Shown: one piece after another, positions 1 through 64,000 of the stretch
Position numbering within the stretch: position 1 is the first letter of the stretch
How the letters are laid out: every line of letters starts with the position of its first letter
Assembly: GCA_033182465.1 (NCBI GenBank)
Contig: CP137319.1
Coordinates: forward strand, 3,596,001 to 3,660,000
Source: Sanghuangporus weigelae
Taxonomy: Eukaryota > Basidiomycota > Agaricomycetes > Hymenochaetales > Hymenochaetaceae
Length of the DNA: 64,000 nt
Direction of reading: 5' to 3'
Program-made: the position numbers and the translations under genes
The notes under the pieces: model-generated
Databases searched by the model: none
Told to the model about the DNA's origin: nothing
Seen by the model: the letters and a program-made list of their open reading frames with translations, nothing else

Positions 1-1351
1 GAAGTCATTTGGAGAGACCGATATACCATGCTCGAATCGCATGGGTATCGTCTGCGTCGACGATACCGGCCCGACTGGAAGCGTTCCTGGCTTACGACAA
101 AGAGACCATTGTATCTGCACGAAGATTACCATTTTCGCAACGTAAGTGGACTACCGTACGACAAAGCATGCGTCATCTTTCGTCTGTACTGTACAGAACT
201 CCTCCGTAATGGACGCCGCAAGAGTTTCGGATGGCCGGAGAGTCTTCCTGAAGCGGGTGCCAGCAGGTAGTGAAGAACTCGACATCCATCGCTTCCTGTC
301 AGATCCGAGAAGACTTGAGGATCCCAAAAATCATACAGTACCTCTACTTGACGAGTTCTTTGACGATGAGGACTCGAACTTCGCTTATATCGTTCTTCCA
401 CTATTGCGAAATCACTACATACCCGAGTTCTGCTTTGTAGACGAGGTCGTAGACTGTTTCAAACAACTACTGGAAGTGAGTTGCCACACCTCACGCAATT
501 GACAACGCTCTGACACGTAACAGGGAATCCAGTTCATGCATGACGCGGGCGTCGCGCATAGGTAATTGCCTAAGATGAAGTTGGCCTCAACGCGGTTAAT
601 CTGTCTTTTCTCAGGGACTGTTCAATTCTGAATATCATGATGGATGCCGATCCACTGTATCCGAAGGGCTTTCATCCTGCGTCTAGTGTATTTGATGCGT
701 CCGGAATCAAGCTTGCTCTCCCAAAATGCCGCAGGGACGTTGGAGGAGTGAGATATTATTTTATTGACTTTGGTATCTCCTCGAAATTCGAACCGGGAGA
801 ACAGAGAATGGTGATTGGTATACATGGACAAGATATTGAGGTTCCGGAACTGTCAGAAATTACACCATACGACCCGTTCTCAACAGATGTCTTCATCATC
901 GGAAACTTGATTAGAAAAGAGTTCCTCGAGGTCCGTAATCCATCTTCGCATCCAATTATGACTGAAATGAGATTCAGAAATACACGAACTTGAACTTTCT
1001 GGCACCATCAATCGAGCGAATGACAGAACCCAACCCTGAAGATCGATGTACTTCCAGCCAGGCCCAAATGATATTCAATCGACTAATATCCGAGCAACCG
1101 CGTCTCATACTTAGATGGAGACTCAAGAAGAAAGACTCAAGTCCAGTCACGCGGTTCTTCCAGGACGTCGGAACCATCTGCAGAGAATCCCTCAACATTG
1201 CGAAAGGTTCGCTTGGTAAGTTATATATGCTTTTCATGCAATCAACTGGTAACTAAGGATGACCTTCACATCGACGGCATCTGTAGAGGTAACGCGGACA
1301 TTGTGGAAGTGTATGAAGAACGCGAATCTCAAGCATAACCATAAAGCATAA
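1..1351 (+). CDS. Fungal protein-kinase-like protein, copy A (5' end outside window)
   Basis: Exons at 1-141, 197-475, 524-561, 615-930, 978-1215 and 1287-1351 join in one frame through GT-AG introns and give 358 visible residues; the frame is open at base 1, so the start lies upstream. The protein shows the ATP-anchoring Lys in VFLKRV, a catalytic loop HRDCSILN and the metal-binding FIDFG, which together mark a protein-kinase fold of the FunK1-like type common in Agaricomycetes. The loop has Ser where canonical kinases have the HRDxK lysine, so phosphotransfer activity is uncertain. It is a paralogue of the next gene: exons 2 to 5 have the same lengths (279, 38, 316, 238 bases). The last exon is the least certain because the two C-termini differ. 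No substrate can be named from the sequence. Confidence 0.75.
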
Positions 1352-2016
1352 GTTGGCTCGTAATTCATGGTGCTTGACGTATGAACGATCGACGTGACGA
1401 GAGATGTAGGCTGAGCTACTTTGACTTCCTTATCTCGGAGCGGCAGTTCAGTTGCATGCACGTCCGTTTGTCGGCGAGTTCGCAGTTATTCAGTGTATTT
1501 CTCGGATAATTGAGAGATCGTTCAGGAACGAAAGATTCAAAGAATGGAAGGACAGACCGATTTTCCTTTTTGATGACGTGTTAGTAAGCGAATAAGACTT
1601 ACATAAGTCCCTTGCTTTCGAAGCGAAGAGCTACAACGACGCGTACCAGCACAAGGGCAAGCCCTTGTCTGATCTGATATTCTCATCCCAAAAGAAATTC
1701 CAGCCGTATGCTCATATTATAACCGGGAATACCAGCTTCGGAACCATGCATAGACTGCCATCTGCTGCCATCTGCGACGAACGAACAGTTCAGACCTGGA
1801 TCCCGTGCTTGTATCTCTCTCTTTGGTATGCTTGACCTCCAATGGATAAAAATGAGCGTCATACAAGCATGATAGCGCACGGATTCTGTTGTTTACAAAA
1901 GAGGTGATCCTGGGCCTCGTCATTAAAGCCTTATAAACCTGAGAAGTTTTGGATTAAACAACGATTCATTCCTGTCATTCCCATTGCTCACAGAATCTGT
2001 CCTGATCCTTGACGGG
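1352..2016. other. Intergenic spacer between kinase paralogues
   Basis: About 0.67 kb. I see no convincing exon, repeat or RNA gene; scattered short frames lack family resemblance. The spacer is what a tandem duplication would leave. Confidence 0.5.
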
Positions 2017-3440
2017 ATGTCCACGAAGCCGATTCGCCCAAGGGTACGCGAGGATGCAAGCCCTTTACATAGTGGAGAAATTGCATGGAGGGACAGGTAT
2101 ACCATGCTAGAATTGCACGGATATCGCCTGCGTCAACGATACAAGCCCGGTTGGATACGTTCCTGGCTTGCAACGAAAAAGCCACTGTTTCTACACGAAG
2201 ACTTCCACTTTCGCGTCGTAAGTATGTTGTTTTACAGTGAGCTCACGCATCACCTTTCAACTATACAGAACTGCATCGTAATGGACGCAGTGAGAATTTC
2301 GGATGGTCGAAGAGTCGTCCTGAAGCGCGTGAGGTCCGATAGCGGAGAGCTCGACATCCATCGCTTCCTGGCGGAACCTCAAAGACTTGAAGATCCGAGA
2401 AACCACACAGCGGCTCTGCTTGACGAGTTCGTTGATGACGAAGATTCGAACTTCACGTATATCGTTCTCCCCTTGCTGCTGTACTACTACCGGCCCAAGT
2501 TCTACTTTGTCGACGAGGTGGTAGACTTCTTCAGACAGTTATTGGAAGTAAGCCGTCGCATCTGATATTTGATTTCAGTCTCTGACAAGTCTCAGGGAGT
2601 TCAATTTATGCATGAATTTGGCGTAGCACACAGGTAAGTGCGCAGAATGAAGACAATTTCGCTGCGATTGATCGGTCTTTTCACAGAGATTGTTCCATCC
2701 TGAATATCATGATGGATGCCGAGCCTTTATATCCAAAGGGTTTTCATCCTGTGGCTTCAATACTAGATGCATCCGGTACCAAGCGCGCGCACAGGAAGCG
2801 CCGCCGGGACGTTGGAGGGGTGCGGTATTATTTCATCGACTTCGGGATCTCGTCGAAATTCGAACCGGGAGAAGAGAGGGAGGTGATCGGTATATATGGA
2901 CAGGATGATGACGTTCCGGAACTATCAGGATTTGTACCATACGACCCGTTCTTTACAGATGTCTTCATCATCGGAAACTTGATTAGAAAAGAGTTCCTTG
3001 AGGTCCGTGATCCGTCTTTACATGCAATTATGACTGAATCAGATTCAGAAATACACGAACTTGAACTTCCTGGCGTCGTTAATCGAGCGAATGACTGAAC
3101 CTAACCCTAAAGACCGATGTACTTCCAGCCAAGCCCAGACGATATTCAAACGACTAATATCCGAGCAAGCGCATCTCACACTGAGATGGAGACTCAAAGA
3201 GAAAGACTCAGGCCCAGTCACACAGTTCTTCCAGGACGCCGGAACCATCTGCAGAGAATCCCTCAACGCCGTGAAAGAGGCGCTCGGTAAGTTCTTTATT
3301 TGGTGAATCGGTAGCTGACGACTGACGCTTTGACGTGGTTACATGATTCTACAGCGACCGCATCTCAAAATACTGCGCGCGCATTGCGTAAAGCCGTGAA
3401 GCCAGCATCGGCGTGTTTCAAGAATAAGTTTATAAGATAG
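2017..3440 (+). CDS. Fungal protein-kinase-like protein, copy B
   Basis: Six exons (2017-2217, 2269-2547, 2596-2633, 2687-3002, 3049-3286, 3355-3440) add up to 386 codons including the stop, in frame throughout. Motifs in order: VVLKRV (N-lobe Lys), HRDCSILN (catalytic loop, Ser in place of the usual Lys), FIDFGIS (DFG). An N-terminal tract rich in Tyr, Arg and Trp (WRDRYTMLELHGYRL) precedes the kinase fold and is also present in copy A. The ATG at 2017 is preferred because copy A also has residues upstream of the alternative ATG at 2101. Same strand, same intron positions and high similarity make the pair a recent tandem duplication. This is a complete copy, so it is the better model for the family here. 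Function and substrate are unknown. Confidence 0.8.
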
Positions 3441-4005
3441 CATTATGTCGATAATAGCGGATGTCTCTTGGAACCCTTGGCCACTTGTAGGATTGGTCAA
3501 CAATATTTTTCTGCTGTGGCATCACATGTTATCTTTTTCTGTAGCACACAGTCAGGCGTAGGGATGCTTTTGGGACATCAAAGCAAAAGACGCATTGTAC
3601 CAAGCAAGTTTACATGTAAAGATGTGTTGTCGGGATATTGTTCAGTTAGGATGGTTATCATCGAAAACTCTAAACTTGTTCCGATTAATTTTGCTTTGAG
3701 GCTCATAATTCCCCCCAAGTAGGTCTTTCAGATGCATTCTTACAGAGAAGTGCTTTGACCGCCGAAGTGTTGAGACTTACATTCAGCCTCATTCTCCTCG
3801 AAATTGATGCATCATGTCCCGAAGGCTGGCTTCGCGTGTAAATATGACAGTCTCTTTACCACTCATGACCAAGCTGCCGAGACATCACACCACTGTCAAA
3901 CATTAGCGAATAGAATCGGCGCAGTCGCATTTATCTCTGAAGACATGAGCAACATACACACACAAAAGAACCTAGGTACGCAAACAGGAAGAACGTAAAA
4001 TAGAA
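3441..4005. other. Intergenic region
   Basis: Lies between the 3' ends of the kinase gene (plus) and the membrane protein gene (minus), so it should hold two convergent terminators. No coding exon or repeat recognised. Confidence 0.5.
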
Positions 4006-6261
4006 CTAATTGTTTAAAAGGTCCATATCCCCCTCATGGCGATGATGTCGCTCAGCAAAAGTCCATGACGATTCTGATCTGCTCCCCTCCTCAACAATAG
4101 ACAGCAGTTCTCCACGTTCAGTTCGAGATGATGCCCGACTATGCGTGCTTCCACCAGAGCTAGAGCTGTTGCTTTTGAGACTTGCGTTGGATGAGCTACG
4201 AGCCCGCGGTCCTGTTGGTCTAAGTACGCGCGACAATTTGGTGGGGACTTTCAGAGAGGGTGGTGTACCACTCCATGAGCTCGGAGGATGAGGAGGGAAC
4301 GAGAACTGTGCGTTCTCCGGTATTGTCGGTATAGGTGGAGTAATCCCTGACGGACTACCAGGCTCGACTGACTCTAGAACCGGTATGCTAAACACACTCA
4401 ATGTCGATTGCCTCGCCTTGTGCCTCTCGGAGCGTGGAGAGTCGCTTGCACTGGTGCTCATCGAGTTCTTGCTTATCGGCGTTCTGGCATCGGGTGTCCT
4501 AGCAGCTGAACTGCGTCGCGATGGTTTACCGAAAGACCTCCGCAGACTGGAGCGTTTGCTGGAGTATGAGTGTAAGGAGCGGAGTATCTTGTTCCCTTTC
4601 GAGAGGCGGGAAAAATGACTGTGCTTGCTGTTGTGATGAGACAGCGAAGCGTTGGACGACGCTACGGCCGGACTATGTGCAAGAAGCGGTGTGTCGGGAC
4701 TGATGTCGTTCGCATCGTCGACATAAGCGACGTCTTGCTCTTCCACATGGTCTTGCTCGGATCTGGAACCGAAATGCTCTGCATAAAAGACTGCGTCCTC
4801 CATTTCGTCATGCACACTTTGAACGTCCTTCTCGTAGTTGACATGGTGCCACTCCTCTGTAAGATCTGACGAAGTAAACTCGTCGAATGTTCGGCGATGA
4901 GACCGAACAGATTCGACTGCTTGATTCCGAGACAATGACTCGACTCTGGAAGCTCCTACAGGCCCTACATAGACTTTCCTTTGCACTGGGCTGATATTTG
5001 TATCGATGCTAAGCGTCATCGCAAGACTGCGATTATGTCGGTGTGAACGAGATGGTGAGAATGACGGACGTGACGGTGGCGGAGGGAACCGAGTCAGAAC
5101 TGAACGGGAAGGAGTAGAAACGGAGAATTGTCCAATACTTAATGTACTTGGTCGCCTTATCTTTGAAAAGCAATCGATATCATCCCGTTTCATGAAAAAA
5201 ACTCCGTTACTCACTGAAGGCAGGAAACGAGCCGAACCATATGTTGCACCCCCAACATCTCGTTCCTCCATCTCTTCCGCAGCCTTCTCTCTGTCTTCAT
5301 TCTGTATGAAACTCGGTGCGCTGCTCCCAGGGCTTAAGTAACCTCTGCCTCCTATCCTTCGCGTAAGACGAAGACGTCGCAGACCCGTATAGCGAGATCT
5401 AGATCCACGGCTTCGATTTCTCTGGCGCTTGCAACATATGAAGAGGAAAGCTGCGAAAAGAGAGGTCGCTACGACAAGACCGACGGCGATTCCCACTGCT
5501 GCGCCTCTGAAATCATCAAATCGATCAGTTCGGAATCTACGTCTAATGAATGGTGCACCCACTTGCTCAGAGAAACGTCTGAGTTGTTTTTGTCTGACCC
5601 GGTAGTAGCCGTCATGGTCATGGTCATGGTCATAGTCAGTGTACTCGTCATAGAGGTAAGCGAAGGAGTGGGACTGGCTAGTCTGATTGGAAACGCTGGA
5701 CCAAAGTTAAATATTGGTATGTTCAATGGTGAGTGAAAGGGACTCGCCTGGAGGAAGAGGACTTGGCACTGCCGGAGGAAACGGGCTGAGCTGACCGGGC
5801 ATGATTTCGACACTATCAATATTGATTCTACCCTCGCCGACCTGCTGTATAGACACCGCGTGCTGTACTGTCCAGTCTAAATCGTCCTGATGCCACACCA
5901 TCTCTACCTGAAGCTCGGGCGAGCTAAGGTCAACAATCTTCGACTCCCAATCACAAGTGATGTTCATTTGACCGCCCTGCGGCGTCTTTGCTGAATACAG
6001 AGAAATACTGGTTCCCTGGAAGATAAGAGTGGCAGTCGCATTTGGCGATTTTGTCCAGAGCGCCGTTCCGTTGTAGTAGCCGCTTGCATTGGCCAAAGGA
6101 TCGTTTGCTAGCTGGTGCCTGAGACTCTAGCTGAGTGCTACTGAGACAGAAAGAATAAGAAGAAAGCAGACGCACCAGCCTGCCGCATGTCTAGTCATAT
6201 TCCCTTTCTCGGGGGTGGAGAAGATCCATTCTGCAGCCGAGTCGTCGACTGTAAGAGCCAT
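4006..6261 (-). CDS. Single-pass membrane protein with beta-sandwich-like ectodomain
   Basis: The gene reads leftward. Exon 1 (6261-6176) holds TVDDSAAEWIFST and joins at 6118 to a second exon beginning DPLANASGYYNGTALW; this TVDD...W...DPL...Y.GT pattern is common in secreted or membrane proteins of Agaricomycetes. A Ser/Thr-rich linker follows, with a run encoded by repeated ATGGTC-like triplets (near 5620-5637). The intron 5562-5507 then leads into one hydrophobic helix (GAAVGIAVGLVVATSLFAAF) followed at once by basic CKRQRN, so the ectodomain is outside and a Ser-rich tail of about 450 residues is cytoplasmic. No signal peptide is visible after the ATG at 6261; it may sit in an unrecognised upstream exon. 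One intron between ectodomain and linker (about 5700-5820) is not resolved. Possible cell-surface sensor or wall-associated protein; no specific function is assigned. Confidence 0.65.
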
Positions 6262-7594
6262 GTATGGTAAAAAGAAGGAAACGAGTGGAGACAGTGGAAC
6301 GTCGCAGAAAAAGAAGCCGACCGAAAGAGAAGAGGTCGTTTGAAGCGGAGGAACGTCTCAAACGTTCATTGGAGGGGAGAGACGAGCAAAGGAAACATGC
6401 AATAGTATGCCCAAGCCTTCAAGTGCGTGCTAGATGTCCCTCTGCGACGGGATCAGAGGCGGTGAAGGCGGGAGATGATAGCGATCGCGAGGAGAGGCGG
6501 CGCATCTGCCAAATGGTATCAAACTGGAAGAGTAGTAACGACTGCTGACTACTATTATAACTGGAGGGAACAGTTCTTACACCATGAGACTTTGATGCCG
6601 AGCAACGAATCGTAAACCGAAGAAGGTTCCCAGTATCAATGCTTTGGACCAGAGAAGGACATGCGATGATTGGGAACTGATATAGCCTTGATGAGTGAAC
6701 ATGAAAAGTCCATGCATCTGGTCAGCGGTGAGATAGGAACGGCCTCCCATCGTCGCAACTGGGCGATGACCGTCCACTTTCGGGTAAGAACTTTGTATTT
6801 ACAACCCGAACTGGTTCAGCGCTGTTGTCAATGTTGATCCTCAACACGCTTCAATGATCCAGTTGTATCTGTCCGGCCACTTGACGTTCTTCCGCTCATC
6901 GTACGTACTTATGAAGGCCGTGAGAGCCGTTTCTCCCTCTCACGGTCACGGTCACGACGGACGCAACCACAACTAACAGTGAAATACCGACTCGGACATG
7001 GCATCATGCAATCATGTTCTGTCATGGGCGTTGCCTCGTAGCGTACTTTTGCAGACCACTCAGGCTGCTACTTCGTTTTCTACTAGCTCTCCATCGAGAC
7101 TGTCGAGTCGAATAAACATGCACGCGAGGCACGCTTCAAGATTCCTGGCGTCGAGAACCGCGTGGCAACGTCCATGAGAATAGAATATATATATATACAT
7201 ATATATGTTTGTTCGCTGTCGTCGTGGCAATCCACATTTGATATGTCTGTCTCGGGACACCAAAGGACCGAAAAAAAAATGCCGAGAAAGGCGCTAATCA
7301 TTGTAACGACCAATAGAAGCCTTTCTACGATTGCGTCAGTCCCTCGCGCGGAGGTCGACTTCGGCAATCTAGGAACAGAAGACCACAATTTCAAGACACT
7401 CTGATCAAGGACTTGCGGTGAAAACTCGCTTCCCGTTCACTAGATTTCATATCAAAAGAAAGAAAAACATTTTAATACTTCCTTGGTTGTTTGGGATGGC
7501 GAATCCGAAACTTTCACTGTGCCGATGGTTACGAGAATTTCCTAGTCCTTCACTCATCGTTCGCAGGGTATGCTTGCAGCTATGCAGGAAACCT
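6262..7594. other. Intergenic region with a short AT microsatellite
   Basis: About 1.3 kb. The only structure I can name is an AT/TA run at about 7184-7206. A highly basic frame at 6264-6548 lies antisense to the presumed 5' region of the membrane protein and shows no domain, so it is not called a gene. Confidence 0.5.
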
Positions 7595-7597
7595 TAG

Positions 7598-8331
7598 AGC
7601 CTGTTCGGGTGCAGTAACTCACGCAATCTCTATCTTGCTCTATCTCTATCTGGCACTTTGCAAGATAGAGATAGAGGTAGAGGATCATGTGTACCGAACA
7701 GTCTGCCTATTTCTGATGTGACGCACTGATGTGACATGATTGTTCCTGCCGAGACTTGTGTATTATATAATATACTTTATTACAAATCTCTTCACTGCAA
7801 AATGCCCCCTCCCTCGATGTCGACACTGAAGAAGAACAATCCAATGCCTCGACGACCAGCTCAAAAGCAGTGTTCTTCAATCCGGACTCCGACTGCAGAC
7901 CGGCTTCCCTTGCCTTCTTGAGCATGTTAAGGAGGATGGTCTCTTGGTGGCTGTTCCATGAACAGGGAGTGGACATCACGTAGTCACTGATCGTCAAGCG
8001 AGTCACCTCGGAGTCGTCGTTGGTCGTAGATCAGTCAATTGACAACAGCCGTTGAAGGAGGGAGAGGGAGAGAGATAGTATGGAGAGGGGAAAGGCATTG
8101 CAGAGGCCATGCAAAGAGATTGAGATTGCATGAACAAGATACAGGTCAGACCTGTATCTCGGCCGTGACAAGTTTTGGCAGGGAGATAGAGGTTACAGAT
8201 AGAGATAGCGAGTCGAGATAGAGGCAGCCGAACAACTCGTGAGATAGAGATTATCAATCTCTATCTCACGAGATCGTGATCTCTTTTTTTGGCGCGCACT
8301 ATCTCGCGAGTTACTGCACCCGAACAGGCTC
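7598..8331 (-). mobile_element. PIF/Harbinger-type non-autonomous element, copy 1
   Basis: Terminal inverted repeats start GAGCCTGTTCGGGTGCAG and are flanked by the 3-base duplication TTA at 7595-7597 and 8332-8334. A TWA target site and this kind of terminus are typical of PIF/Harbinger elements. The body is 734 bases, has subterminal runs of CTATCTCTATCT-like sequence on both sides, and contains a frame resembling the Myb/SANT-like accessory protein of the superfamily but no transposase. An almost identical inverted copy starts 45 bases after its right target duplication. Confidence 0.8.
7707..8006 (-). pseudogene. Myb/SANT-like domain remnant in Harbinger element (copy 1)
   Basis: A 99-codon frame starts with MTRLTISDYVMSTPCSW and continues with a helix-like segment ETILLNMLKKAREAG and LKNTAFELVVEAL. 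The spacing of Trp, Leu-rich helix and the FELVVEAL-type segment resembles the Myb/SANT-like domain protein that PIF/Harbinger elements carry beside the transposase. Only the first part of such a domain is present and the rest has no family resemblance, so I read it as a remnant in a deletion derivative. The identical frame at 21024-21323 in the second element copy shows both came from one recent source. Confidence 0.45.
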
Positions 8332-9006
8332 TTACATTTGCCATAGATCGCGCAATTTCGTATGGATCAGCCGCTAACCTAAGAGCCTGTTCGGGTGCAG
8401 TAACTCGCGAGATAGTGCGCGCCAAAAAAAGAGATCACGATCTCGTGAGATAGAGATTGATAATCTCTATCTCACGAGTTGTTCGGCTGCCTCTATCTCG
8501 ACTCGCTATCTCTATCTGTAACCTCTATCTCCCTGCCAAAACTTGTCACGGCCGAGATACAGGTCTGACCTGTATCTTGTTCATGCAATCTCAATCTCTT
8601 TGCATGGCCTCTGCAATGCCTTTCCCCTCTCCATACTATCTCTCTCCCTCTCCCTCTGAAAGGATCCGCTCAAAAAACTCGCATCAGGATCGACGCGATC
8701 AGCAGATCCACACGATCAGCTTTCCAAACACAACCAGTAACCAAGCCAGCTATCACGGGCCCAAGCGATCGAGCGGCCTAGGCAACAGTAACCCGTTACC
8801 ACCCGAGCGCTAGAGGCACCGAAGCGGATACGTAATCCCGCTAACAGCTAACACCGCCGACCGCCTATTACCGCGGACTACCACTCTAACGCCGCCGACC
8901 AAGCAACCAGAGTGACCTCGATCAAAAGAAGCGATCAAACTTCTTAGAAGTCCAGAAGCACACTACTAAAGCCTAAACGCTAAAAGGCTAAAGGCTAATA
9001 AGGTTT

Positions 9007-9648
9007 ATGGAGACCTCACTGGCATTTCAGCACTGTCAAGTCTGTGCACGAGTTTACATGGTCCTTTATGAAGTATACTACATAGTATGCACGGCAACAG
9101 TTGGTACGCGTGACTGTCACATCGAAACCGAGCGACACCTTCAGGATACAATGCATTCCAATCCACCAAACCCAATAGTACCCAAGAAACGAGAGGAACT
9201 CACGATCACAACTCGAACCCCTCGAACTGCGAACCCGATAACTTGGAGAATGATTGGATGGTATAGACCGGAGTTGCACACACCATGTCCAGCATCTACG
9301 ATACAGGCAAACCTTTATTTACCGAGAGATGCGAACCTGGAAACCAAGCAATTACAACTCCTTATACAACGAAGGATATGGCGCTACATTCGAGATATAC
9401 GATACGAAGGCAAAGCATGGCTAGTCACCAGAACCCAGCAGAACCCACCAGCAGAGCTTATGCAGTTCATGATATGCCTTGGACCATACTCTACACCGAC
9501 CCGACACCTTAACACTGACGTGCGAGTTATGCTTACCCTCGCTGGACCTCGAGATGAATTCCGAAGAATCACATACCGAGCAGCCTACATCGCTCCAAGA
9601 GCAAAGATGCCACTCAATGACGGCAATGACATCGTTATGGAGTACTGA
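9007..9648 (+). CDS. LTR-internal ORF, 213 codons (5' copy), function unknown
   Basis: A complete ATG-to-stop frame within the predicted U3 of the LTR. The product is basic, rich in Arg, Pro and Thr (for example RTPRTANPITWRMIGWYRP), with no domain I recognise and no clear signal peptide; an early hydrophobic, Cys-containing segment (VYMVLYEVYYIVCTATVG) could be a membrane helix. It differs from the 3' LTR copy by one residue (Ala here, Ser there). Because it lies upstream of the predicted RNA start, this copy is outside the genomic RNA, whereas the 3' copy would be in its 3' part. Length without stops over 640 bases is suggestive of coding, but codon-level proof is missing. Confidence 0.4.
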   Translation: METSLAFQHCQVCARVYMVLYEVYYIVCTATVGTRDCHIETERHLQDTMHSNPPNPIVPKKREELTITTRTPRTANPITWRMIGWYRPELHTPCPASTIQANLYLPRDANLETKQLQLLIQRRIWRYIRDIRYEGKAWLVTRTQQNPPAELMQFMICLGPYSTPTRHLNTDVRVMLTLAGPRDEFRRITYRAAYIAPRAKMPLNDGNDIVMEY

Positions 9649-9862
9649 CAGTGGAGCATTCCATATCGGAGCACCACCTCTATTGTCTCAGTCAGCAACT
9701 CCAAAGAATTCTGTCATAGTGGAGACGACCTTACAAAGATTGGAGCAAAGTGGAGCGAAGCGCAGCAGGATGACAAAGGAACAGATGTAATGGTGGAGGA
9801 AAGTGGAGTAAAGTGGAGACAGGATGAGTAAGAAATAGGACGGAAAATGGAATATCTGGGAG

Positions 9863-9898
9863 CATAAATAGTTGTAGGATTAGGCCCTCATTTCCCCA
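9863..9898 (+). promoter_or_regulatory. Predicted core promoter of the Gypsy element
   Basis: CATAAATA at 9863-9870 is a TATA-like box, and about 30 bases later begins the segment (9898-9909) complementary to the PBS. In self-priming elements that segment is the very 5' end of the RNA, so the spacing supports transcription starting at about 9896-9898. Inference from spacing. Confidence 0.6.
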
Positions 9899-10170
9899 TC
9901 TTTCGATCCTCTTAACACACTGGTGTAAAGCTTGCCCTACAGCGAGCTATTACTGTGTGCTTTGTACTATCACGCCTCTTGGAAATCCCAATCTGCTTTA
10001 CTATTACCTCGTATCTGAAAGCATCCATAACTCGGACCGCAACTAGGAAGGCTAGTAAGGGACCGCGTGGTACAGCCAGACGTGGGTAGATAAGATCACC
10101 TCTGCACAACACACCGCTGCTTAGGCAAAAGGATCAAACCGGTGTAACCCCGGGCCTACTCCCTAACATT

Positions 10171-10182
10171 GGATCGAAAGAT
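10171..10182 (+). other. Primer-binding site, likely self-priming
   Basis: GGATCGAAAGAT, two bases after the 5' LTR, is the exact reverse complement of ATCTTTCGATCC at 9898-9909 within the LTR. This matches the Tf1/sushi mechanism, where the 5' end of the RNA folds back to prime minus-strand synthesis. The sequence is preceded by T, giving TGG, so a tRNA primer is not fully excluded, but I know no tRNA 3' end matching it. Confidence 0.65.
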
Positions 10183-10229
10183 CACTCGCTAGTTTTACCA
10201 CCACCTCTCACGGGCAAGGTTCTTGGCTA

Positions 10230-10571
10230 GTGTTTTATCGAGGCGAGGACCGTCGACCTCAAGTCCCTATCGACGTCACTAGTTTCGAGACTAGTACCCA
10301 TATCGAATCCTCAGGACAAGTGCACATCCTGGAGAACGACAAACCCGATTCACTTAAATCACATATCTACTATCATAACCCCTACAACGACGAAGTGTAC
10401 CTAATAGCAAAGGCATCTGGTAGCCCTGCAGTTGGGAGCACGCAAACAACAACCACGAAAGTAGCAGCAGTCCCTTCCACTATTGCTACATTCGACGAGA
10501 AAGGAACTACTTGGTTAACAGCACCAAGGAACAATAACCCTGAAGCATCAGGCGAGAAACGAAGTTCATGA
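10230..10571 (+). CDS. Gypsy accessory ORF a, 113 codons, unknown
   Basis: First frame after the PBS. The product begins MFYRGEDRRPQVPIDVTSF, includes an acidic/Tyr-containing stretch (YYHNPYNDEVYLI) and a Thr-rich segment, and has no recognised domain or membrane segment. Its stop codon overlaps the start of the next frame as ATGA (10568-10571), a layout that permits termination-reinitiation. It may be a leader peptide coupling translation of the following frame or a short structural protein. Unknown function; the overlap is the main reason to believe it is translated. Confidence 0.4.
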   Translation: MFYRGEDRRPQVPIDVTSFETSTHIESSGQVHILENDKPDSLKSHIYYHNPYNDEVYLIAKASGSPAVGSTQTTTTKVAAVPSTIATFDEKGTTWLTAPRNNNPEASGEKRSS

Positions 10572-11602
10572 ACCGATCAGGAAACGCCAACAACAGAAGT
10601 AACGGTCATCGAACGAACGAACGGGCGAACGATAATCAAACGAGGTTCACACCTAGATCCCTCGACGAACGAGTTCAACATATCACCAACAGGCTACGTA
10701 GTCTGGAAAGCGATCACGACATACTATACGCGACAACGAACCACAGCATATTGTATCCACCAGTGATCAGAAGGCTACAAGAAAGGGTTGAAAGACTGGA
10801 AGAACGAACTGCAAACACGGGGCAGTCAAACAGTCTACCAACCGGAGCATACGCGACAGCAGTAGGAGATCGATTCGAAGCACTAGAAGCAACTACTCAA
10901 AGAATTGGAGCACAAGTAGCAGCTCTAGAGAGATATACTCTGGAATTGGATCGAGCAGCAGGAGCACTCAATCATCGGGTCATAGACGGAAACGGAGTAC
11001 TTGACCGAGAGCTCAACGCTATCCGAAACAGGATTACTGCTCAGGAACAACAACTACAGACGATCGAGACGAGAGTCGGAGAGCTTAACAGGACAGCTCT
11101 AGATCAACCAAGGATTGTTCAAGACATCCATAACCTGCGAGAAGCCCTACTCCAACTAGGACAAACAATCGAGTCGAGTCAACGCACCTACGCAGCTATA
11201 CTCACATCGGTACAGACAACCGAAACTACCTCAAGGAACATACTCGAACACGCTCAACGAATTCGAGAAGTAGCTCAGGCAGCACAACGCTGGGAATACT
11301 TTCTACCAAGAGAGAGAGCCCAACAGGAACAGAGTTCTGACGAATCAGTGTCCTCAGACGAAGAAGCATCACGAAGGCCATTCTTACTCAGAACCCCACC
11401 TCGAACGGTTATCATCCAAGTACCAACAGTACCTGCAGTACCAGCAAGTGGTTCAGTAGCAACCCAAGCGCCAGAGAATCCACCACCACCATCCTATTCA
11501 CCACCAGCAGTGCCCATAAGCACATACGACCATGTCGACAACCGACCAGAAGGTGCAAGCACTGGAGCAGCAACTACAGACTCTTCAGACACAACTCTCT
11601 AA
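10568..11602 (+). CDS. Gypsy accessory ORF b, 344 codons, coiled-coil, upstream of gag
   Basis: Starts at the ATG of an ATGA overlap with the preceding frame and overlaps the start of gag by 71 bases (11532-11602). The middle (about residues 35-235) is rich in heptad-like Leu/Ile with Glu, Gln and Arg, for example RLQERVERLEERTANTG and EQQLQTIETRVGELN, so a long coiled coil is predicted. The C-terminal part is Ser/Asp acidic, then Pro-rich with PPPPSYSPP, which contains a PPxY sequence. No enzyme motif. A coiled-coil protein next to gag could assist particle assembly, in place of or beside the capsid; this is inference. It is too long and regular to be chance. Confidence 0.65.
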   Translation: MNRSGNANNRSNGHRTNERANDNQTRFTPRSLDERVQHITNRLRSLESDHDILYATTNHSILYPPVIRRLQERVERLEERTANTGQSNSLPTGAYATAVGDRFEALEATTQRIGAQVAALERYTLELDRAAGALNHRVIDGNGVLDRELNAIRNRITAQEQQLQTIETRVGELNRTALDQPRIVQDIHNLREALLQLGQTIESSQRTYAAILTSVQTTETTSRNILEHAQRIREVAQAAQRWEYFLPRERAQQEQSSDESVSSDEEASRRPFLLRTPPRTVIIQVPTVPAVPASGSVATQAPENPPPPSYSPPAVPISTYDHVDNRPEGASTGAATTDSSDTTL

Positions 11603-12620
11603 ACACAGCATCAAGCTTCCGAAGTACTATGGCAAGCGAAGCGAAGATATTGATCTGTGGATTAGTCGATGTATCTCGAAGCTGGCACAGCATGGAGTCA
11701 AGGATGAGGAGGAGATCGCAAAGAGCCTATTCGCAGCACTCGAAGGCGACAGCTACGATTGGTTTGCAGAGAAGAATACCCTAACATCATTCGATGCCAA
11801 TGGGAAACTGAAACCAGTACCTGCGATTATCGCTGCAACAAATGGAATGTTCGCATCACTCAAGGACATGCTGAACTGGATGAGGATCCGAGCAGGACAT
11901 CCGATCATTGGAGAACAGGAAGCCCTATTCCAACTACTATGCATCCAGCAGAAAGGAGCAAGCATTAGGGCGTACAACGACGAATTCCGACGACTCAAAG
12001 CACGAGCACCAGACACGATGGATAAGCAGATGCTCAAGTACATCTATGTCAAAGGACTAGACATGTGGGTCAAACGACGAGTCGAATCTGTACAACCCGA
12101 CGCTTTCGAGAAGAACGACCTCGATGCATGGATGGAATGGACAAGCAACCTAGCAAACTCCGATGCCAGGCAAAGGCTCATGGGTAGTCAAACATATACC
12201 CCAAGATTCAAATCGAATGGACAGTCATCTTTCCGACCACCAGTACAAACAATGAAACGAGATCCAGACACCATGGATGTAGATGCACTCCGAGGCTTGC
12301 CGAAGAAGGGAGGCAAATGCTACAACTGTGAAAAGTCAGGACATTACGCAAAGGAGTGCAAGGCACCAAGGAAGCAAAAGGGTTCTTCCTCTAAGCGGCC
12401 GAAGAAGACTAATGGTGTAAAACGGAGGACGATGACAACACGAACAATCGATTTCAAGGAAACATGTCCCGATCCACACTGCCGAAGGCCAGTCCACTAC
12501 GACCATGTAGCATGGGCTAAAGGCGACGAATCAGCAGGATGGACTTGCAAGCATGACGAAGAATACCGAAACAACATTCGCAAATCCCTAGCAAGTAAAG
12601 AGCAACAGGGAAAAGATTAA
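11532..12620 (+). CDS. gag: Gag polyprotein with CCHC zinc knuckle
   Basis: 362 residues. The N-terminus has a short coiled coil (KVQALEQQLQTLQTQLS), then KYYGKRSEDIDLWISRC and a helical Ty3-gag capsid-like region with WFAEKNTL, and near residue 260 the zinc knuckle CYNCEKSGHYAKEC (C-x2-C-x4-H-x4-C) that binds genomic RNA. A second Cys/His-containing segment (CPDPHCRRPVHYDH) lies near the C-terminus. It forms the virus-like particle in the cytoplasm. It begins inside the preceding frame (+1 relative to it) and ends with CAG GGA AAA GAT TAA, placing a slippery heptamer just before the stop. ATG at 11532 is the first in frame after the proline-rich part of the upstream ORF. Confidence 0.9.
   Translation: MSTTDQKVQALEQQLQTLQTQLSKHSIKLPKYYGKRSEDIDLWISRCISKLAQHGVKDEEEIAKSLFAALEGDSYDWFAEKNTLTSFDANGKLKPVPAIIAATNGMFASLKDMLNWMRIRAGHPIIGEQEALFQLLCIQQKGASIRAYNDEFRRLKARAPDTMDKQMLKYIYVKGLDMWVKRRVESVQPDAFEKNDLDAWMEWTSNLANSDARQRLMGSQTYTPRFKSNGQSSFRPPVQTMKRDPDTMDVDALRGLPKKGGKCYNCEKSGHYAKECKAPRKQKGSSSKRPKKTNGVKRRTMTTRTIDFKETCPDPHCRRPVHYDHVAWAKGDESAGWTCKHDEEYRNNIRKSLASKEQQGKD
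12608..12614 (+). promoter_or_regulatory. Candidate -1 ribosomal frameshift site
   Basis: G GGA AAA in the gag frame fits the X XXY YYZ slippery pattern. A slip of -1 reads GGG AAA AGA TTA and enters the pol frame, which I checked is open from here to the pol ATG at 12725 and beyond. A weak 5-bp hairpin (CATCG/CGATG, 12627-12648) follows after about 12 bases; stronger structure would need folding. Confidence 0.55.
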
Positions 12621-12724
12621 GACCTCCATCGAACGAGACTGCGCGATGTGAGTGTGACAAGGGTGACGAGAAAGGTTTCAACAACCAGTGTTTCAAACCT
12701 CCTGGGTTCAACCCCAGTGAAGCG

Positions 12725-15700
12725 ATGTACAATAAGCGATTGCCAATACAAGCATTGCATCCCCGATTACCTATTCGAGTGAAGGTTGGAACAAAGACCC
12801 TAGCAGTCAAAGCGTTAATCGATTCCGGAGCTACATGCAGCACGATACACCCCAACTTGGTACGACACTACAGCCTATTCAAAAAGAGGCTTGATCACCC
12901 TCGACCTTTGAATAATGTGGATGGAAGTCCCAACCAAGGAGGAGCAATCACGCACGAGGTCTACACATTAATTTTTGATGGACCTAAACCGCAGCCACAA
13001 ACGTTGGCAGTAGCAACCACAGGACAGGATCAAGTGATCCTAGGAATTGACTATTTGGCCAAAGTCAATCCCGAAATTGATTGGAAGAATCAAGTATGGA
13101 ATCGGAATGGTAATTCGATACCATTCGAGCTCAACGTCATACGAGCTACCAAGAAGCGAAGGCACAGGAAGCGCAAACGGAAACGGCAAACGAAAGGCAA
13201 ACCTGACAAGACAAGACCTAGGCATAACACGAAGCAACAGGCTCAGGACAGAGACAACTATCGACACTCTGGAGCACCAGGAATAATATTTGCGCCAAGG
13301 AGAGACAACAACGGACACTCTCACGAAACGAAGCCACAAGCGAAGCCGGAAACCAGACCAGCAACACCAAGACTGGAACAGGCAAAACAGACGCCAGAAG
13401 TGAAGAGTCCGAGCACGGAAAATATACCAGACTCTGCAACGAAACAGCCACAACAGGAAACGGCAAACAAGCATCATCGAGACGAACAGGAGGAAATAAA
13501 CTACACTCCCAAGCGATGGAAGAAACAGGCACCACAAGGAACGAGTATAGTGCAACGACGACCAAGGCACATACCGAGACGGATGATCCCAGCACGGCAA
13601 CTGTACCAGACATCCGAAGGTGAAACACAAGATGTAACAGGCAAGCATAGCCTAGACGAACAGGAGGAAATAAACGACTCTCCGAAACGTTGGAAGAAAC
13701 AACCACCACAGAAGATACACCCACTGAGGCAAAACATGCCGGAAGATGAAGAACTCTGGCCATCACCAGAAGAAAACCCGGGCATGAAGTATAGGATACG
13801 ACCACGAAAGACACGGTATCCAGAGAAGCCAGTGGCAGGCATTATACGACCCAGAACAGCATCGTTAATGCGAGGAGCTAGTCCCACACCGAAGCGTACA
13901 AGATGGGCAGACAACGAAAGCGATATCGAGATGCAAGACGAGCAGGAGACAACAGAAGACACTCCTATGCACGATATAGAGCCAGAAGACATTGAAAGTC
14001 TTAGGACGACCAACCAACCAGCTACCCTTACCAGAAAGGAAGAGCTCGCTGCAAAGCTAGAGCTAGACATCAATCGAAATTGGTCACCAAGGCAGCAGAA
14101 CCAAGTCTCACAGCCACTGAACAAAGCGAGTTCAGTATCCCAGCAGTATTCTCAGCAAAAGGCAGCTGCAGAAGGACTACTAGGAACACAGAAACGAGAT
14201 TGGCGAAAACTCCTACCAAAGGAAATAGAAGACTACGCAGATGTCTTTGATCCTGACAAGTCAAGAAGGTTACCCAAGCATACGAAATGGGATATGGCGA
14301 TTAACCTCAAAGAAGGAGTACCATTACCGAAACCAAGGCCTATTATCAAGCTCACACGAGAAGAGCAGGCAGCACTCGATGCTTATGTCAAAGAGTTACT
14401 TGACAAAGGATGGATTGAAAAGGTTCAACCACATGAACCATGTCCGGTAGCAGCACCAGTCTTCTTTGTAGGAAAGAAAGACGGAGGAGCACGAGCAGTA
14501 ACCGATTACCGAGACATCAACGACACGACAGTATCAGATCCATACCCGATACCGATCATGAGTGTTCTCCCAGAGAAACTGGAGAAAGGAAAATTCTTCT
14601 TTACACTCGACATGCGATCAGGTTACAATAACCTGCGAATCCGAGAAGGAGACGAGTGGAAGGCAGCATTCCGAGTTGGCAATGCAGTCTACAAGCCAAA
14701 GGTCATGATGTTTGGAATGAAGAACTCACCGGCAGTATTCCAACGATTCATGAATGACAACTTCGAATATTGGCTCAGGACAGAAGAAGCACTCAACTAT
14801 TTGGACGACCTTATTGGTCAAGCACAAACTGAAGAGGAACATTGGAAACTCCTCAGGGCAATTCTACAGAAATGCCGAGAGCTCGACATTTACCTCAAAA
14901 TCGAGAAATGTCACTTCCTCCAAACCCAGCTCGACTACTTGGGATTTGTAGTAGGAACGAAAGGCATCCAGATGGATCCTTATAAGCTAAAAGCTATTCA
15001 CGAATGGCCAGTGCCAAAGACGAAACGACAAGTTCGAAAGTTCCAAGGATTTTGTAACTTCTACCGAAGATTCATCAGGAACTATGCCGATACATTCGCA
15101 CCTATTGGCGACCTTATCAAAAAGGATCGCAAGTTCATATGGGCAGAGGCACAAGATAAGGCATTCGAAAGTATCAAGAAGGCATTCGAAACGGAAGTCG
15201 CATTGGCAATGCCAAAGCCAGACAAACCATATACATTGGAAACCGATGCATCCGATGTAGCGATTGGTGCAGTCTTACAACAAGAAGACAACCAAGGAGA
15301 ACTGAGACCTTTAGGTTTCATGTCGAAAACTCTAACGAACACCCAACGAAACTATCCGACGCATGACAAAGAGATGCTAGCAATCATGGAAGCACTCAAG
15401 CATTGGAGACACCTATTGGAGGGAACCAAAGAACCAGTAACAATCCGAAGCGATCATGCAAATCTCCGATACTTCATGACAGCTCAGAATCTATCGAGAC
15501 GTCAAGCGAGATGGGCACTAGAGTTATCACGATATAACTTCAAGATTCTCCATTGGCCAGGCAAGAAGAACCAAGCTGACGAGCTATCACGACGATCCGA
15601 CTATATGCCAGAGGACAAGGACAACTTAGGAGTTACCTTGTTACCTCCTGATACGATCAAGCAACAAACATTGCGACGCACAGAGATCAACGGTCTATAC

Positions 15701-17206
15701 AAGCTAGAAACTGAAATGGTCACTATCTCTGATCCTATTATCCGAACGATCAAGAGGAACTACAATACCGAGGAGGCTAAGAAGGAGATTCAGGCGATCA
15801 AGCAGAGCAACGGCTACAGTTACAGGAACGGCTTGCACTACGTAACCAATGCATTATATATCCCGCCGTCCGCCAACCTACGAGCGTTGCTAATCCGAAG
15901 GCGCCATGATCACAAACTTGCAGGCCACCCAGGAGCAGAAAAGACCATAGAGCTTGTAAAGCGATCATACTATTGGCCGAAGATGGAAGAAATGATCCGA
16001 GCATATACCGCAACCTGCGACATATGTCAGCGTGCAAAACCGATTCGACAGTTTCGAAATCCGCCGCTCCAACCGTTGGAGGCACCACATCAACCATGGG
16101 AAACCATAACCTGTGACCTGATTACCGACTTACCAGTCAGCAATGAAGGCTACAGCGCGATACTCGTTATAGTGGACAAACTCACTAAAATGGGGAAGTT
16201 CATTCCTTGCCAAGGAATACCCAATGCTAAGCAGTTGGCACGTTTGTTCCGCCAACATGTCTTCAAATACTACGGGGCCCCTAAACGAGTAATCTCCGAC
16301 CGAGGTAGCAACTTCACCGCGCAATTCCTCAAGGAGTTCTGCAGACTCATCGATGTCGATTGGAAAACTAGTACAGCGTATCATCCACAAACCGATGGTC
16401 AAACCGAGCGACTAAATCAAGAGCTTGAACAGTACTTACGCTGCTATGTGTCCTACCGACAAACAGATTGGGCAGAGTACATCGATATAGCAGAATTCGC
16501 CTACAACAACAGGAAGCACAGTACTACACATCAGTCACCATTCTATACACTGTATGGATGGCATCCTCACCTGGACGTTGCGGAGACCGGTGATTCAAAC
16601 GTCCCAGAAGCAATAAATCACCTAGAGGAGCTTCGACAAGTACAGCAAGAAGCCTATAATTCGATTAGGCAAGCAAACGAGGCAATGAAGCTTTATGCAG
16701 ACCTGCATCGAGGCAAACTGCCAGAGTACAAGCCAGGAGACGAAGTGTTACTAGACATGAGGAATCTCAGTCGATTGGAACCAACGAAGAAACTTGCAAT
16801 GAAATGGGCAGGGCCTTATAAAGTCGAGAAGGCAGTCGGACAAGTGTCATTCAGATTACGCTTACCCGAAACCCTTCCGATCCACCCAGTGTTTCATGCG
16901 AGTCTTCTCAGGCCTTACAAACGAAAGGAATACCCTGGAAGACCCACTTTGGATGAACCACCACCTATTGAAGTGGAGGGAGAAGCAGAGTACGAAGTGG
17001 AGACAATTCATAATACGAGACGTCATCGGAGCAAGGTCCAATACCTTATCCAATGGAAAGGATACCAAGAGCGAACATGGGAGCCACTTGACAACCTCAA
17101 GAACTCCTATCAAATGATCGAAGCATTCCATAAAAAGTATCCTCAGGCAATCCAGCCACCGAACCTTAACCAATGGATCGCCGCACGAAAACGAATGAGG
17201 CAATAG
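12725..17206 (+). CDS. pol: Pol polyprotein: protease, RT, RNase H, integrase, chromodomain
   Basis: 1493 residues from the first ATG; the open frame extends upstream to overlap gag. Order: aspartic protease with LIDSGATCS (Asp33), a long charged linker (about 150-430) containing two near-identical segments, reverse transcriptase with YLDD at 692-695 and the FFTLDMRSGYNNL motif, RNase H beginning LETDASDVAIGAVL, integrase HHCC finger (GHPGAEKTIELVKRSYYWP...CDICQ), catalytic Asp1131, Asp1192 and Glu1228 with D-35-E spacing, and a C-terminal chromodomain (about 1423-1480; YLIQWKGY, TWEPLDNL). All catalytic residues I can check are present. PR-RT-RH-INT order and the chromodomain make it a Ty3/Gypsy chromovirus. 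The chromodomain normally targets insertion to methylated-histone chromatin. Expression is either by -1 frameshift from gag or by restart at 12725. Confidence 0.95.
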   Translation: MYNKRLPIQALHPRLPIRVKVGTKTLAVKALIDSGATCSTIHPNLVRHYSLFKKRLDHPRPLNNVDGSPNQGGAITHEVYTLIFDGPKPQPQTLAVATTGQDQVILGIDYLAKVNPEIDWKNQVWNRNGNSIPFELNVIRATKKRRHRKRKRKRQTKGKPDKTRPRHNTKQQAQDRDNYRHSGAPGIIFAPRRDNNGHSHETKPQAKPETRPATPRLEQAKQTPEVKSPSTENIPDSATKQPQQETANKHHRDEQEEINYTPKRWKKQAPQGTSIVQRRPRHIPRRMIPARQLYQTSEGETQDVTGKHSLDEQEEINDSPKRWKKQPPQKIHPLRQNMPEDEELWPSPEENPGMKYRIRPRKTRYPEKPVAGIIRPRTASLMRGASPTPKRTRWADNESDIEMQDEQETTEDTPMHDIEPEDIESLRTTNQPATLTRKEELAAKLELDINRNWSPRQQNQVSQPLNKASSVSQQYSQQKAAAEGLLGTQKRDWRKLLPKEIEDYADVFDPDKSRRLPKHTKWDMAINLKEGVPLPKPRPIIKLTREEQAALDAYVKELLDKGWIEKVQPHEPCPVAAPVFFVGKKDGGARAVTDYRDINDTTVSDPYPIPIMSVLPEKLEKGKFFFTLDMRSGYNNLRIREGDEWKAAFRVGNAVYKPKVMMFGMKNSPAVFQRFMNDNFEYWLRTEEALNYLDDLIGQAQTEEEHWKLLRAILQKCRELDIYLKIEKCHFLQTQLDYLGFVVGTKGIQMDPYKLKAIHEWPVPKTKRQVRKFQGFCNFYRRFIRNYADTFAPIGDLIKKDRKFIWAEAQDKAFESIKKAFETEVALAMPKPDKPYTLETDASDVAIGAVLQQEDNQGELRPLGFMSKTLTNTQRNYPTHDKEMLAIMEALKHWRHLLEGTKEPVTIRSDHANLRYFMTAQNLSRRQARWALELSRYNFKILHWPGKKNQADELSRRSDYMPEDKDNLGVTLLPPDTIKQQTLRRTEINGLYKLETEMVTISDPIIRTIKRNYNTEEAKKEIQAIKQSNGYSYRNGLHYVTNALYIPPSANLRALLIRRRHDHKLAGHPGAEKTIELVKRSYYWPKMEEMIRAYTATCDICQRAKPIRQFRNPPLQPLEAPHQPWETITCDLITDLPVSNEGYSAILVIVDKLTKMGKFIPCQGIPNAKQLARLFRQHVFKYYGAPKRVISDRGSNFTAQFLKEFCRLIDVDWKTSTAYHPQTDGQTERLNQELEQYLRCYVSYRQTDWAEYIDIAEFAYNNRKHSTTHQSPFYTLYGWHPHLDVAETGDSNVPEAINHLEELRQVQQEAYNSIRQANEAMKLYADLHRGKLPEYKPGDEVLLDMRNLSRLEPTKKLAMKWAGPYKVEKAVGQVSFRLRLPETLPIHPVFHASLLRPYKRKEYPGRPTLDEPPPIEVEGEAEYEVETIHNTRRHRSKVQYLIQWKGYQERTWEPLDNLKNSYQMIEAFHKKYPQAIQPPNLNQWIAARKRMRQ

Positions 17207-17381
17207 TTGCATCACATGCACTCCACCCGATGGAGCCGCTTATGGATCCACAATAGAGACGATGAGTAAGGTCCCCAATGACCTTACCAAGCGATGACAT
17301 CAATGTGGCACACCAAAGCGAGAGCAGAGATAGAAGAATTAGGCAAGACATCGCCGACATACCAACAAGATGGTATAAAAC

Positions 17382-18458
17382 ATGGAGAACTTCGAGCTAA
17401 GGAACAACAACTCGAATCTCAACAGCTCTACTTCACTGCAGACGAACCACTACTCAGCTATGCCTATTTTCGACGAGCTACATGCATTCTGTCAACCAGA
17501 AGATGCACCAGAATGGACATTTACACTCAGACCACCGACCGAACGTTATCAATGGCCACAGCTGTGCAACCGATTCAACGAAGAGAACTACGAAGATGAG
17601 ATTGTACCCCTATGCCCAGGGAAGTACTTTGATGATCTATTTGACAAGTGGAACGCAGTCCACCACAACCGAGACGAAATACCCCACCTTATGATGGCGA
17701 ATCACTCAGACGAGTGGTTATTCAAACTCAGTAACCCTCGAGACGCAGCATTACGCCGACTCAATGATGATGCATTTCTAACCTACGCGATCGAACTCGA
17801 AACACAAGCATTACATCGAGGCAAGATCGACTTTAGGCACGAAACGACATACAAGAACATCATGGGCATCTATCATTCGGCAATTCAAATTTGCGCCTAC
17901 CGACGAGACATGACTACCGCAATTCTTAACCGAATGATGCGATGGAGTCACTATCATCCGATGAGCATCGATACAATGAAGTACATTATATACATAGCCG
18001 ACCAGACGGGCTTCTATGCATCCCACACCATGCAGTTCATGACGGTACTCAACATGACGAAGTATTACGAAGGAACGAGATACCGAACGGTTATTGAAGC
18101 GAGGAACTCTACTACGGACGAGGTACCACTCGACAACATCGAGCACCACGTAGTCGAAGGCAAAGAGGTTAACTACGACCCTCATTACCTTATGGAACTC
18201 AACAACCGAGAGGAAGAAGCCAGAGAAAAACTACAGGCTACACGACACCCCTTGCTGGAAGATCTGATGATCTCAGTCTACCAGTACCCGAACGAACTCT
18301 ACCAGCCGGACGAGATGCTTACTATGTCGGAACAGGAGGACATGTATATACACTCCGACGATACAGAGTCAAGTGAAGAAGGTGAAAATAGGGAACTATA
18401 TACCCCAGCGAACTCGGCCCAGACTACACCTGAGGCTGAAGAATCCGAAGATTTGTAA
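17382..18458 (+). CDS. Gypsy 3' accessory ORF, 358 codons, unknown
   Basis: Frame downstream of pol in the position where some related elements carry env. The product starts MENFELRNNNSN (an internal Met at 17460, MPIFDELHAF, is an alternative start), is rich in Trp, His, Tyr and Met in the middle (PEWTFTLRPPTERYQWPQLC; MMRWSHYHPMSIDTMKYIIY) and ends in a very acidic tail (DDTESSEEGENRELY). I see no signal peptide, no furin-like site and no membrane anchor, so it is not an envelope protein. No known enzyme motif either. The uninterrupted length inside a nearly unmutated element argues it is translated. Could be a regulatory or host-interaction factor; unknown. Confidence 0.6.
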   Translation: MENFELRNNNSNLNSSTSLQTNHYSAMPIFDELHAFCQPEDAPEWTFTLRPPTERYQWPQLCNRFNEENYEDEIVPLCPGKYFDDLFDKWNAVHHNRDEIPHLMMANHSDEWLFKLSNPRDAALRRLNDDAFLTYAIELETQALHRGKIDFRHETTYKNIMGIYHSAIQICAYRRDMTTAILNRMMRWSHYHPMSIDTMKYIIYIADQTGFYASHTMQFMTVLNMTKYYEGTRYRTVIEARNSTTDEVPLDNIEHHVVEGKEVNYDPHYLMELNNREEEAREKLQATRHPLLEDLMISVYQYPNELYQPDEMLTMSEQEDMYIHSDDTESSEEGENRELYTPANSAQTTPEAEESEDL

Positions 18459-18471
18459 ACAACTCTTCTTT

Positions 18472-18777
18472 TATGCAACCCCCTTTCCCATATCGTGACC
18501 CGACATGGTCAATTATGCATTTCATTCTTACCCTATAATATTTATGGTCACATCCGACCAAATTATGCTTTATGCACCTCTTTATTTCACACTTATTCGG
18601 CCAACCAGCACAAATGAAGCACTATGCAGAAGTGTCAAAGAACCAACAAGGGCCTAGACATTTTGTATATTGTTTTATTGTGCCGGCGCCGAATTGGCAG
18701 ATTATGCCTACTTTTTATTATCCTCTATGCAAAGGAGAAGCCAAAAGTTTACGTGAAACCGCTTCCTTGCACTATGC
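18472..18777 (+). repeat. Cluster of TATGC motifs in the Gypsy 3' non-coding region
   Basis: TATGC occurs at 18472, 18514, 18564, 18571, 18623, 18703, 18726 and 18773, often as TTATGC or CTATGC. Eight copies in about 300 bases on one strand is far above chance for a pentamer in this composition. They lie between the 3' accessory ORF and the end of the antisense gene. Confidence 0.5.
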
Positions 18778-19015
18778 TAGGATGTGGCTTCACGCTGAAA
18801 GGCACTCTAATCCCACTCTTTCTTCGAAAAACTCCATTTGGGGGTTGAAGAGCCGTAGGTAAACACCTGGAACTTCACTCCCAAATTGGTATAAAACTTA
18901 TTCATTAACGACTTAATGATTTTAATGACTTTATAATTTCTTTCTTATCACTTTCAATTGCGTCATATTCTTTACATGATGCACATTTCATATTCATATC
19001 CCTTCCCACCACCCT

Positions 19016-19331
19016 TTACAAGTCAATGTCTTCCCAGACACCCTTTTCACGACGTTCCTGCGAAGCAATACCTGCATTTTCGACGACTGGATCAATATCC
19101 TCAACGTCATAACCGAGTGCGAGGTGAACTCGAAGCGCAACAGTAGTAACATCGCGCTGGAACGATTGCATTTCAAAGTCGGCCTCCTAGAGGAAGATTA
19201 ACGACTTGAAACGGCACAGAGCATGCATCACTTACCTGAGCACGCCTCTTACGCTCCAAAATCCAATGATTTATGCCGAAAATCGCGACAAGAACGACAA
19301 AAACAGTAGCAGCAGCGGCGACTTTCGACAT
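19016..19331 (-). CDS. Antisense spliced gene in the Gypsy element: 88-residue single-pass membrane protein
   Basis: On the strand opposite to gag-pol. Exon 1 is 19331-19236 (ATG with A at -3, 32 codons), the intron is 19235-19187 (GTAAGTG donor, TTCCTCTAG acceptor, 49 bases), exon 2 is 19186-19016 (56 codons plus TAA). Reading through the intron ends in a stop, while splicing keeps a 56-codon open frame, so the intron model is well supported. The protein starts MSKVAAAATVFVVLVAIFG, a single hydrophobic helix, followed by LERKRR, then a polar domain with HLALGYDVEDIDPVVENAG and ending GVWEDIDL. Size and layout resemble small mitochondrial or ER membrane proteins, but I do not recognise the family. 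Its intron persists because it is antisense to the retrotransposed RNA. It may be a captured host gene or an element-specific antisense ORF. Confidence 0.7.
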
Positions 19332-19442
19332 TTTGGAGCAGAGATGATGATGGTTTGATAGCAAAGACCAACCATCACTAGGCGACCCTTTATCCGAGCT
19401 TTCTCACGGATTAGGATGAACATTTCTCCGAAAGTTCATCTT

Positions 19443-19455
19443 AGGGGGGGTGTAG
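19443..19455 (+). other. Polypurine tract of the Gypsy element
   Basis: AGGGGGGG followed by TGTAG directly precedes the 3' LTR. Purine runs in this place prime plus-strand DNA synthesis. Confidence 0.6.
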
Positions 19456-20967
19456 TGAAAGGATCCGCTCAAAAAACTCGCATCAGGATCGACGCGATCA
19501 GCAGATCCACACGATCAGCTTTCCAAACACAACCAGTAACCAAGCCAGCTATCACGGGCCCAAGCGATCGAGCGGCCTAGGCAACAGTAACCCGTTACCA
19601 CCCGAGCGCTAGAGGCACCGAAGCGGATACGTAATCCCGCTAACAGCTAACACCGCCGACCGCCTATTACCGCGGACTACCACTCTAACGCCGCCGACCA
19701 AGCAACCAGAGTGACCTCGATCAAAAGAAGCGATCAAACTTCTTAGAAGTCCAGAAGCACACTACTAAAGCCTAAACGCTAAAAGGCTAAAGGCTAATAA
19801 GGTTTATGGAGACCTCACTGGCATTTCAGCACTGTCAAGTCTGTGCACGAGTTTACATGGTCCTTTATGAAGTATACTACATAGTATGCACGGCAACAGT
19901 TGGTACGCGTGACTGTCACATCGAAACCGAGCGACACCTTCAGGATACAATGCATTCCAATCCACCAAACCCAATAGTACCCAAGAAACGAGAGGAACTC
20001 ACGATCACAACTCGAACCCCTCGAACTGCGAACCCGATAACTTGGAGAATGATTGGATGGTATAGACCGGAGTTGCACACACCATGTCCAGCATCTACGA
20101 TACAGGCAAACCTTTATTTACCGAGAGATGCGAACCTGGAAACCAAGCAATTACAACTCCTTATACAACGAAGGATATGGCGCTACATTCGAGATATACG
20201 ATACGAAGGCAAAGCATGGCTAGTCACCAGAACCCAGCAGAACCCACCAGCAGAGCTTATGCAGTTCATGATATGCCTTGGACCATACTCTACACCGACC
20301 CGACACCTTAACACTGACGTGCGAGTTATGCTTACCCTCTCTGGACCTCGAGATGAATTCCGAAGAATCACATACCGAGCAGCCTACATCGCTCCAAGAG
20401 CAAAGATGCCACTCAATGACGGCAATGACATCGTTATGGAGTACTGACAGTGGAGCATTCCATATCGGAGCACCACCTCTATTGTCTCAGTCAGCAACTC
20501 CAAAGAATTCTGTCATAGTGGAGACGACCTTACAAAGATTGGAGCAAAGTGGAGCGAAGCGCAGCAGGATGACAAAGGAACAGATGTAATGGTGGAGGAA
20601 AGTGGAGTAAAGTGGAGACAGGATGAGTAAGAAATAGGACGGAAAATGGAATATCTGGGAGCATAAATAGTTGTAGGATTAGGCCCTCATTTCCCCATCT
20701 TTCGATCCTCTTAACACACTGGTGTAAAGCTTGCCCTACAGCGAGCTATTACTGTGTGCTTTGTACTATCACGCCTCTTGGAAATCCCAATCTGCTTTAC
20801 TATTACCTCGTATCTGAAAGCATCCATAACTCGGACCGCAACTAGGAAGGCTAGTAAGGGACCGCGTGGTACAGCCAGACGTGGGTAGATAAGATCACCT
20901 CTGCACAACACACCGCTGCTTAGGCAAAAGGATCAAACCGGTGTAACCCCGGGCCTACTCCCTAACA
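19456..20967 (+). repeat. 3' LTR of the Gypsy element
   Basis: Same 1512 bases as the 5' LTR with one visible difference (T at 20340 for G at 9541). Followed by the target duplication CCCTC. Confidence 0.95.
19806..20447 (+). CDS. LTR-internal ORF, 213 codons (3' copy), function unknown
   Basis: Counterpart of the frame at 9007-9648 with a single Ala-to-Ser change. This copy lies downstream of all other element genes; if the RNA ends in R beyond about 20697, the frame is included in genomic RNA, or it could be expressed from the antisense-gene region or internal promoters. No domain recognised. Confidence 0.4.
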   Translation: METSLAFQHCQVCARVYMVLYEVYYIVCTATVGTRDCHIETERHLQDTMHSNPPNPIVPKKREELTITTRTPRTANPITWRMIGWYRPELHTPCPASTIQANLYLPRDANLETKQLQLLIQRRIWRYIRDIRYEGKAWLVTRTQQNPPAELMQFMICLGPYSTPTRHLNTDVRVMLTLSGPRDEFRRITYRAAYIAPRAKMPLNDGNDIVMEY

Positions 20968-21023
20968 CCCTCCTTCAACGGCTGTTGTCAATTGACTGAT
21001 CTACGACCAACGACGACTCCGAG

Positions 21024-21323
21024 GTGACTCGCTTGACGATCAGTGACTACGTGATGTCCACTCCCTGTTCATGGAACAGCCACCAAGAGACCATCCTCCT
21101 TAACATGCTCAAGAAGGCAAGGGAAGCCGGTCTGCAGTCGGAGTCCGGATTGAAGAACACTGCTTTTGAGCTGGTCGTCGAGGCATTGGATTGTTCTTCT
21201 TCAGTGTCGACATCGAGGGAGGGGGCATTTTGCAGTGAAGAGATTTGTAATAAAGTATATTATATAATACACAAGTCTCGGCAGGAACAATCATGTCACA
21301 TCAGTGCGTCACATCAGAAATAG
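21024..21323 (+). pseudogene. Myb/SANT-like domain remnant in Harbinger element (copy 2)
   Basis: Identical in product to the 99-codon frame of copy 1 at 7707-8006, in the right half of the split element. Short helix-rich segment ETILLNMLKKAREAG and FELVVEAL suggest the N-terminal part of a Myb/SANT-like DNA-binding domain. No transposase accompanies it. Confidence 0.45.
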
Positions 21324-21436
21324 GCAGACTGTTCGGTACACATGATCCTCTACCTCTATCTCTATCTTGCAAAGTGCCAGATAGAGATAGAGCAAGATAG
21401 AGATTGCGTGAGTTACTGCACCCGAACAGGCTCTAA

Positions 21437-21820
21437 GCCTTCTGATGATAGCACAGAGAAGAGATGCGCACAACCACGAGTGGCCCAGGATTTGGAAGAC
21501 AAATGTGCTATGCAGATCGACCCTCTCACTAGAACTTCTCCGACTCGGATTTTACAACGTTGCGGAATACACGTTATAGAAAAGTCAAGAAACTCGAGTG
21601 CAGAATTCAATAACGTTACGTATTATTACGACCCGGCATCTTCCGACATACAAATCAAATCGACGTCACGCTCTCACTAAATGCAAACGTCATCCCTTAT
21701 GTATCCTATCCTACATTTTTAAGCTGCTACATCGAACGCATGGAACGCAAATTAGCTAGGCGAGCACAGAAAGAAAGGATCCCCAGAAAAATGATCAGAA
21801 CGCTATCAAAACTGTGCATC
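21437..21820. other. Intergenic region 3' of the protease gene
   Basis: Short spacer between the mobile-element nest and the stop codon of the aspartic protease. It should contain the protease terminator; nothing else recognised. Confidence 0.5.
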
Positions 21821-23335
21821 TCAGTTTGTCTCGTCGAACGTGTGTGCCGTCCTTGCAAAACCCACGCGGCTCTTCGACGAATCGAAAACCGAGTAGAAGC
21901 GTTCCAAGAAGGTGAATCCGTTGATGAAGTCGAGACCTTCTCCGCCAAGAGTTCCTAGCTGTAACGTGCACAATTATAAAGACGTCGTCAATATCCAGAC
22001 AAGTAGTGCTACTTACATCCGCGAGGATCAAAAAGATATCGTCGGCTGAACCACCAATGTCGGTGTTCAAGGAACGAGGCCAAGTCTGTGCGTTCTTCGT
22101 GAATTCAAATGTCGTTCCGCCGATGTTGAAGAAGAGGCTCTGCAAGTTTGCGTAGTTCTCGGGAGAGATACTCAACAATCCTGTGGTGGCATCTTCAGTC
22201 GCGCCGGTAAGCGACGTATACGTGTTGAACGCGTCGGTTTCCAGCAGGATCAACGTAGTGCCCGTGTCCGTGATACCCGCGGTGGAAGGAAGAACAGTTG
22301 TACCGTTATCGCCATAAGTGATCGTTTGATCTATCCCGAAAAATTCACTCGCAGGAGAAGTTGACGTGATAGGAGCGAAGACGATATCTCCTGTAATCTT
22401 GGACGTGTCGACGCCGCCAAAGATCATTTCACCATTCGTCGCGGACTCTGTGGTTGTGGGAGCGAAGAATATCCCTACGACTTCTTGCGATATTTTGCCC
22501 TGCGAGAAGAGATTGTCGGTCACCGTTGGAATAGCTGCAAGGCTGGGTATTAATGTTCCTTCCGTGAGATCGGTAGGCCCTATACCGAGAATTCCATCTA
22601 CGCCCTGGAAGCCTTCTGCAAACGTAGCGACACCAATGCTTTGGCCCGTGATAGTGAGGCCCTTCGTGAACGTTACAGTATCCGTGACTGTCTGTATGTG
22701 AGATGCTACTTTCATGAAAGAACTGAGCAGCGATGCTCACATTCAGACCCGGCGAAGAAGCCTGAGCCATACGTGACAGTTACAAGGTTGCCGGTCGTAC
22801 GGCTTGTGCTCGTACGAACATAGGCTTTACTAGCTATTTTGAAATCAATGTCGGTTATAAGTTTATTAAAGAGGACATCTCTGACCTCCCAGCCTACAGA
22901 TAGCACGTCATGGTAAATTCACTGTGACAGATCATCTCAAGGAAGGCCTTAACTTACCAGGTGTTACTCGAGCCAGTGTCGATAAGGAGAGAATATGTCG
23001 TAGGAGGGTTCCCGACGCCCACTAAACCCAGTAAGTATCGTCTACGTACAACAGGCTTACGGTCAAAACTGACCTTCGGCAACGTAAGTGACAACTTCGT
23101 TAATTATGTTGAACGAACTCTGCCGTTTCGCAGGTTGACTGCCAGATGCGCGCGATTTTCCTAGAGAAAGAAGATGTGCGGCTCGCGCGCGATCGTGAGC
23201 CAGAATGGTTGTCCCCGTTGCATTGATTCGCCGAGCGAATGGCAGTGAAGCCTTTGGCTCGCGTATCTCAATGATAGGCGGAGATGGAGAGGCGGTGGCC
23301 AACAATGCTAGCAGCAAGACACCGTATGCGAGCAT
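21821..23335 (-). CDS. Secreted aspartic protease (family A1, polyporopepsin-like)
   Basis: Six exons, read leftward: 23335-23074, 23021-22958, 22893-22886, 22833-22741, 22687-22017, 21958-21821. They sum to 412 codons including stop, in frame. The protein begins MLAYGVLLLALLATASPSPP (signal peptide), has a propeptide ending near PAKRQSS, the first catalytic motif LLIDTGSSNTW, the flap YGSGFF, the second catalytic motif GITDTGTTLIL and the C-terminal LDFINGFTFLERFYSVFD of the family. It hydrolyses proteins outside the cell at acid pH. The third exon is only 8 bases long (GCTGGGAG) and supplies part of WLGASKAYV; without it the frame breaks. An upstream in-frame ATG at 23413 exists, but 23335 places the signal peptide at the N-terminus. 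All exon junctions use GT-AG. Confidence 0.9.
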
Positions 23336-25069
23336 TGCGAGGAGGTTTGTCCAAGGTATCCCAGATTGTCCATCCTTATGTATCGGCAGACTCGGACGCA
23401 CAAGCCAAGTCATTCACCATTTTTGCTGGCAGAAGATGGAAGACGTGTAGAAATCCACACGCAAGCTTCGCCATGTCGTTTTCTCAGGCAGAGAAGTACG
23501 AAGACTCGACCCACAAGACCATGCGTAATGAGAAGCTATGCGCAGATCCAGCTACGGGTGTTGTACTTGGCTGGACAAGCATAAACCAGCAAACGGTTTT
23601 CCTGAATTCGCAGCAAAGACGAAATTTGTACCTGACTTTCGGCACAAGATCGTCGGATGTTTTCAAAAGAATTTGTGGGACGGTTCGCGGGAGGTCAAAA
23701 TGAGGAGTAAGAAAAGTAAAAATACCACGGTGCTAACCGTGTAAGGATCAGAGCTCTCGGGCGATTGGACGAACAAGAGTACCGCTCACACGAAGCACTT
23801 CCTGTCTGTCCGAGGGCAAAGCACGGCGAATCTTCTGGGAATATACTGCCGGAGTTCATAGCAGCGAAGTAGGTGGCTACGAAGAGAATCCATGTCGCAA
23901 TCACATGATACGCTTCTGATGGCGTTCTCTCTCCATTTTCGCCCTGCAGAACGCGCTCTAAAGAGCATATCCATGTCTAACAGTAGTCTTAGAAGTCGAC
24001 AAAGTCAGTTTCTCGCGTCAACTGTCGCTCGCTGGTCTCACACACCGTATCTGAAAAGGTAGTGACTGACCAACGATAGGCATTCAAATACTCGTCGACA
24101 ATGTCAGGATCTGCACTCTCCTGTCTTCCCTGCGGAAGTGGAGCCATTCTGTGGCACCCCGTGCCCGTTTCTTGCTATTCTAAGCCGTAGTCGACGTCGA
24201 AGGTGACCTGGTTGCGGCCTTATGGTCATAGTCAAAAGTCAAGATGCATTACGTGAAATGATGTCGGTCCTTACCATGTAGCGTTCATGCTCTTCTCCTA
24301 AAGCCATAGAGAACATCAGGGCCGTTGAAAATTTTCACGCCTTCGCCTTCAAATCTTCCTCATATGTCGCTCGTCGATAGTGGCTTCTCGCCTCAATGCT
24401 GCGCCTAGGTATCGTTTCTCCGGAACTTCTCGGAATATAGACACGCCTCGTAATAACTTTTGCATCCGATGCCTTTCACGGCCACAAGAAGAATATCAGA
24501 TTCCTTGAACAAATGTATGCATAGAAAAGAGACGTTACCACCTGTCCTTGTCCCCGTGACAATGGATCAGTATCGAGGAGCGGCACAGTTACAGGTAACG
24601 TAGCGATTCAACATTTTGGACAGGTGACGGAGCTCATCATTCTTGGATCAGCTATCAGGTAGGTCGATCTTCGTAATATCAGTATCAAACTGAAGAAGTC
24701 TTTCAGTTGAGGTGAAAATTTGTTCTTCAGATAAACTGCAAGGCGTCGCTATGTCGTTATGTCGCATATGAAGTTCGATCTTGACATGCATCTCTGGAAT
24801 CCACAAAACATGATCATTCTGAGTTTCGAATCACAGTTGAACTGATCATGCACTCCGTGACCTTCATGGCTTCGATCTTGGCTGATGCGGTTCTCTTCCA
24901 ACAAGGAAATTAATGCTCTTCAGTACAATCTGCCTTTGAAAGATCTTTTTCAACTCGATAAATTATCCGGCTTGCCACGATGCGGCATGACTTTCGAGCG
25001 CTCCATCCCCCCTTACTTGGATCAACACTGTGTATCGTAGACGGACTCGCTTCGGGAACCAAAGCTGGA
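23336..25069. other. Intergenic region
   Basis: About 1.7 kb upstream of two divergent genes. A frame at 23474-23703 has no start context or domain and I do not call it. No repeat recognised. An in-frame upstream ATG of the next gene lies at 24980. Confidence 0.5.
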
Positions 25070-26265
25070 ATGACTACCACGTTTGTTAATCTAGACAACA
25101 CGGTACGTCCTGGCGCTTTCTTAACTTCTTCCAGCCATCGATCTACTGATGTTCTACTTTAGTTTGGATGGCTCTTTGTCGGTACCATGTACGCCTCATG
25201 TATTTCATAGCGCTGGTTCTCAGCCTAAACTCTGATGCCCCTGCATGAATGTTCATACAATAACCATTTAGTGTGACGACAGCGTTAGGTTCACGGTGCT
25301 TCCGAAATAGCATGAACTGATATGTTTATCCTACCTTCCTAGATTGTGGGCAGCGAGTACTGTCCAGCTTTTCATATATTTCGATGTAGGCATGCTTTAT
25401 TGAGCCATTTTCTCTATGAGCATTATGCTGAATAATATGCAGAAATGCTCGAAGATCGATACATGGCGCCTAAAGACATATGTTGCCTTTGTCTGGCTCG
25501 TAGATACCAGTCTGCAGGTGGTAACCCTGCGAGCATCGTATAACTATTTCGTTCGGATGTTTGGAAACTTTACAGCACTCACACACTTTGATAAGTCCGT
25601 TCATCCTGGTTTCTACGTCTCAATTTCCTGACAGGTTATTATAGGAGCACCTTTCCACTATTTACCATCATGTCAGCTTCCATCAACGTTCTCGTACAGG
25701 CTCTTGTTCCCATGAGGATATGGCATAGTAAGCTTTGAGTAGAATGTTTTGGTCCCTGCAGGTCTAACTAACCTCAATCACCTAGTGAGCAAGCGGTCTA
25801 AGCTTTTGACTGGGGTCACAGCTGTTCTCGTTTTATCCCAGTTCGCGGTGACGTGCGCTTATTTTGCAGCCATATTACCATTCTCGGATTTCTTCCAGCT
25901 CGAATCGGCAATGAAAATAGAGCGCGCAATGGATGTGGCTATTGCGACAGTCGATACGACGATAGGAATAATACTCGCTTTTCTTCTAAACAAGAGTCGC
26001 ACAGGTTTCAGCAGTTCAGACTCGATCATCAATCGACTCATCTTATATACGGTTGCGAGTGGACTCCTCACGGCTGCGGATGCGATCGTTACTTTAACTG
26101 TCTCCCTCGCGTTGCCTGGGACTCTTTTGTACTTTTTATTTGCGAGCATCGGTCCAAAACGTACGTTCTCACTACTGACAACACATTTTCGATTGACCAA
26201 TGCACATTCCAGTTTATGTAAATTCTATGTTGACCCTGTCCGTAACCCAATCATATTATATTTAG
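25070..26265 (+). CDS. DUF6534-type integral membrane protein
   Basis: Several short exons. 25070-25102 (MTTTFVNLDNT) joins to an exon at 25163 (FGWLFVGTMYAS), then a segment with LWAASTVQLFIYFD near 25346, then DTWRLKTYVAFVWLVDTSLQ near 25460, ASINVLVQALVPMRIW near 25680, and a long exon from about 25762 with several hydrophobic helices (LLTGVTAVLVLSQFAV, KIERAMDVAIATVDTTIG, FLLNKSRTGF, LILYTVASGLLTAADAIVT). The last intron starts at 26161 and the gene ends at 26265 after LYVNSMLTL. This helix order and the KSRTGF and NSML signatures fit the basidiomycete DUF6534 family, whose function is unknown. The C-terminal tail is short for the family. Start could also be 24980; middle intron borders are approximate. 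Confidence 0.7.
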
Positions 26266-26866
26266 CTACCTCCCTTCTGAGATTGCTTCATAGGTTAAAC
26301 TCACGTCAGAGGGCATGTCAAGATGTCTCACATAATCAGTCAAGTGATACTTTTACCGGCAATTGGATCTATTCCGTGAAGGTAGTTATTTCGCTTTAGG
26401 TTCTTCTCCTCAGGAATACTGATTTAGGACTTCAACTAGGTCACCTAGCACGGATATTGTGCACAGCGTGAACTTGTGCATCAGTCTGTGTCGATGTAGC
26501 ACGGAATTTGCGGTTTAAGTTTGACTCGGGGTTTGTTTATTGCGCCTTTAGCTCTCTGTTGCCTGATTGGATTCAACACTCACGAACTTCAAAAGTATGC
26601 CTGTCCACATAGAATAGTTGTATTCCTTGTTTTGTACTAGGAAAGTCAGCCTATGAATTTTGGCGTTCAATTTGATAATCGAAGCTCGCATTTGGCACTT
26701 ACAAGTTACAGGCGATTTCCATATATATTAGCACGTGCTGGATATTACTGTTACGACTAAAAATCTCGCTCAAAGGCCCGAGGCGCTAATTTCAAGCGCA
26801 AGCGCTGATATATACGTGGCATGTGTGGGCGAGCGAGAAAGCCACGGTAGCGCCGTCTTTATTGGC
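26266..26866. other. Intergenic region
   Basis: 0.6 kb between a terminator and the start of the AAA ATPase gene. No feature recognised. Confidence 0.5.
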
Positions 26867-29099
26867 ATGGACTCAAACTCGTTCACAGCACCGCTCCAAG
26901 CACATCCTATTATATCACCGCAGACACTTTCTAGAACTGTACTTGCTGCTGTTCATGCACTTTGGAATTTTCTGGTCTCTTCCATCGCCCTACGAGAAGG
27001 AGCTAAACTTCTCTTCATCGGCAGCACTCTTGAAATTGCAAGGAGAATCGTCGCGGTGCTGTGGACAGGTCTCTTCGACTCCTTTTTTGTCACCGCAGAG
27101 TTCGAGGACCGAGACGAGACATACAGTAAGTGATTTCGAGCGCAGAAGAATATCATTGGAATGAAGATGACCTGGGAAAATGGCAGCATGGATGATGTTT
27201 TGGTTATCGAGGCAGCCAAGGTGGAGTGCGTTCAGTGACGAAGTTTTCAGTGCAACTGTTCAGTTACCTCGATACATCAGACAGGCTGCGCAGCGTTCGA
27301 GTCACGACTTTCAGATATGGGCAAAGCGGCGTCTCAAATTTGGTTCCGGGTGAGGAGGAAGAGAAGAAAATTGGTCCTTCACGCCGTGTCGCGTATGTTC
27401 CGTCTCACGGTGAGTAATTTTTTTGTTGGTGCTCTCAAGTGCGAGACAGCTGATACTCGGAACTTCGGTACAGGCAAGGCGCTAAGCATGTGGTTCCATA
27501 AGACCTGGATGAGTGTGACGCTCGTTCAGACCCAGGGCGACATGTGGAATCGGAGAGGCGATGAACGCTTAAAGGTCACGCAAGTATCCAAGCGAATCTA
27601 ACTTGTAAGATCCGAGCACTGACAATTTCACGAGTTTAGTTTGTTTACACGCCAAATTTCGAAACTTGATGACTTGCTTCGGGAGGCAAAGCTGAGCTTC
27701 AAAAAACATTCCGAGGGCAGAATTAATATCTATGTCTCTGACTCGTACGTAAATTTCAACAACTCGGCAGCTCATCGGAAGCCACTGGGTTTTCCACCTG
27801 CTGACTCGGAACTGACAGAAATAACGACTGGACCCTTGCAGGCTCTCGGCCGCGACGTCCATTGGCGAGCGTTGTCCTTGATAACCGAGTTAAGAAGCGT
27901 CTAATCGCTGATATAAAAGAATTCCTCGGGAGCGAAAAATGGTACGCCGATCGTGGCATTCCGTGGCGCAGGGGATATCTATTGCACGGTTCACCAGGCA
28001 CCGGTAAGACAAGTCTCAGTCAGTTTCCCGGTACATTTTTCTTGCACTCCAGAAAATTGTCTAACATATTTCCATAAGTACATTCACTTGCCGGGGAATT
28101 TGGCCTTGACATCTATGTGATTGCTCTATCAAAAAAGGCGCTGGATGATTCAACGCTCAATGAGCTGATATCAAAAATACCGCCCAGTTCGTGAATCTCA
28201 AGATTATAAGATTATACTTAATCTTATATTTATATGCAATTTTTTCTGCAACAGAATGTCTTGCCATCATGGAGGATATTGATGCAGCATTTTACCGTGG
28301 TGTGTCTCGAGAGAGCGCGTCTTTTGGAGCCCAACTCGCACCCAGTCAGATGCCTGATGAACTCGCGCCGGGGACCGAGCCAATGCAACCGTCTTTTCAG
28401 GCACCCATGCAATCGACAAATCAAATTACGTTGAGCGGCCTCCTCGGCGCAATCGATGGCATTGCAGCTCAGGAAGGTCGGCTTTTATTTGCGACAACAA
28501 ATAAGTATTCGGCGCTTGATCCGGCACTTGTTCGTCCTGGCAGACTCGATGTGCATATACGTTTTGACCTTGCCGGGAGTAAAGAAGCTGCGGCCCTATT
28601 TCGGTGTTTCTTTCCGCCTGAATCGGATGATGGAAAAGAGGCCAAGGAAGATGAAGACTCATCTGACGACGAGTCCATGGCTCTGACTGTAGTTGATTCT
28701 GGACCTGGTTCTCCGACGCATACATCGGTATCGGACTTGTCTTCCTTTGGTGACTCTGAAGATCGCAAACGGGATGATGATGAGGTGGATACGGATGACA
28801 ATAATCGGCCTCTATCCCGTGCAGAGTCCAAGCGCCTTTCAGAAGCATTCGCTAGCCGCATCCCGGAAGGAGAATTCTCAATGGCTTCCCTCCAGGGTTT
28901 ATTGATGGAATATAGGACAAGGCCACGCCAAGTCGCACATGAGGTAGGAGCGTGGGTGGAGGAGGAACGACGCAGGCGATCAGAGCGCGAGAGAAGGTGC
29001 CCGGTGCTTACAGACGCTGAAGCGAAAAAATTTGTATCTAGTGTACCAAAACTCGGTCTCATGACAGGGACACCGACAACTGATGTAACAATTGACTAG
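26867..29099 (+). CDS. BCS1-like mitochondrial AAA ATPase
   Basis: Exons include 26867-27125, 27187-27220, 27285-27409, 27474-27583, one from 27635, one reaching 28018, 28079-28186 and 28255-29099. The N-terminal part has a hydrophobic helix region (KLLFIGSTLEIARRIVAVLW) and the BCS1 segment WMMFWLSRQP...VRVTTF. The AAA module shows KWYADRGIPWRRGYLLHG, Walker A GSPGTGKTS, Walker B LAIMEDIDAAF, and the sensor/arginine-finger segment VRPGRLDVHIRFD. BCS1 translocates folded Rieske protein across the inner mitochondrial membrane for complex III; Agaricomycetes carry many BCS1-like paralogues, so this copy may do something else. An acidic insertion (KEAKEDEDSSDDES) and a basic, Arg-rich stretch near the end are unlike the canonical protein. 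The intron around 27740-27848 is not resolved. Confidence 0.85.
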
Positions 29100-30065
29100 A
29101 CTAGGGCTGTATTAAAATGTATCTGAGGCCACTGGGCATGTTCGGTGATCTTTAACACGCTAAACGCTCGCAGCGCCTGTCTACTGAAGGTGAGCTCGTC
29201 CCATATCGAGTTGCTTTCCGGATGGATACGACTCAAGTGACCGACTTTCTACAGACAGTGCCGAAGCTCTCGGTACTTTCCATTCGGTACTCTCTTGGAT
29301 AGATGCGGATGCTTGGAATGCAGAGAAGGAGTTGGCGGAAGAGGGAATGTGTCCTCCCAGCTAGCATCTACCACCAGATTGAGCAGAAGGAGCCATATTT
29401 ACCGCCGGTCCTGCTTCTGCATCTTCACATGAAATAATGATGTCCACGATAGGTACTCATAAATATATGTAGAGGTCTATGTTCGTTAAATGACGCTCTG
29501 CGACATGCGGAATTGGGCTTCCCGCAAGGACAGACGCGCATCCATATGTTCTCAGTGTCCTTCAAATGCCTCATTAATCGAGAAAGATGAATAATGCCCG
29601 AAATAAGTCATTGACAACGCAATTTTGTTTAAGTCGAAATTAGCTGCAGTGCCTTGTTCTGATAATATCTAGGAAGAGAATGGGTTTAATCAACAACTGA
29701 TCATCTTTTCTATATTGGCATGAGAGTGAACGTTTTTCTCATGCTCTGAGGGACCGAGCAAGTATCTCCTTCGGTAGAACGACGGTTGGAAAGAGCAGAT
29801 ATCTAACAAGATTAAAACCTAGAAATCAGAGACTTGAATACCTCGATCTCGATGAATTCCAATCAGTCGTGATCTATATATTTCCAGGAGATATACAAGA
29901 AATAACCCCATTTGCGCGAAAGTCGTGTGTGAGTCAGTTTTCTCGGAGGTTCTTCAAATCAAAAAACTTGGACTTGGAGGAAGGTGATGACGTCATCCCA
30001 TTCTGTCCCAATATAGTCAAACACGCGGCGACCTTCGCTCTTCTCATTCTGACCACCACACAACC
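29100..30065. other. Intergenic region
   Basis: About 1 kb. Stop codons are frequent in all frames and I see no repeat or RNA gene. Confidence 0.5.
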
Positions 30066-31036
30066 ATGGCTGACTCTTGGAAAGACGGAATTCTCCTCAA
30101 AGTACGTTTTCTTTGTCATGCCTGCTCTCTGTAGCACATCTTTACGCTGAACAGATCGTCAATGTCGCCGTATACTTCCTCTTCTTAGGATCAAATATAT
30201 ATTCTGTCGCTGGGCCCGAAAAGGGTATTGGCTCGGGGAAAGAGACCTATTTTACACCTGCGCCCTGGGCGTTCGTAATCTGGTCAGTGTCGCGTTAAAA
30301 CTGGATAGTCCATGTACTCATAAAGCTATGAAAGGTCGCTTATCCACCTCCTGCTTCTGGGAACAACCATATATCAATTCTTTCCAAGTGGAAAACGTAT
30401 CATCATCGACGGGATTTCATTTCGATTTCCCCTGCTCGCAGTTTTGAACTCGTGCTATGTCTCCGTCTGGTCGCATCAGCAATACGTACTTGCGTTCATA
30501 CTAGCACTCTTCGTCTCGAGCGCGGTTACCCATATATATTACATCGTACGACGAACACATGCGGGAAGTAGCTGGAAGGACGAAATTTTTGTCTGTTGGC
30601 CATTTTCCCTCTATCACGGGTGGACCACTGTACTTGTGCTGCTGTCGGCCTTCGAGGCTTTTGGTGTCGACTATCGTAAGTGAAGGCGTCTTATAATCAA
30701 AGAGTAGTCTATTGACACTTTCTCTCAGATACCCATCGAGCTGGAGTGTGGACGAAAGTCTTCGTTTTTCTTGGCCTCTTATTCTTGGAGGCAACATCCG
30801 CTTCATACGCCTTTTCGTCTCCCGAAGGTGACCTGGGAGGATCCATCGCGATCACGTGGTCTCTTTTCGCAATCTTCGCACACCAGAAGAGCAGCGCGTT
30901 TGTTCACTGGACTGCATTGGCGTTCGCATGCCTCAGTTTGTTCTGGATACTCAAGAGCTTGTATGGTCACCTCGTGGCTCATCGCAACCCGAGCGTGCTG
31001 AATGATGAAGAGCGGGCCCCGCTTGTTGGCTCGTAA
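30066..31036 (+). CDS. TspO/MBR-related multi-pass membrane protein
   Basis: Exons 30066-30101, 30155-30282, 30335-30675 and 30729-31036 give 271 codons including stop, in frame. The protein has about seven hydrophobic segments. After the first helix ([19 protein letters not shown]) comes [20 protein letters not shown], the PAP.AF.IW signature of TspO/MBR-type proteins and their longer eukaryotic relatives. Later helices include [19 protein letters not shown] and [15 protein letters not shown], and the C-terminus is polar ([11 protein letters not shown]). TspO proteins bind porphyrins or sterols, but the long fungal relatives are uncharacterised, so only membrane location is inferred. The first exon is only 12 codons; ATG at 30066 has CACC before it, a good start context. 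Confidence 0.75.
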
Positions 31037-31674
31037 TTTGATTCGTTGTTACGTGCGTCTGTTGCTTATTGACAAAAGGTGCCCCTTTTCGAATTGCGAA
31101 TGCAGCTGGTGTATGATTTTGCAATTATTATCGTTGATTTTACGTCTTAAATGATATTATCCCGACACGAGCTATTCTTTCTGGAAAGAGACTGACGTTT
31201 GCGGAAGCACTTCGAATTTACCGAAATTGCGGCCTACGTAAAATTTTCCCTCCTCAGTATTTCATCCGAATAATCCGGAAAATCTTGGCAAAATCACTTC
31301 AACTATACTTCTGGCCGGCAGGACCCAGACTAGCTTGTGCTGGATCGATCCAGAGGATTTCGGAGAGGATCGTGAAAAAAAATGAAGGAGGGACCATGTA
31401 TCATGAGCGCATTTTGCACACATCCGTGAAGGAGTGTTGAGTACCATGTAACGAGATCGGGACTTCCTAAGTTTTTTCCGTAAGCCCACGACTCGCGCTT
31501 GTGTTGTCAGTCCTCCGGCCTCGGGACTATAAAGATCATGCTGTTGTCGGCAAGGATCTCAAGCTCAACAGCCATTCATCGCAATCTATTCCTTCCTACT
31601 TCCTTTCCTTCTTCTTGATTCTACGGCACGGTCGTGCAAAAAGCTGAAATTGACAGGGAATTCGCTACAGAAAG
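31037..31674. other. Intergenic region
   Basis: Separates the TspO-like gene from the first alpha/beta-barrel-like gene. Pyrimidine-rich sequence at 31585-31620 is likely the promoter/leader of the next gene; nothing else recognised. Confidence 0.5.
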
Positions 31675-32280
31675 ATGGCGGAGTCGTACCGAGATATCAC
31701 TGGTCCAGTCACGACACTCACTTTGGTGCGTTGTCCATTCTCTGTGTTGCCTTCCGTTTAGACTAAATGTCCTTGACAGTTCACAATAAAGCCGGAATAC
31801 GTAGAAGCGGTGGAGGCTTACATGAAGCAAAACGTTGAAAATCTATTGCAATCTGCAGAGGAAGGGAAGGTTCCTGGTTTCTTGCACATCGAGTGTGCAC
31901 GATACGTGAATACATTCGTATCATGGGAAAGATATTCGGACCCCGATGCTGTTGAAAGGTAAGACGGCTCATGTTAGCGTCGAAAGTCAAATCTTGACCG
32001 ACGGATTGTCACCATCATTTTGTCCTAAAGAGTCATTCCTGTTCGCTACAAGGAATTCAAGCATCATCCGTTATCGGAATCCTTTGCCGAGGTGAGTTCA
32101 AGTCCTCGAGCTATAGGTGGTGATATGGGACTCACAGTGTCCCTATCTTTGCTTCCAACTTGGTCTCGCTCTCAAACTTTCCAACTTGGCAGCCTCCCAA
32201 TATCATGTTCTTTCCGACGGGATCGGTACCCGTTCCAACCAAATAGGCTGATGATCATGGTAGCTCTAGATCTGAGGTGA
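31675..32280 (+). CDS. Small dimeric alpha/beta-barrel (ABM-like) protein, copy 1; 3' end unresolved
   Basis: Exons 31675-31725 (MAESYRDITGPVTTLTL), 31780-31958 and 32031-32091 join in frame to give EYVEAVEAYMKQNVENLL, KVPGFLHIECARYVNTFVSW and VRYKEFKHHPLSESFAE. A strand, helix and strand with a trailing HP.S..F motif look like the antibiotic-biosynthesis-monooxygenase-like dimeric barrel, a fold that binds small hydrophobic ligands or acts on quinones. The end after 32091 is not clear; 32280 is the limit of a possible last exon. The gene at 32806 is a paralogue with the same first-exon length (51 bases) and matching later junctions. Family assignment is tentative. Confidence 0.45.
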
Positions 32281-32805
32281 AGGAATAGAGCGTATTACGT
32301 CACGGTCGGTCCCTGGCCAGTCTATGTGGATGCTCTTCGCGCTGGTCCATTCAAATGCTGGATTGACCGAGACAATGAGCATGGATACTTTTATACAACT
32401 CTGCGAGCGTATGCCTTTAGTCTGTCCTCGACGTTTTGTTCTCCTTCAGTTCTTGTCTTACATTCAACGAAAAGCATTCATAAGAAGTCCAGAATTCTCC
32501 GGTTAGTTTTGATTGGCAATCTCATCTTGCGCGACATCAAGCTAGCAGCCCCTATTGGACTGGGAAATGTCCTGGCAAAACATGTAGACGAAGAAAATCT
32601 AAGACTTCTTCCGTTTCTCCGGATTTGGTACCGTGCGATTCTCACCTCTGCTCCATGATCATGAACAAAAGGTTCACACGGTCATCCCAGTGCCACGTTT
32701 TCGCAGTTCCTGCATCCTCCTTAACCGTGTTTCTCGTCTTTTGCGCAACTCGCGTATCTCAAATCTGCGTACGGATCGGATCGGGAAAGGAACGAATCAA
32801 AAAAA

Positions 32806-33464
32806 ATGGCGGCGTCATACAGGGATATATCCGGACCTGTCACTGTTCTAACTACGGTATGGCTCGATCCCATCACATCTACTTTCTTTATTGACACAGA
32901 TAAACTTGGCGCACCGCAAGTTCATAGCCAAGCACGACTTTGTAGAGAAAGTTGCGCAGTATATGTCAGACGACATAGATAACCAGCGGCGTCTCGCAAA
33001 AGAGGGCAAGCTTCCAGGATTGCTCTTTATTGAAGGAGTTAGGTTTGGCGATAGCTTTGCTTCATGGGAGAAGTACGTGCAAATTTGAATCTTCCTGAGA
33101 AGAAAACTCCGAATATATTCGCGCTTCCGACCGATTATGATGATACCTAATATTAGTTTCTCCACAGATACGTAGATGCAGATGCGGTTGACAAGTAAGA
33201 AATCCTTACTCTCGCAAGCTTATTCGCTGTCGGATCTTTGAATCACTCCCATCTGACATGCGAATCCTCATTAAAAGGGTCGTCTTCTTACGAATAAAGA
33301 CTGTCAAGGATGCTTCGATAGCCGAAGGGTTCGTAGTGGTGAGTGTTTTTGGAGTACCAAAACATGTAGACTCACTGATCGTTGGCATTGACATGGACAC
33401 CTTCGACCAAATAGCCGCCAACCCTCCAGTTCTATGGAACAGACTCCTTGCCTCCTCCTACTAA
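32806..33464 (+). CDS. Small dimeric alpha/beta-barrel (ABM-like) protein, copy 2
   Basis: Exon 1 is 32806-32856 (MAASYRDISGPVTVLTT), exon 2 is 32900-33072 (FVEKVAQYMSDDIDNQRRL; LPGLLFIEGVRFGDSFASW), followed by a small exon KYVDADAVDK near 33171-33197 and one from about 33279 with VVFLRIKTVKDASIAEGF. The downstream frame reaching 33464 (HVDSLIVGIDMDTFDQIA) may be the last exon. Alignment by eye to copy 1 is clear at GPVT.LT and at the junction before the last exon. A dimeric barrel fold is inferred from length and pattern; a function is not claimed. Tandem paralogue of the preceding gene. Confidence 0.45.
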
Positions 33465-34229
33465 GCAATGATTTTCTCTTGATCGAAGAGGGCTGCCGTG
33501 TATGGATGCTTTTTCAGAAGAGGATATCCGAAATCGTACTTCTATAAGATCTTGTTCGGTCAAATGTGAACAATTTAGTGGTCAGTGACGTGTGTGCAAG
33601 AGGTCTCATGGAAACACGGACATCTGCACTGATTCTGCAGAGTTATGTTGAGTTGCGAGTCGAACTTGCGACGCGTCCGCAGATCTTAGATGATGCTTTA
33701 TTTAAATATATTGAAACTCCGCTCTCGTCGATCTCCGCCGAACTGTAGCGATGATCCACTACTAGCATTTTTATGATGCATGCAGCAAGTGATGACCTGT
33801 TGCAGGCCCATCCATCATATATCACAATAACTGCTAACCTCATGTATTTTGGTCAGAAACTACGGTGATTTGGCGCGACCGGTAGATCGGGGCCTTCAAG
33901 AATCTCCTTCAAGACTTGCCATGGCACTCAGTCACCGATGTGAGAGAGATACGTATGTTGTATTGACTTCCGATCTATAACTTAATTGCCGGCCTTGTAT
34001 TAAACGCTCAACATCCAACTCACTGGATCTCGGTTGGGCGAGCCTTTTCACACTCTAGTCTTCTGCGTCCTGGTTGGGATGTTCTCAGGAGAAATTAGAA
34101 GCCATTGCTCTTTATCGTGAGTCTGGTCTTTACAAATTGATTGCACCGTCTTGATGGGCTGCGATTAGGGAAGTCTTGTCACTCATGTATAAATGAAATG
34201 TATCAACATTGCTTCGACCAAGTTCTACA
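33465..34229. other. Intergenic region upstream of the SDR cluster
   Basis: Contains TATAAAT at 34188-34194, about 40 bases before the first SDR ATG. No coding exon recognised. Confidence 0.5.
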
Positions 34230-35432
34230 ATGCCCAGATTCATCCCAGCTCCAGTCTTGCGGGCCATGATGGCAACTCGTTCTCTCACCTCCTTTTCAAG
34301 GCTAATGGTGCCAATGTACCACAGGTACTACTCGACTACAGAAACCCCCAGGTATAAGGATCAATCACAATCTCCTTACGGCCCAGTTGGAGTTCAGGCG
34401 GCTCTTCGAGCTGCTTCAGATCCGTCCTTTACCTTTACGCCTCGGCCGACGTTGCTGGAGAAGGAGTTTTCGCTTGCCGGACGCGTTGCGGTCGTGTCTG
34501 GCGGACAGCGTGGGATTGGTCTTGAAATAGCAGAGGCGCTTGCAGAAGCTGGTGCTGCGGTCTACTGTCTCGATCTCCCGACTAAACCTGACGAGTCGTT
34601 CGGACTTACTCAACAATATGTCTCGAGACTGGGACTTGCGAAAGGAGCGCGCCTCGAATATGCAAGTGTTGATGTCACTGATCAGCAAGCGGTCTGGGAT
34701 ATGGTACGGGATATTGCAGATAAGGAGGAGCGGCTGGATGTCTGTATCGCTGCAGCGGGTATCTTACACGGCGCAGAGTGCCTAGATTATGATGGGAAAG
34801 ACTTCCAGAAAGTGATGGACGTAAACGTGAACGGCTCTTTCTATACAGCTCAAGCTGCGGGTCGTCAGATGACAAGGTTTGGGACGCCAGGAAGCATTAT
34901 ACTGATTTCTTCTATGAGCGGGAGTATCACAAACAAAGTAAGGTTTCTATATTGCTAGCTCAGCATCCAGTTGTTGACTTTGTGAGTGATATAGGACCGG
35001 CATTGTACTTCGTATAATACAAGCAAGTCTGCGTTGTTACAGATGGGTAGAAGCTTGGCCTGTGAACTGGGGCCAAAGAGAATTCGAGTCAATACAGTTT
35101 CTCCGGGATATATAGGCACAACGTGAGCCTTCCTCTCGCTTCACTATTGTTCGTAAACTTGACTGAGGTGTAACCTTACTTAAAGAATGCTCAACTGGTA
35201 TCTTGAGAAGGAACCGCATCTACTCGAAGTATGGGAAGATGAGAACCCTCTTGGTCGAATTGGGAGACCGGATGAGCTCCGCGGCGTTGTCGCATGGCTG
35301 GCTTCCGATGCATCGACTTTCTGTACTGGGAGCGAGTGCGTATCAACCACATCATCGATCCGTTATCGGTCCATCACTTATACTTTGACTTTGTTCAGCA
35401 TCATGGTTACAGGTGGTCATCATGCATGGTGA
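34230..35432 (+). CDS. Short-chain dehydrogenase/reductase, tandem copy 1
   Basis: Exons 34230-34937, 34995-35122, 35186-35335 and 35399-35432 give 339 residues. The N-terminus is basic and Ser-rich (RAMMATRSLTSFSRLMVPMY) and reads as a mitochondrial presequence. Then VAVVSGGQRGIGLE (glycine-rich NAD(P) loop), [18 protein letters not shown] with the structural Asn, ISSMSG with the catalytic Ser, YNTSK with catalytic Tyr and Lys, RVNTVSPGYI, and the C-terminal VTGGHHAW. All four catalytic positions are present, so it should be an active classical SDR. It resembles fungal sugar/polyol reductases such as sorbose reductase, but the substrate is not fixed by sequence. First of three collinear paralogues with the same 128-, 150- and 34-base exons. 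A later ATG at 34263 is possible given the closeness of a TATA box. Confidence 0.9.
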
Positions 35433-35777
35433 TTGTGAAGTTGACGGCCATAGATGTTGTTCCGGATATGTGTTAGGACTTTTCTCGGATCTAACTTTCT
35501 CAATGGCTTGAAGTAGGACACCTGATGCAAGTAGTAGATAAAATTATCGTTGACGAAAAGACAAGATATCGAGAATATTAATGGGTTTTGATCGTGAGAA
35601 AATTGTGATCCATTCAATTTCCACCTTCCAACAACATGCGACAAACGAACTGTCCTGCTGACTGTTAGAAACACGGGTAAACGCAGTTATCACGACCTTT
35701 TCGTGTATTAATGGAATAGAAGAGGACAGCAGGGCAGACTCAGACGCTCTGAAAGCGTACGTCGATAACTGCATTTC

Positions 35778-36952
35778 ATGTCTGCACTCATCTCATCTTC
35801 GCTCAAGCGCGTTGTGACGTCAAGGCATGTTAATGCCAGGCTGTTACTACCGAAGTATGGCGCTTTGCCGTCAAGACAATTTCTTAGAATGAAGACCTCG
35901 CAGGGCCGGTCGTCTTGCGGGCCAGTTGGAGTTGAGGCTGCTATCCGTGCTGCATCCGACCCCTCCTTCGTGCCCCGGCCTACTCTGCTGCAGGAAGAGT
36001 TTTCACTTGAAGGCCGTGTCGCAGTAGTAAGTGGAGGTCAACGAGGCCTTGGACTTGAGATGGCGGAAGCACTTGCAGAGGCAGGTGCCACGGTCTATTG
36101 CCTTGACCTTCCTAAAGAGCCGGACAAGGCATTTGGCCTCACGCAATCCTATGTGCAAAGACTCGGACTTATCGACAGCGCGCGTCTCGAATACGTCTCC
36201 GTAGACGTCACGGATCAGCGAGCCGTGTGGGATATATTCGAGAAGATTGCTGTGAAAGAAGGTCGTATGGACGCATGTGTCGCAGCTGCTGGGATTCTGC
36301 GAGGGGAAAACTGCTTAGATTATTCTGCTGAAGAGTTCCAGAAGCTGATGGACGTCAATATAAACGGTGTCCTGTTCACCGCCCAAGGCGCAGGCCGTCA
36401 GATGGTTAAGTTTGGGATGCCAGGAAGCATTATCTTGATCGCTTCCATGAGTGGGAGCGTCACCAATAAGGTGAGACTGAGGTCCTTACTTGCTATCGTG
36501 AGATTACTGACCTGTATATTTTCTAGGGCCAGCACTGGGTGGCTTATAATACGAGCAAGTCTGCCGTCATCCAGATGGCAAGAAGCATGGCGTGCGAGCT
36601 GGGCGCAGCTGGGATTCGAGTGAACTCTCTATCTCCGGGTTACATTTATACTGCGTGAGCATGGAATAGTTATATGGAGAATATATGGCAAAAGGTTTTA
36701 CTGATGTGATTATCGAAGGCTTACGGCGGCATATCTCGATAAGGAACCCCACCTGTCTAAGGAATGGTCTTCGCAGAACCCTCTTGGGCGACTTGGACGG
36801 CCAGATGAACTGCGCGGAGTCGTCGCATGGCTGGCATCGAATGCATCCACATTTTGCACTGGTAGCGAGTACGTACTGTATTTGGATAGTTTTCGTTTTC
36901 TAATTCTCCTTATTCTAGTATTTTGGTCAGTGGTGGCCACCACTCTTGGTGA
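35778..36952 (+). CDS. Short-chain dehydrogenase/reductase, tandem copy 2
   Basis: Exons 35778-36470, 36527-36654, 36719-36868 and 36919-36952 give 334 residues. Motifs: [54 protein letters not shown] and VSGGHHSW. The N-terminal extension is short and basic (SSLKRVVTSRHVNARLLL), again compatible with mitochondrial import. Exons 2, 3 and 4 have exactly the lengths of copies 1 and 3, which proves tandem duplication of an intron-containing gene. The catalytic set is complete. Substrate unknown; likely the same class of sugar, polyol or ketone substrate as its neighbours. Confidence 0.9.
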
Positions 36953-37589
36953 TTCGCCGTGTTATTCGTAACAGCATGAATTATGAATGCATATGCAGCC
37001 TGTCCTGTTTAAAGATAGCATTCAGTATAAGAGCGCACATTTAAGATAGATTAACTACCGAGTGTTCTGTCTCCCAGGACAGAGGTTGCCGCGAAGTATA
37101 AAAAAAAGAGCTTCCAAGTGATCTGTTATTTGTGGAGCTTGCTTTTCGTATTGGACCTTCTTGCATCGCTTCCTGACCACACTCCTGTGAGTATCTCAGT
37201 TATGCATTTCTGCAGCACAGAGACGGATGAGGGTGTCTAAAGGGACTGTATTGTGCGTAGCCTCATTCTGGCTCGGCTATATACTGATTATTCTTCAGTT
37301 TCGCTTGTATACCGTCGCATTTTAAATACAAGACAAAATGGACATCCCTACTCTCTTGCGGTCCTTTCTCAAGGCATTGTTTAGGGCGATTTGGCGGCGC
37401 TCTTACGTCTTTGTGGAGAATCGCTGGAGAAGCTGATATCAACGAGGTCTGGCTTTCATTGGTTCCCGGACTTACATCATTCAGCTGACCGAACTATTGA
37501 TATCAAACTTCCAGGAGCACGTTTATAGAGAATGTCCTGAATAAATGAATGACCAGGCGGTGCCCGTTTCGCCGTCGACTACAGAAACG
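36953..37589. other. Intergenic spacer between SDR copies 2 and 3
   Basis: 0.6 kb, no exon recognised. An in-frame ATG of the next gene at 37545 falls in it and would add 15 residues. Confidence 0.5.
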
Positions 37590-38778
37590 ATGTCAGGACT
37601 TACTCTGGCATTCATGCGGCGTGTATTTCCACTCCAAACCCCTGCGACACTTCGCCGTCTAGGCTGTCTTGAGTCTGTACGCTGGTCGAGGTCGTTCTCT
37701 AGCACCCCGCCGGCCGCTCGCGACTGGGACCACCTTTCTTCCCCACTTGGCCCGGTTGGGGTTGAGGCGGCCCTCCGTTCCCAGACCGATTCTTCCTTCA
37801 AGCCTCAGTCCACTCTTTTCAATAAGGAATTCTCACTTTCCAACCGTGTAGCTGTTGTGACTGGCGGGCAGCGAGGCCTCGGACTTGAAATGGCGGCGAC
37901 GCTCGCAGAAGCGGGTGCTGCTGTCTATTGTCTCGACCTCCCGACTGAGCCTGACAAGACGTTCAACACGACCCAATCATACCTCTCGAAGCTCGGGCTC
38001 TCAGGTGGCGCGCGACTCGAGTATGCATCCGTTGACGTCACGAAGCAAAAGGCGGTTTGGGATGCCGTTGAAAAGATCTCAAAAAAGGAAGGTCGCTTGG
38101 ACGTATGCATTGCTGCTGCAGGTGTCATTGGAAGCCAGCCTGCTCTCGAGTATACACCGGAAGAATTTGACAAAATCATGAGGGTAAACGTAAATGGTGT
38201 CTACTATACCGCTCAAGCCGCTGGCCGCCAAATGGTTAACTTCGGCGAACCTGGAAGCATCATTTTGATTGCATCAATGGCTGCATCCGTTGCATTTGCG
38301 GTATGCAAGTTGATCTTCTCATCAGTGCACGCATCACTAATCCTCTAAATTCTGTAGAAAGAACATTGGTCCGCTTACGGAACGAGCAAATCTGCTGTAA
38401 AGCAAATGGGTCGGTATCTGGCTTGTGAGTTAGGATCAAATCAAATACGAGTCAATACCATATCTCCCGGTTACATCTACACCAAGTACGAAAATAATGC
38501 TGATGCTGCTGTAGCTCTGCTGAAGTGAATTTCAAATAGTATGACGCGAATCTACCTGGATGACTATCCTCACCTTATCAAAGAATGGGGTGCACAGAAC
38601 CCCTTGGGACGAATCGGCAGACCGGATGATTTGCGGGGCGCAGTTGCTTGGCTGGCATCAGATGCTTCGTCATTCTGTACTGGTAGCGAGTACGTTTCGT
38701 AATCACGATCTACATCGCTACCACTCACATATTTTCTTTCGCAGCATACTTATCACCGGAGGTCACCATGCTTGGTAA
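37590..38778 (+). CDS. Short-chain dehydrogenase/reductase, tandem copy 3
   Basis: Exons 37590-38300, 38358-38485, 38540-38689 and 38745-38778 give 340 residues. The presequence is clear: [18 protein letters not shown] and [13 protein letters not shown], the latter like a mitochondrial processing site. Motifs: [38 protein letters not shown] with catalytic Ser, [16 protein letters not shown] and ITGGHHAW. Start at 37590 is chosen to begin just before the basic helix; 37545 is the alternative. Of the three copies this one has the most canonical TGG loop. Same strand and exon lengths as copies 1 and 2. Faces the convergent Baeyer-Villiger gene 256 bases downstream. Confidence 0.9.
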
Positions 38779-39033
38779 TCGAAGAAATGAAAGAGCCTTC
38801 ATCTTCAGCGATGTTTTCGTTGGGAGGCACATGCTTTACTGCAGAATCGAGCTTGTAAAACTATGCGTCTGACATTTGAAAGATGAAATCGTATTGGATA
38901 CAGTAGTTTTCAAACATGGTCAAATCAGTATTTCCCTCATATTAATCTGTCGCACAGCTCGTCTATAAGAGACGACGCAGAACATAGAGATCAATATGGA
39001 TAACTATTTATCTGGTTCTCGCGAATCATGGGG

Positions 39034-41638
39034 CTATAAATGCACGTTGTGTTTCTCGTCTATGATAAGCGAATCGATGGGCATACCTGCTGGAATGTCG
39101 ACCTCCATCGGATCGAGATACCATGCGCCTTGATTCATATTGAAATGAGTGATGCTCGGAAAATAAATACATCCAAGGGCACTCACGATCTCCGACCATG
39201 TACTTCTCGTTATATGTTGAACCATCGCCAAGCCAATAAAATCTATTCTTTGAATTCGAATCGGACAACTGCTCGTAGCGGAAATCTTCCCAACGAGGTT
39301 CTTTATATGTCTTGATTGCGTGCAAACAAGAGCCTGTCGCAGACGATAAATGAACTGCTCCAAGAAGAATAGTGAAATTCTTACCAGGCCAAAGCCCGGT
39401 ATTGTGGCCATCAGCTTTGCCCATTTTATACCACGACCGACAGTGTTCGTCAAAGACAGTCTATAAAACAAAGGCCGTGAATGCAACTGCGAGAATAAAG
39501 AACTTAGTTTTGCTGCTTACAGTTTTCAGATATGCCTAAGGCTGACGTTAGAGCTGTTTAGCGAGACAGGAAGAATTCTTGAGCTTACCTCGAGGAACTC
39601 ATTGAAGTCCGCGACGGCCTCGGGCTGGGGCTCGATGCACTTCAAATACTCCCTCTGTAGCTTCTTGGCCACCTTGATAGCATACTCTACCTGAGCCTCG
39701 AGGACAGGAATAAAGGATCCAGTGCCGAATGCAGAATTCGGTCCAAATGTTGCAAACAGGTTTGGAAATCCATCAGTGCATAGGGATAGGTAGGTCTCAG
39801 GGTATGGGTTGTATCGTTCACGAAGCGTTCGGCCTCCTCTTCCGATGACCTGAAAAGGATATTGAAAGGAGGTATCAAAACCTATAAAACGTGAGAAGTA
39901 ATATGAGAGCAAGTTTCAGCAAGTTCTCCTCACCCGTTGCACATACGATGACATCAAGTTCATTGTATGATCCATCATCGAGCACAACACCAGCCTCAGT
40001 GACTTTTGCAATCCTGGTCGTTACGAATTCCACCTAGTTACCCCAAGTCAGGCTACCAAGAGCGAATGTAGGGTGTATCAAGAAGAAATCACATTTTCCT
40101 CTTGCAATGCTTCAAGATACCCTGGTCCCGGCGTCAGGCGTCTACACCCAACAGAAAAGTTAGGCTTCACTATATTCGACGGGTGTTATCAACCATTAGT
40201 CTCAAGTCGTTTAACTACACATACAGTATTGCATGATCCATGGCTTTTCCTTGAGTCTCGAGGTCATGTGGTCGGTAAAAGCCGTTCTTGCTTCTTCCTG
40301 TGATCTGGACCCTTTGATAGTCAAGTAGTGCATGGACTGGAATGCGATATCTCAGTTTGAGTCGGGGTGTGAAGAGCCATTCATACATTGAGACCATCTT
40401 CAAGTTCATGTCTAAAGTGCTTGAAAATTTCTGGGTCGGCCAGCAGTTTCTTATCCTCACTTGTGAAGGTGTCTATATATTGCGGATCAAACGCCGTCAT
40501 TTAAGGAAGAAACTCGTGGAAACGACGTACAGTTGCTCTCCGATGAATCACGGTTTATAAGCTGCATCATTCTTTCACTGAGGAAAGATGGAGAAAGCCA
40601 TACTCTTCCACGGACATAGTTGTACAACTTCTTCACGTACGGCTGAATAGAAGGGACAATTTGAGTCGCAGTAGATCCCTGAGGAAAGTCAATAACTACG
40701 TTGAGGAGGCCAAGAAGAGGGTACATACAGCGCCAATAACACCAACGCGTTTATTGTTCCAGTCGGAAATCGTATCCTCCCATGAAGCGCCGTCCTTAGA
40801 GAGCCATTCCGCAGAATGTACCAGCTGACCCTTGAACGTATCAAGACCATCAATGTCGGGCCATTTCCATCGACTTAGCGAGCCAATGCACAGTAGGACA
40901 AAATCCGCACTGTCCTCAACGATTTCCGAGTCTTGGGACTCAAGAATTTGGCGTCGAAGCTTCAGGTGCCATTTGCCTGTTTTCTCGTCGTAGCTTGCGT
41001 GTATCAGTTCGTGGCGTAGTTTAATGAAGCGCATGAGCTTGTACTTGTCGACGACTCGTTTTAAATCTGCCAGGATCTCCGGTCCTGGAGAGTAGAACGC
41101 AGACCAATCTGTCTGCATTGCCTGATTAGAAGTTTACTAAGGACAGTAATACTCTGCGCTGTACCTTTTCTTCGAAAGAATATTGGTACTGAAACAGTTG
41201 AAGCCATGCATCCCAGAATAATATCAAATGCGTACACAATGAGATGGATAATCGCATGCAGCTCCCTATTCGAAGTAAGCTTCCCAAGAATATGGGAATT
41301 GGCTCAGTACTTACTGGATACCTATTTGAATACCAGGTCCCTCCAACATCTTCATTCTTTTCGTAAATTGTCAAGTCTAGATTCTTCATTCTCTGAGGAA
41401 ACCTATTCGAGAGTGAGCGTGGCTAGAAAAGTGCAGCGATACGTTACGCGCACCTGATTCCCGCCAATATGCCGCTAAAACCAGCCCCTATAACGACGAC
41501 TTTGAATGGCCTATCTTCATCTATGCTAGCGCAACCCAGTTTGAATTCAGCATGGATAGTGTCAAGCGTAGTTCTCTCCTCGAAGCCCGACATGCAGGAA
41601 GTAGACGAGGACTCTGTGATCTTCTCTATGGTCTGCAT
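39034..41638 (-). CDS. Baeyer-Villiger flavin monooxygenase
   Basis: Multi-exon gene read leftward from ATG 41638. Order of motifs: FAD loop VVVIGAGFSGILAGI, then YEKNEDVGGTWYSNRYP, the Baeyer-Villiger signature FKGQLVHSAEW (FxGxxxHxxxW), the NADPH loop beginning VGVIGA and continuing across an intron as GSTATQIVPSI, FATFGPNSAFG, and a C-terminal MGKADGHNTGLWPG ... RFYWLGDGSTYNEKYMVGD ... AWYLDP. The enzyme inserts one oxygen next to a ketone using FAD, NADPH and O2. The signature makes it a Baeyer-Villiger type rather than an N-oxidising flavin monooxygenase. At least eight introns of 50-60 bases; not all borders were fixed. Stop at 39034-39036. It converges on the SDR cluster, so alcohol-to-ketone-to-ester chemistry in one neighbourhood is possible. 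Confidence 0.85.
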
Positions 41639-42256
41639 CGTGAGAGATGTAGGGTTCGCTAACGATAAAGATGGGAGAGGCTCCTCTGTTGACTTGTTAT
41701 AGAGCAAACAGCGCCGTTCAGATGCAGGGGTGTGATTCCAGTTTTTCAAGGATTACAAGTTCCAAAGAGCGTGCACATTTTCAGATACCAATTGCGATGG
41801 ATCCAATGGTAAGAGCTCTGTGGTGTTTACGTAGGTACAGGAATACAGGAATAGCACAGGTCGTGTCACATGCCACACCGGAGAAGACGGACTTGTCGTT
41901 CTTGAAGATAAGCCATCATTCAGAAGACGGTCATGAGACGCAAGGGCATACAGAGGAATTTCGATGCTAAGTATCGAACGAGATGATGAGCAGGTCGAAG
42001 ATAGTAGTCGGACGAGGAAACGCGACAAGTTAATGACCGATAACCATCGGAGTTTATATCGGAGCTTGAAGCTTGTAATCGTAATCGCGCTATATTATAT
42101 ATTGCATTTCAAGTCTAATATACTAATCCTATCCTTGCAGTCCGATGAACGCACAAAGCAAACAAGAAACGAGAGGCAAGAAAGGTACTCGGGAAAAACG
42201 TGGTGTTCTTGTGCACATTAATATACAGACAGCAACCAGGAGAAACTCTACAAACG
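41639..42256. other. Intergenic region
   Basis: 5' region of the monooxygenase gene and 3' region of the next minus-strand gene. No exon, repeat or RNA gene recognised. Confidence 0.5.
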
Positions 42257-43652
42257 TTAGTTCATGCCGTTACGAGGGGACGGCGAAGACGAATAGCTTT
42301 GGTGGATAGCTGGTGCGAACGGCACTTCAGCAACACCAAATTCGACATATGGCATTTCGGCTTCATCCTCGGATTTGCTCGCGTTCCCGATGATGGGTGA
42401 TTTCCCTTTCGCAGAAGAAGCTGACGAAGACACGTCATCATGCCCGGGATAATTATTACTCATCGGTCGAGAAGGGTCAGGCATGGCGATGAGTACCGCG
42501 ATGCGCATCGCCGATGGCCGCTCCAGATCCTGTTGATCTGCGTTTTCATCTTCTGCCGAGATTGTTCGAAACGCTGACGCCGCAAGTTGGGCTTGCGTTG
42601 GCTGAGGATCTGGCTGGATCACCATACGAGAATGGAGGTCCCGAGAAGCGAGCTCGTCCAGGATATCCTGTACTTGTACAGCCCGAAATGGGTTAAGGCT
42701 GCGAATGCGAGCGGAAAGAGCAGGACGTGGAGGTGGAGGAGCCGATGTTGCTGGCTGTGGAAGAGGATGGGGAGACTCAGAGGGTATAAACGAAGCTGCA
42801 ACTGGCTACATTATTGTAACATCAAAACCTTCAGATCATGTCAATGCCAGGGTCAAGCAGGATGGGAGCTTACCAGCAGCTGGTTCCAACGCGCTTGCTT
42901 TTCGTCAACGACTGGACTTGAATGTGCATCCTTTATATGTGCATCGTAGAACTCCGGTTTTGGAACGTTGGTTCCATTGAGACCTCGCGGAAGGGGAACG
43001 TACGTTCCATTTCGGATAGATTCCTCGATTGCACGACGCGCTCTGACCCGCAGAGTGATGGAGCGGGCTACTACAGCACCAGATACCAAGAGAAGCAATA
43101 CCAGAGTAGCTAGACAACAGGCAGGAATGAAATAAGCTTCGAACGAGGTACTTGATTGATCAGTCTACCTAAGAAAGTGTATACTTTGAAAGGAATGAGC
43201 ACGAAGAACACAGGCAACAGCAGCGGCTCACTTACGATACAAGTTGGACGCTGCTGGCGAAGCGAATTGATTGTTATTGCCGCCTCCTCCTCCTCCGCCG
43301 CCGCCGCCGCCGAACCCAGAAGGCCTAGGCGATTCTGAAGGATTGAATCCACCTGGCGCTGTGGTTGTCGAGTCCGTCGCACTCGAACCAGTCACGCTAA
43401 CAGAAGAGGTGCTTGCGAACAAACTTGAACTCGTCGATGAAGTCGACATGACTGTGCTCGTATTCTCGAACAGAAAACCGCCAGCAGACGGACGATGGAG
43501 GGGGGAGGAAGAGAAGCGCCTACTGCCACCAGAGCATCCGCAGCAGGCGTGGGTATTGCGCCCGCCGACGAGGCTGTACGTGCACAACAGCTCAGTTGCG
43601 ACGACGGGAATATCTGTACCGATTTGGGCGATCCACGCTTCTTGTTGTACAC
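42257..43652 (-). CDS. Single-pass membrane protein with Ser/Gly-rich ectodomain, unknown
   Basis: Read leftward. The first recognised exon carries Cys-rich sequence (THACCGCSGG) followed by a Ser/Thr-rich stretch and an 11-Gly tract encoded by a GGN repeat near 43290-43320. The membrane helix is LATLVLLLLVSGAVVARSI, at once followed by basic residues and RRAIEESIRNGTYVPLPRG. The last exon (from about 42640 to 42257) has ERPSAMRIAVLIAMPDPSRP and MPYVEFGVAEV, a tail I associate with a family of uncharacterised Agaricomycete membrane proteins. Topology: ectodomain outside, tail in the cytoplasm. The start and signal peptide are not found, and the intron borders are approximate. Function unknown. 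Confidence 0.5.
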
Positions 43653-43848
43653 GGTCTGTCTCTAGTGATATTATCCCTCGAATAAAATCATATCAAGTTA
43701 TAGGTATATTGATCTCATCAAAGCACATAATAAATAAAAAATCCCGGACGGTTGGCAGTGTTTACTTGTCCCAGTCCTCATTCAAAAGCCGAATAAAAGT
43801 TGGAGATCTGCAGATAATAGCCTCCTATAAATACCAATGTCCTCCTAT

Positions 43849-45410
43849 TTATCCGTCAAATGAACTGAGCCAGTCTACCTCAGTTCCCACTATCTGTTGG
43901 GACTGGCGATCGCTGGTATGAAAGGAGCCAGTAATAATGCCCTGAGCTGCCACGAAGTTCGAGATCTGAGAACCCGAGCCTGGCAATGACCTCTCGTATC
44001 TTTCGCGCAGACCAAGGAGAAGGCTCTGGCTCATGAGGCTCGCAACGGGAGCTGTAATTGTCGCCGAAAGCGGTACATAGTTGACCTATAGCAGATCAAT
44101 CAGGGCACAATTCCGGGATAAATTATCCAACAAACGCACGCCACCAGATAGCCAAAGAACCTCCGCGACTAAAAGTGTCGCGAAAACCCTGCACGGTGCA
44201 TATGTGTCAGAATATCAATTCACAGAAATCTGAGAGAGATAAACCATACACAAAGAAGTACATGACCGATCCCTTGACAAGGAAAAGTTTGAGACGGTTC
44301 GTGAAGCCTAGTTGTCGTCGTTCCTTGAATACTTCTAGACCCTTATACGCGGCAAGACTGAACAGAAATGCCTCATTGAAAAGAGCTGGGACCCAAAAGC
44401 CAAGATAAGACTTCGTTGCATCAGACGCAAGACATATTTGTCTTGTCACATTTCTGCCTAGCGGAACAAAACAGTTCCCAAGTAGTTGCATTATATCAAT
44501 TAAGAAGATAACAAAGATGAGTCGACTGCTCGCACCTTGCGCGAGCAAGACTGCTCCAGATTCATCCCGAATGATAACGAAACAGACTGCGAGCATCGGG
44601 ATGATGGTGACGGCCAGAGAGACCATCAATACGACTTTGATCCTCTTTTTTGCGCTATACAAAGCATACAAACGAAGCTGCAGAGTGACTGTGCACAACA
44701 CAGAGAAGGTGGTTATATTACTGATTAAGATATGGTCGATAATGAAAGGGTAACTGACTTTCTGTGAGCATCGTTACGACAACAGATGCTAACCATGGAA
44801 TCCGCTGTGCGAAGGCACCTATTCGAACGCAGTTCAAGAATATCGGAGAACATCAAGAATTTGAGTCTGTCGAGGAACCTTACACCTGATTAAGAAGAAA
44901 AAAACTCATAAGAACGCAAGAAGCTATCGATCACGACTACTTTGAAAAGGTTACCTACAGCTAGAGATAATAGTTCTGATCAGAAATGACTTATTTATAT
45001 GTTTAAGAGCTTGGAGACTACGTACAGTATCACTGATGCCCGAGGTTTGGAGAGAAACTGCGATGATGTTGCATATGAGCGCTGAGAGAAGAGAAGAAAA
45101 CAGGTTGACTGGGCTTACTTGCCACAGCAGGACTGATAGTTGTGGAATAAGAACAACGATGATCAGCGAGATCTTAATCAATTGCTCAACTCACATGAAC
45201 GAGAGAATTGTGATGTATTTGATCTGGAGACGAACGTACTCTAAGCAAGTTTCAAACTAGATAGCGAATGCACTTACAAAGAAGTATAATACCTTTCCCG
45301 AATTGAATGGTCTAGACTGTAAAGTGTGAACTTTGAAAGCCGCGTTAAAGTGCCTTGTACTTACCCACATGAACTGTACTTCCTTGTTGAATTTCAGAGC
45401 TAGAGTAGTC
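43849..45410 (-). CDS. DUF6533-type multi-pass membrane protein
   Basis: Read leftward. Small N-terminal exons encode TLALKFNKEVQFMW (near 45400), SRPFNSGKVLYFF and IKYITILSFM, the L.FDREV..IW / GK.LYF signature of DUF6533. The large exon near 44700-44210 has helices VVLMVSLAVTIIPMLAVCFV and LIFVIFLIDIMQLLGNCFV and the segment GFWVPALFNEAFLFSLAAYK, followed by a cytoplasmic end with SQSLLLGLRERYERS. Stop at 43849. The family is expanded in mushrooms and has no known function. The very N-terminus upstream of 45410 could not be joined in frame. Confidence 0.65.
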
Positions 45411-46122
45411 AATCAGCCTTCTGTACATCGACGCCCTTGTACCGCGCACCGGCATCATAGCTCAAAAGCGAAACTGCCGCAGCCTGAGCGTCTGTCCATG
45501 AGTATGACAGATGCTCAAGTAAGCAACGCGACACGACAAATCAGGAATGAGACTGACATAGAGAAAACGAGACGATCTCAAAAAGTTCCGTTTCGGCCAT
45601 GGTGGTCGGTGGGGACTGCAGATACGATGCACACATATGGCAGCCCTATATATCTTCTGGGGGAACCATGAACAGTTCTCTGTAATGCGATACAAAAAAA
45701 ATCAACTCGGGGTCTGGCCGAAATTGATACCATGGATTTTGCCCATAATAGATGTCACTTTAAGCGCATCGAGGGATCAGATACGAACAGCGCCAACAGA
45801 GGAACCTTAGCAACTTGCATCGCATCTGTTTCACACCGAAATATATTTATATACGTCCATTTCAAAAGCTGGCTGAACGCTGAATATAACCGGAGCTCAA
45901 CAAGTCTGAGAAGTGACCCGACCGATGGAAGTCTAAAGTGAAGCAGTAGAATGAGTCCCTAATTCTGAGGGAAAACAACAAAGCAGTACATTGTTATGGA
46001 CCTCATCAGAACCGTGATGATGGGATGTCAGAGGCCGCGGGAAGGATGCTGGAAGTGCCGATAAATCACTTGGGCATTAATACTACTGAGTTAATACGCT
46101 TCAGTACTCATAATCCAGGGTA
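45411..46122. other. Intergenic region left of the Copia element
   Basis: Probably holds the first exon and promoter of the DUF6533 gene (near 45420-45600). No other feature recognised. Confidence 0.45.
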
Positions 46123-46127
46123 CTTGG

Positions 46128-46413
46128 TGTTGGATTATCAAACTGTCGAAGTTCCGATCGAGTTGTTTCACTTGCCGTTTGGAATGAATATATGGTATTT
46201 ATTAATCATTTGCATTCTTTCGGTTTTGTGCTTGTCATTCTTGTTTGTCAATTCTCTTTCGCTTTTTTGAATTGTATTACCATTCTATTTCTTTACCGTT
46301 CTATCCCGACTTATGTCTCAGATCCCTTCAGTATTATAAAACCACTGTAAAAACTGTATAACAAATAATAGAGAGTTTTCCTCTCGGATATTCGTGTTCG
46401 CTCCCTCACAACA
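46128..46413 (+). repeat. 5' LTR of the Copia element
   Basis: 286 bases, repeated exactly, as far as I can see, at 51053-51338. Contains a TATA box at 46335-46341. Confidence 0.95.
46335..46341 (+). promoter_or_regulatory. TATA box in the Copia LTR
   Basis: TATAAAA, about 75 bases before the LTR end, a normal place for the promoter of a short LTR. Confidence 0.6.
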
Positions 46414-46424
46414 GGTTATGAGCC
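46414..46424 (+). other. Copia primer-binding site, half-tRNA type
   Basis: GGTTATGAGCC starts directly after the LTR. Its complement, GGCTCATAACC, fits the anticodon arm (CAT) of initiator tRNA-Met rather than a tRNA 3' end. Drosophila copia and yeast Ty5 prime in this way from a half tRNA. Confidence 0.6.
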
Positions 46425-46524
46425 TTGCTTGATCGTGCGCCAGAGTCCGCTATTTTTCAATCAAAGCAATATTCCGAGTGTTAGCGCCTGAGACCGCTAC
46501 AGAGAAAAGGAGAAACTCACCGAT

Positions 46525-49500
46525 ATGTCCTTGTCATTGGACGAACTGAAGTCCGTGCCGTCTTTACAGCCTAGTGGGGAGAATTGGACGATATTCGCTA
46601 TACGTCTTGAGGCCGCTGTACGTGCCAAACGAGTTTGGGACCACTTTGATGGGTCGTCCACTTGTCCTGAAGCGGCTGGAGCCGTTCCTCCGCCTATTCA
46701 GCCTTCAGCTCAGTCATTCGGCCCCTTGGGTTGGCCAAATTTGGGTTTGACGGGCTCTGCACCAGCCCCTCAACCGCCTCCTGTCGCTCCTGAGGGAATC
46801 CAAACACGTTCTGGTCGAGGTAGGGGCAGAGGCAGAGGAGCAGCGACTGCTCCGCCGCCCCAGCCTGAACCGCCTATAGAAAGCCTACTGCCTCTTCCAC
46901 CATCCCCGGGGGTTCCTCCAGCTGATGATGATGACGATGACGATCTAACATTGTCAATTCGTCAGGATGCATGGGACAAAGACGAAGATACAGCAAATTA
47001 TTTGCTTACCTCGAAGCTCCCTGATACGACTATTGTCCGAATCTTGACATGTCGTACAGTTGCTGAGAAATGGAGATTAGTAGTTCAGGAATATACCGAC
47101 AAATCGATGTTTGCACAAACCTCGTTGAAAAACGAATTCATGGAGTCGAAATGCCCCAAAGGAGTGAATGTGAAGCAATTCCTGAATGAATTACGCCTCA
47201 AAAAGCAAACATTAGCAGCATACGGCGTAACAATCGACGATGATGCTTACAGGTCGACTATCATCAACTCCATTCCTCCTGGATTGGCCAAGTACGCTTC
47301 GACCCAAGTTTCGGCCGCTGAAGTAGCAGCAAGTCATGCAATTTCGTTTTATGGTGGCCAAATTTCCCAGGAAACCATTCGAAAAATCCGAGCCATCGAT
47401 CCAGACGCTCTAATCCATCTCATATCAGTCGAATCCGAACGAGAGTCGAAAGAACGTGAAAGACGAAAAACTGACCAAAAACGAGATACCAAAGGCAAGG
47501 AAGTATCCCTCATTGCTGAGGAACGACCTCGAAAGGAAACGAGGACGTGTCGTTATTGCCACAAACCAGGGCACATTGTCAAGAACTGTAAGAAGCTCAA
47601 AGAAAGAAAAGATCAATGTTACAGTGGACCAAAACGCGAAATGAACAACTCACCACCTGAGACAGAAAAGCCTAAATCGAAGGATGGAAACATGAAAGAG
47701 TCTGCTAACGTAACTGTGGATTCTGAGGACGAATCGGATTGGTGTGCTGCAGTAGATGAGGATGTGAAAGAAGGTGTCGAGTGCCCACCTGGTTTCGAAG
47801 ACTGGTTTGACGAAGACGAAAACGACTATCCCATGGTCGAGCTCTCAGCCAAAGTGACAGAGGATACACCCGAGGAAGAAGAAAGAATTAGTCAAGTTAT
47901 CATTGATTCTGGAAGTACACGTCACCTTTCTCCAAATAAATCTGATTTTATCTCGTTTCGTACCGTTCCACCGAAGTTACTTCGCACAGCGAATAGACAG
48001 CCGTTCCACGCTGTTGGAGAAGGAACTATCGAGATAGAACTACCGAATGGAGATTCAGCGTCAAAGATACAATTGAAGGATGCGTGGTACTCACCTCGAG
48101 TGACATCTACCCTAATTTCAGTGGGCCGTCTCGATTTAATGGGACACGAATCGACTTTTGGAAACGCAAAATGCATCATTATCGATCCAGAAGGAAGGAA
48201 AATCGCAGACATACCTCGTACTGAACGTGGTCTATATCGTTTCAACGTCGATTCTGCTACATACTTGATCAATGATGAAGATGAGAGGCAGAAACTTACT
48301 GTCGATCAGTTGCACGCGAGATTGGGCCATATATCGCCCAAATCTGCCACCCAGTTGATTGCGAAGGGTCTTGTTGAAGGAATCCAGCTAGACCAGTCAG
48401 TACCTGCGCCCAAAACATGTGATTCATGTTTATATGGCCGTGCTACTCGATTCCAGATAACAAAAGCTCGATCTAGCAAGTTAGCAGAAAATTTCGGTGA
48501 TGAAATTCATACCGATCTTTGGGGACCCTCACCTGTCCAATCGATTGGAGGCAAACGTTACTATGTGTCATTTACAGATGATGCCACAAGATTTACATAC
48601 CTGGCAATCATACGATCGAAACGAGACGCTTTCGACTCGTACAAAATGTTTGCTAAGTGGGCCGAAATGCAACATGGCGTTAAAATAAAAAGACTTCATT
48701 CCGATCGAGGGGGAGAATTCACTGGGAAAGACTTTGTTGAGTTTCTCAAATCTCAGGGAACAGAACAGAAGCTCACCGTTCATGATACTCCCGAACACAA
48801 TGGAGTTGCTGAACGAGTCAATAGGACAATTGGCGAGAAAATGCGTTCAATGCTGCATAGCAGCATTTTGCCGAAGAACTTGTGGTCCGAATGCTGCAAG
48901 CATGCAGCATGGTTGAAGAATCATGTCGTTACCAGACCATTAGGAAATAAAACGCCATACGAGGCGCTTTACGGAAAGAAACCCTTCTTGAAGGGATTGC
49001 CCGAATGGGGCTCTCGAGTCTGGGTACACGACACTAGTGGATCCAAATTGGACAAAAGAGTCCGTGAGGGCAGATGGGTTGGATATGATTCAGCATCGAA
49101 CGGATCACGCATATATTGGCCAGAAAACAAATCACTCACCGTGGAACGAAGCGTATACTTTTCGCCGAGCGACGTCAAATCGATTCGTCTTGAGAGGGAG
49201 GAAGAAAAGGAGACCCCTAGCGAGAAAAACAAAAACAAAGAAAAAGAGACTTACAAATCCAAGACGATCGTCGATGAGGACAACGAGAACTCTTCTAAAC
49301 GCATTAAGAAACCCTCTCCATACGTTAGGAGAGTATTGGCCGGCGAGGGATCCGATAGGAGTCTGCCGCGGGGCATGCGCGCAGCAGTAGCTGCGGCTGC
49401 AGATGTGATTGATGAGAGGGTGGACGACTACGACGAGGAGTATGCGTTCATGGCCGCTATGGACGACGTGGACGTCGTTGAACCACACTCCCTATCAGAA

Positions 49501-51045
49501 GCTAAAAGACTCCCTGAATGGAGACTGTGGGAGCAAGCTATGAAAGAAGAAATACACGCATTAGAATCAGCTGGTACATGGGAGAAACGCGACCACGTAC
49601 CTAAAGGAACCAACATCGTAGGTTCCAAGTGGGTCTTCAAGGTGAAGAAGGACGCTGCTGGGAAGCCTATACGATATAAAGCAAGGTTAGTGGCACAGGG
49701 TTTCAGTCAAGTCCCAGGAGTCGACTTTTTTGAAACATACGCACCTGTCGCAAAACTTTCTACTATCCGAGCCGTCCTGGCCATGGCAGCACTTTACGAC
49801 CTCGAATTGGAACAAATTGATGTTAAAAGTGCTTACCTAAATGGCCACTTTGATGACGGAGAGGACATATTCATGAGGCCGCCACCAGGATATGCGAGGA
49901 GCAAAACCGAGGTATACGAGCTGAAGAAACCCATATATGGCCTTAAGCAGTCTGGACGAAAATGGTATCAAAAAGTCACGTGGATCCTTTGTAATAAATT
50001 GGGATTTACCTGCTCGGATGCCGACCTCGGGGCTTTCTTCCTCCACAACAAAGACAAAATTCTTATTGTGGTGATTCATGTCGACGACTTTACTATTGCT
50101 GGAACACGTGGCGAACAGATAGCTTGGTTCAAGCAACGCTTTCAAGAATATGTCGACATTACTGACCTTGGATCACTTCACTGGCTGCTCGGAATTGAAA
50201 TCATTCGGAATCGCGAAAATCGAAGCCTTTCTCTTTCTCAACGGGCCTACATCGATGCTATCTTGCGTCGATTCAACTTTGACGAGCTAAAACCGCTGTC
50301 CAGTCCCATGGACCCAAATGTTCGTTTAACCTCTTCGCAATCTCCACACTCAGCCGAAGAACTTGGCACCATGCGGGACGTACCATATCGAGAGGCGATT
50401 GGGTCCCTAATGTACGCGGCTTTAGCAACTCGGCCCGACATAGCGTTTACTGTAACGCTATTATCCAAGTTTTCCGTGAACCCTAGGCCAGATCATTGGA
50501 AGGCCGTCAAACATGTATTCGCGTACTTAAAAGGTTCCAGAAATCTTTGGTTGACCTACGGAGGAGTTCAAGGACGTGAATTGAAAGGCTTTACGGACGC
50601 AGATGGAAGCATGCAGGAAGAACATCGAGCAATTTCTGGTAATGTATTTATTCTGAATGGAGGAGCCATATCGTGGTATTCGAAAACACAAGAAATCGTC
50701 TCGCTTTCTACAGCCGAATCCGAATACATTGCCGCCACCCATGCAGCCAAAGAGGCAATTTGGCTTCGCCAACTTGTTTATCAATTATTCAAGACGTCTC
50801 TTCAACCAACAACCATCTTTTCTGACAACAAATCCGCGATTTCCATTACCAAAGAACGTCAGTTCAACGCTCGAACAAAACATATCGATGTTCGATATCA
50901 CTTCATTCGATGGCTCATCGAGGAAAATAAAATTCGACTCGTGTTTTGTCCTACCGAGGACATGACAGCCGACATATTTACAAAACCTCTGCCATCTTTC
51001 AAAGTCAAACATTTTGCTTCGGAACTCGGACTTCGCACACTTTGA
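46525..51045 (+). CDS. Copia Gag-Pol polyprotein
   Basis: 1506 residues in one frame. N-terminal gag with LQPSGENWTIFAIRLEAAV, a Pro-rich and Arg-Gly insert (GRGRGRGRG) and an acidic run, then zinc knuckle CRYCHKPGHIVKNC from residue 342. Protease IIDSGSTRHL (Asp461). Integrase: GAG-pre domain QLHARLGHISPKSA, core Asp664, Asp727 and Glu763 with D-35-E spacing. Reverse transcriptase: KWVFKVKKDAAGKPIRYKAR, IDVKSAYLNG, IYGLKQSGRKWY and HVDDF (Asp1187, Asp1188). RNase H with FTDADGS and SLSTAESEYIA, ending KHFASELGLRTL. All key residues are present, so the protein should be functional. Gag and Pol are fused without frameshift, as in many plant and fungal Copia elements; the mechanism that yields excess Gag is not visible. 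Confidence 0.95.
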   Translation: MSLSLDELKSVPSLQPSGENWTIFAIRLEAAVRAKRVWDHFDGSSTCPEAAGAVPPPIQPSAQSFGPLGWPNLGLTGSAPAPQPPPVAPEGIQTRSGRGRGRGRGAATAPPPQPEPPIESLLPLPPSPGVPPADDDDDDDLTLSIRQDAWDKDEDTANYLLTSKLPDTTIVRILTCRTVAEKWRLVVQEYTDKSMFAQTSLKNEFMESKCPKGVNVKQFLNELRLKKQTLAAYGVTIDDDAYRSTIINSIPPGLAKYASTQVSAAEVAASHAISFYGGQISQETIRKIRAIDPDALIHLISVESERESKERERRKTDQKRDTKGKEVSLIAEERPRKETRTCRYCHKPGHIVKNCKKLKERKDQCYSGPKREMNNSPPETEKPKSKDGNMKESANVTVDSEDESDWCAAVDEDVKEGVECPPGFEDWFDEDENDYPMVELSAKVTEDTPEEEERISQVIIDSGSTRHLSPNKSDFISFRTVPPKLLRTANRQPFHAVGEGTIEIELPNGDSASKIQLKDAWYSPRVTSTLISVGRLDLMGHESTFGNAKCIIIDPEGRKIADIPRTERGLYRFNVDSATYLINDEDERQKLTVDQLHARLGHISPKSATQLIAKGLVEGIQLDQSVPAPKTCDSCLYGRATRFQITKARSSKLAENFGDEIHTDLWGPSPVQSIGGKRYYVSFTDDATRFTYLAIIRSKRDAFDSYKMFAKWAEMQHGVKIKRLHSDRGGEFTGKDFVEFLKSQGTEQKLTVHDTPEHNGVAERVNRTIGEKMRSMLHSSILPKNLWSECCKHAAWLKNHVVTRPLGNKTPYEALYGKKPFLKGLPEWGSRVWVHDTSGSKLDKRVREGRWVGYDSASNGSRIYWPENKSLTVERSVYFSPSDVKSIRLEREEEKETPSEKNKNKEKETYKSKTIVDEDNENSSKRIKKPSPYVRRVLAGEGSDRSLPRGMRAAVAAAADVIDERVDDYDEEYAFMAAMDDVDVVEPHSLSEAKRLPEWRLWEQAMKEEIHALESAGTWEKRDHVPKGTNIVGSKWVFKVKKDAAGKPIRYKARLVAQGFSQVPGVDFFETYAPVAKLSTIRAVLAMAALYDLELEQIDVKSAYLNGHFDDGEDIFMRPPPGYARSKTEVYELKKPIYGLKQSGRKWYQKVTWILCNKLGFTCSDADLGAFFLHNKDKILIVVIHVDDFTIAGTRGEQIAWFKQRFQEYVDITDLGSLHWLLGIEIIRNRENRSLSLSQRAYIDAILRRFNFDELKPLSSPMDPNVRLTSSQSPHSAEELGTMRDVPYREAIGSLMYAALATRPDIAFTVTLLSKFSVNPRPDHWKAVKHVFAYLKGSRNLWLTYGGVQGRELKGFTDADGSMQEEHRAISGNVFILNGGAISWYSKTQEIVSLSTAESEYIAATHAAKEAIWLRQLVYQLFKTSLQPTTIFSDNKSAISITKERQFNARTKHIDVRYHFIRWLIEENKIRLVFCPTEDMTADIFTKPLPSFKVKHFASELGLRTL

Positions 51046-51052
51046 GGGGGAG
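51044..51052 (+). other. Polypurine tract of the Copia element
   Basis: GAGGGGGAG immediately before the 3' LTR, overlapping the stop codon of the polyprotein. Confidence 0.7.
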
Positions 51053-51338
51053 TGTTGGATTATCAAACTGTCGAAGTTCCGATCGAGTTGTTTCACTTGC
51101 CGTTTGGAATGAATATATGGTATTTATTAATCATTTGCATTCTTTCGGTTTTGTGCTTGTCATTCTTGTTTGTCAATTCTCTTTCGCTTTTTTGAATTGT
51201 ATTACCATTCTATTTCTTTACCGTTCTATCCCGACTTATGTCTCAGATCCCTTCAGTATTATAAAACCACTGTAAAAACTGTATAACAAATAATAGAGAG
51301 TTTTCCTCTCGGATATTCGTGTTCGCTCCCTCACAACA
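51053..51338 (+). repeat. 3' LTR of the Copia element
   Basis: Same 286 bases as the 5' LTR, followed by the target duplication CTTGG. Confidence 0.95.
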
Positions 51339-51379
51339 CTTGGCGTGGCTGAGCTGAACGATGACTCGGAAGACATGGT

Positions 51380-52471
51380 ATTACAGCTAGTTGCAAAATT
51401 GTTGGCAATCACGTGATTTCACCACTTTTCTCGCCATGAGAGCCTCAAAACACAGATAAAATCATATCTCACCCAAATCTCAACGGTTTCAGATCATCTA
51501 AGTTGCTAAATTCATCTTTTCGAAAGGGCTTTCGTTTAGGAAAAACAATCGAGAAAATAGAGCAAAAAAGGACCCCAAAATGGCGAAAATATCATTTTTT
51601 GCCTCTTCCTTGCACGTGCATTTTTTTCTGTGATCCCTGCTGGTCCAGAACCTCCCCAAAGCTATCCAGAATGATAATATGATTATAAAATGAATTTACA
51701 GACTGAGTTTGAGTTGAATTGTGTACCAGAATGTGCTGCTTTGAGGCATGCCTGAATCACTCAAAACTCATCATTTCCCCCTAGCCTCCCAGGCTCCAGG
51801 AAAAATTCTTACAGGCCAGATTCATGCATGTAAATTCATTTTGGATGTAATAGATTAGGTTTGTGCACTAGCTAGGGCCTCAGCATCCACTGGTGAGCTG
51901 GGGAGATGCTGTCTAGAATAGTGCATACAACTAGAAACACTTGTTCAGCCCAGCTCACCAGTGGATGCTGAGGCCCTAGCTAGTGCACAAACCTAGTCTA
52001 TTACACCTAAAATGAATTTACATGCATGAATCTGGCATGTAAGAATTTTTCCTGGAGCCTGGGAGGCTAGGGGGAAATGATGAGTTTTGAGTAATTCAGG
52101 CATGCCTCAAAGCAGCACATTCTGGTACACAATTCAACTCAAACTCAGTCTGTAAATTCATTTTATAATCATATTATCATTCTGGATAGCTTTGGGGAGG
52201 TTCTGGACCAGCAGGGATCACAGAAAAAAATGCACGTGCAAGGAAGAGGCAAAAAATGATATTTTCGCCATTTTGGGGTCCTTTTTTGCTCTATTTTCTC
52301 GATTGTTTTTCCTAAACGAAAGCCCTTTCGAAAAGATGAATTTAGCAACTTAGATGATCTGAAACCGTTGAGATTTGGGTGAGATATGATTTTATCTGTG
52401 TTTTGATGCTCTCATGGCGAGAAAAGTGGTGAAATCACGTGATTGCCAACAATTTTGCAACTAGCTGTAAT
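51380..52471. repeat. 1.09-kb near-perfect palindrome (foldback element)
   Basis: Arms 51380-51902 and 51949-52471 are each 523 bases, inverted, with about six differences by eye and no indel; the loop is 46 bases. The outer ends are (A)TTACAGCTAG and CTAGCTGTAA(T). If the element begins CAGCTAG it is flanked by TA on both sides, as for Tc1/mariner-type insertions. Each arm has TCACGTGA near its outer end. There is no coding frame. The whole would transcribe into a hairpin RNA of over 500 base pairs. Confidence 0.9.
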
Positions 52472-52756
52472 GGAAAGAGGAGACCTTTGTCTAAATGAGG
52501 GTTGATAGATACATCAGTTAGGATGCATAGCAGCCTGATTCACATTTTTTTTGCATGACAAGTGATATTGCTCGTCGATATCAGAACTGATAGATCCGAT
52601 ATCCAGATGGTTGTCGACACGGTGGAGCGGATTGCACGTGCCAAACCTTTATACAGTTGTCGCGAATCTGACGCGAGTTGGACACAACTTCACACGATCC
52701 ATCCACCACACATCTCAGAATGCGGCCTTATCTTTCGCACCGTTTGCCTCTCAATA

Positions 52757-53886
52757 ATGCCGCCAACAGTAGCTGTCGTCGCCGCAGGAGAAATGGGTGC
52801 AGCCCTAGGCGCTCGGCTCGTGTCCGTCGGTCGTTGCACGGTGTACACAGTCCTCGCAGGAAGGTCCCAAGCAACGATTGACCGTGCTCAAAAGGCCGGA
52901 CTGCTGGATATCCCTTTAGCCGATCTTCCTACTCGTGCTGAATGGGTCCTGAGTGTGCTTCCACCCATTGATGCTCATAGCTTTGCCAAATCGTTCCTTC
53001 AAGCGCGATCTCAAACGACTGGCGAGATTGCGACGCGGGTTTTCGTTGATTGCAATGCTGTTTCTCCAGCAACCGTACGGAACATTTCATCATTGTTCTC
53101 CGGAACTGGTGTTTCGTTCCTGGATGCGTGCATTATCGGTGGACCTCCAAGTGAGGACTACGATCCGACGATCTACGCTAGTGCGGAGACTGCCGACGAG
53201 AAGCATCTTGATGCTTTTGAGCGTTTCAATGAGCTTGGATTGAAAGTAAAAGCGTTGCGCGGTGAGGGTAGTGACGAAAGCGGAGGCATAGGTGACGCGA
53301 GTGCTCTGAAGATGTCTTATGCGGTTTGTCAAATTCTTAAAATGCGTTCTTTATCTTGACGCCAACGTAGTTTTTGTAAATTATTCAGGGAATTGCAAAA
53401 GGCGTCACAGGCCTGCTCTCTACCATGATTCTCTGTATGGTGTCCTTTGCTTAAACCAAAGTTCTATTCTGATGTGTGTTTTCAGCCGCGCATGCTGCTT
53501 CGCCGCGGACCGCGTCTGCACTTCTTAACGAACTCTCCCTGAGCCAGCCCATGCTTCTTAAACGCGCCGGAACGGGTATTCCTCCGATGATCTCTAAAGC
53601 GTACCGCTGGGTAGGGGAAATGGAAGAAATCGCCGATTTCGTTGACTCTGGTCTTGTTTCGAGATCGTCGTCATCTTCTCATGCAGACTCCGCGAAGGAG
53701 AACGGGATTGAAAAGGGAAAAGGAGGAAGAACACCAGGAGAAATATATCGAGGTCTTGCTGCACTCTATGCTCTCGTTGACAACGAACTTACTCGAAGCG
53801 GTCGTGAAGCGGGCGACGTACGCACGCTGCTAGACTTGGCTGGAGAGGCAAAGCGCATATCCGATTCAAAGTCCATCCTGAAGTAG
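52757..53886 (+). CDS. NAD(P)-binding dehydrogenase with DUF1932-type C-terminal domain
   Basis: Exons 52757-53323, 53389-53434 and 53486-53886 give 337 residues. The N-terminus VAVVAAGEMGAALGARL is a Rossmann loop of the 6-phosphogluconate/beta-hydroxyacid dehydrogenase kind (GxMG), followed by VLSVLPPIDAHSFA, FVDCNAVSPATV and FLDACIIGGPP, where the catalytic-site Ser/Gly segment of the family lies. The C-terminal half is helical (ALKMSYA/GIAKGVTGLL, then MLLKRAGTGIPPMISKAYRWVGEMEEIADF), matching DUF1932. It should oxidise or reduce a hydroxyacid; the substrate is unknown. A Ser-rich loop (SRSSSSSHADSAKENG) interrupts the last domain. ATG at 52757 is chosen because the Rossmann fold starts right after it. 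Confidence 0.85.
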
Positions 53887-54221
53887 TCAGCCAAGTAAAT
53901 GATGAGGGATTTCTGGATGCTCGGAAGGAGTGAAGAAACGAGACGTGTAGATATGTACATGCCTGTCGCACATTGTAACAAGTGAGGCTTTACGTGCTAT
54001 CAATGGATATTCTGACGCGATCCCTACTCGATCGCAGATTTATGAACCGAGTCCGTCCTTGCTACTAGTACTACGTGTACCTGTTCCGAATCGGATTCAT
54101 CGAGATCGTGCTCCCTTCTGTCTGCGTGATTCTCCATGTTGTTCTGGAATATGTTCTACCGGTCCCCTCAATCGTTATCTGAGTAAAGTGTAATTCAAGA
54201 ACCTCGAGCACCTGACATGCG

Positions 54222-55436
54222 GTGACGGCAGTTTCCAGTTCGGAGGGAGACAAGGGTGAGGGGAGTGCGGAGTACACTGAACCCTCATGTATACGCTTTG
54301 CGTCGTCTTCATTACGCTCTCGATTTCCGGTTCTGGGCGATACTGGGGCACTGTCTCCTGGTATTTCAAATGCGGTAGATATTTTGGTGAGATGGGCCTC
54401 GGATATCAAAAGACACGTCTGGTCCCATTACTTCCAAAAGTCGTCTCATCGGCGTGAGAACGTCGTTGTACCACTTATCGAAGCTCTGGAATCAGTGCCA
54501 GCTCCATCACTTGGAATGCGCTGGTCAGACTCTGGTTATCCAGACAAGCTCACACAGGTGATTGAATGTATCAGCGATGCAGTCGAGAGAGCCAGGGTCT
54601 TTCTTGTAGTACACGCCCGCCGACACCATTCCTTCACGGAGACAGATGTCACCATTCATGAGTACTTTTCTCAGTTGATTTTGTACGAGCTAACACACGA
54701 CGAGTGAGTCTTATGACTGGTTTCGCAGCATGAACTTTACTGTTTGGAAAATTAGGAACATAGTAGAACTGCCAATTCTATCCAAGACAATGAATTTCTT
54801 CCGCGGTAAGCAGATCACGATGCTCTACTAGAATTGTCTTAAAATAGGGAAAGGCCAATTGACTTCGGAAAACTATCCGTGCGACCTGTATACCACATCC
54901 ATAGCATGGACAACTCTGAAAAATATAGACAGAGGTGCCGTCGACTCTGTGATGGACGAAATGTTCAAATACCGAAATTCAAATGGGGTACTCGAGGCAA
55001 GTCAGGAAATTTTTATAACAGAAGGAAGTGTCTTATTATATTTCATATGTATTTCGACCATTCCAGGCCACGCATCGATCATGCTGTCTGTCTCAATGTC
55101 CTAAGCCTTTTTTATAGATTCGGGCGAGGCTCACAGATTCCCGAAACGCTGAATTGGGTCGTGGAAGTCCTCAAGAACCGAGCGTACCTCGACGGCTCTC
55201 GATATTATGTAACCGCAGAGTGCTTCCTATACTTCTTTTCTCGCCTCTTGCAACGGAATATGGAACTGTTCAAGATGTATGCCCCATTACTCAAAAGTCG
55301 CCTCATAGAGCGAGTTGGATCAGAAGGGGATTCCTTGGCGCTTGCGATGCGGATCTTTGGGTGTAATCTGCTCGGCATACGGAACGATGTTGGCATATGC
55401 TCCCAAGTCCGTGTCAGAGTTGCAGTTTTGCTGTAG
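54222..55436 (+). pseudogene. Degraded alpha/alpha-toroid (prenyltransferase/cyclase-like) gene
   Basis: Coding-like exons 54222-54703, about 54757-54806 and from 54849 onward read ... KTMNFFRGKGQLTSENYPCD and then YFDHSRPRIDHAVCLNVLSL, GRGSQIPETLNWVVEVLKNRAY, YYVTAECFLYFFSRLL and LALAMRIFGCNLLGIRNDV. These fit a family of helical toroid proteins (terpenoid-cyclase/prenyltransferase-like) common in Agaricomycetes. Three faults suggest decay: the first exon has no ATG, the junction between GVLE and YFDHSRP has no usable acceptor, and the frame stops soon after GIRNDV, where the family continues for another domain. A functional gene with unusual splicing is the alternative. Confidence 0.5.
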
Positions 55437-55630
55437 TTTCGAAGATCGCGATGGTAGGACAGAATAAAAGACGGATCCGAAGCGACTGGCTTGGAATCTG
55501 ACAAAGGCTGATGAGGTAATCGGAACATATATTGGATCTTTATGAATACGAAGAAAGTCCGTGGTGTTTATTACTAGGAGATTTAAGTATCTCCAATACC
55601 TTGTACATAAAAATGTGTGAAGATATATTT

Positions 55631-56576
55631 CTATAATGCGCCAAGTGAGAATAAAATTATCCGTGCATTTGGAAGAGTGATCAGGATATACTTTTTCGCG
55701 GAACTGGGAAGCATTCCAACTGAAATAGAGAGAAGCATGCTGGTCAACCCTATGAACCCCACTACACCAGCCGGAAAGTTTGTTTTTATGTTTTTCAGCG
55801 CTGCACTGGAGGTATCTGAGCCACTGGTCGGCGAGGCTTGCGAAGCGTCGGATGAACCGGATGCGGACGAAGTCATCGTCGCAGATGCAGATGCAGATGC
55901 GGAACCAGAACCCGCTGCAGTCGAGGAGGGAGCGACTGCTGAGAGCTGTATGGAAGATACTGGTTCTCCAGACGTATCACAAGCATTGGTGAATTCTACA
56001 TTAAAGAATCAGTTGAAGTATTGACCCAAACGCGATGAAGCAAAAGTGAGCCTACGATCGACGATGTTTTGTGTTTTTGTTTGCTGTGAGCTGGCGTCAT
56101 CGCCAGCAACACCGACCAAGCAATTTCCGCAGTCGGCAATTTGATTAGCAGCGTCGTTGTTGCAAAGACATGACAGTTCCTGACACGACTAGCAGATGTA
56201 ACAATACGGTGTATCAATGATTTGCGTTTCAGATGCCATGGATTGAATTGAGATTAGATACAAAATCAGAGATGACACTCCGTAACTGACGTTAACAGTT
56301 GAAACTATTGGAGCGCACGTCGCTTGGCACTGCGTAAGGAAATTTAAAAAGAGGTCACCAGATGACAGGCAGTTAGAGTATACATACAGCATCTGGGATA
56401 CTATCCAGTCCTAACCCGTCTGCCGATGATTGTCGAATAAATAGGGAAGTCGGGCGAGACGCCGAAGCTAGGTTCATTTAAATCCGAGTAAGAAGAACGC
56501 GACCTCGAGGGCAAGCCAGAGGCATACCAGGGACGGTGAGGAAAGCGAAGAAAGAAAACGCGAACATTGGATGCAT
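55631..56576 (-). CDS. Cys-rich secreted protein, probably membrane- or GPI-anchored
   Basis: Read leftward from ATG 56576. MHPMFAFSFFAFLTVPGMPLA is a signal peptide. Later exons contain QCQATCAPIVSTVN, CQELSCLCNNDAANQIADCGNC and, after an intron ending near 56030, FTNACDTSGEPVSS, so Cys pairs are spaced as in small secreted basidiomycete proteins. A Ser/Ala/Thr-rich linker (SASASASATMTSSASG) leads to a hydrophobic C-terminal segment VVGFIGLTSMLLSISVGML, which is either a GPI signal or a membrane helix. The frame continues 24 residues after it, which is long for a GPI signal. Likely a cell-wall or surface protein; no enzyme motif. Intron borders at the 5' side are approximate. Confidence 0.6.
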
Positions 56577-57065
56577 GGCCGTCGAATTATATATGAAACG
56601 ATACTGTTGGCTGCAGAGTTGAAGGGCGGCGGAAAAGCAAGATGAGTAAGTAGCTGGGAGGGCCTGACGGCGTAAAGGCACCAAGGTCGCCAAGGAGAGA
56701 CTCTTTTATAATTATTATACTCCAGCCGACCTGGCTATTGTAGGTACTTAGGACGAGAAGAATTCATATATCCATAATAGGAAGGAATGGCGATCGCGGC
56801 TGATTCGGCAACGTTCCCATCAGACTCTCGCGTGGGAGTCTCATACCAACTCAATCTCTCCGCCAAAATTAATTCGACACTCGGCGCCACGCTCGCAACT
56901 TGGAGCTCTCTCTCATCTCATTGTGTCCATCGCACTCGTCCTTCCAAATCGTCGACTTTCTATAGTGCTTGCACCTTCCCCGCATGGAAGCCCATGAAGT
57001 GTTATTTAATGCGATCCATCACTACTTAGACGATATCACCCAATCAGCCGTGGGCCAACGAGCTA

Positions 57066-57479
57066 ATGTTAACCCTGTGTTCGATCCGTTGCTTCGCGTT
57101 CTGCCGCTCGTCCACTTCGTCATCATGTTTCAGCATATCTCACAGTCCAAAACGCATTGAATTGATGCGATGCATTACCTCTGATAGCAACAATTCCAAC
57201 GACCAGTCGGAGTATGCCTTCCCTTCCGCTTTCCCGCGCTCACGAAGCGAGTTTAATTTACCCAAGAAAGCAATTGATGCTCTTCTGCTCGCTTCCTCAT
57301 CCTCCGCGAGAATGTGAGTTTATGGAAGCTGTTATTATTCATGAACGCCTGTTCATCCATTTAGGAGACCAGCGGACGTTACGCGCAATTTAAAAGATTT
57401 GCTTGTCCTTCGAATCGAGAAAATGCTGTTTTGGTGTTCCGCGTGCTCGCTTCATTTTGCAAAGTCTTTCGTCAGGTAG
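57066..57479 (+). CDS. Possible two-exon coding remnant, unknown
   Basis: The frame with NDQSEYAFPSAFPRSRSEFN and KKAIDALLLASSSSARM ends at a GTGAGT donor (57314) and joins in frame at 57365 to RPADVTRNLKDLLVLRIEKM, ending with a stop at 57477-57479. The 5' part is not found; a frame with an ATG at 56787 lies upstream in another phase. No domain recognised. Coding status is uncertain. Confidence 0.25.
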
Positions 57480-58828
57480 AAACAAGGCGTCAGCTTTCTC
57501 AGCAATTCGCGTTACTGTATATTGGTATTGTTCAACCATATGCACTACACTATTGTATATTTGATTCATCCGGACAGCACTACACGTCGACTGGACTGGG
57601 ATTACCCAAATACCCACCATGAAATAAGGTCCTTCTCGTAAGCTCCGCCTCAGACCCTCACTCGAGGTGGCGGATCAGCAAATGTCGAGATGTAACCTTG
57701 CATCTGATACTCAGGTGAGTTCCGTATGAACCGAATTGCTGAGACTTTGAATCCTGAAGCGGAACACTGCAAGCCCGGCATGGGATATCAGGGAAAGGCG
57801 GCTGCTGAACCTTCGCCAAGTGTCCTTTGGTCTCACCTGGTTTGAATCGAGGATCTTCCATAACTTATGATGAGTATCCGATCAATGGCAGTTTACAAAA
57901 TGTACTTCCTTATAAATCTACAGAATGATCGAGACTAATTTACTTTAGACCGAGCGTCTCCTATTCTGTAATCGTTAAGGAGCTATTGTCAATATGCTTC
58001 CCGAATTGTGCACCAGCGAAACGAGGCGGAATTCCCCAGGTCGATATACATGGAAATTTCAAATGCCATCTTGACAATTCAAATAGCAAAGTGTACCAGT
58101 GAGACTACTAGAGCCTATTCTTTTGATCCTTCATCAAGATCTAGGTTGATGCTGCCTTCTTGCAAGGAAGCAGGATTTTCCAAGCTAAAAGCCAAGTGCG
58201 GAAAACAAAATCAGTCTCTGATAGCACTTACGACTAGTGATGCGAGACAACCTTTGGTCCGCGTAGGAGCCGTATACAAGAAAGAAGCGATCATGATGCA
58301 GGATAGATGGATGGATAGATGATTCTTTGATCAGTACTAGTCATTCTCAAAGAAGTGCTCTTGCTCCGCTGAGACGGAGGATTGTGTCAAAAGAGATCTT
58401 ATTTCTAGACACAAGAATTTTGGAGGCGAATATTCTTCCAGTCGCGGTATATGTAGTGGCATTTAGGGGTCATATCGTACATCCATGATCATTGTGTGCT
58501 TCGGCTTGAGCAACATACTTGTGCATCTGGCGCCACATAGCGGCGCCCATTCAAATCATCTCTGCGATGGAACCTTCACGCCGACGTGGAGGTAACATCA
58601 CGTTTCAACGCCACTCGTACTGTAGTCGTAATAGCTACCTCATCACCGATACAAGTGCTCGATCGTTTGATATGTTCTAGTTTCCAAACGTAGCGGACAG
58701 AACCCATCTCTCAATCATCGTGGAGTGCTAAGTAAATTGACCGAGAGGTATTACAGGTAGCTGAACCAAGTACTAGGATTGGGACACATTGACTAGGACC
58801 AGGAGATCTTCGATTGGACCCAGGACAA
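57480..58828. other. Intergenic region
   Basis: About 1.3 kb. A minus-strand frame at 57658-57861 (starting MEDPRFKPGETKG) could be a short exon, but nothing around it supports a gene. No repeat recognised. Confidence 0.4.
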
Positions 58829-59226
58829 TCATCGAAGGAGAGACAAATTTGAGTAAGCCTTTTCTCGGAGCTTACCGACCAAGACATGCTGGAAAGTCGG
58901 GAAGTCTGGGGTCCCCGTGACGGCGCCTTCAGCCTTCATCGTGCGCAGGGTATCGCGGACGCTCTCCAGATCAACAGTACTCTCGCTCTCGAGCGGGTTC
59001 TGGACGTTTACGTCTTGTTCCTCATGTCGTTGCTGTAGGTCGTGTCTCCAAAATTCGGGGGCCTAGTTCAATGCATAGGCGTGAGTTCTCTTACAGGATA
59101 ATAGACGACAAAAAAGAACACCAAGAGGGGGACAAGGGGAAGCAAGGAACGTACGAGTTCGATCCTTTGAAGGTCTTTCGCAGAGTCTTCTAATTGCGCA
59201 CGCAAGCGTTTGCGTCCGTTTAGTGT
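58829..59226 (-). CDS. Unknown two-exon gene or gene fragment
   Basis: Exon 59226-59155 (TLNGRKRLRAQLEDSAKDLQ) ends at a GTACGT donor, phase 0, and joins at 59062 to an exon reading APEFWRHDLQQRHEEQDVNV, then SESTVDLESVRDTLRTMK and TPDFPTFQHVLVGKLREKAY, with a stop at 58829-58831. The clean phase-0 junction and the charged, helical composition speak for real coding. Upstream of 59226 there is an acceptor (CTAACAG), so at least one 5' exon is missing from my model. I do not recognise the family. A GTAAGC inside the last exon may be another donor, which would alter the C-terminus. Confidence 0.4.
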
Positions 59227-59523
59227 CTGTTAGTAACCACAAGTCAGTGATGCCATTGCGAGATCAAGATGTTATCAGACAGACACTCAATAGTGTGCAT
59301 CTGGATCATGTTTCAGTGACTTATGAGGGAATGAAGGAAAGAGAACGCACGTATACAGCCGCCCTGCTGGCAGCGCAAACATGTAGTGGATATTGTTATT
59401 TGGCATTGTCGTCTAGCCATATTCGTTGCGAAGTAGTCAGCGAATCAGATGATCATCCGAACACAGCTCTGCTCAACATACTAGCAGGCATAGATCTATT
59501 GTCTACTTGACAGCCTCAGTACT

Positions 59524-60431
59524 TCATTGAAAAGATGACAGGAGACAACGAACACAAAATACCGTGACGGGAACGGCAGCCTTGATCAATGTTGAACATA
59601 TCTTGAAAACGATCGAATCCGTTTCTTTCAGCAGTCAGTGATCTCTACTCGCCATGAAAGGAATATACTCACTCTCAAATCCAGTCCGACTCTTCAGCAA
59701 GTAGTATAGTAGCGATACGGTGATCGTAGTATCGCAAGCGACGCCGATCACGATCCATGCTGCTGCAACTGGGACGATCGTGACACTGTCGCTCGGTGTG
59801 GTCCGTGTTAAGCCTTGCGCAGCGCTCACACATGCTAGTGTAGCTTGGCTGATCGAAAGTACTGATACGACGAAAAATAGGAGACGCGATTCCGAGAAGC
59901 GCATGATGCGAAAAGCCATGAACTGCTGGATCGGAACAGGAGCTCTGTTTGTGGGTGCGGGATCATCACGTCCAGTTGTGATGTCGATAATCGTTCCAGG
60001 CAAGATGGATGATAACGAGCATAGTACCGTAGATCGAGCACATGTTCGTATGATATATTCATTCACATAGGGGTATAGGAAGTGAAGAACTTACGTACAT
60101 TGACGAGAAGATTGGAAGCATGGCATATTCCCAGGAGGCCGAGGAGAGAGATGAAGGAATGGCAAAGTCTTTGACGACGTAATGCCATAGCATTGCCACA
60201 GAGCTGCAGACCTGGAATGCATCGATCGCATACATCCACATCAGCATTCCCCTTGGAGAAACAGAGTATGAGATTTGACAAGACACAAGAAGGAAGGTAC
60301 TCACAAAATCCACCAATTGTCTTTGAAGCCCGATGAGAAGTATGTTACAAGTTGCATGATGGAGGCACCAAATACCATAGTATTGATGACAACACCGACA
60401 AGGAGTGGACCGACTATCAACTGGTAACCTG
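59524..60431 (-). CDS. DUF6534-type integral membrane protein
   Basis: Read leftward. First recognised exon: YQLIVGPLLVGVVINTMVFG and QLVTYFSSGFKDNWW (60431 to about 60310), then DAFQVCSSVAMLWHYVVKDF near 60210, WEYAMLPIFSSMY, QFMAFRIMRFSESRLLFFVV near 59930, VAAAWIVIGVACDTTITVSL and YYLLKSRTGFE near 59700, and a final exon with FKICSTLIKAAVPVTVFCV. The PL.VG....NT...G start, the Y.......DNWW loop and LLKSRTGF are family hallmarks. The start codon and the last part of the family fold were not found, so both ends are provisional; decay of the 3' end is possible. Function unknown. Confidence 0.6.
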
Positions 60432-60817
60432 CGTTAGTCATAGCACCAGTGCAGGTAACTATGACGCGGAAGCGCAAGATCCAGTGAATCAGATACCACG
60501 AAGGAAAACCGAGAGGTCAGAGGTTAAATAGACCTAGAAAGCATGCTCTAGTGTTTCCAAGGAAGGTGTCATGATTCTCAGTCAACAGAGCGAAAGAGCA
60601 TCTGAGAATTGACAGCAAATGGCGTTAGCCGATCATTTCCGCAAATGGTTCTCCATGATCTATAGCACATTCTTCCAGTTGTTTATCCGATCTCGTCTTG
60701 ACTGTTAGATCTCATCTTAACCATTAGAACTGTCGCTGCAATGCATCCACGTCTGCGAAGCTTCAGAGCAGCGAATTGAAGGACGTCACAGCAGCGTGTG
60801 AAACAGTGATATGTGAC

Positions 60818-62137
60818 TAGGGCTCCGTGCGTATCCGTAAATTACGGATACGGCCCGCATCGTATACGCATACGGCCGTGTCCGTACTGGCTTGGGATGC
60901 TGATTATACGGGCCGTATTTTTACGGCCGTACCCGTACCAAGGGTCGGAGAAAAAGACCGGATACGCCGTATCTGCCGTATCCGGATGAAGGGGTCCGGC
61001 TGTCAATTTCACCAATATTTCACCAATATTTTGCTCAAATTTGCTCAGATTTGTGTATTGAATCAAGACCCAAAATTATAAGGGGTGAATACCACTAATA
61101 TAGAACTTCTTGGCCAACATTTGGACTTGTAAAGTCTGGTCCGCATTGCCACAGGTATATTAGTAAGCTCCAGAATATATGGAATAATACAAGAACATGA
61201 AGAAATGCCTTGAATTCACCAATATAAGTCAAGGATTAAGATTTACAACACTCTATTAGCTAAATTACAGTAGAAATTGGCTACCAAATCCCTTAAATAG
61301 ATGTTTCATGAGGAAGGTTTCGTATACGGCGGATCTGCCGTATACGGGCATCCCGTATCCATACCGACCAGTGGAGGGCACTTATACGGGCTGTAAAAGT
61401 ACAGTCATTTACCGGTCCTTTAAACAGTACCGTTCCTTTGAACACTCGAATTTTCTCCCTCAATTCTTCTTTCCTTGTCACAAAAAAAATCACACAGATG
61501 CAGAGAATATGTACCAATTATAATACCAAATTTCAGAAGATTTGAGTGAGGCGTTCAGTGTAGAGAAATTATGCACTGGCTAATTTGGTTGTATTTGGTT
61601 GAGTTTAACTTGCAACAATTGCTCTTGAGCTTGTTCTGGCCCATTTACATAGAAGATAGCTGCACATATCACTAAAGTATTGCCATGGGTGCGTCTGTGC
61701 AAAGTTTGAAGAGAAAACAGTTACTCTACGAATTAATGCAGGGGAAACAAACAGAAAGTGTGACAGATGGGAGGAGGGATTTTTACATGCTAAGATTGGC
61801 GGTCATATTTTGCCGTACCGAGAACTAGCACCGTGACGGCAAATTCTAATGTCACATGGTGTTCAAAGGAGTGGTTTTTGTGACATTCTTGCATCTTTTT
61901 TCTTTCACCTCTAATAATTTTTCCTGTACAATTTACAGCTTTGAAAAATTAGTAAATGTTGCCCTCGTTAAGGGCTATCAGAATATGTACTTGAAAGTTA
62001 TAAATCTTCTGTGTGGTGAGCTGGGTGAGTGCATCTGTATTGGGTGTTCAAAGGACCGGTAAATGACTGTACGGCCGTCCCCGTATGAGTGCCGCATATA
62101 TATGCGCGTGCCCGTATACGATACACACGGAGCCCTA
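60818..62137. mobile_element. Non-autonomous hAT element, 1.3 kb
   Basis: Termini TAGGGCTCCGTG and CACGGAGCCCTA are inverted, and the flanks carry the exact 8-base duplication TATGTGAC (60810-60817 and 62138-62145), as for hAT transposons. Subterminal regions are packed with CCGTA/TACGG motifs, including near-palindromes such as the one at about 61323-61344. A segment near 61395-61446 returns in inverted form near 62040-62072. No transposase frame is present, so it depends on an autonomous relative. Confidence 0.85.
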
Positions 62138-62145
62138 TATGTGAC

Positions 62146-63413
62146 AAATCGCGCTCATCACGAAATCACGATTCTATCATCTACCCTTCATTTCGCTGGT
62201 CTGGATGGCTTCCCTATTCGAGAATACCGCAATACGTTTCTGAGGACTTCAGAGCTCCTGGGATGCATTTATCCTACAATCATAATGTGTGGACCATGTC
62301 AAACACCAGAAATCATGCTCTTGTATGTTGGCGGTGGTTGTGCACTGGACATATTGTCGTCAGAAAAGGACTCAGTCGAGCTATTGTTGATGATAGTACA
62401 AGGCATTGCAAGGATAAAGAAAGGAAAGAGGTTTTCATAAGTATGTTTTTGTTAGATTCTTGGATTCTTGCATAATGTGCTGGACTACTCACGAATTATC
62501 TTCATGGAAAGTCAAGTTGACCATCCTGTGCATTGGGGTAAATTCTTGATGCCGGCTGTAGTCTACCGTTGCGTAACAGCAGGGAGTTGACGGACGTGCA
62601 ATGATGGCGAATCAGGAATTCTTTGTGAATGTAAGTACTTGGGCAAATAGAAGAGCCATCGAAATGCCTACCGATATGTTTGCTGTTTCAGTATCCGCAA
62701 AACAAAAAAAAAATTGACTCAGTCCCCAAAGGTTCGAGCCTCAGTACACCGGTGTACAAAAAAAGAGATTGGAGATCATCTTTGAAACCCGACCTATTCT
62801 CGACTAGGTAAAGTGGATCTCAAGCACAGCATAAGCCAAGGCTCATAGACTCTAAGCAGAGGGAGCAGATGAAGTATTCGAGCAAACAACTAGTAGGTTC
62901 GAGAGCAAGGGAAATACACGGAAGAAGGCAACATGTTCATAGCATTTCAATGTTTGGATGATGTAGACGTGAGATGATGAATCTGATTGTTATACATCAT
63001 AAGGCAGCAACAGACTGGCCAAGAAACAAAATAAATTGAGTGCATGGCACAACCTTTAGTATAGAGATGAAGCATTACATACGGAAACATTATGAGTCCG
63101 AAGTGTTGAGATTCTATGGTCGACGCACTTCCACTTTCCTTTTCCGGCTGCGGCCTTTAGCATGCCCGCCGCGCATCTTTGCCCCTCAGTCGTGTACCAT
63201 ACACACTGAGACATGTATTCTTAACACGAATCCCAATCCCAATGATTCTTCACGTGCCCGACTCGGAGACGTTGCTGACTTGGGATGACTTGAACGATTT
63301 GTTTTCCGACGGGAATATCTGAAACAAAATGTCATTCTTCTGTCCCGATCAGGTAGGAGTACAGATATGAGTACCTCTCACCACATCCACCTCCGAGTCG
63401 CATCATCTCGGAA
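62146..63413. other. Intergenic region
   Basis: About 1.3 kb. Frames at 62146-62475 have no family resemblance. No repeat or RNA gene recognised. Confidence 0.45.
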
Positions 63414-64000
63414 ATGTCTCTTCTTAACGTCTCTCGCTCTTTGAAAGATAATGCAGATCCCGAACACGCGGATCTCAAAGAGGTTACTCGGTTGGTTGTA
63501 TCATTGACCACGACCGAGCAATACTGTGCTGTAGCACTAGCGACTGTCCTAGTTTACCATTCCAGTATGTGTTCCACCACTTTGTTCCGGATCTATAGCA
63601 CCTTAGCGTTATCTTTCTATACAGTTCTCACATTGAAAAAGGAGGTAATATTCAACCAACTTGTCATGCGCAAGCTCGAGTCCTTACCGATCCTCACTTC
63701 TAGGTCAAAATTTTCTGGGTGATCTACATCAATTTACTTTGCATATCATCATTATCTGATGAACAGTCAGAGAAATCCGCGCAGCCACGTCACTATACTA
63801 TACTTTGCAGTAAGTATAGATATTGTCTGGGAATTGAACAGGTATCTAATTCATGACACAGAATCGTTACATAGGCCTTTTTCTGGCTGTTTGCCTTACT
63901 AGTAAATCATCGACTTGCCTGTGAAACGATTGATTCTGAAATTTATGCGTTTGGTAGTCTACCTTTTCTCAGCAAGTCATGCAAGGTATGCGCGTTCAAT
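63414..64000 (+). CDS. DUF6533-type membrane protein (3' end outside window)
   Basis: Exon 1 is 63414-63564 (MSLLNVSRSLKDNAD ... EQYCAVALATVLVYHS). It is followed by two tiny exons, 63625-63644 (ILTLKKE) and 63704-63718 (VKIFW), which in frame rebuild the family signature LTLKKEVKIFW. A later exon begins NRYIGLFLAVCLT at about 63862, matching the N-R-Y after GK.L.F in DUF6533. The exon between them (near 63767-63809) is not fixed. The protein is a seven-helix-type membrane protein of unknown function, and the rest is beyond the window. Confidence 0.6.

Follow-up and report, generated by a model that had tools for sequence, protein, structure and literature searches.

A Ty3/Gypsy chromovirus in the basidiomycete Sanghuangporus weigelae carries, antisense to gag and pol, a two-exon frame for an 88-residue protein, and comparison between its copies indicates that natural selection keeps this frame as protein-coding sequence and that it is not a chance frame. 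We consider it probable that the antisense gene serves the retrotransposon itself as an accessory gene, in which a minus-strand promoter would give a spliced mRNA for a selected membrane protein.

An antisense gene in a young chromovirus

The element occupies positions 8657–20967 of the window, a stretch of 64,000 nucleotides of contig C2 (3596001–3660000; Table 1). Its LTRs start with TG, end with CA and lie within a 5-base target duplication (CCCTC, 8652–8656 and 20968–20972), and because they differ at one of 1512 bases the element is young. The Pfam domains of pol are RVT_1, RT_RNaseH, Integrase_H2C2, rve and Chromo, in that order, and a pol with reverse transcriptase, RNase H, integrase and a C-terminal chromodomain identifies the element as a Ty3/Gypsy chromovirus, so that domains and LTR/target-duplication structure agree. 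No envelope gene was recognised in the element.

Table 1. Features of the element and its antisense gene (window positions)
Feature	Position	Strand	Details
5′ LTR	8657..10168	+	1512 bp, self-comparison, 1 mismatch to 3′ LTR
gag (CCHC zinc knuckle)	11532..12620	+	Pfam zf-CCHC above cut-off; Retrotrans_gag slightly under cut-off
pol: RT, RNase H, integrase, chromodomain	12725..17206	+	Pfam on two pieces
ORF3	17382..18458	+	conserved start at Met27 of frame; no known domain
Antisense gene, two-exon frame	19331->19016	-	49-base GT-AG intron, 88-residue product
Antisense exon 2: acidic tail	19016..19186	-	56 codons + stop (TAA, 19018-19016)
Antisense intron	19187..19235	-	49 bp, phase 0, GTAAGT / TTAAT / TAG
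Antisense exon 1: membrane helix + RKRR	19236..19331	-	32 codons, ATG at 19331
Leader/promoter candidate	19332..19455	-	TATA-like GGATAAAGGG (19395-19386), hairpin, G-rich polypurine tract; putative promoter role
3′ LTR	19456..20967	+	1512 bp, self-comparison

Two further frames were seen in the element. A 344-codon sense ORF (10568–11602), coiled-coil-like by eye, lies between the 5′ LTR and gag and overlaps the start of gag, and a 213-residue sense ORF is present in both LTRs (9007–9648 and 19806–20447); Pfam returned nothing for either. Set against the LTR of a diverged locus described below (L044; 4278–5727, minus strand), the LTR ORF shows 38, 25 and 58 differences by codon position over 210 codons, and it may be coding too. 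The roughly 600 bases immediately before the 5′ LTR (8058–8656) match their own reverse complement at 96% over 602 aligned columns, which indicates that the element inserted beside or into another repeat.

The antisense gene lies between ORF3 and the 3′ LTR. An earlier note on this DNA, made from the sequence, had described a young Gypsy retrotransposon bearing a two-exon antisense frame of 32 + 56 codons with a 49-base GT-AG intron and a product with one N-terminal membrane helix, and both descriptions are upheld here; an alternative acceptor three bases further would give 87 residues. Hydropathy of the product is greatest over residues 2–20 (2.24, 19-residue span), and RKRR follows the helix. 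AlphaFold2 predicts the helix confidently over about residues 3–30 (mean pLDDT by ten-residue block from the N-terminus: 83, 92 and 86) and gives the tail low confidence and no confident fold (pLDDT 48–63). Under the positive-inside rule a basic stretch flanking a membrane helix marks the cytosolic side, which would place the acidic tail, whose net charge lies between −7 and −10 across six sequences, in the cytosol. The ends of the product are most conserved in the alignment (MSKV; AGI..QE.REKG.WE) and the middle is least conserved. A D-x-E motif, found in the tails of all seven database proteins of the homologue alignment and of the window product (DYK in L044), is one that we take to resemble a di-acidic ER-export signal, the motif being too short for a claim. 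Every Pfam match of the product fell below the cut-offs (AtPDCT1_2 at E 0.013, the others weaker), as did AAA_lid_3 in five of seven family members (best E 0.029). The one match from a PDB profile search, a weak one at E 0.05, was to the membrane region of ErbB2; it was attributed to composition and set aside. By these searches, the product appears to belong to no known family.

When the 997-base region was shuffled with dinucleotides preserved, models with a GT[AG]AG donor, a branch-like motif, an AG acceptor and at least 88 codons in two exons arose in 11 of 400 shuffles, so the frame observed in a single copy is by itself only moderately unlikely. The argument that the gene is real is instead established by comparison between copies.

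Copies of the gene and its intron

The genome (33.87 Mb, 13 contigs) was searched with the product and with P0009, a homologue from S. baumii; 150 of 217 candidates were scored in each search, the 217 of each first look being the number that two exons in each of 108 copies, and one match more, would give. The product gave 108 matches to exon 2, comprising 107 at 89–98% identity and one at 55% (L044, on contig C9), and P0009 gave 107 matches to exon 1, none of which contains a stop. In 107 of the 108 exon-2 matches the acceptor TAG is the sole stop; the other copy, L017, has CAG and no stop. Base-by-base reading covered 52 of the 108 copies (the window copy, 50 other family members and L044), which were chosen by score and not at random (the highest-scoring copies, those next in order, the lowest-scoring ones and four from further down), and in all 52 the coding sequence measures exactly 267 bases from ATG to stop.

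The gene is found downstream, on the opposite strand, of 106 of 111 ORF3 matches, at a distance of 545–566 bases in 105 and of 1646 in one. Five ORF3 matches are without it: two are truncated, two contain stops (93% and 50% identity), and the fifth is C5:2492093, 98% identical and matched to residue 354 of 358. Two antisense matches are without ORF3, namely L044 and C5:2506024. The L044 locus (4278–5727 and 7485–8056) is a mosaic, with an inverted LTR upstream of the antisense gene, and it yielded no match to gag, pol or ORF3. Judged by these positions, the antisense gene forms part of the element. It shares with aORF-3R genes an antisense coding sequence between pol and the 3′ LTR and its presence in most copies, with a conservation similar to that of the element's other genes if somewhat weaker; antisense transcription, a further feature of such genes, is predicted.

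A GT..AG intron is present in all 52 copies read; it is 48 bases long in L041, 50 in L044 and 49 in the other 50 copies. Donors are GTAAGT (48 copies), GTGAGT (3) and GTAGTG (1, in L041, where the loss of one base has weakened the site), and acceptors are TAG (51) and CAG (1). The introns of the window copy and L044 differ at 16 of 49 sites, and despite this divergence both retain GT[AG]AGT, a YTAAY motif near the 3′ end (TTAAT or CTAAT) and TAG. Directly before exon 2 stands the acceptor TAG, which is a stop in frame, and two residues ahead of the first Met in exon 2, E33 and D35, do not vary in the alignments. Exon 2 is therefore most naturally read as joined to exon 1, and we infer that the gene is transcribed and spliced. 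No intron-less copy was found among the 108 (exons matched apart; 52 read base by base), as expected if the intron rides through retrotransposition in the sense RNA. Such an intron would be inherited because genomic RNA shows it to the spliceosome in the wrong orientation, and the earlier note's proposal that an antisense intron can be inherited is supported.

An intron in a retroelement gene would also be the outcome of antisense capture of genomic DNA, and transduction is known in other elements, according to the relevant passages of PMC7264820. The earlier note had suggested a captured host gene, and a fragment of one might be carried as cargo. We regard this as unlikely: the product and P0009 searches, at the candidates scored and within their sensitivity, found no relative outside the element in the genome, product and profile searches of the database returned, within their sensitivity, none outside Sanghuangporus, and the selection described below, acting in place, speaks against inert cargo. 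The suggestion thus gained no support; an ancient host capture that has diverged past recognition is possible.

Selection on the antisense frame

With L044 left out, variable sites among the 51 copies number 15, 9 and 32 by codon position, and pN/pS over distinct haplotypes is 0.235. The earlier note had proposed dN/dS across copies as a check, and the outcome is constraint, not neutral decay. The 24 coding haplotypes are connected on a minimum spanning tree by 47 synonymous, 38 nonsynonymous and no stop changes, related copies being non-independent, a dependence that the tree lessens and does not abolish. Under a null in which each change was relocated at random among sites sharing its base and CpG state, the mean was 24.3 synonymous changes, none of 5000 trials reached 47, and 2.8% were without any stop. 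The real frame is stop-free in all 51 main-family copies; the five other frames have stops in 6 to 51 copies each. Among copies, pN/pS is 1.07 in both shifted antisense frames and 1.30, 0.26 and 2.11 in the sense frames, and the sense frame at 0.26 (shift +1) has stops in 51 of 51 copies.

Comparison with L044 extends this pattern over a greater distance. The window copy and L044 differ at 31, 13 and 35 sites by codon position (pS 0.57, pN 0.23, pN/pS 0.40), with 40 residues changed against an expectation of 47.6 (P 0.007), and only 2.3% of trials were free of stops; three other frames give pN/pS of 0.50–0.61, little above 0.40, and contain stops. Of the 79 differences in L044, 38 are G→A or C→T changes, and this copy has probably also decayed since insertion, which would raise pN.

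Constraint on the antisense gene is somewhat weaker than on the other genes of the element. Its pN/pS is 0.19 in 26 copies, nearly the same set as that used for gag (0.12, 25 copies), pol (0.10, 26) and ORF3 (0.11, 27), the window copy included. Stops occur in two copies for gag, five for pol and five for ORF3. In 8 of its 27 copies ORF3 also has a net frame difference, which may reflect its variable first codons, the conserved start being Met27.

These comparisons bear on whether the frame arose by chance in a young family that has lacked the time to decay. The shuffled models speak for such an accident, as does the finding that 23 of the 28 copies retrieved at 8 kb, counting the window copy itself, match the window throughout the stretch at 98% identity or more. 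It is contradicted by the synonymous excess among copies, by the reading conserved in L044 at pS 0.57 and by S. baumii homologues of equal length, and we reject it as highly improbable.

Upstream of the ATG, 17 of 124 bases differ from L044; the same comparison counts 35 of 88 third codon positions and the 16 of 49 intron sites, so that the upstream bases diverge less than exons or intron. This could be taken to mean that the antisense transcript is the functional product and not the protein, acting as antisense RNA or as dsRNA to modulate the element or to supply silencing, and roles for antisense RNA in plant and retroviral elements are discussed in passages of PMC7264820. The codon-position pattern, the low pN/pS and the absent stops would be unexpected of a function in RNA only, and we think it improbable that the transcript acts alone; a dual role of RNA and protein is possible.

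A hairpin (GATGAAC/GTTCATC, 19415–19440) lies in this region just upstream of the polypurine tract, with stems identical in L044, and the 121 bases around it (19340–19460) fold with a z of −2.84. It could have a role at the 3′ end of the sense RNA or in the antisense leader. A bacterial-type promoter scan was uninformative, the host being a fungus.

Relatives, known systems and proposed function

S. baumii has annotated 88-residue homologues at 58–64% identity (23 member sequences over P0004–P0008), and the most distant relative of the product is the 91-residue P0009, also of S. baumii, at 47%. The homologue search proposed in the earlier note was thus productive, both among the copies of the element and in the database. 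From their length and the residues around the junction, the S. baumii homologues would share the intron. P0008 (ACEPAG_5826) and the ORF3 homologue P0015 (ACEPAG_5827) bear consecutive locus tags and their contigs are both 2,780,392 bases long, and this one pair suggests that the linkage to the element extends to S. baumii. Two S. baumii ORF3 proteins are 57 and 55% identical to that of the element by MAFFT (54 and 50% by BLASTP) and a third is 73% identical over 40% of the query by BLASTP; the antisense product is about as similar. ORF3 homologues occur in four Sanghuangporus species (S. weigelae, S. baumii, S. sanghuang and S. vaninii), and for S. sanghuang and S. vaninii the database gave no homologue of the antisense product. 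The database holds only three S. weigelae member sequences against 107 genome copies, so annotation is leaky, and the missing homologues may be an annotation effect.

The gene resembles the aORF-3R genes of plants and the brtn gene of Boty in where it lies and how it is conserved, and in antisense splicing at the 3′ LTR it would match hbz. Boty of Botrytis cinerea has a gag-pol with a CHROMO domain, as described in part of PMC4227169, and brtn is an additional antisense gene between its pol and 3′ LTR (Zhao et al. 2011, Virology 417:248, as cited in passages of PMC7264820, PMC8365987 and PMC4227169); its host is an ascomycete, and it is set beside the S. weigelae gene by description and not by sequence. 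The plant genes (Grande gene23, RIRE2, Retand and PvRetro13), according to sections of PMC7264820 and PMC11963269, are likewise antisense, lie between pol and the 3′ LTR and are carried by the majority of copies in each family. For Grande gene23, an upstream promoter drives transcription, by the same sections. Unlike the S. weigelae protein, the plant products are described there as nuclear (Grande) or as containing SMC or TRP28 domains (PvRetro13, Retand), and the word "intron" is absent from the main text of both papers.

Among retroviruses, HTLV-1 hbz and HTLV-2 APH-2 are spliced antisense genes expressed from the 3′ LTR, and HIV-1 ASP is an antisense product with membrane segments and two predicted helices, as given in sections of PMC10186651. 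The likeness to hbz and APH-2, drawn by description, would be that a reverse-transcribing element has a spliced antisense gene at its 3′ LTR, splicing in S. weigelae being predicted from the conserved signals; these primate retrovirus products differ in being nuclear bZIP or CREB/Tax-binding proteins, and ASP shares antisense coding and a predicted membrane helix but has two such helices against one. In architecture alone the product is like HIV-1 Vpu, which is sense-encoded and has about 80 residues with a short N-terminus, one membrane helix, a basic hinge and an acidic tail.

The earlier note had held a spliced antisense gene in a fungal chromovirus to be new. As regards an antisense gene as such this does not stand, since brtn precedes it. 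As regards an intron-bearing gene for a membrane protein it may: the open-licence literature searched yielded no paper on a spliced antisense ORF in a fungal LTR retrotransposon, and an intron with conserved signals, a membrane product and codon-level selection on such a protein in a basidiomycete element were found nowhere in it.

In the accessory-gene reading that we favor, a minus-strand promoter beside or within the 3′ LTR would drive the mRNA, splicing would remove the 49-base intron, and the 88-residue protein would enter the membrane by its N-terminal helix, leaving the acidic tail on the cytosolic side. As the protein would benefit the element, selection between element lineages would retain the gene. 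The frame, the conservation of its sequence and codons, the splice signals and the linkage to the element are supported directly. The most likely role would be that of a small membrane accessory protein that ties element proteins to a cell membrane or alters it. Of the earlier note's other suggestion, an element function acting on host membranes, the membrane helix is the part that is supported, and such an action may follow. More tentatively, and with rather less than even confidence, we suggest that fungal chromoviruses independently evolved a retrovirus-style spliced antisense accessory gene by the 3′ LTR, for a small single-pass membrane protein with Vpu-like architecture, hbz-like expression and element-level selection, in an element with no recognised envelope gene.

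The functions of antisense ORFs in LTR retrotransposons are stated to be unknown in the relevant part of PMC7264820, and a conserved 88-residue membrane protein offers a small, testable object for this question. The gene would also be a clean natural case of an intron that survives repeated retrotransposition by lying antisense, tied to selection on a protein. Since 107 copies in this genome carry it, as does no fewer than one other species, existing genomes and RNA data allow its evolution and expression to be followed.
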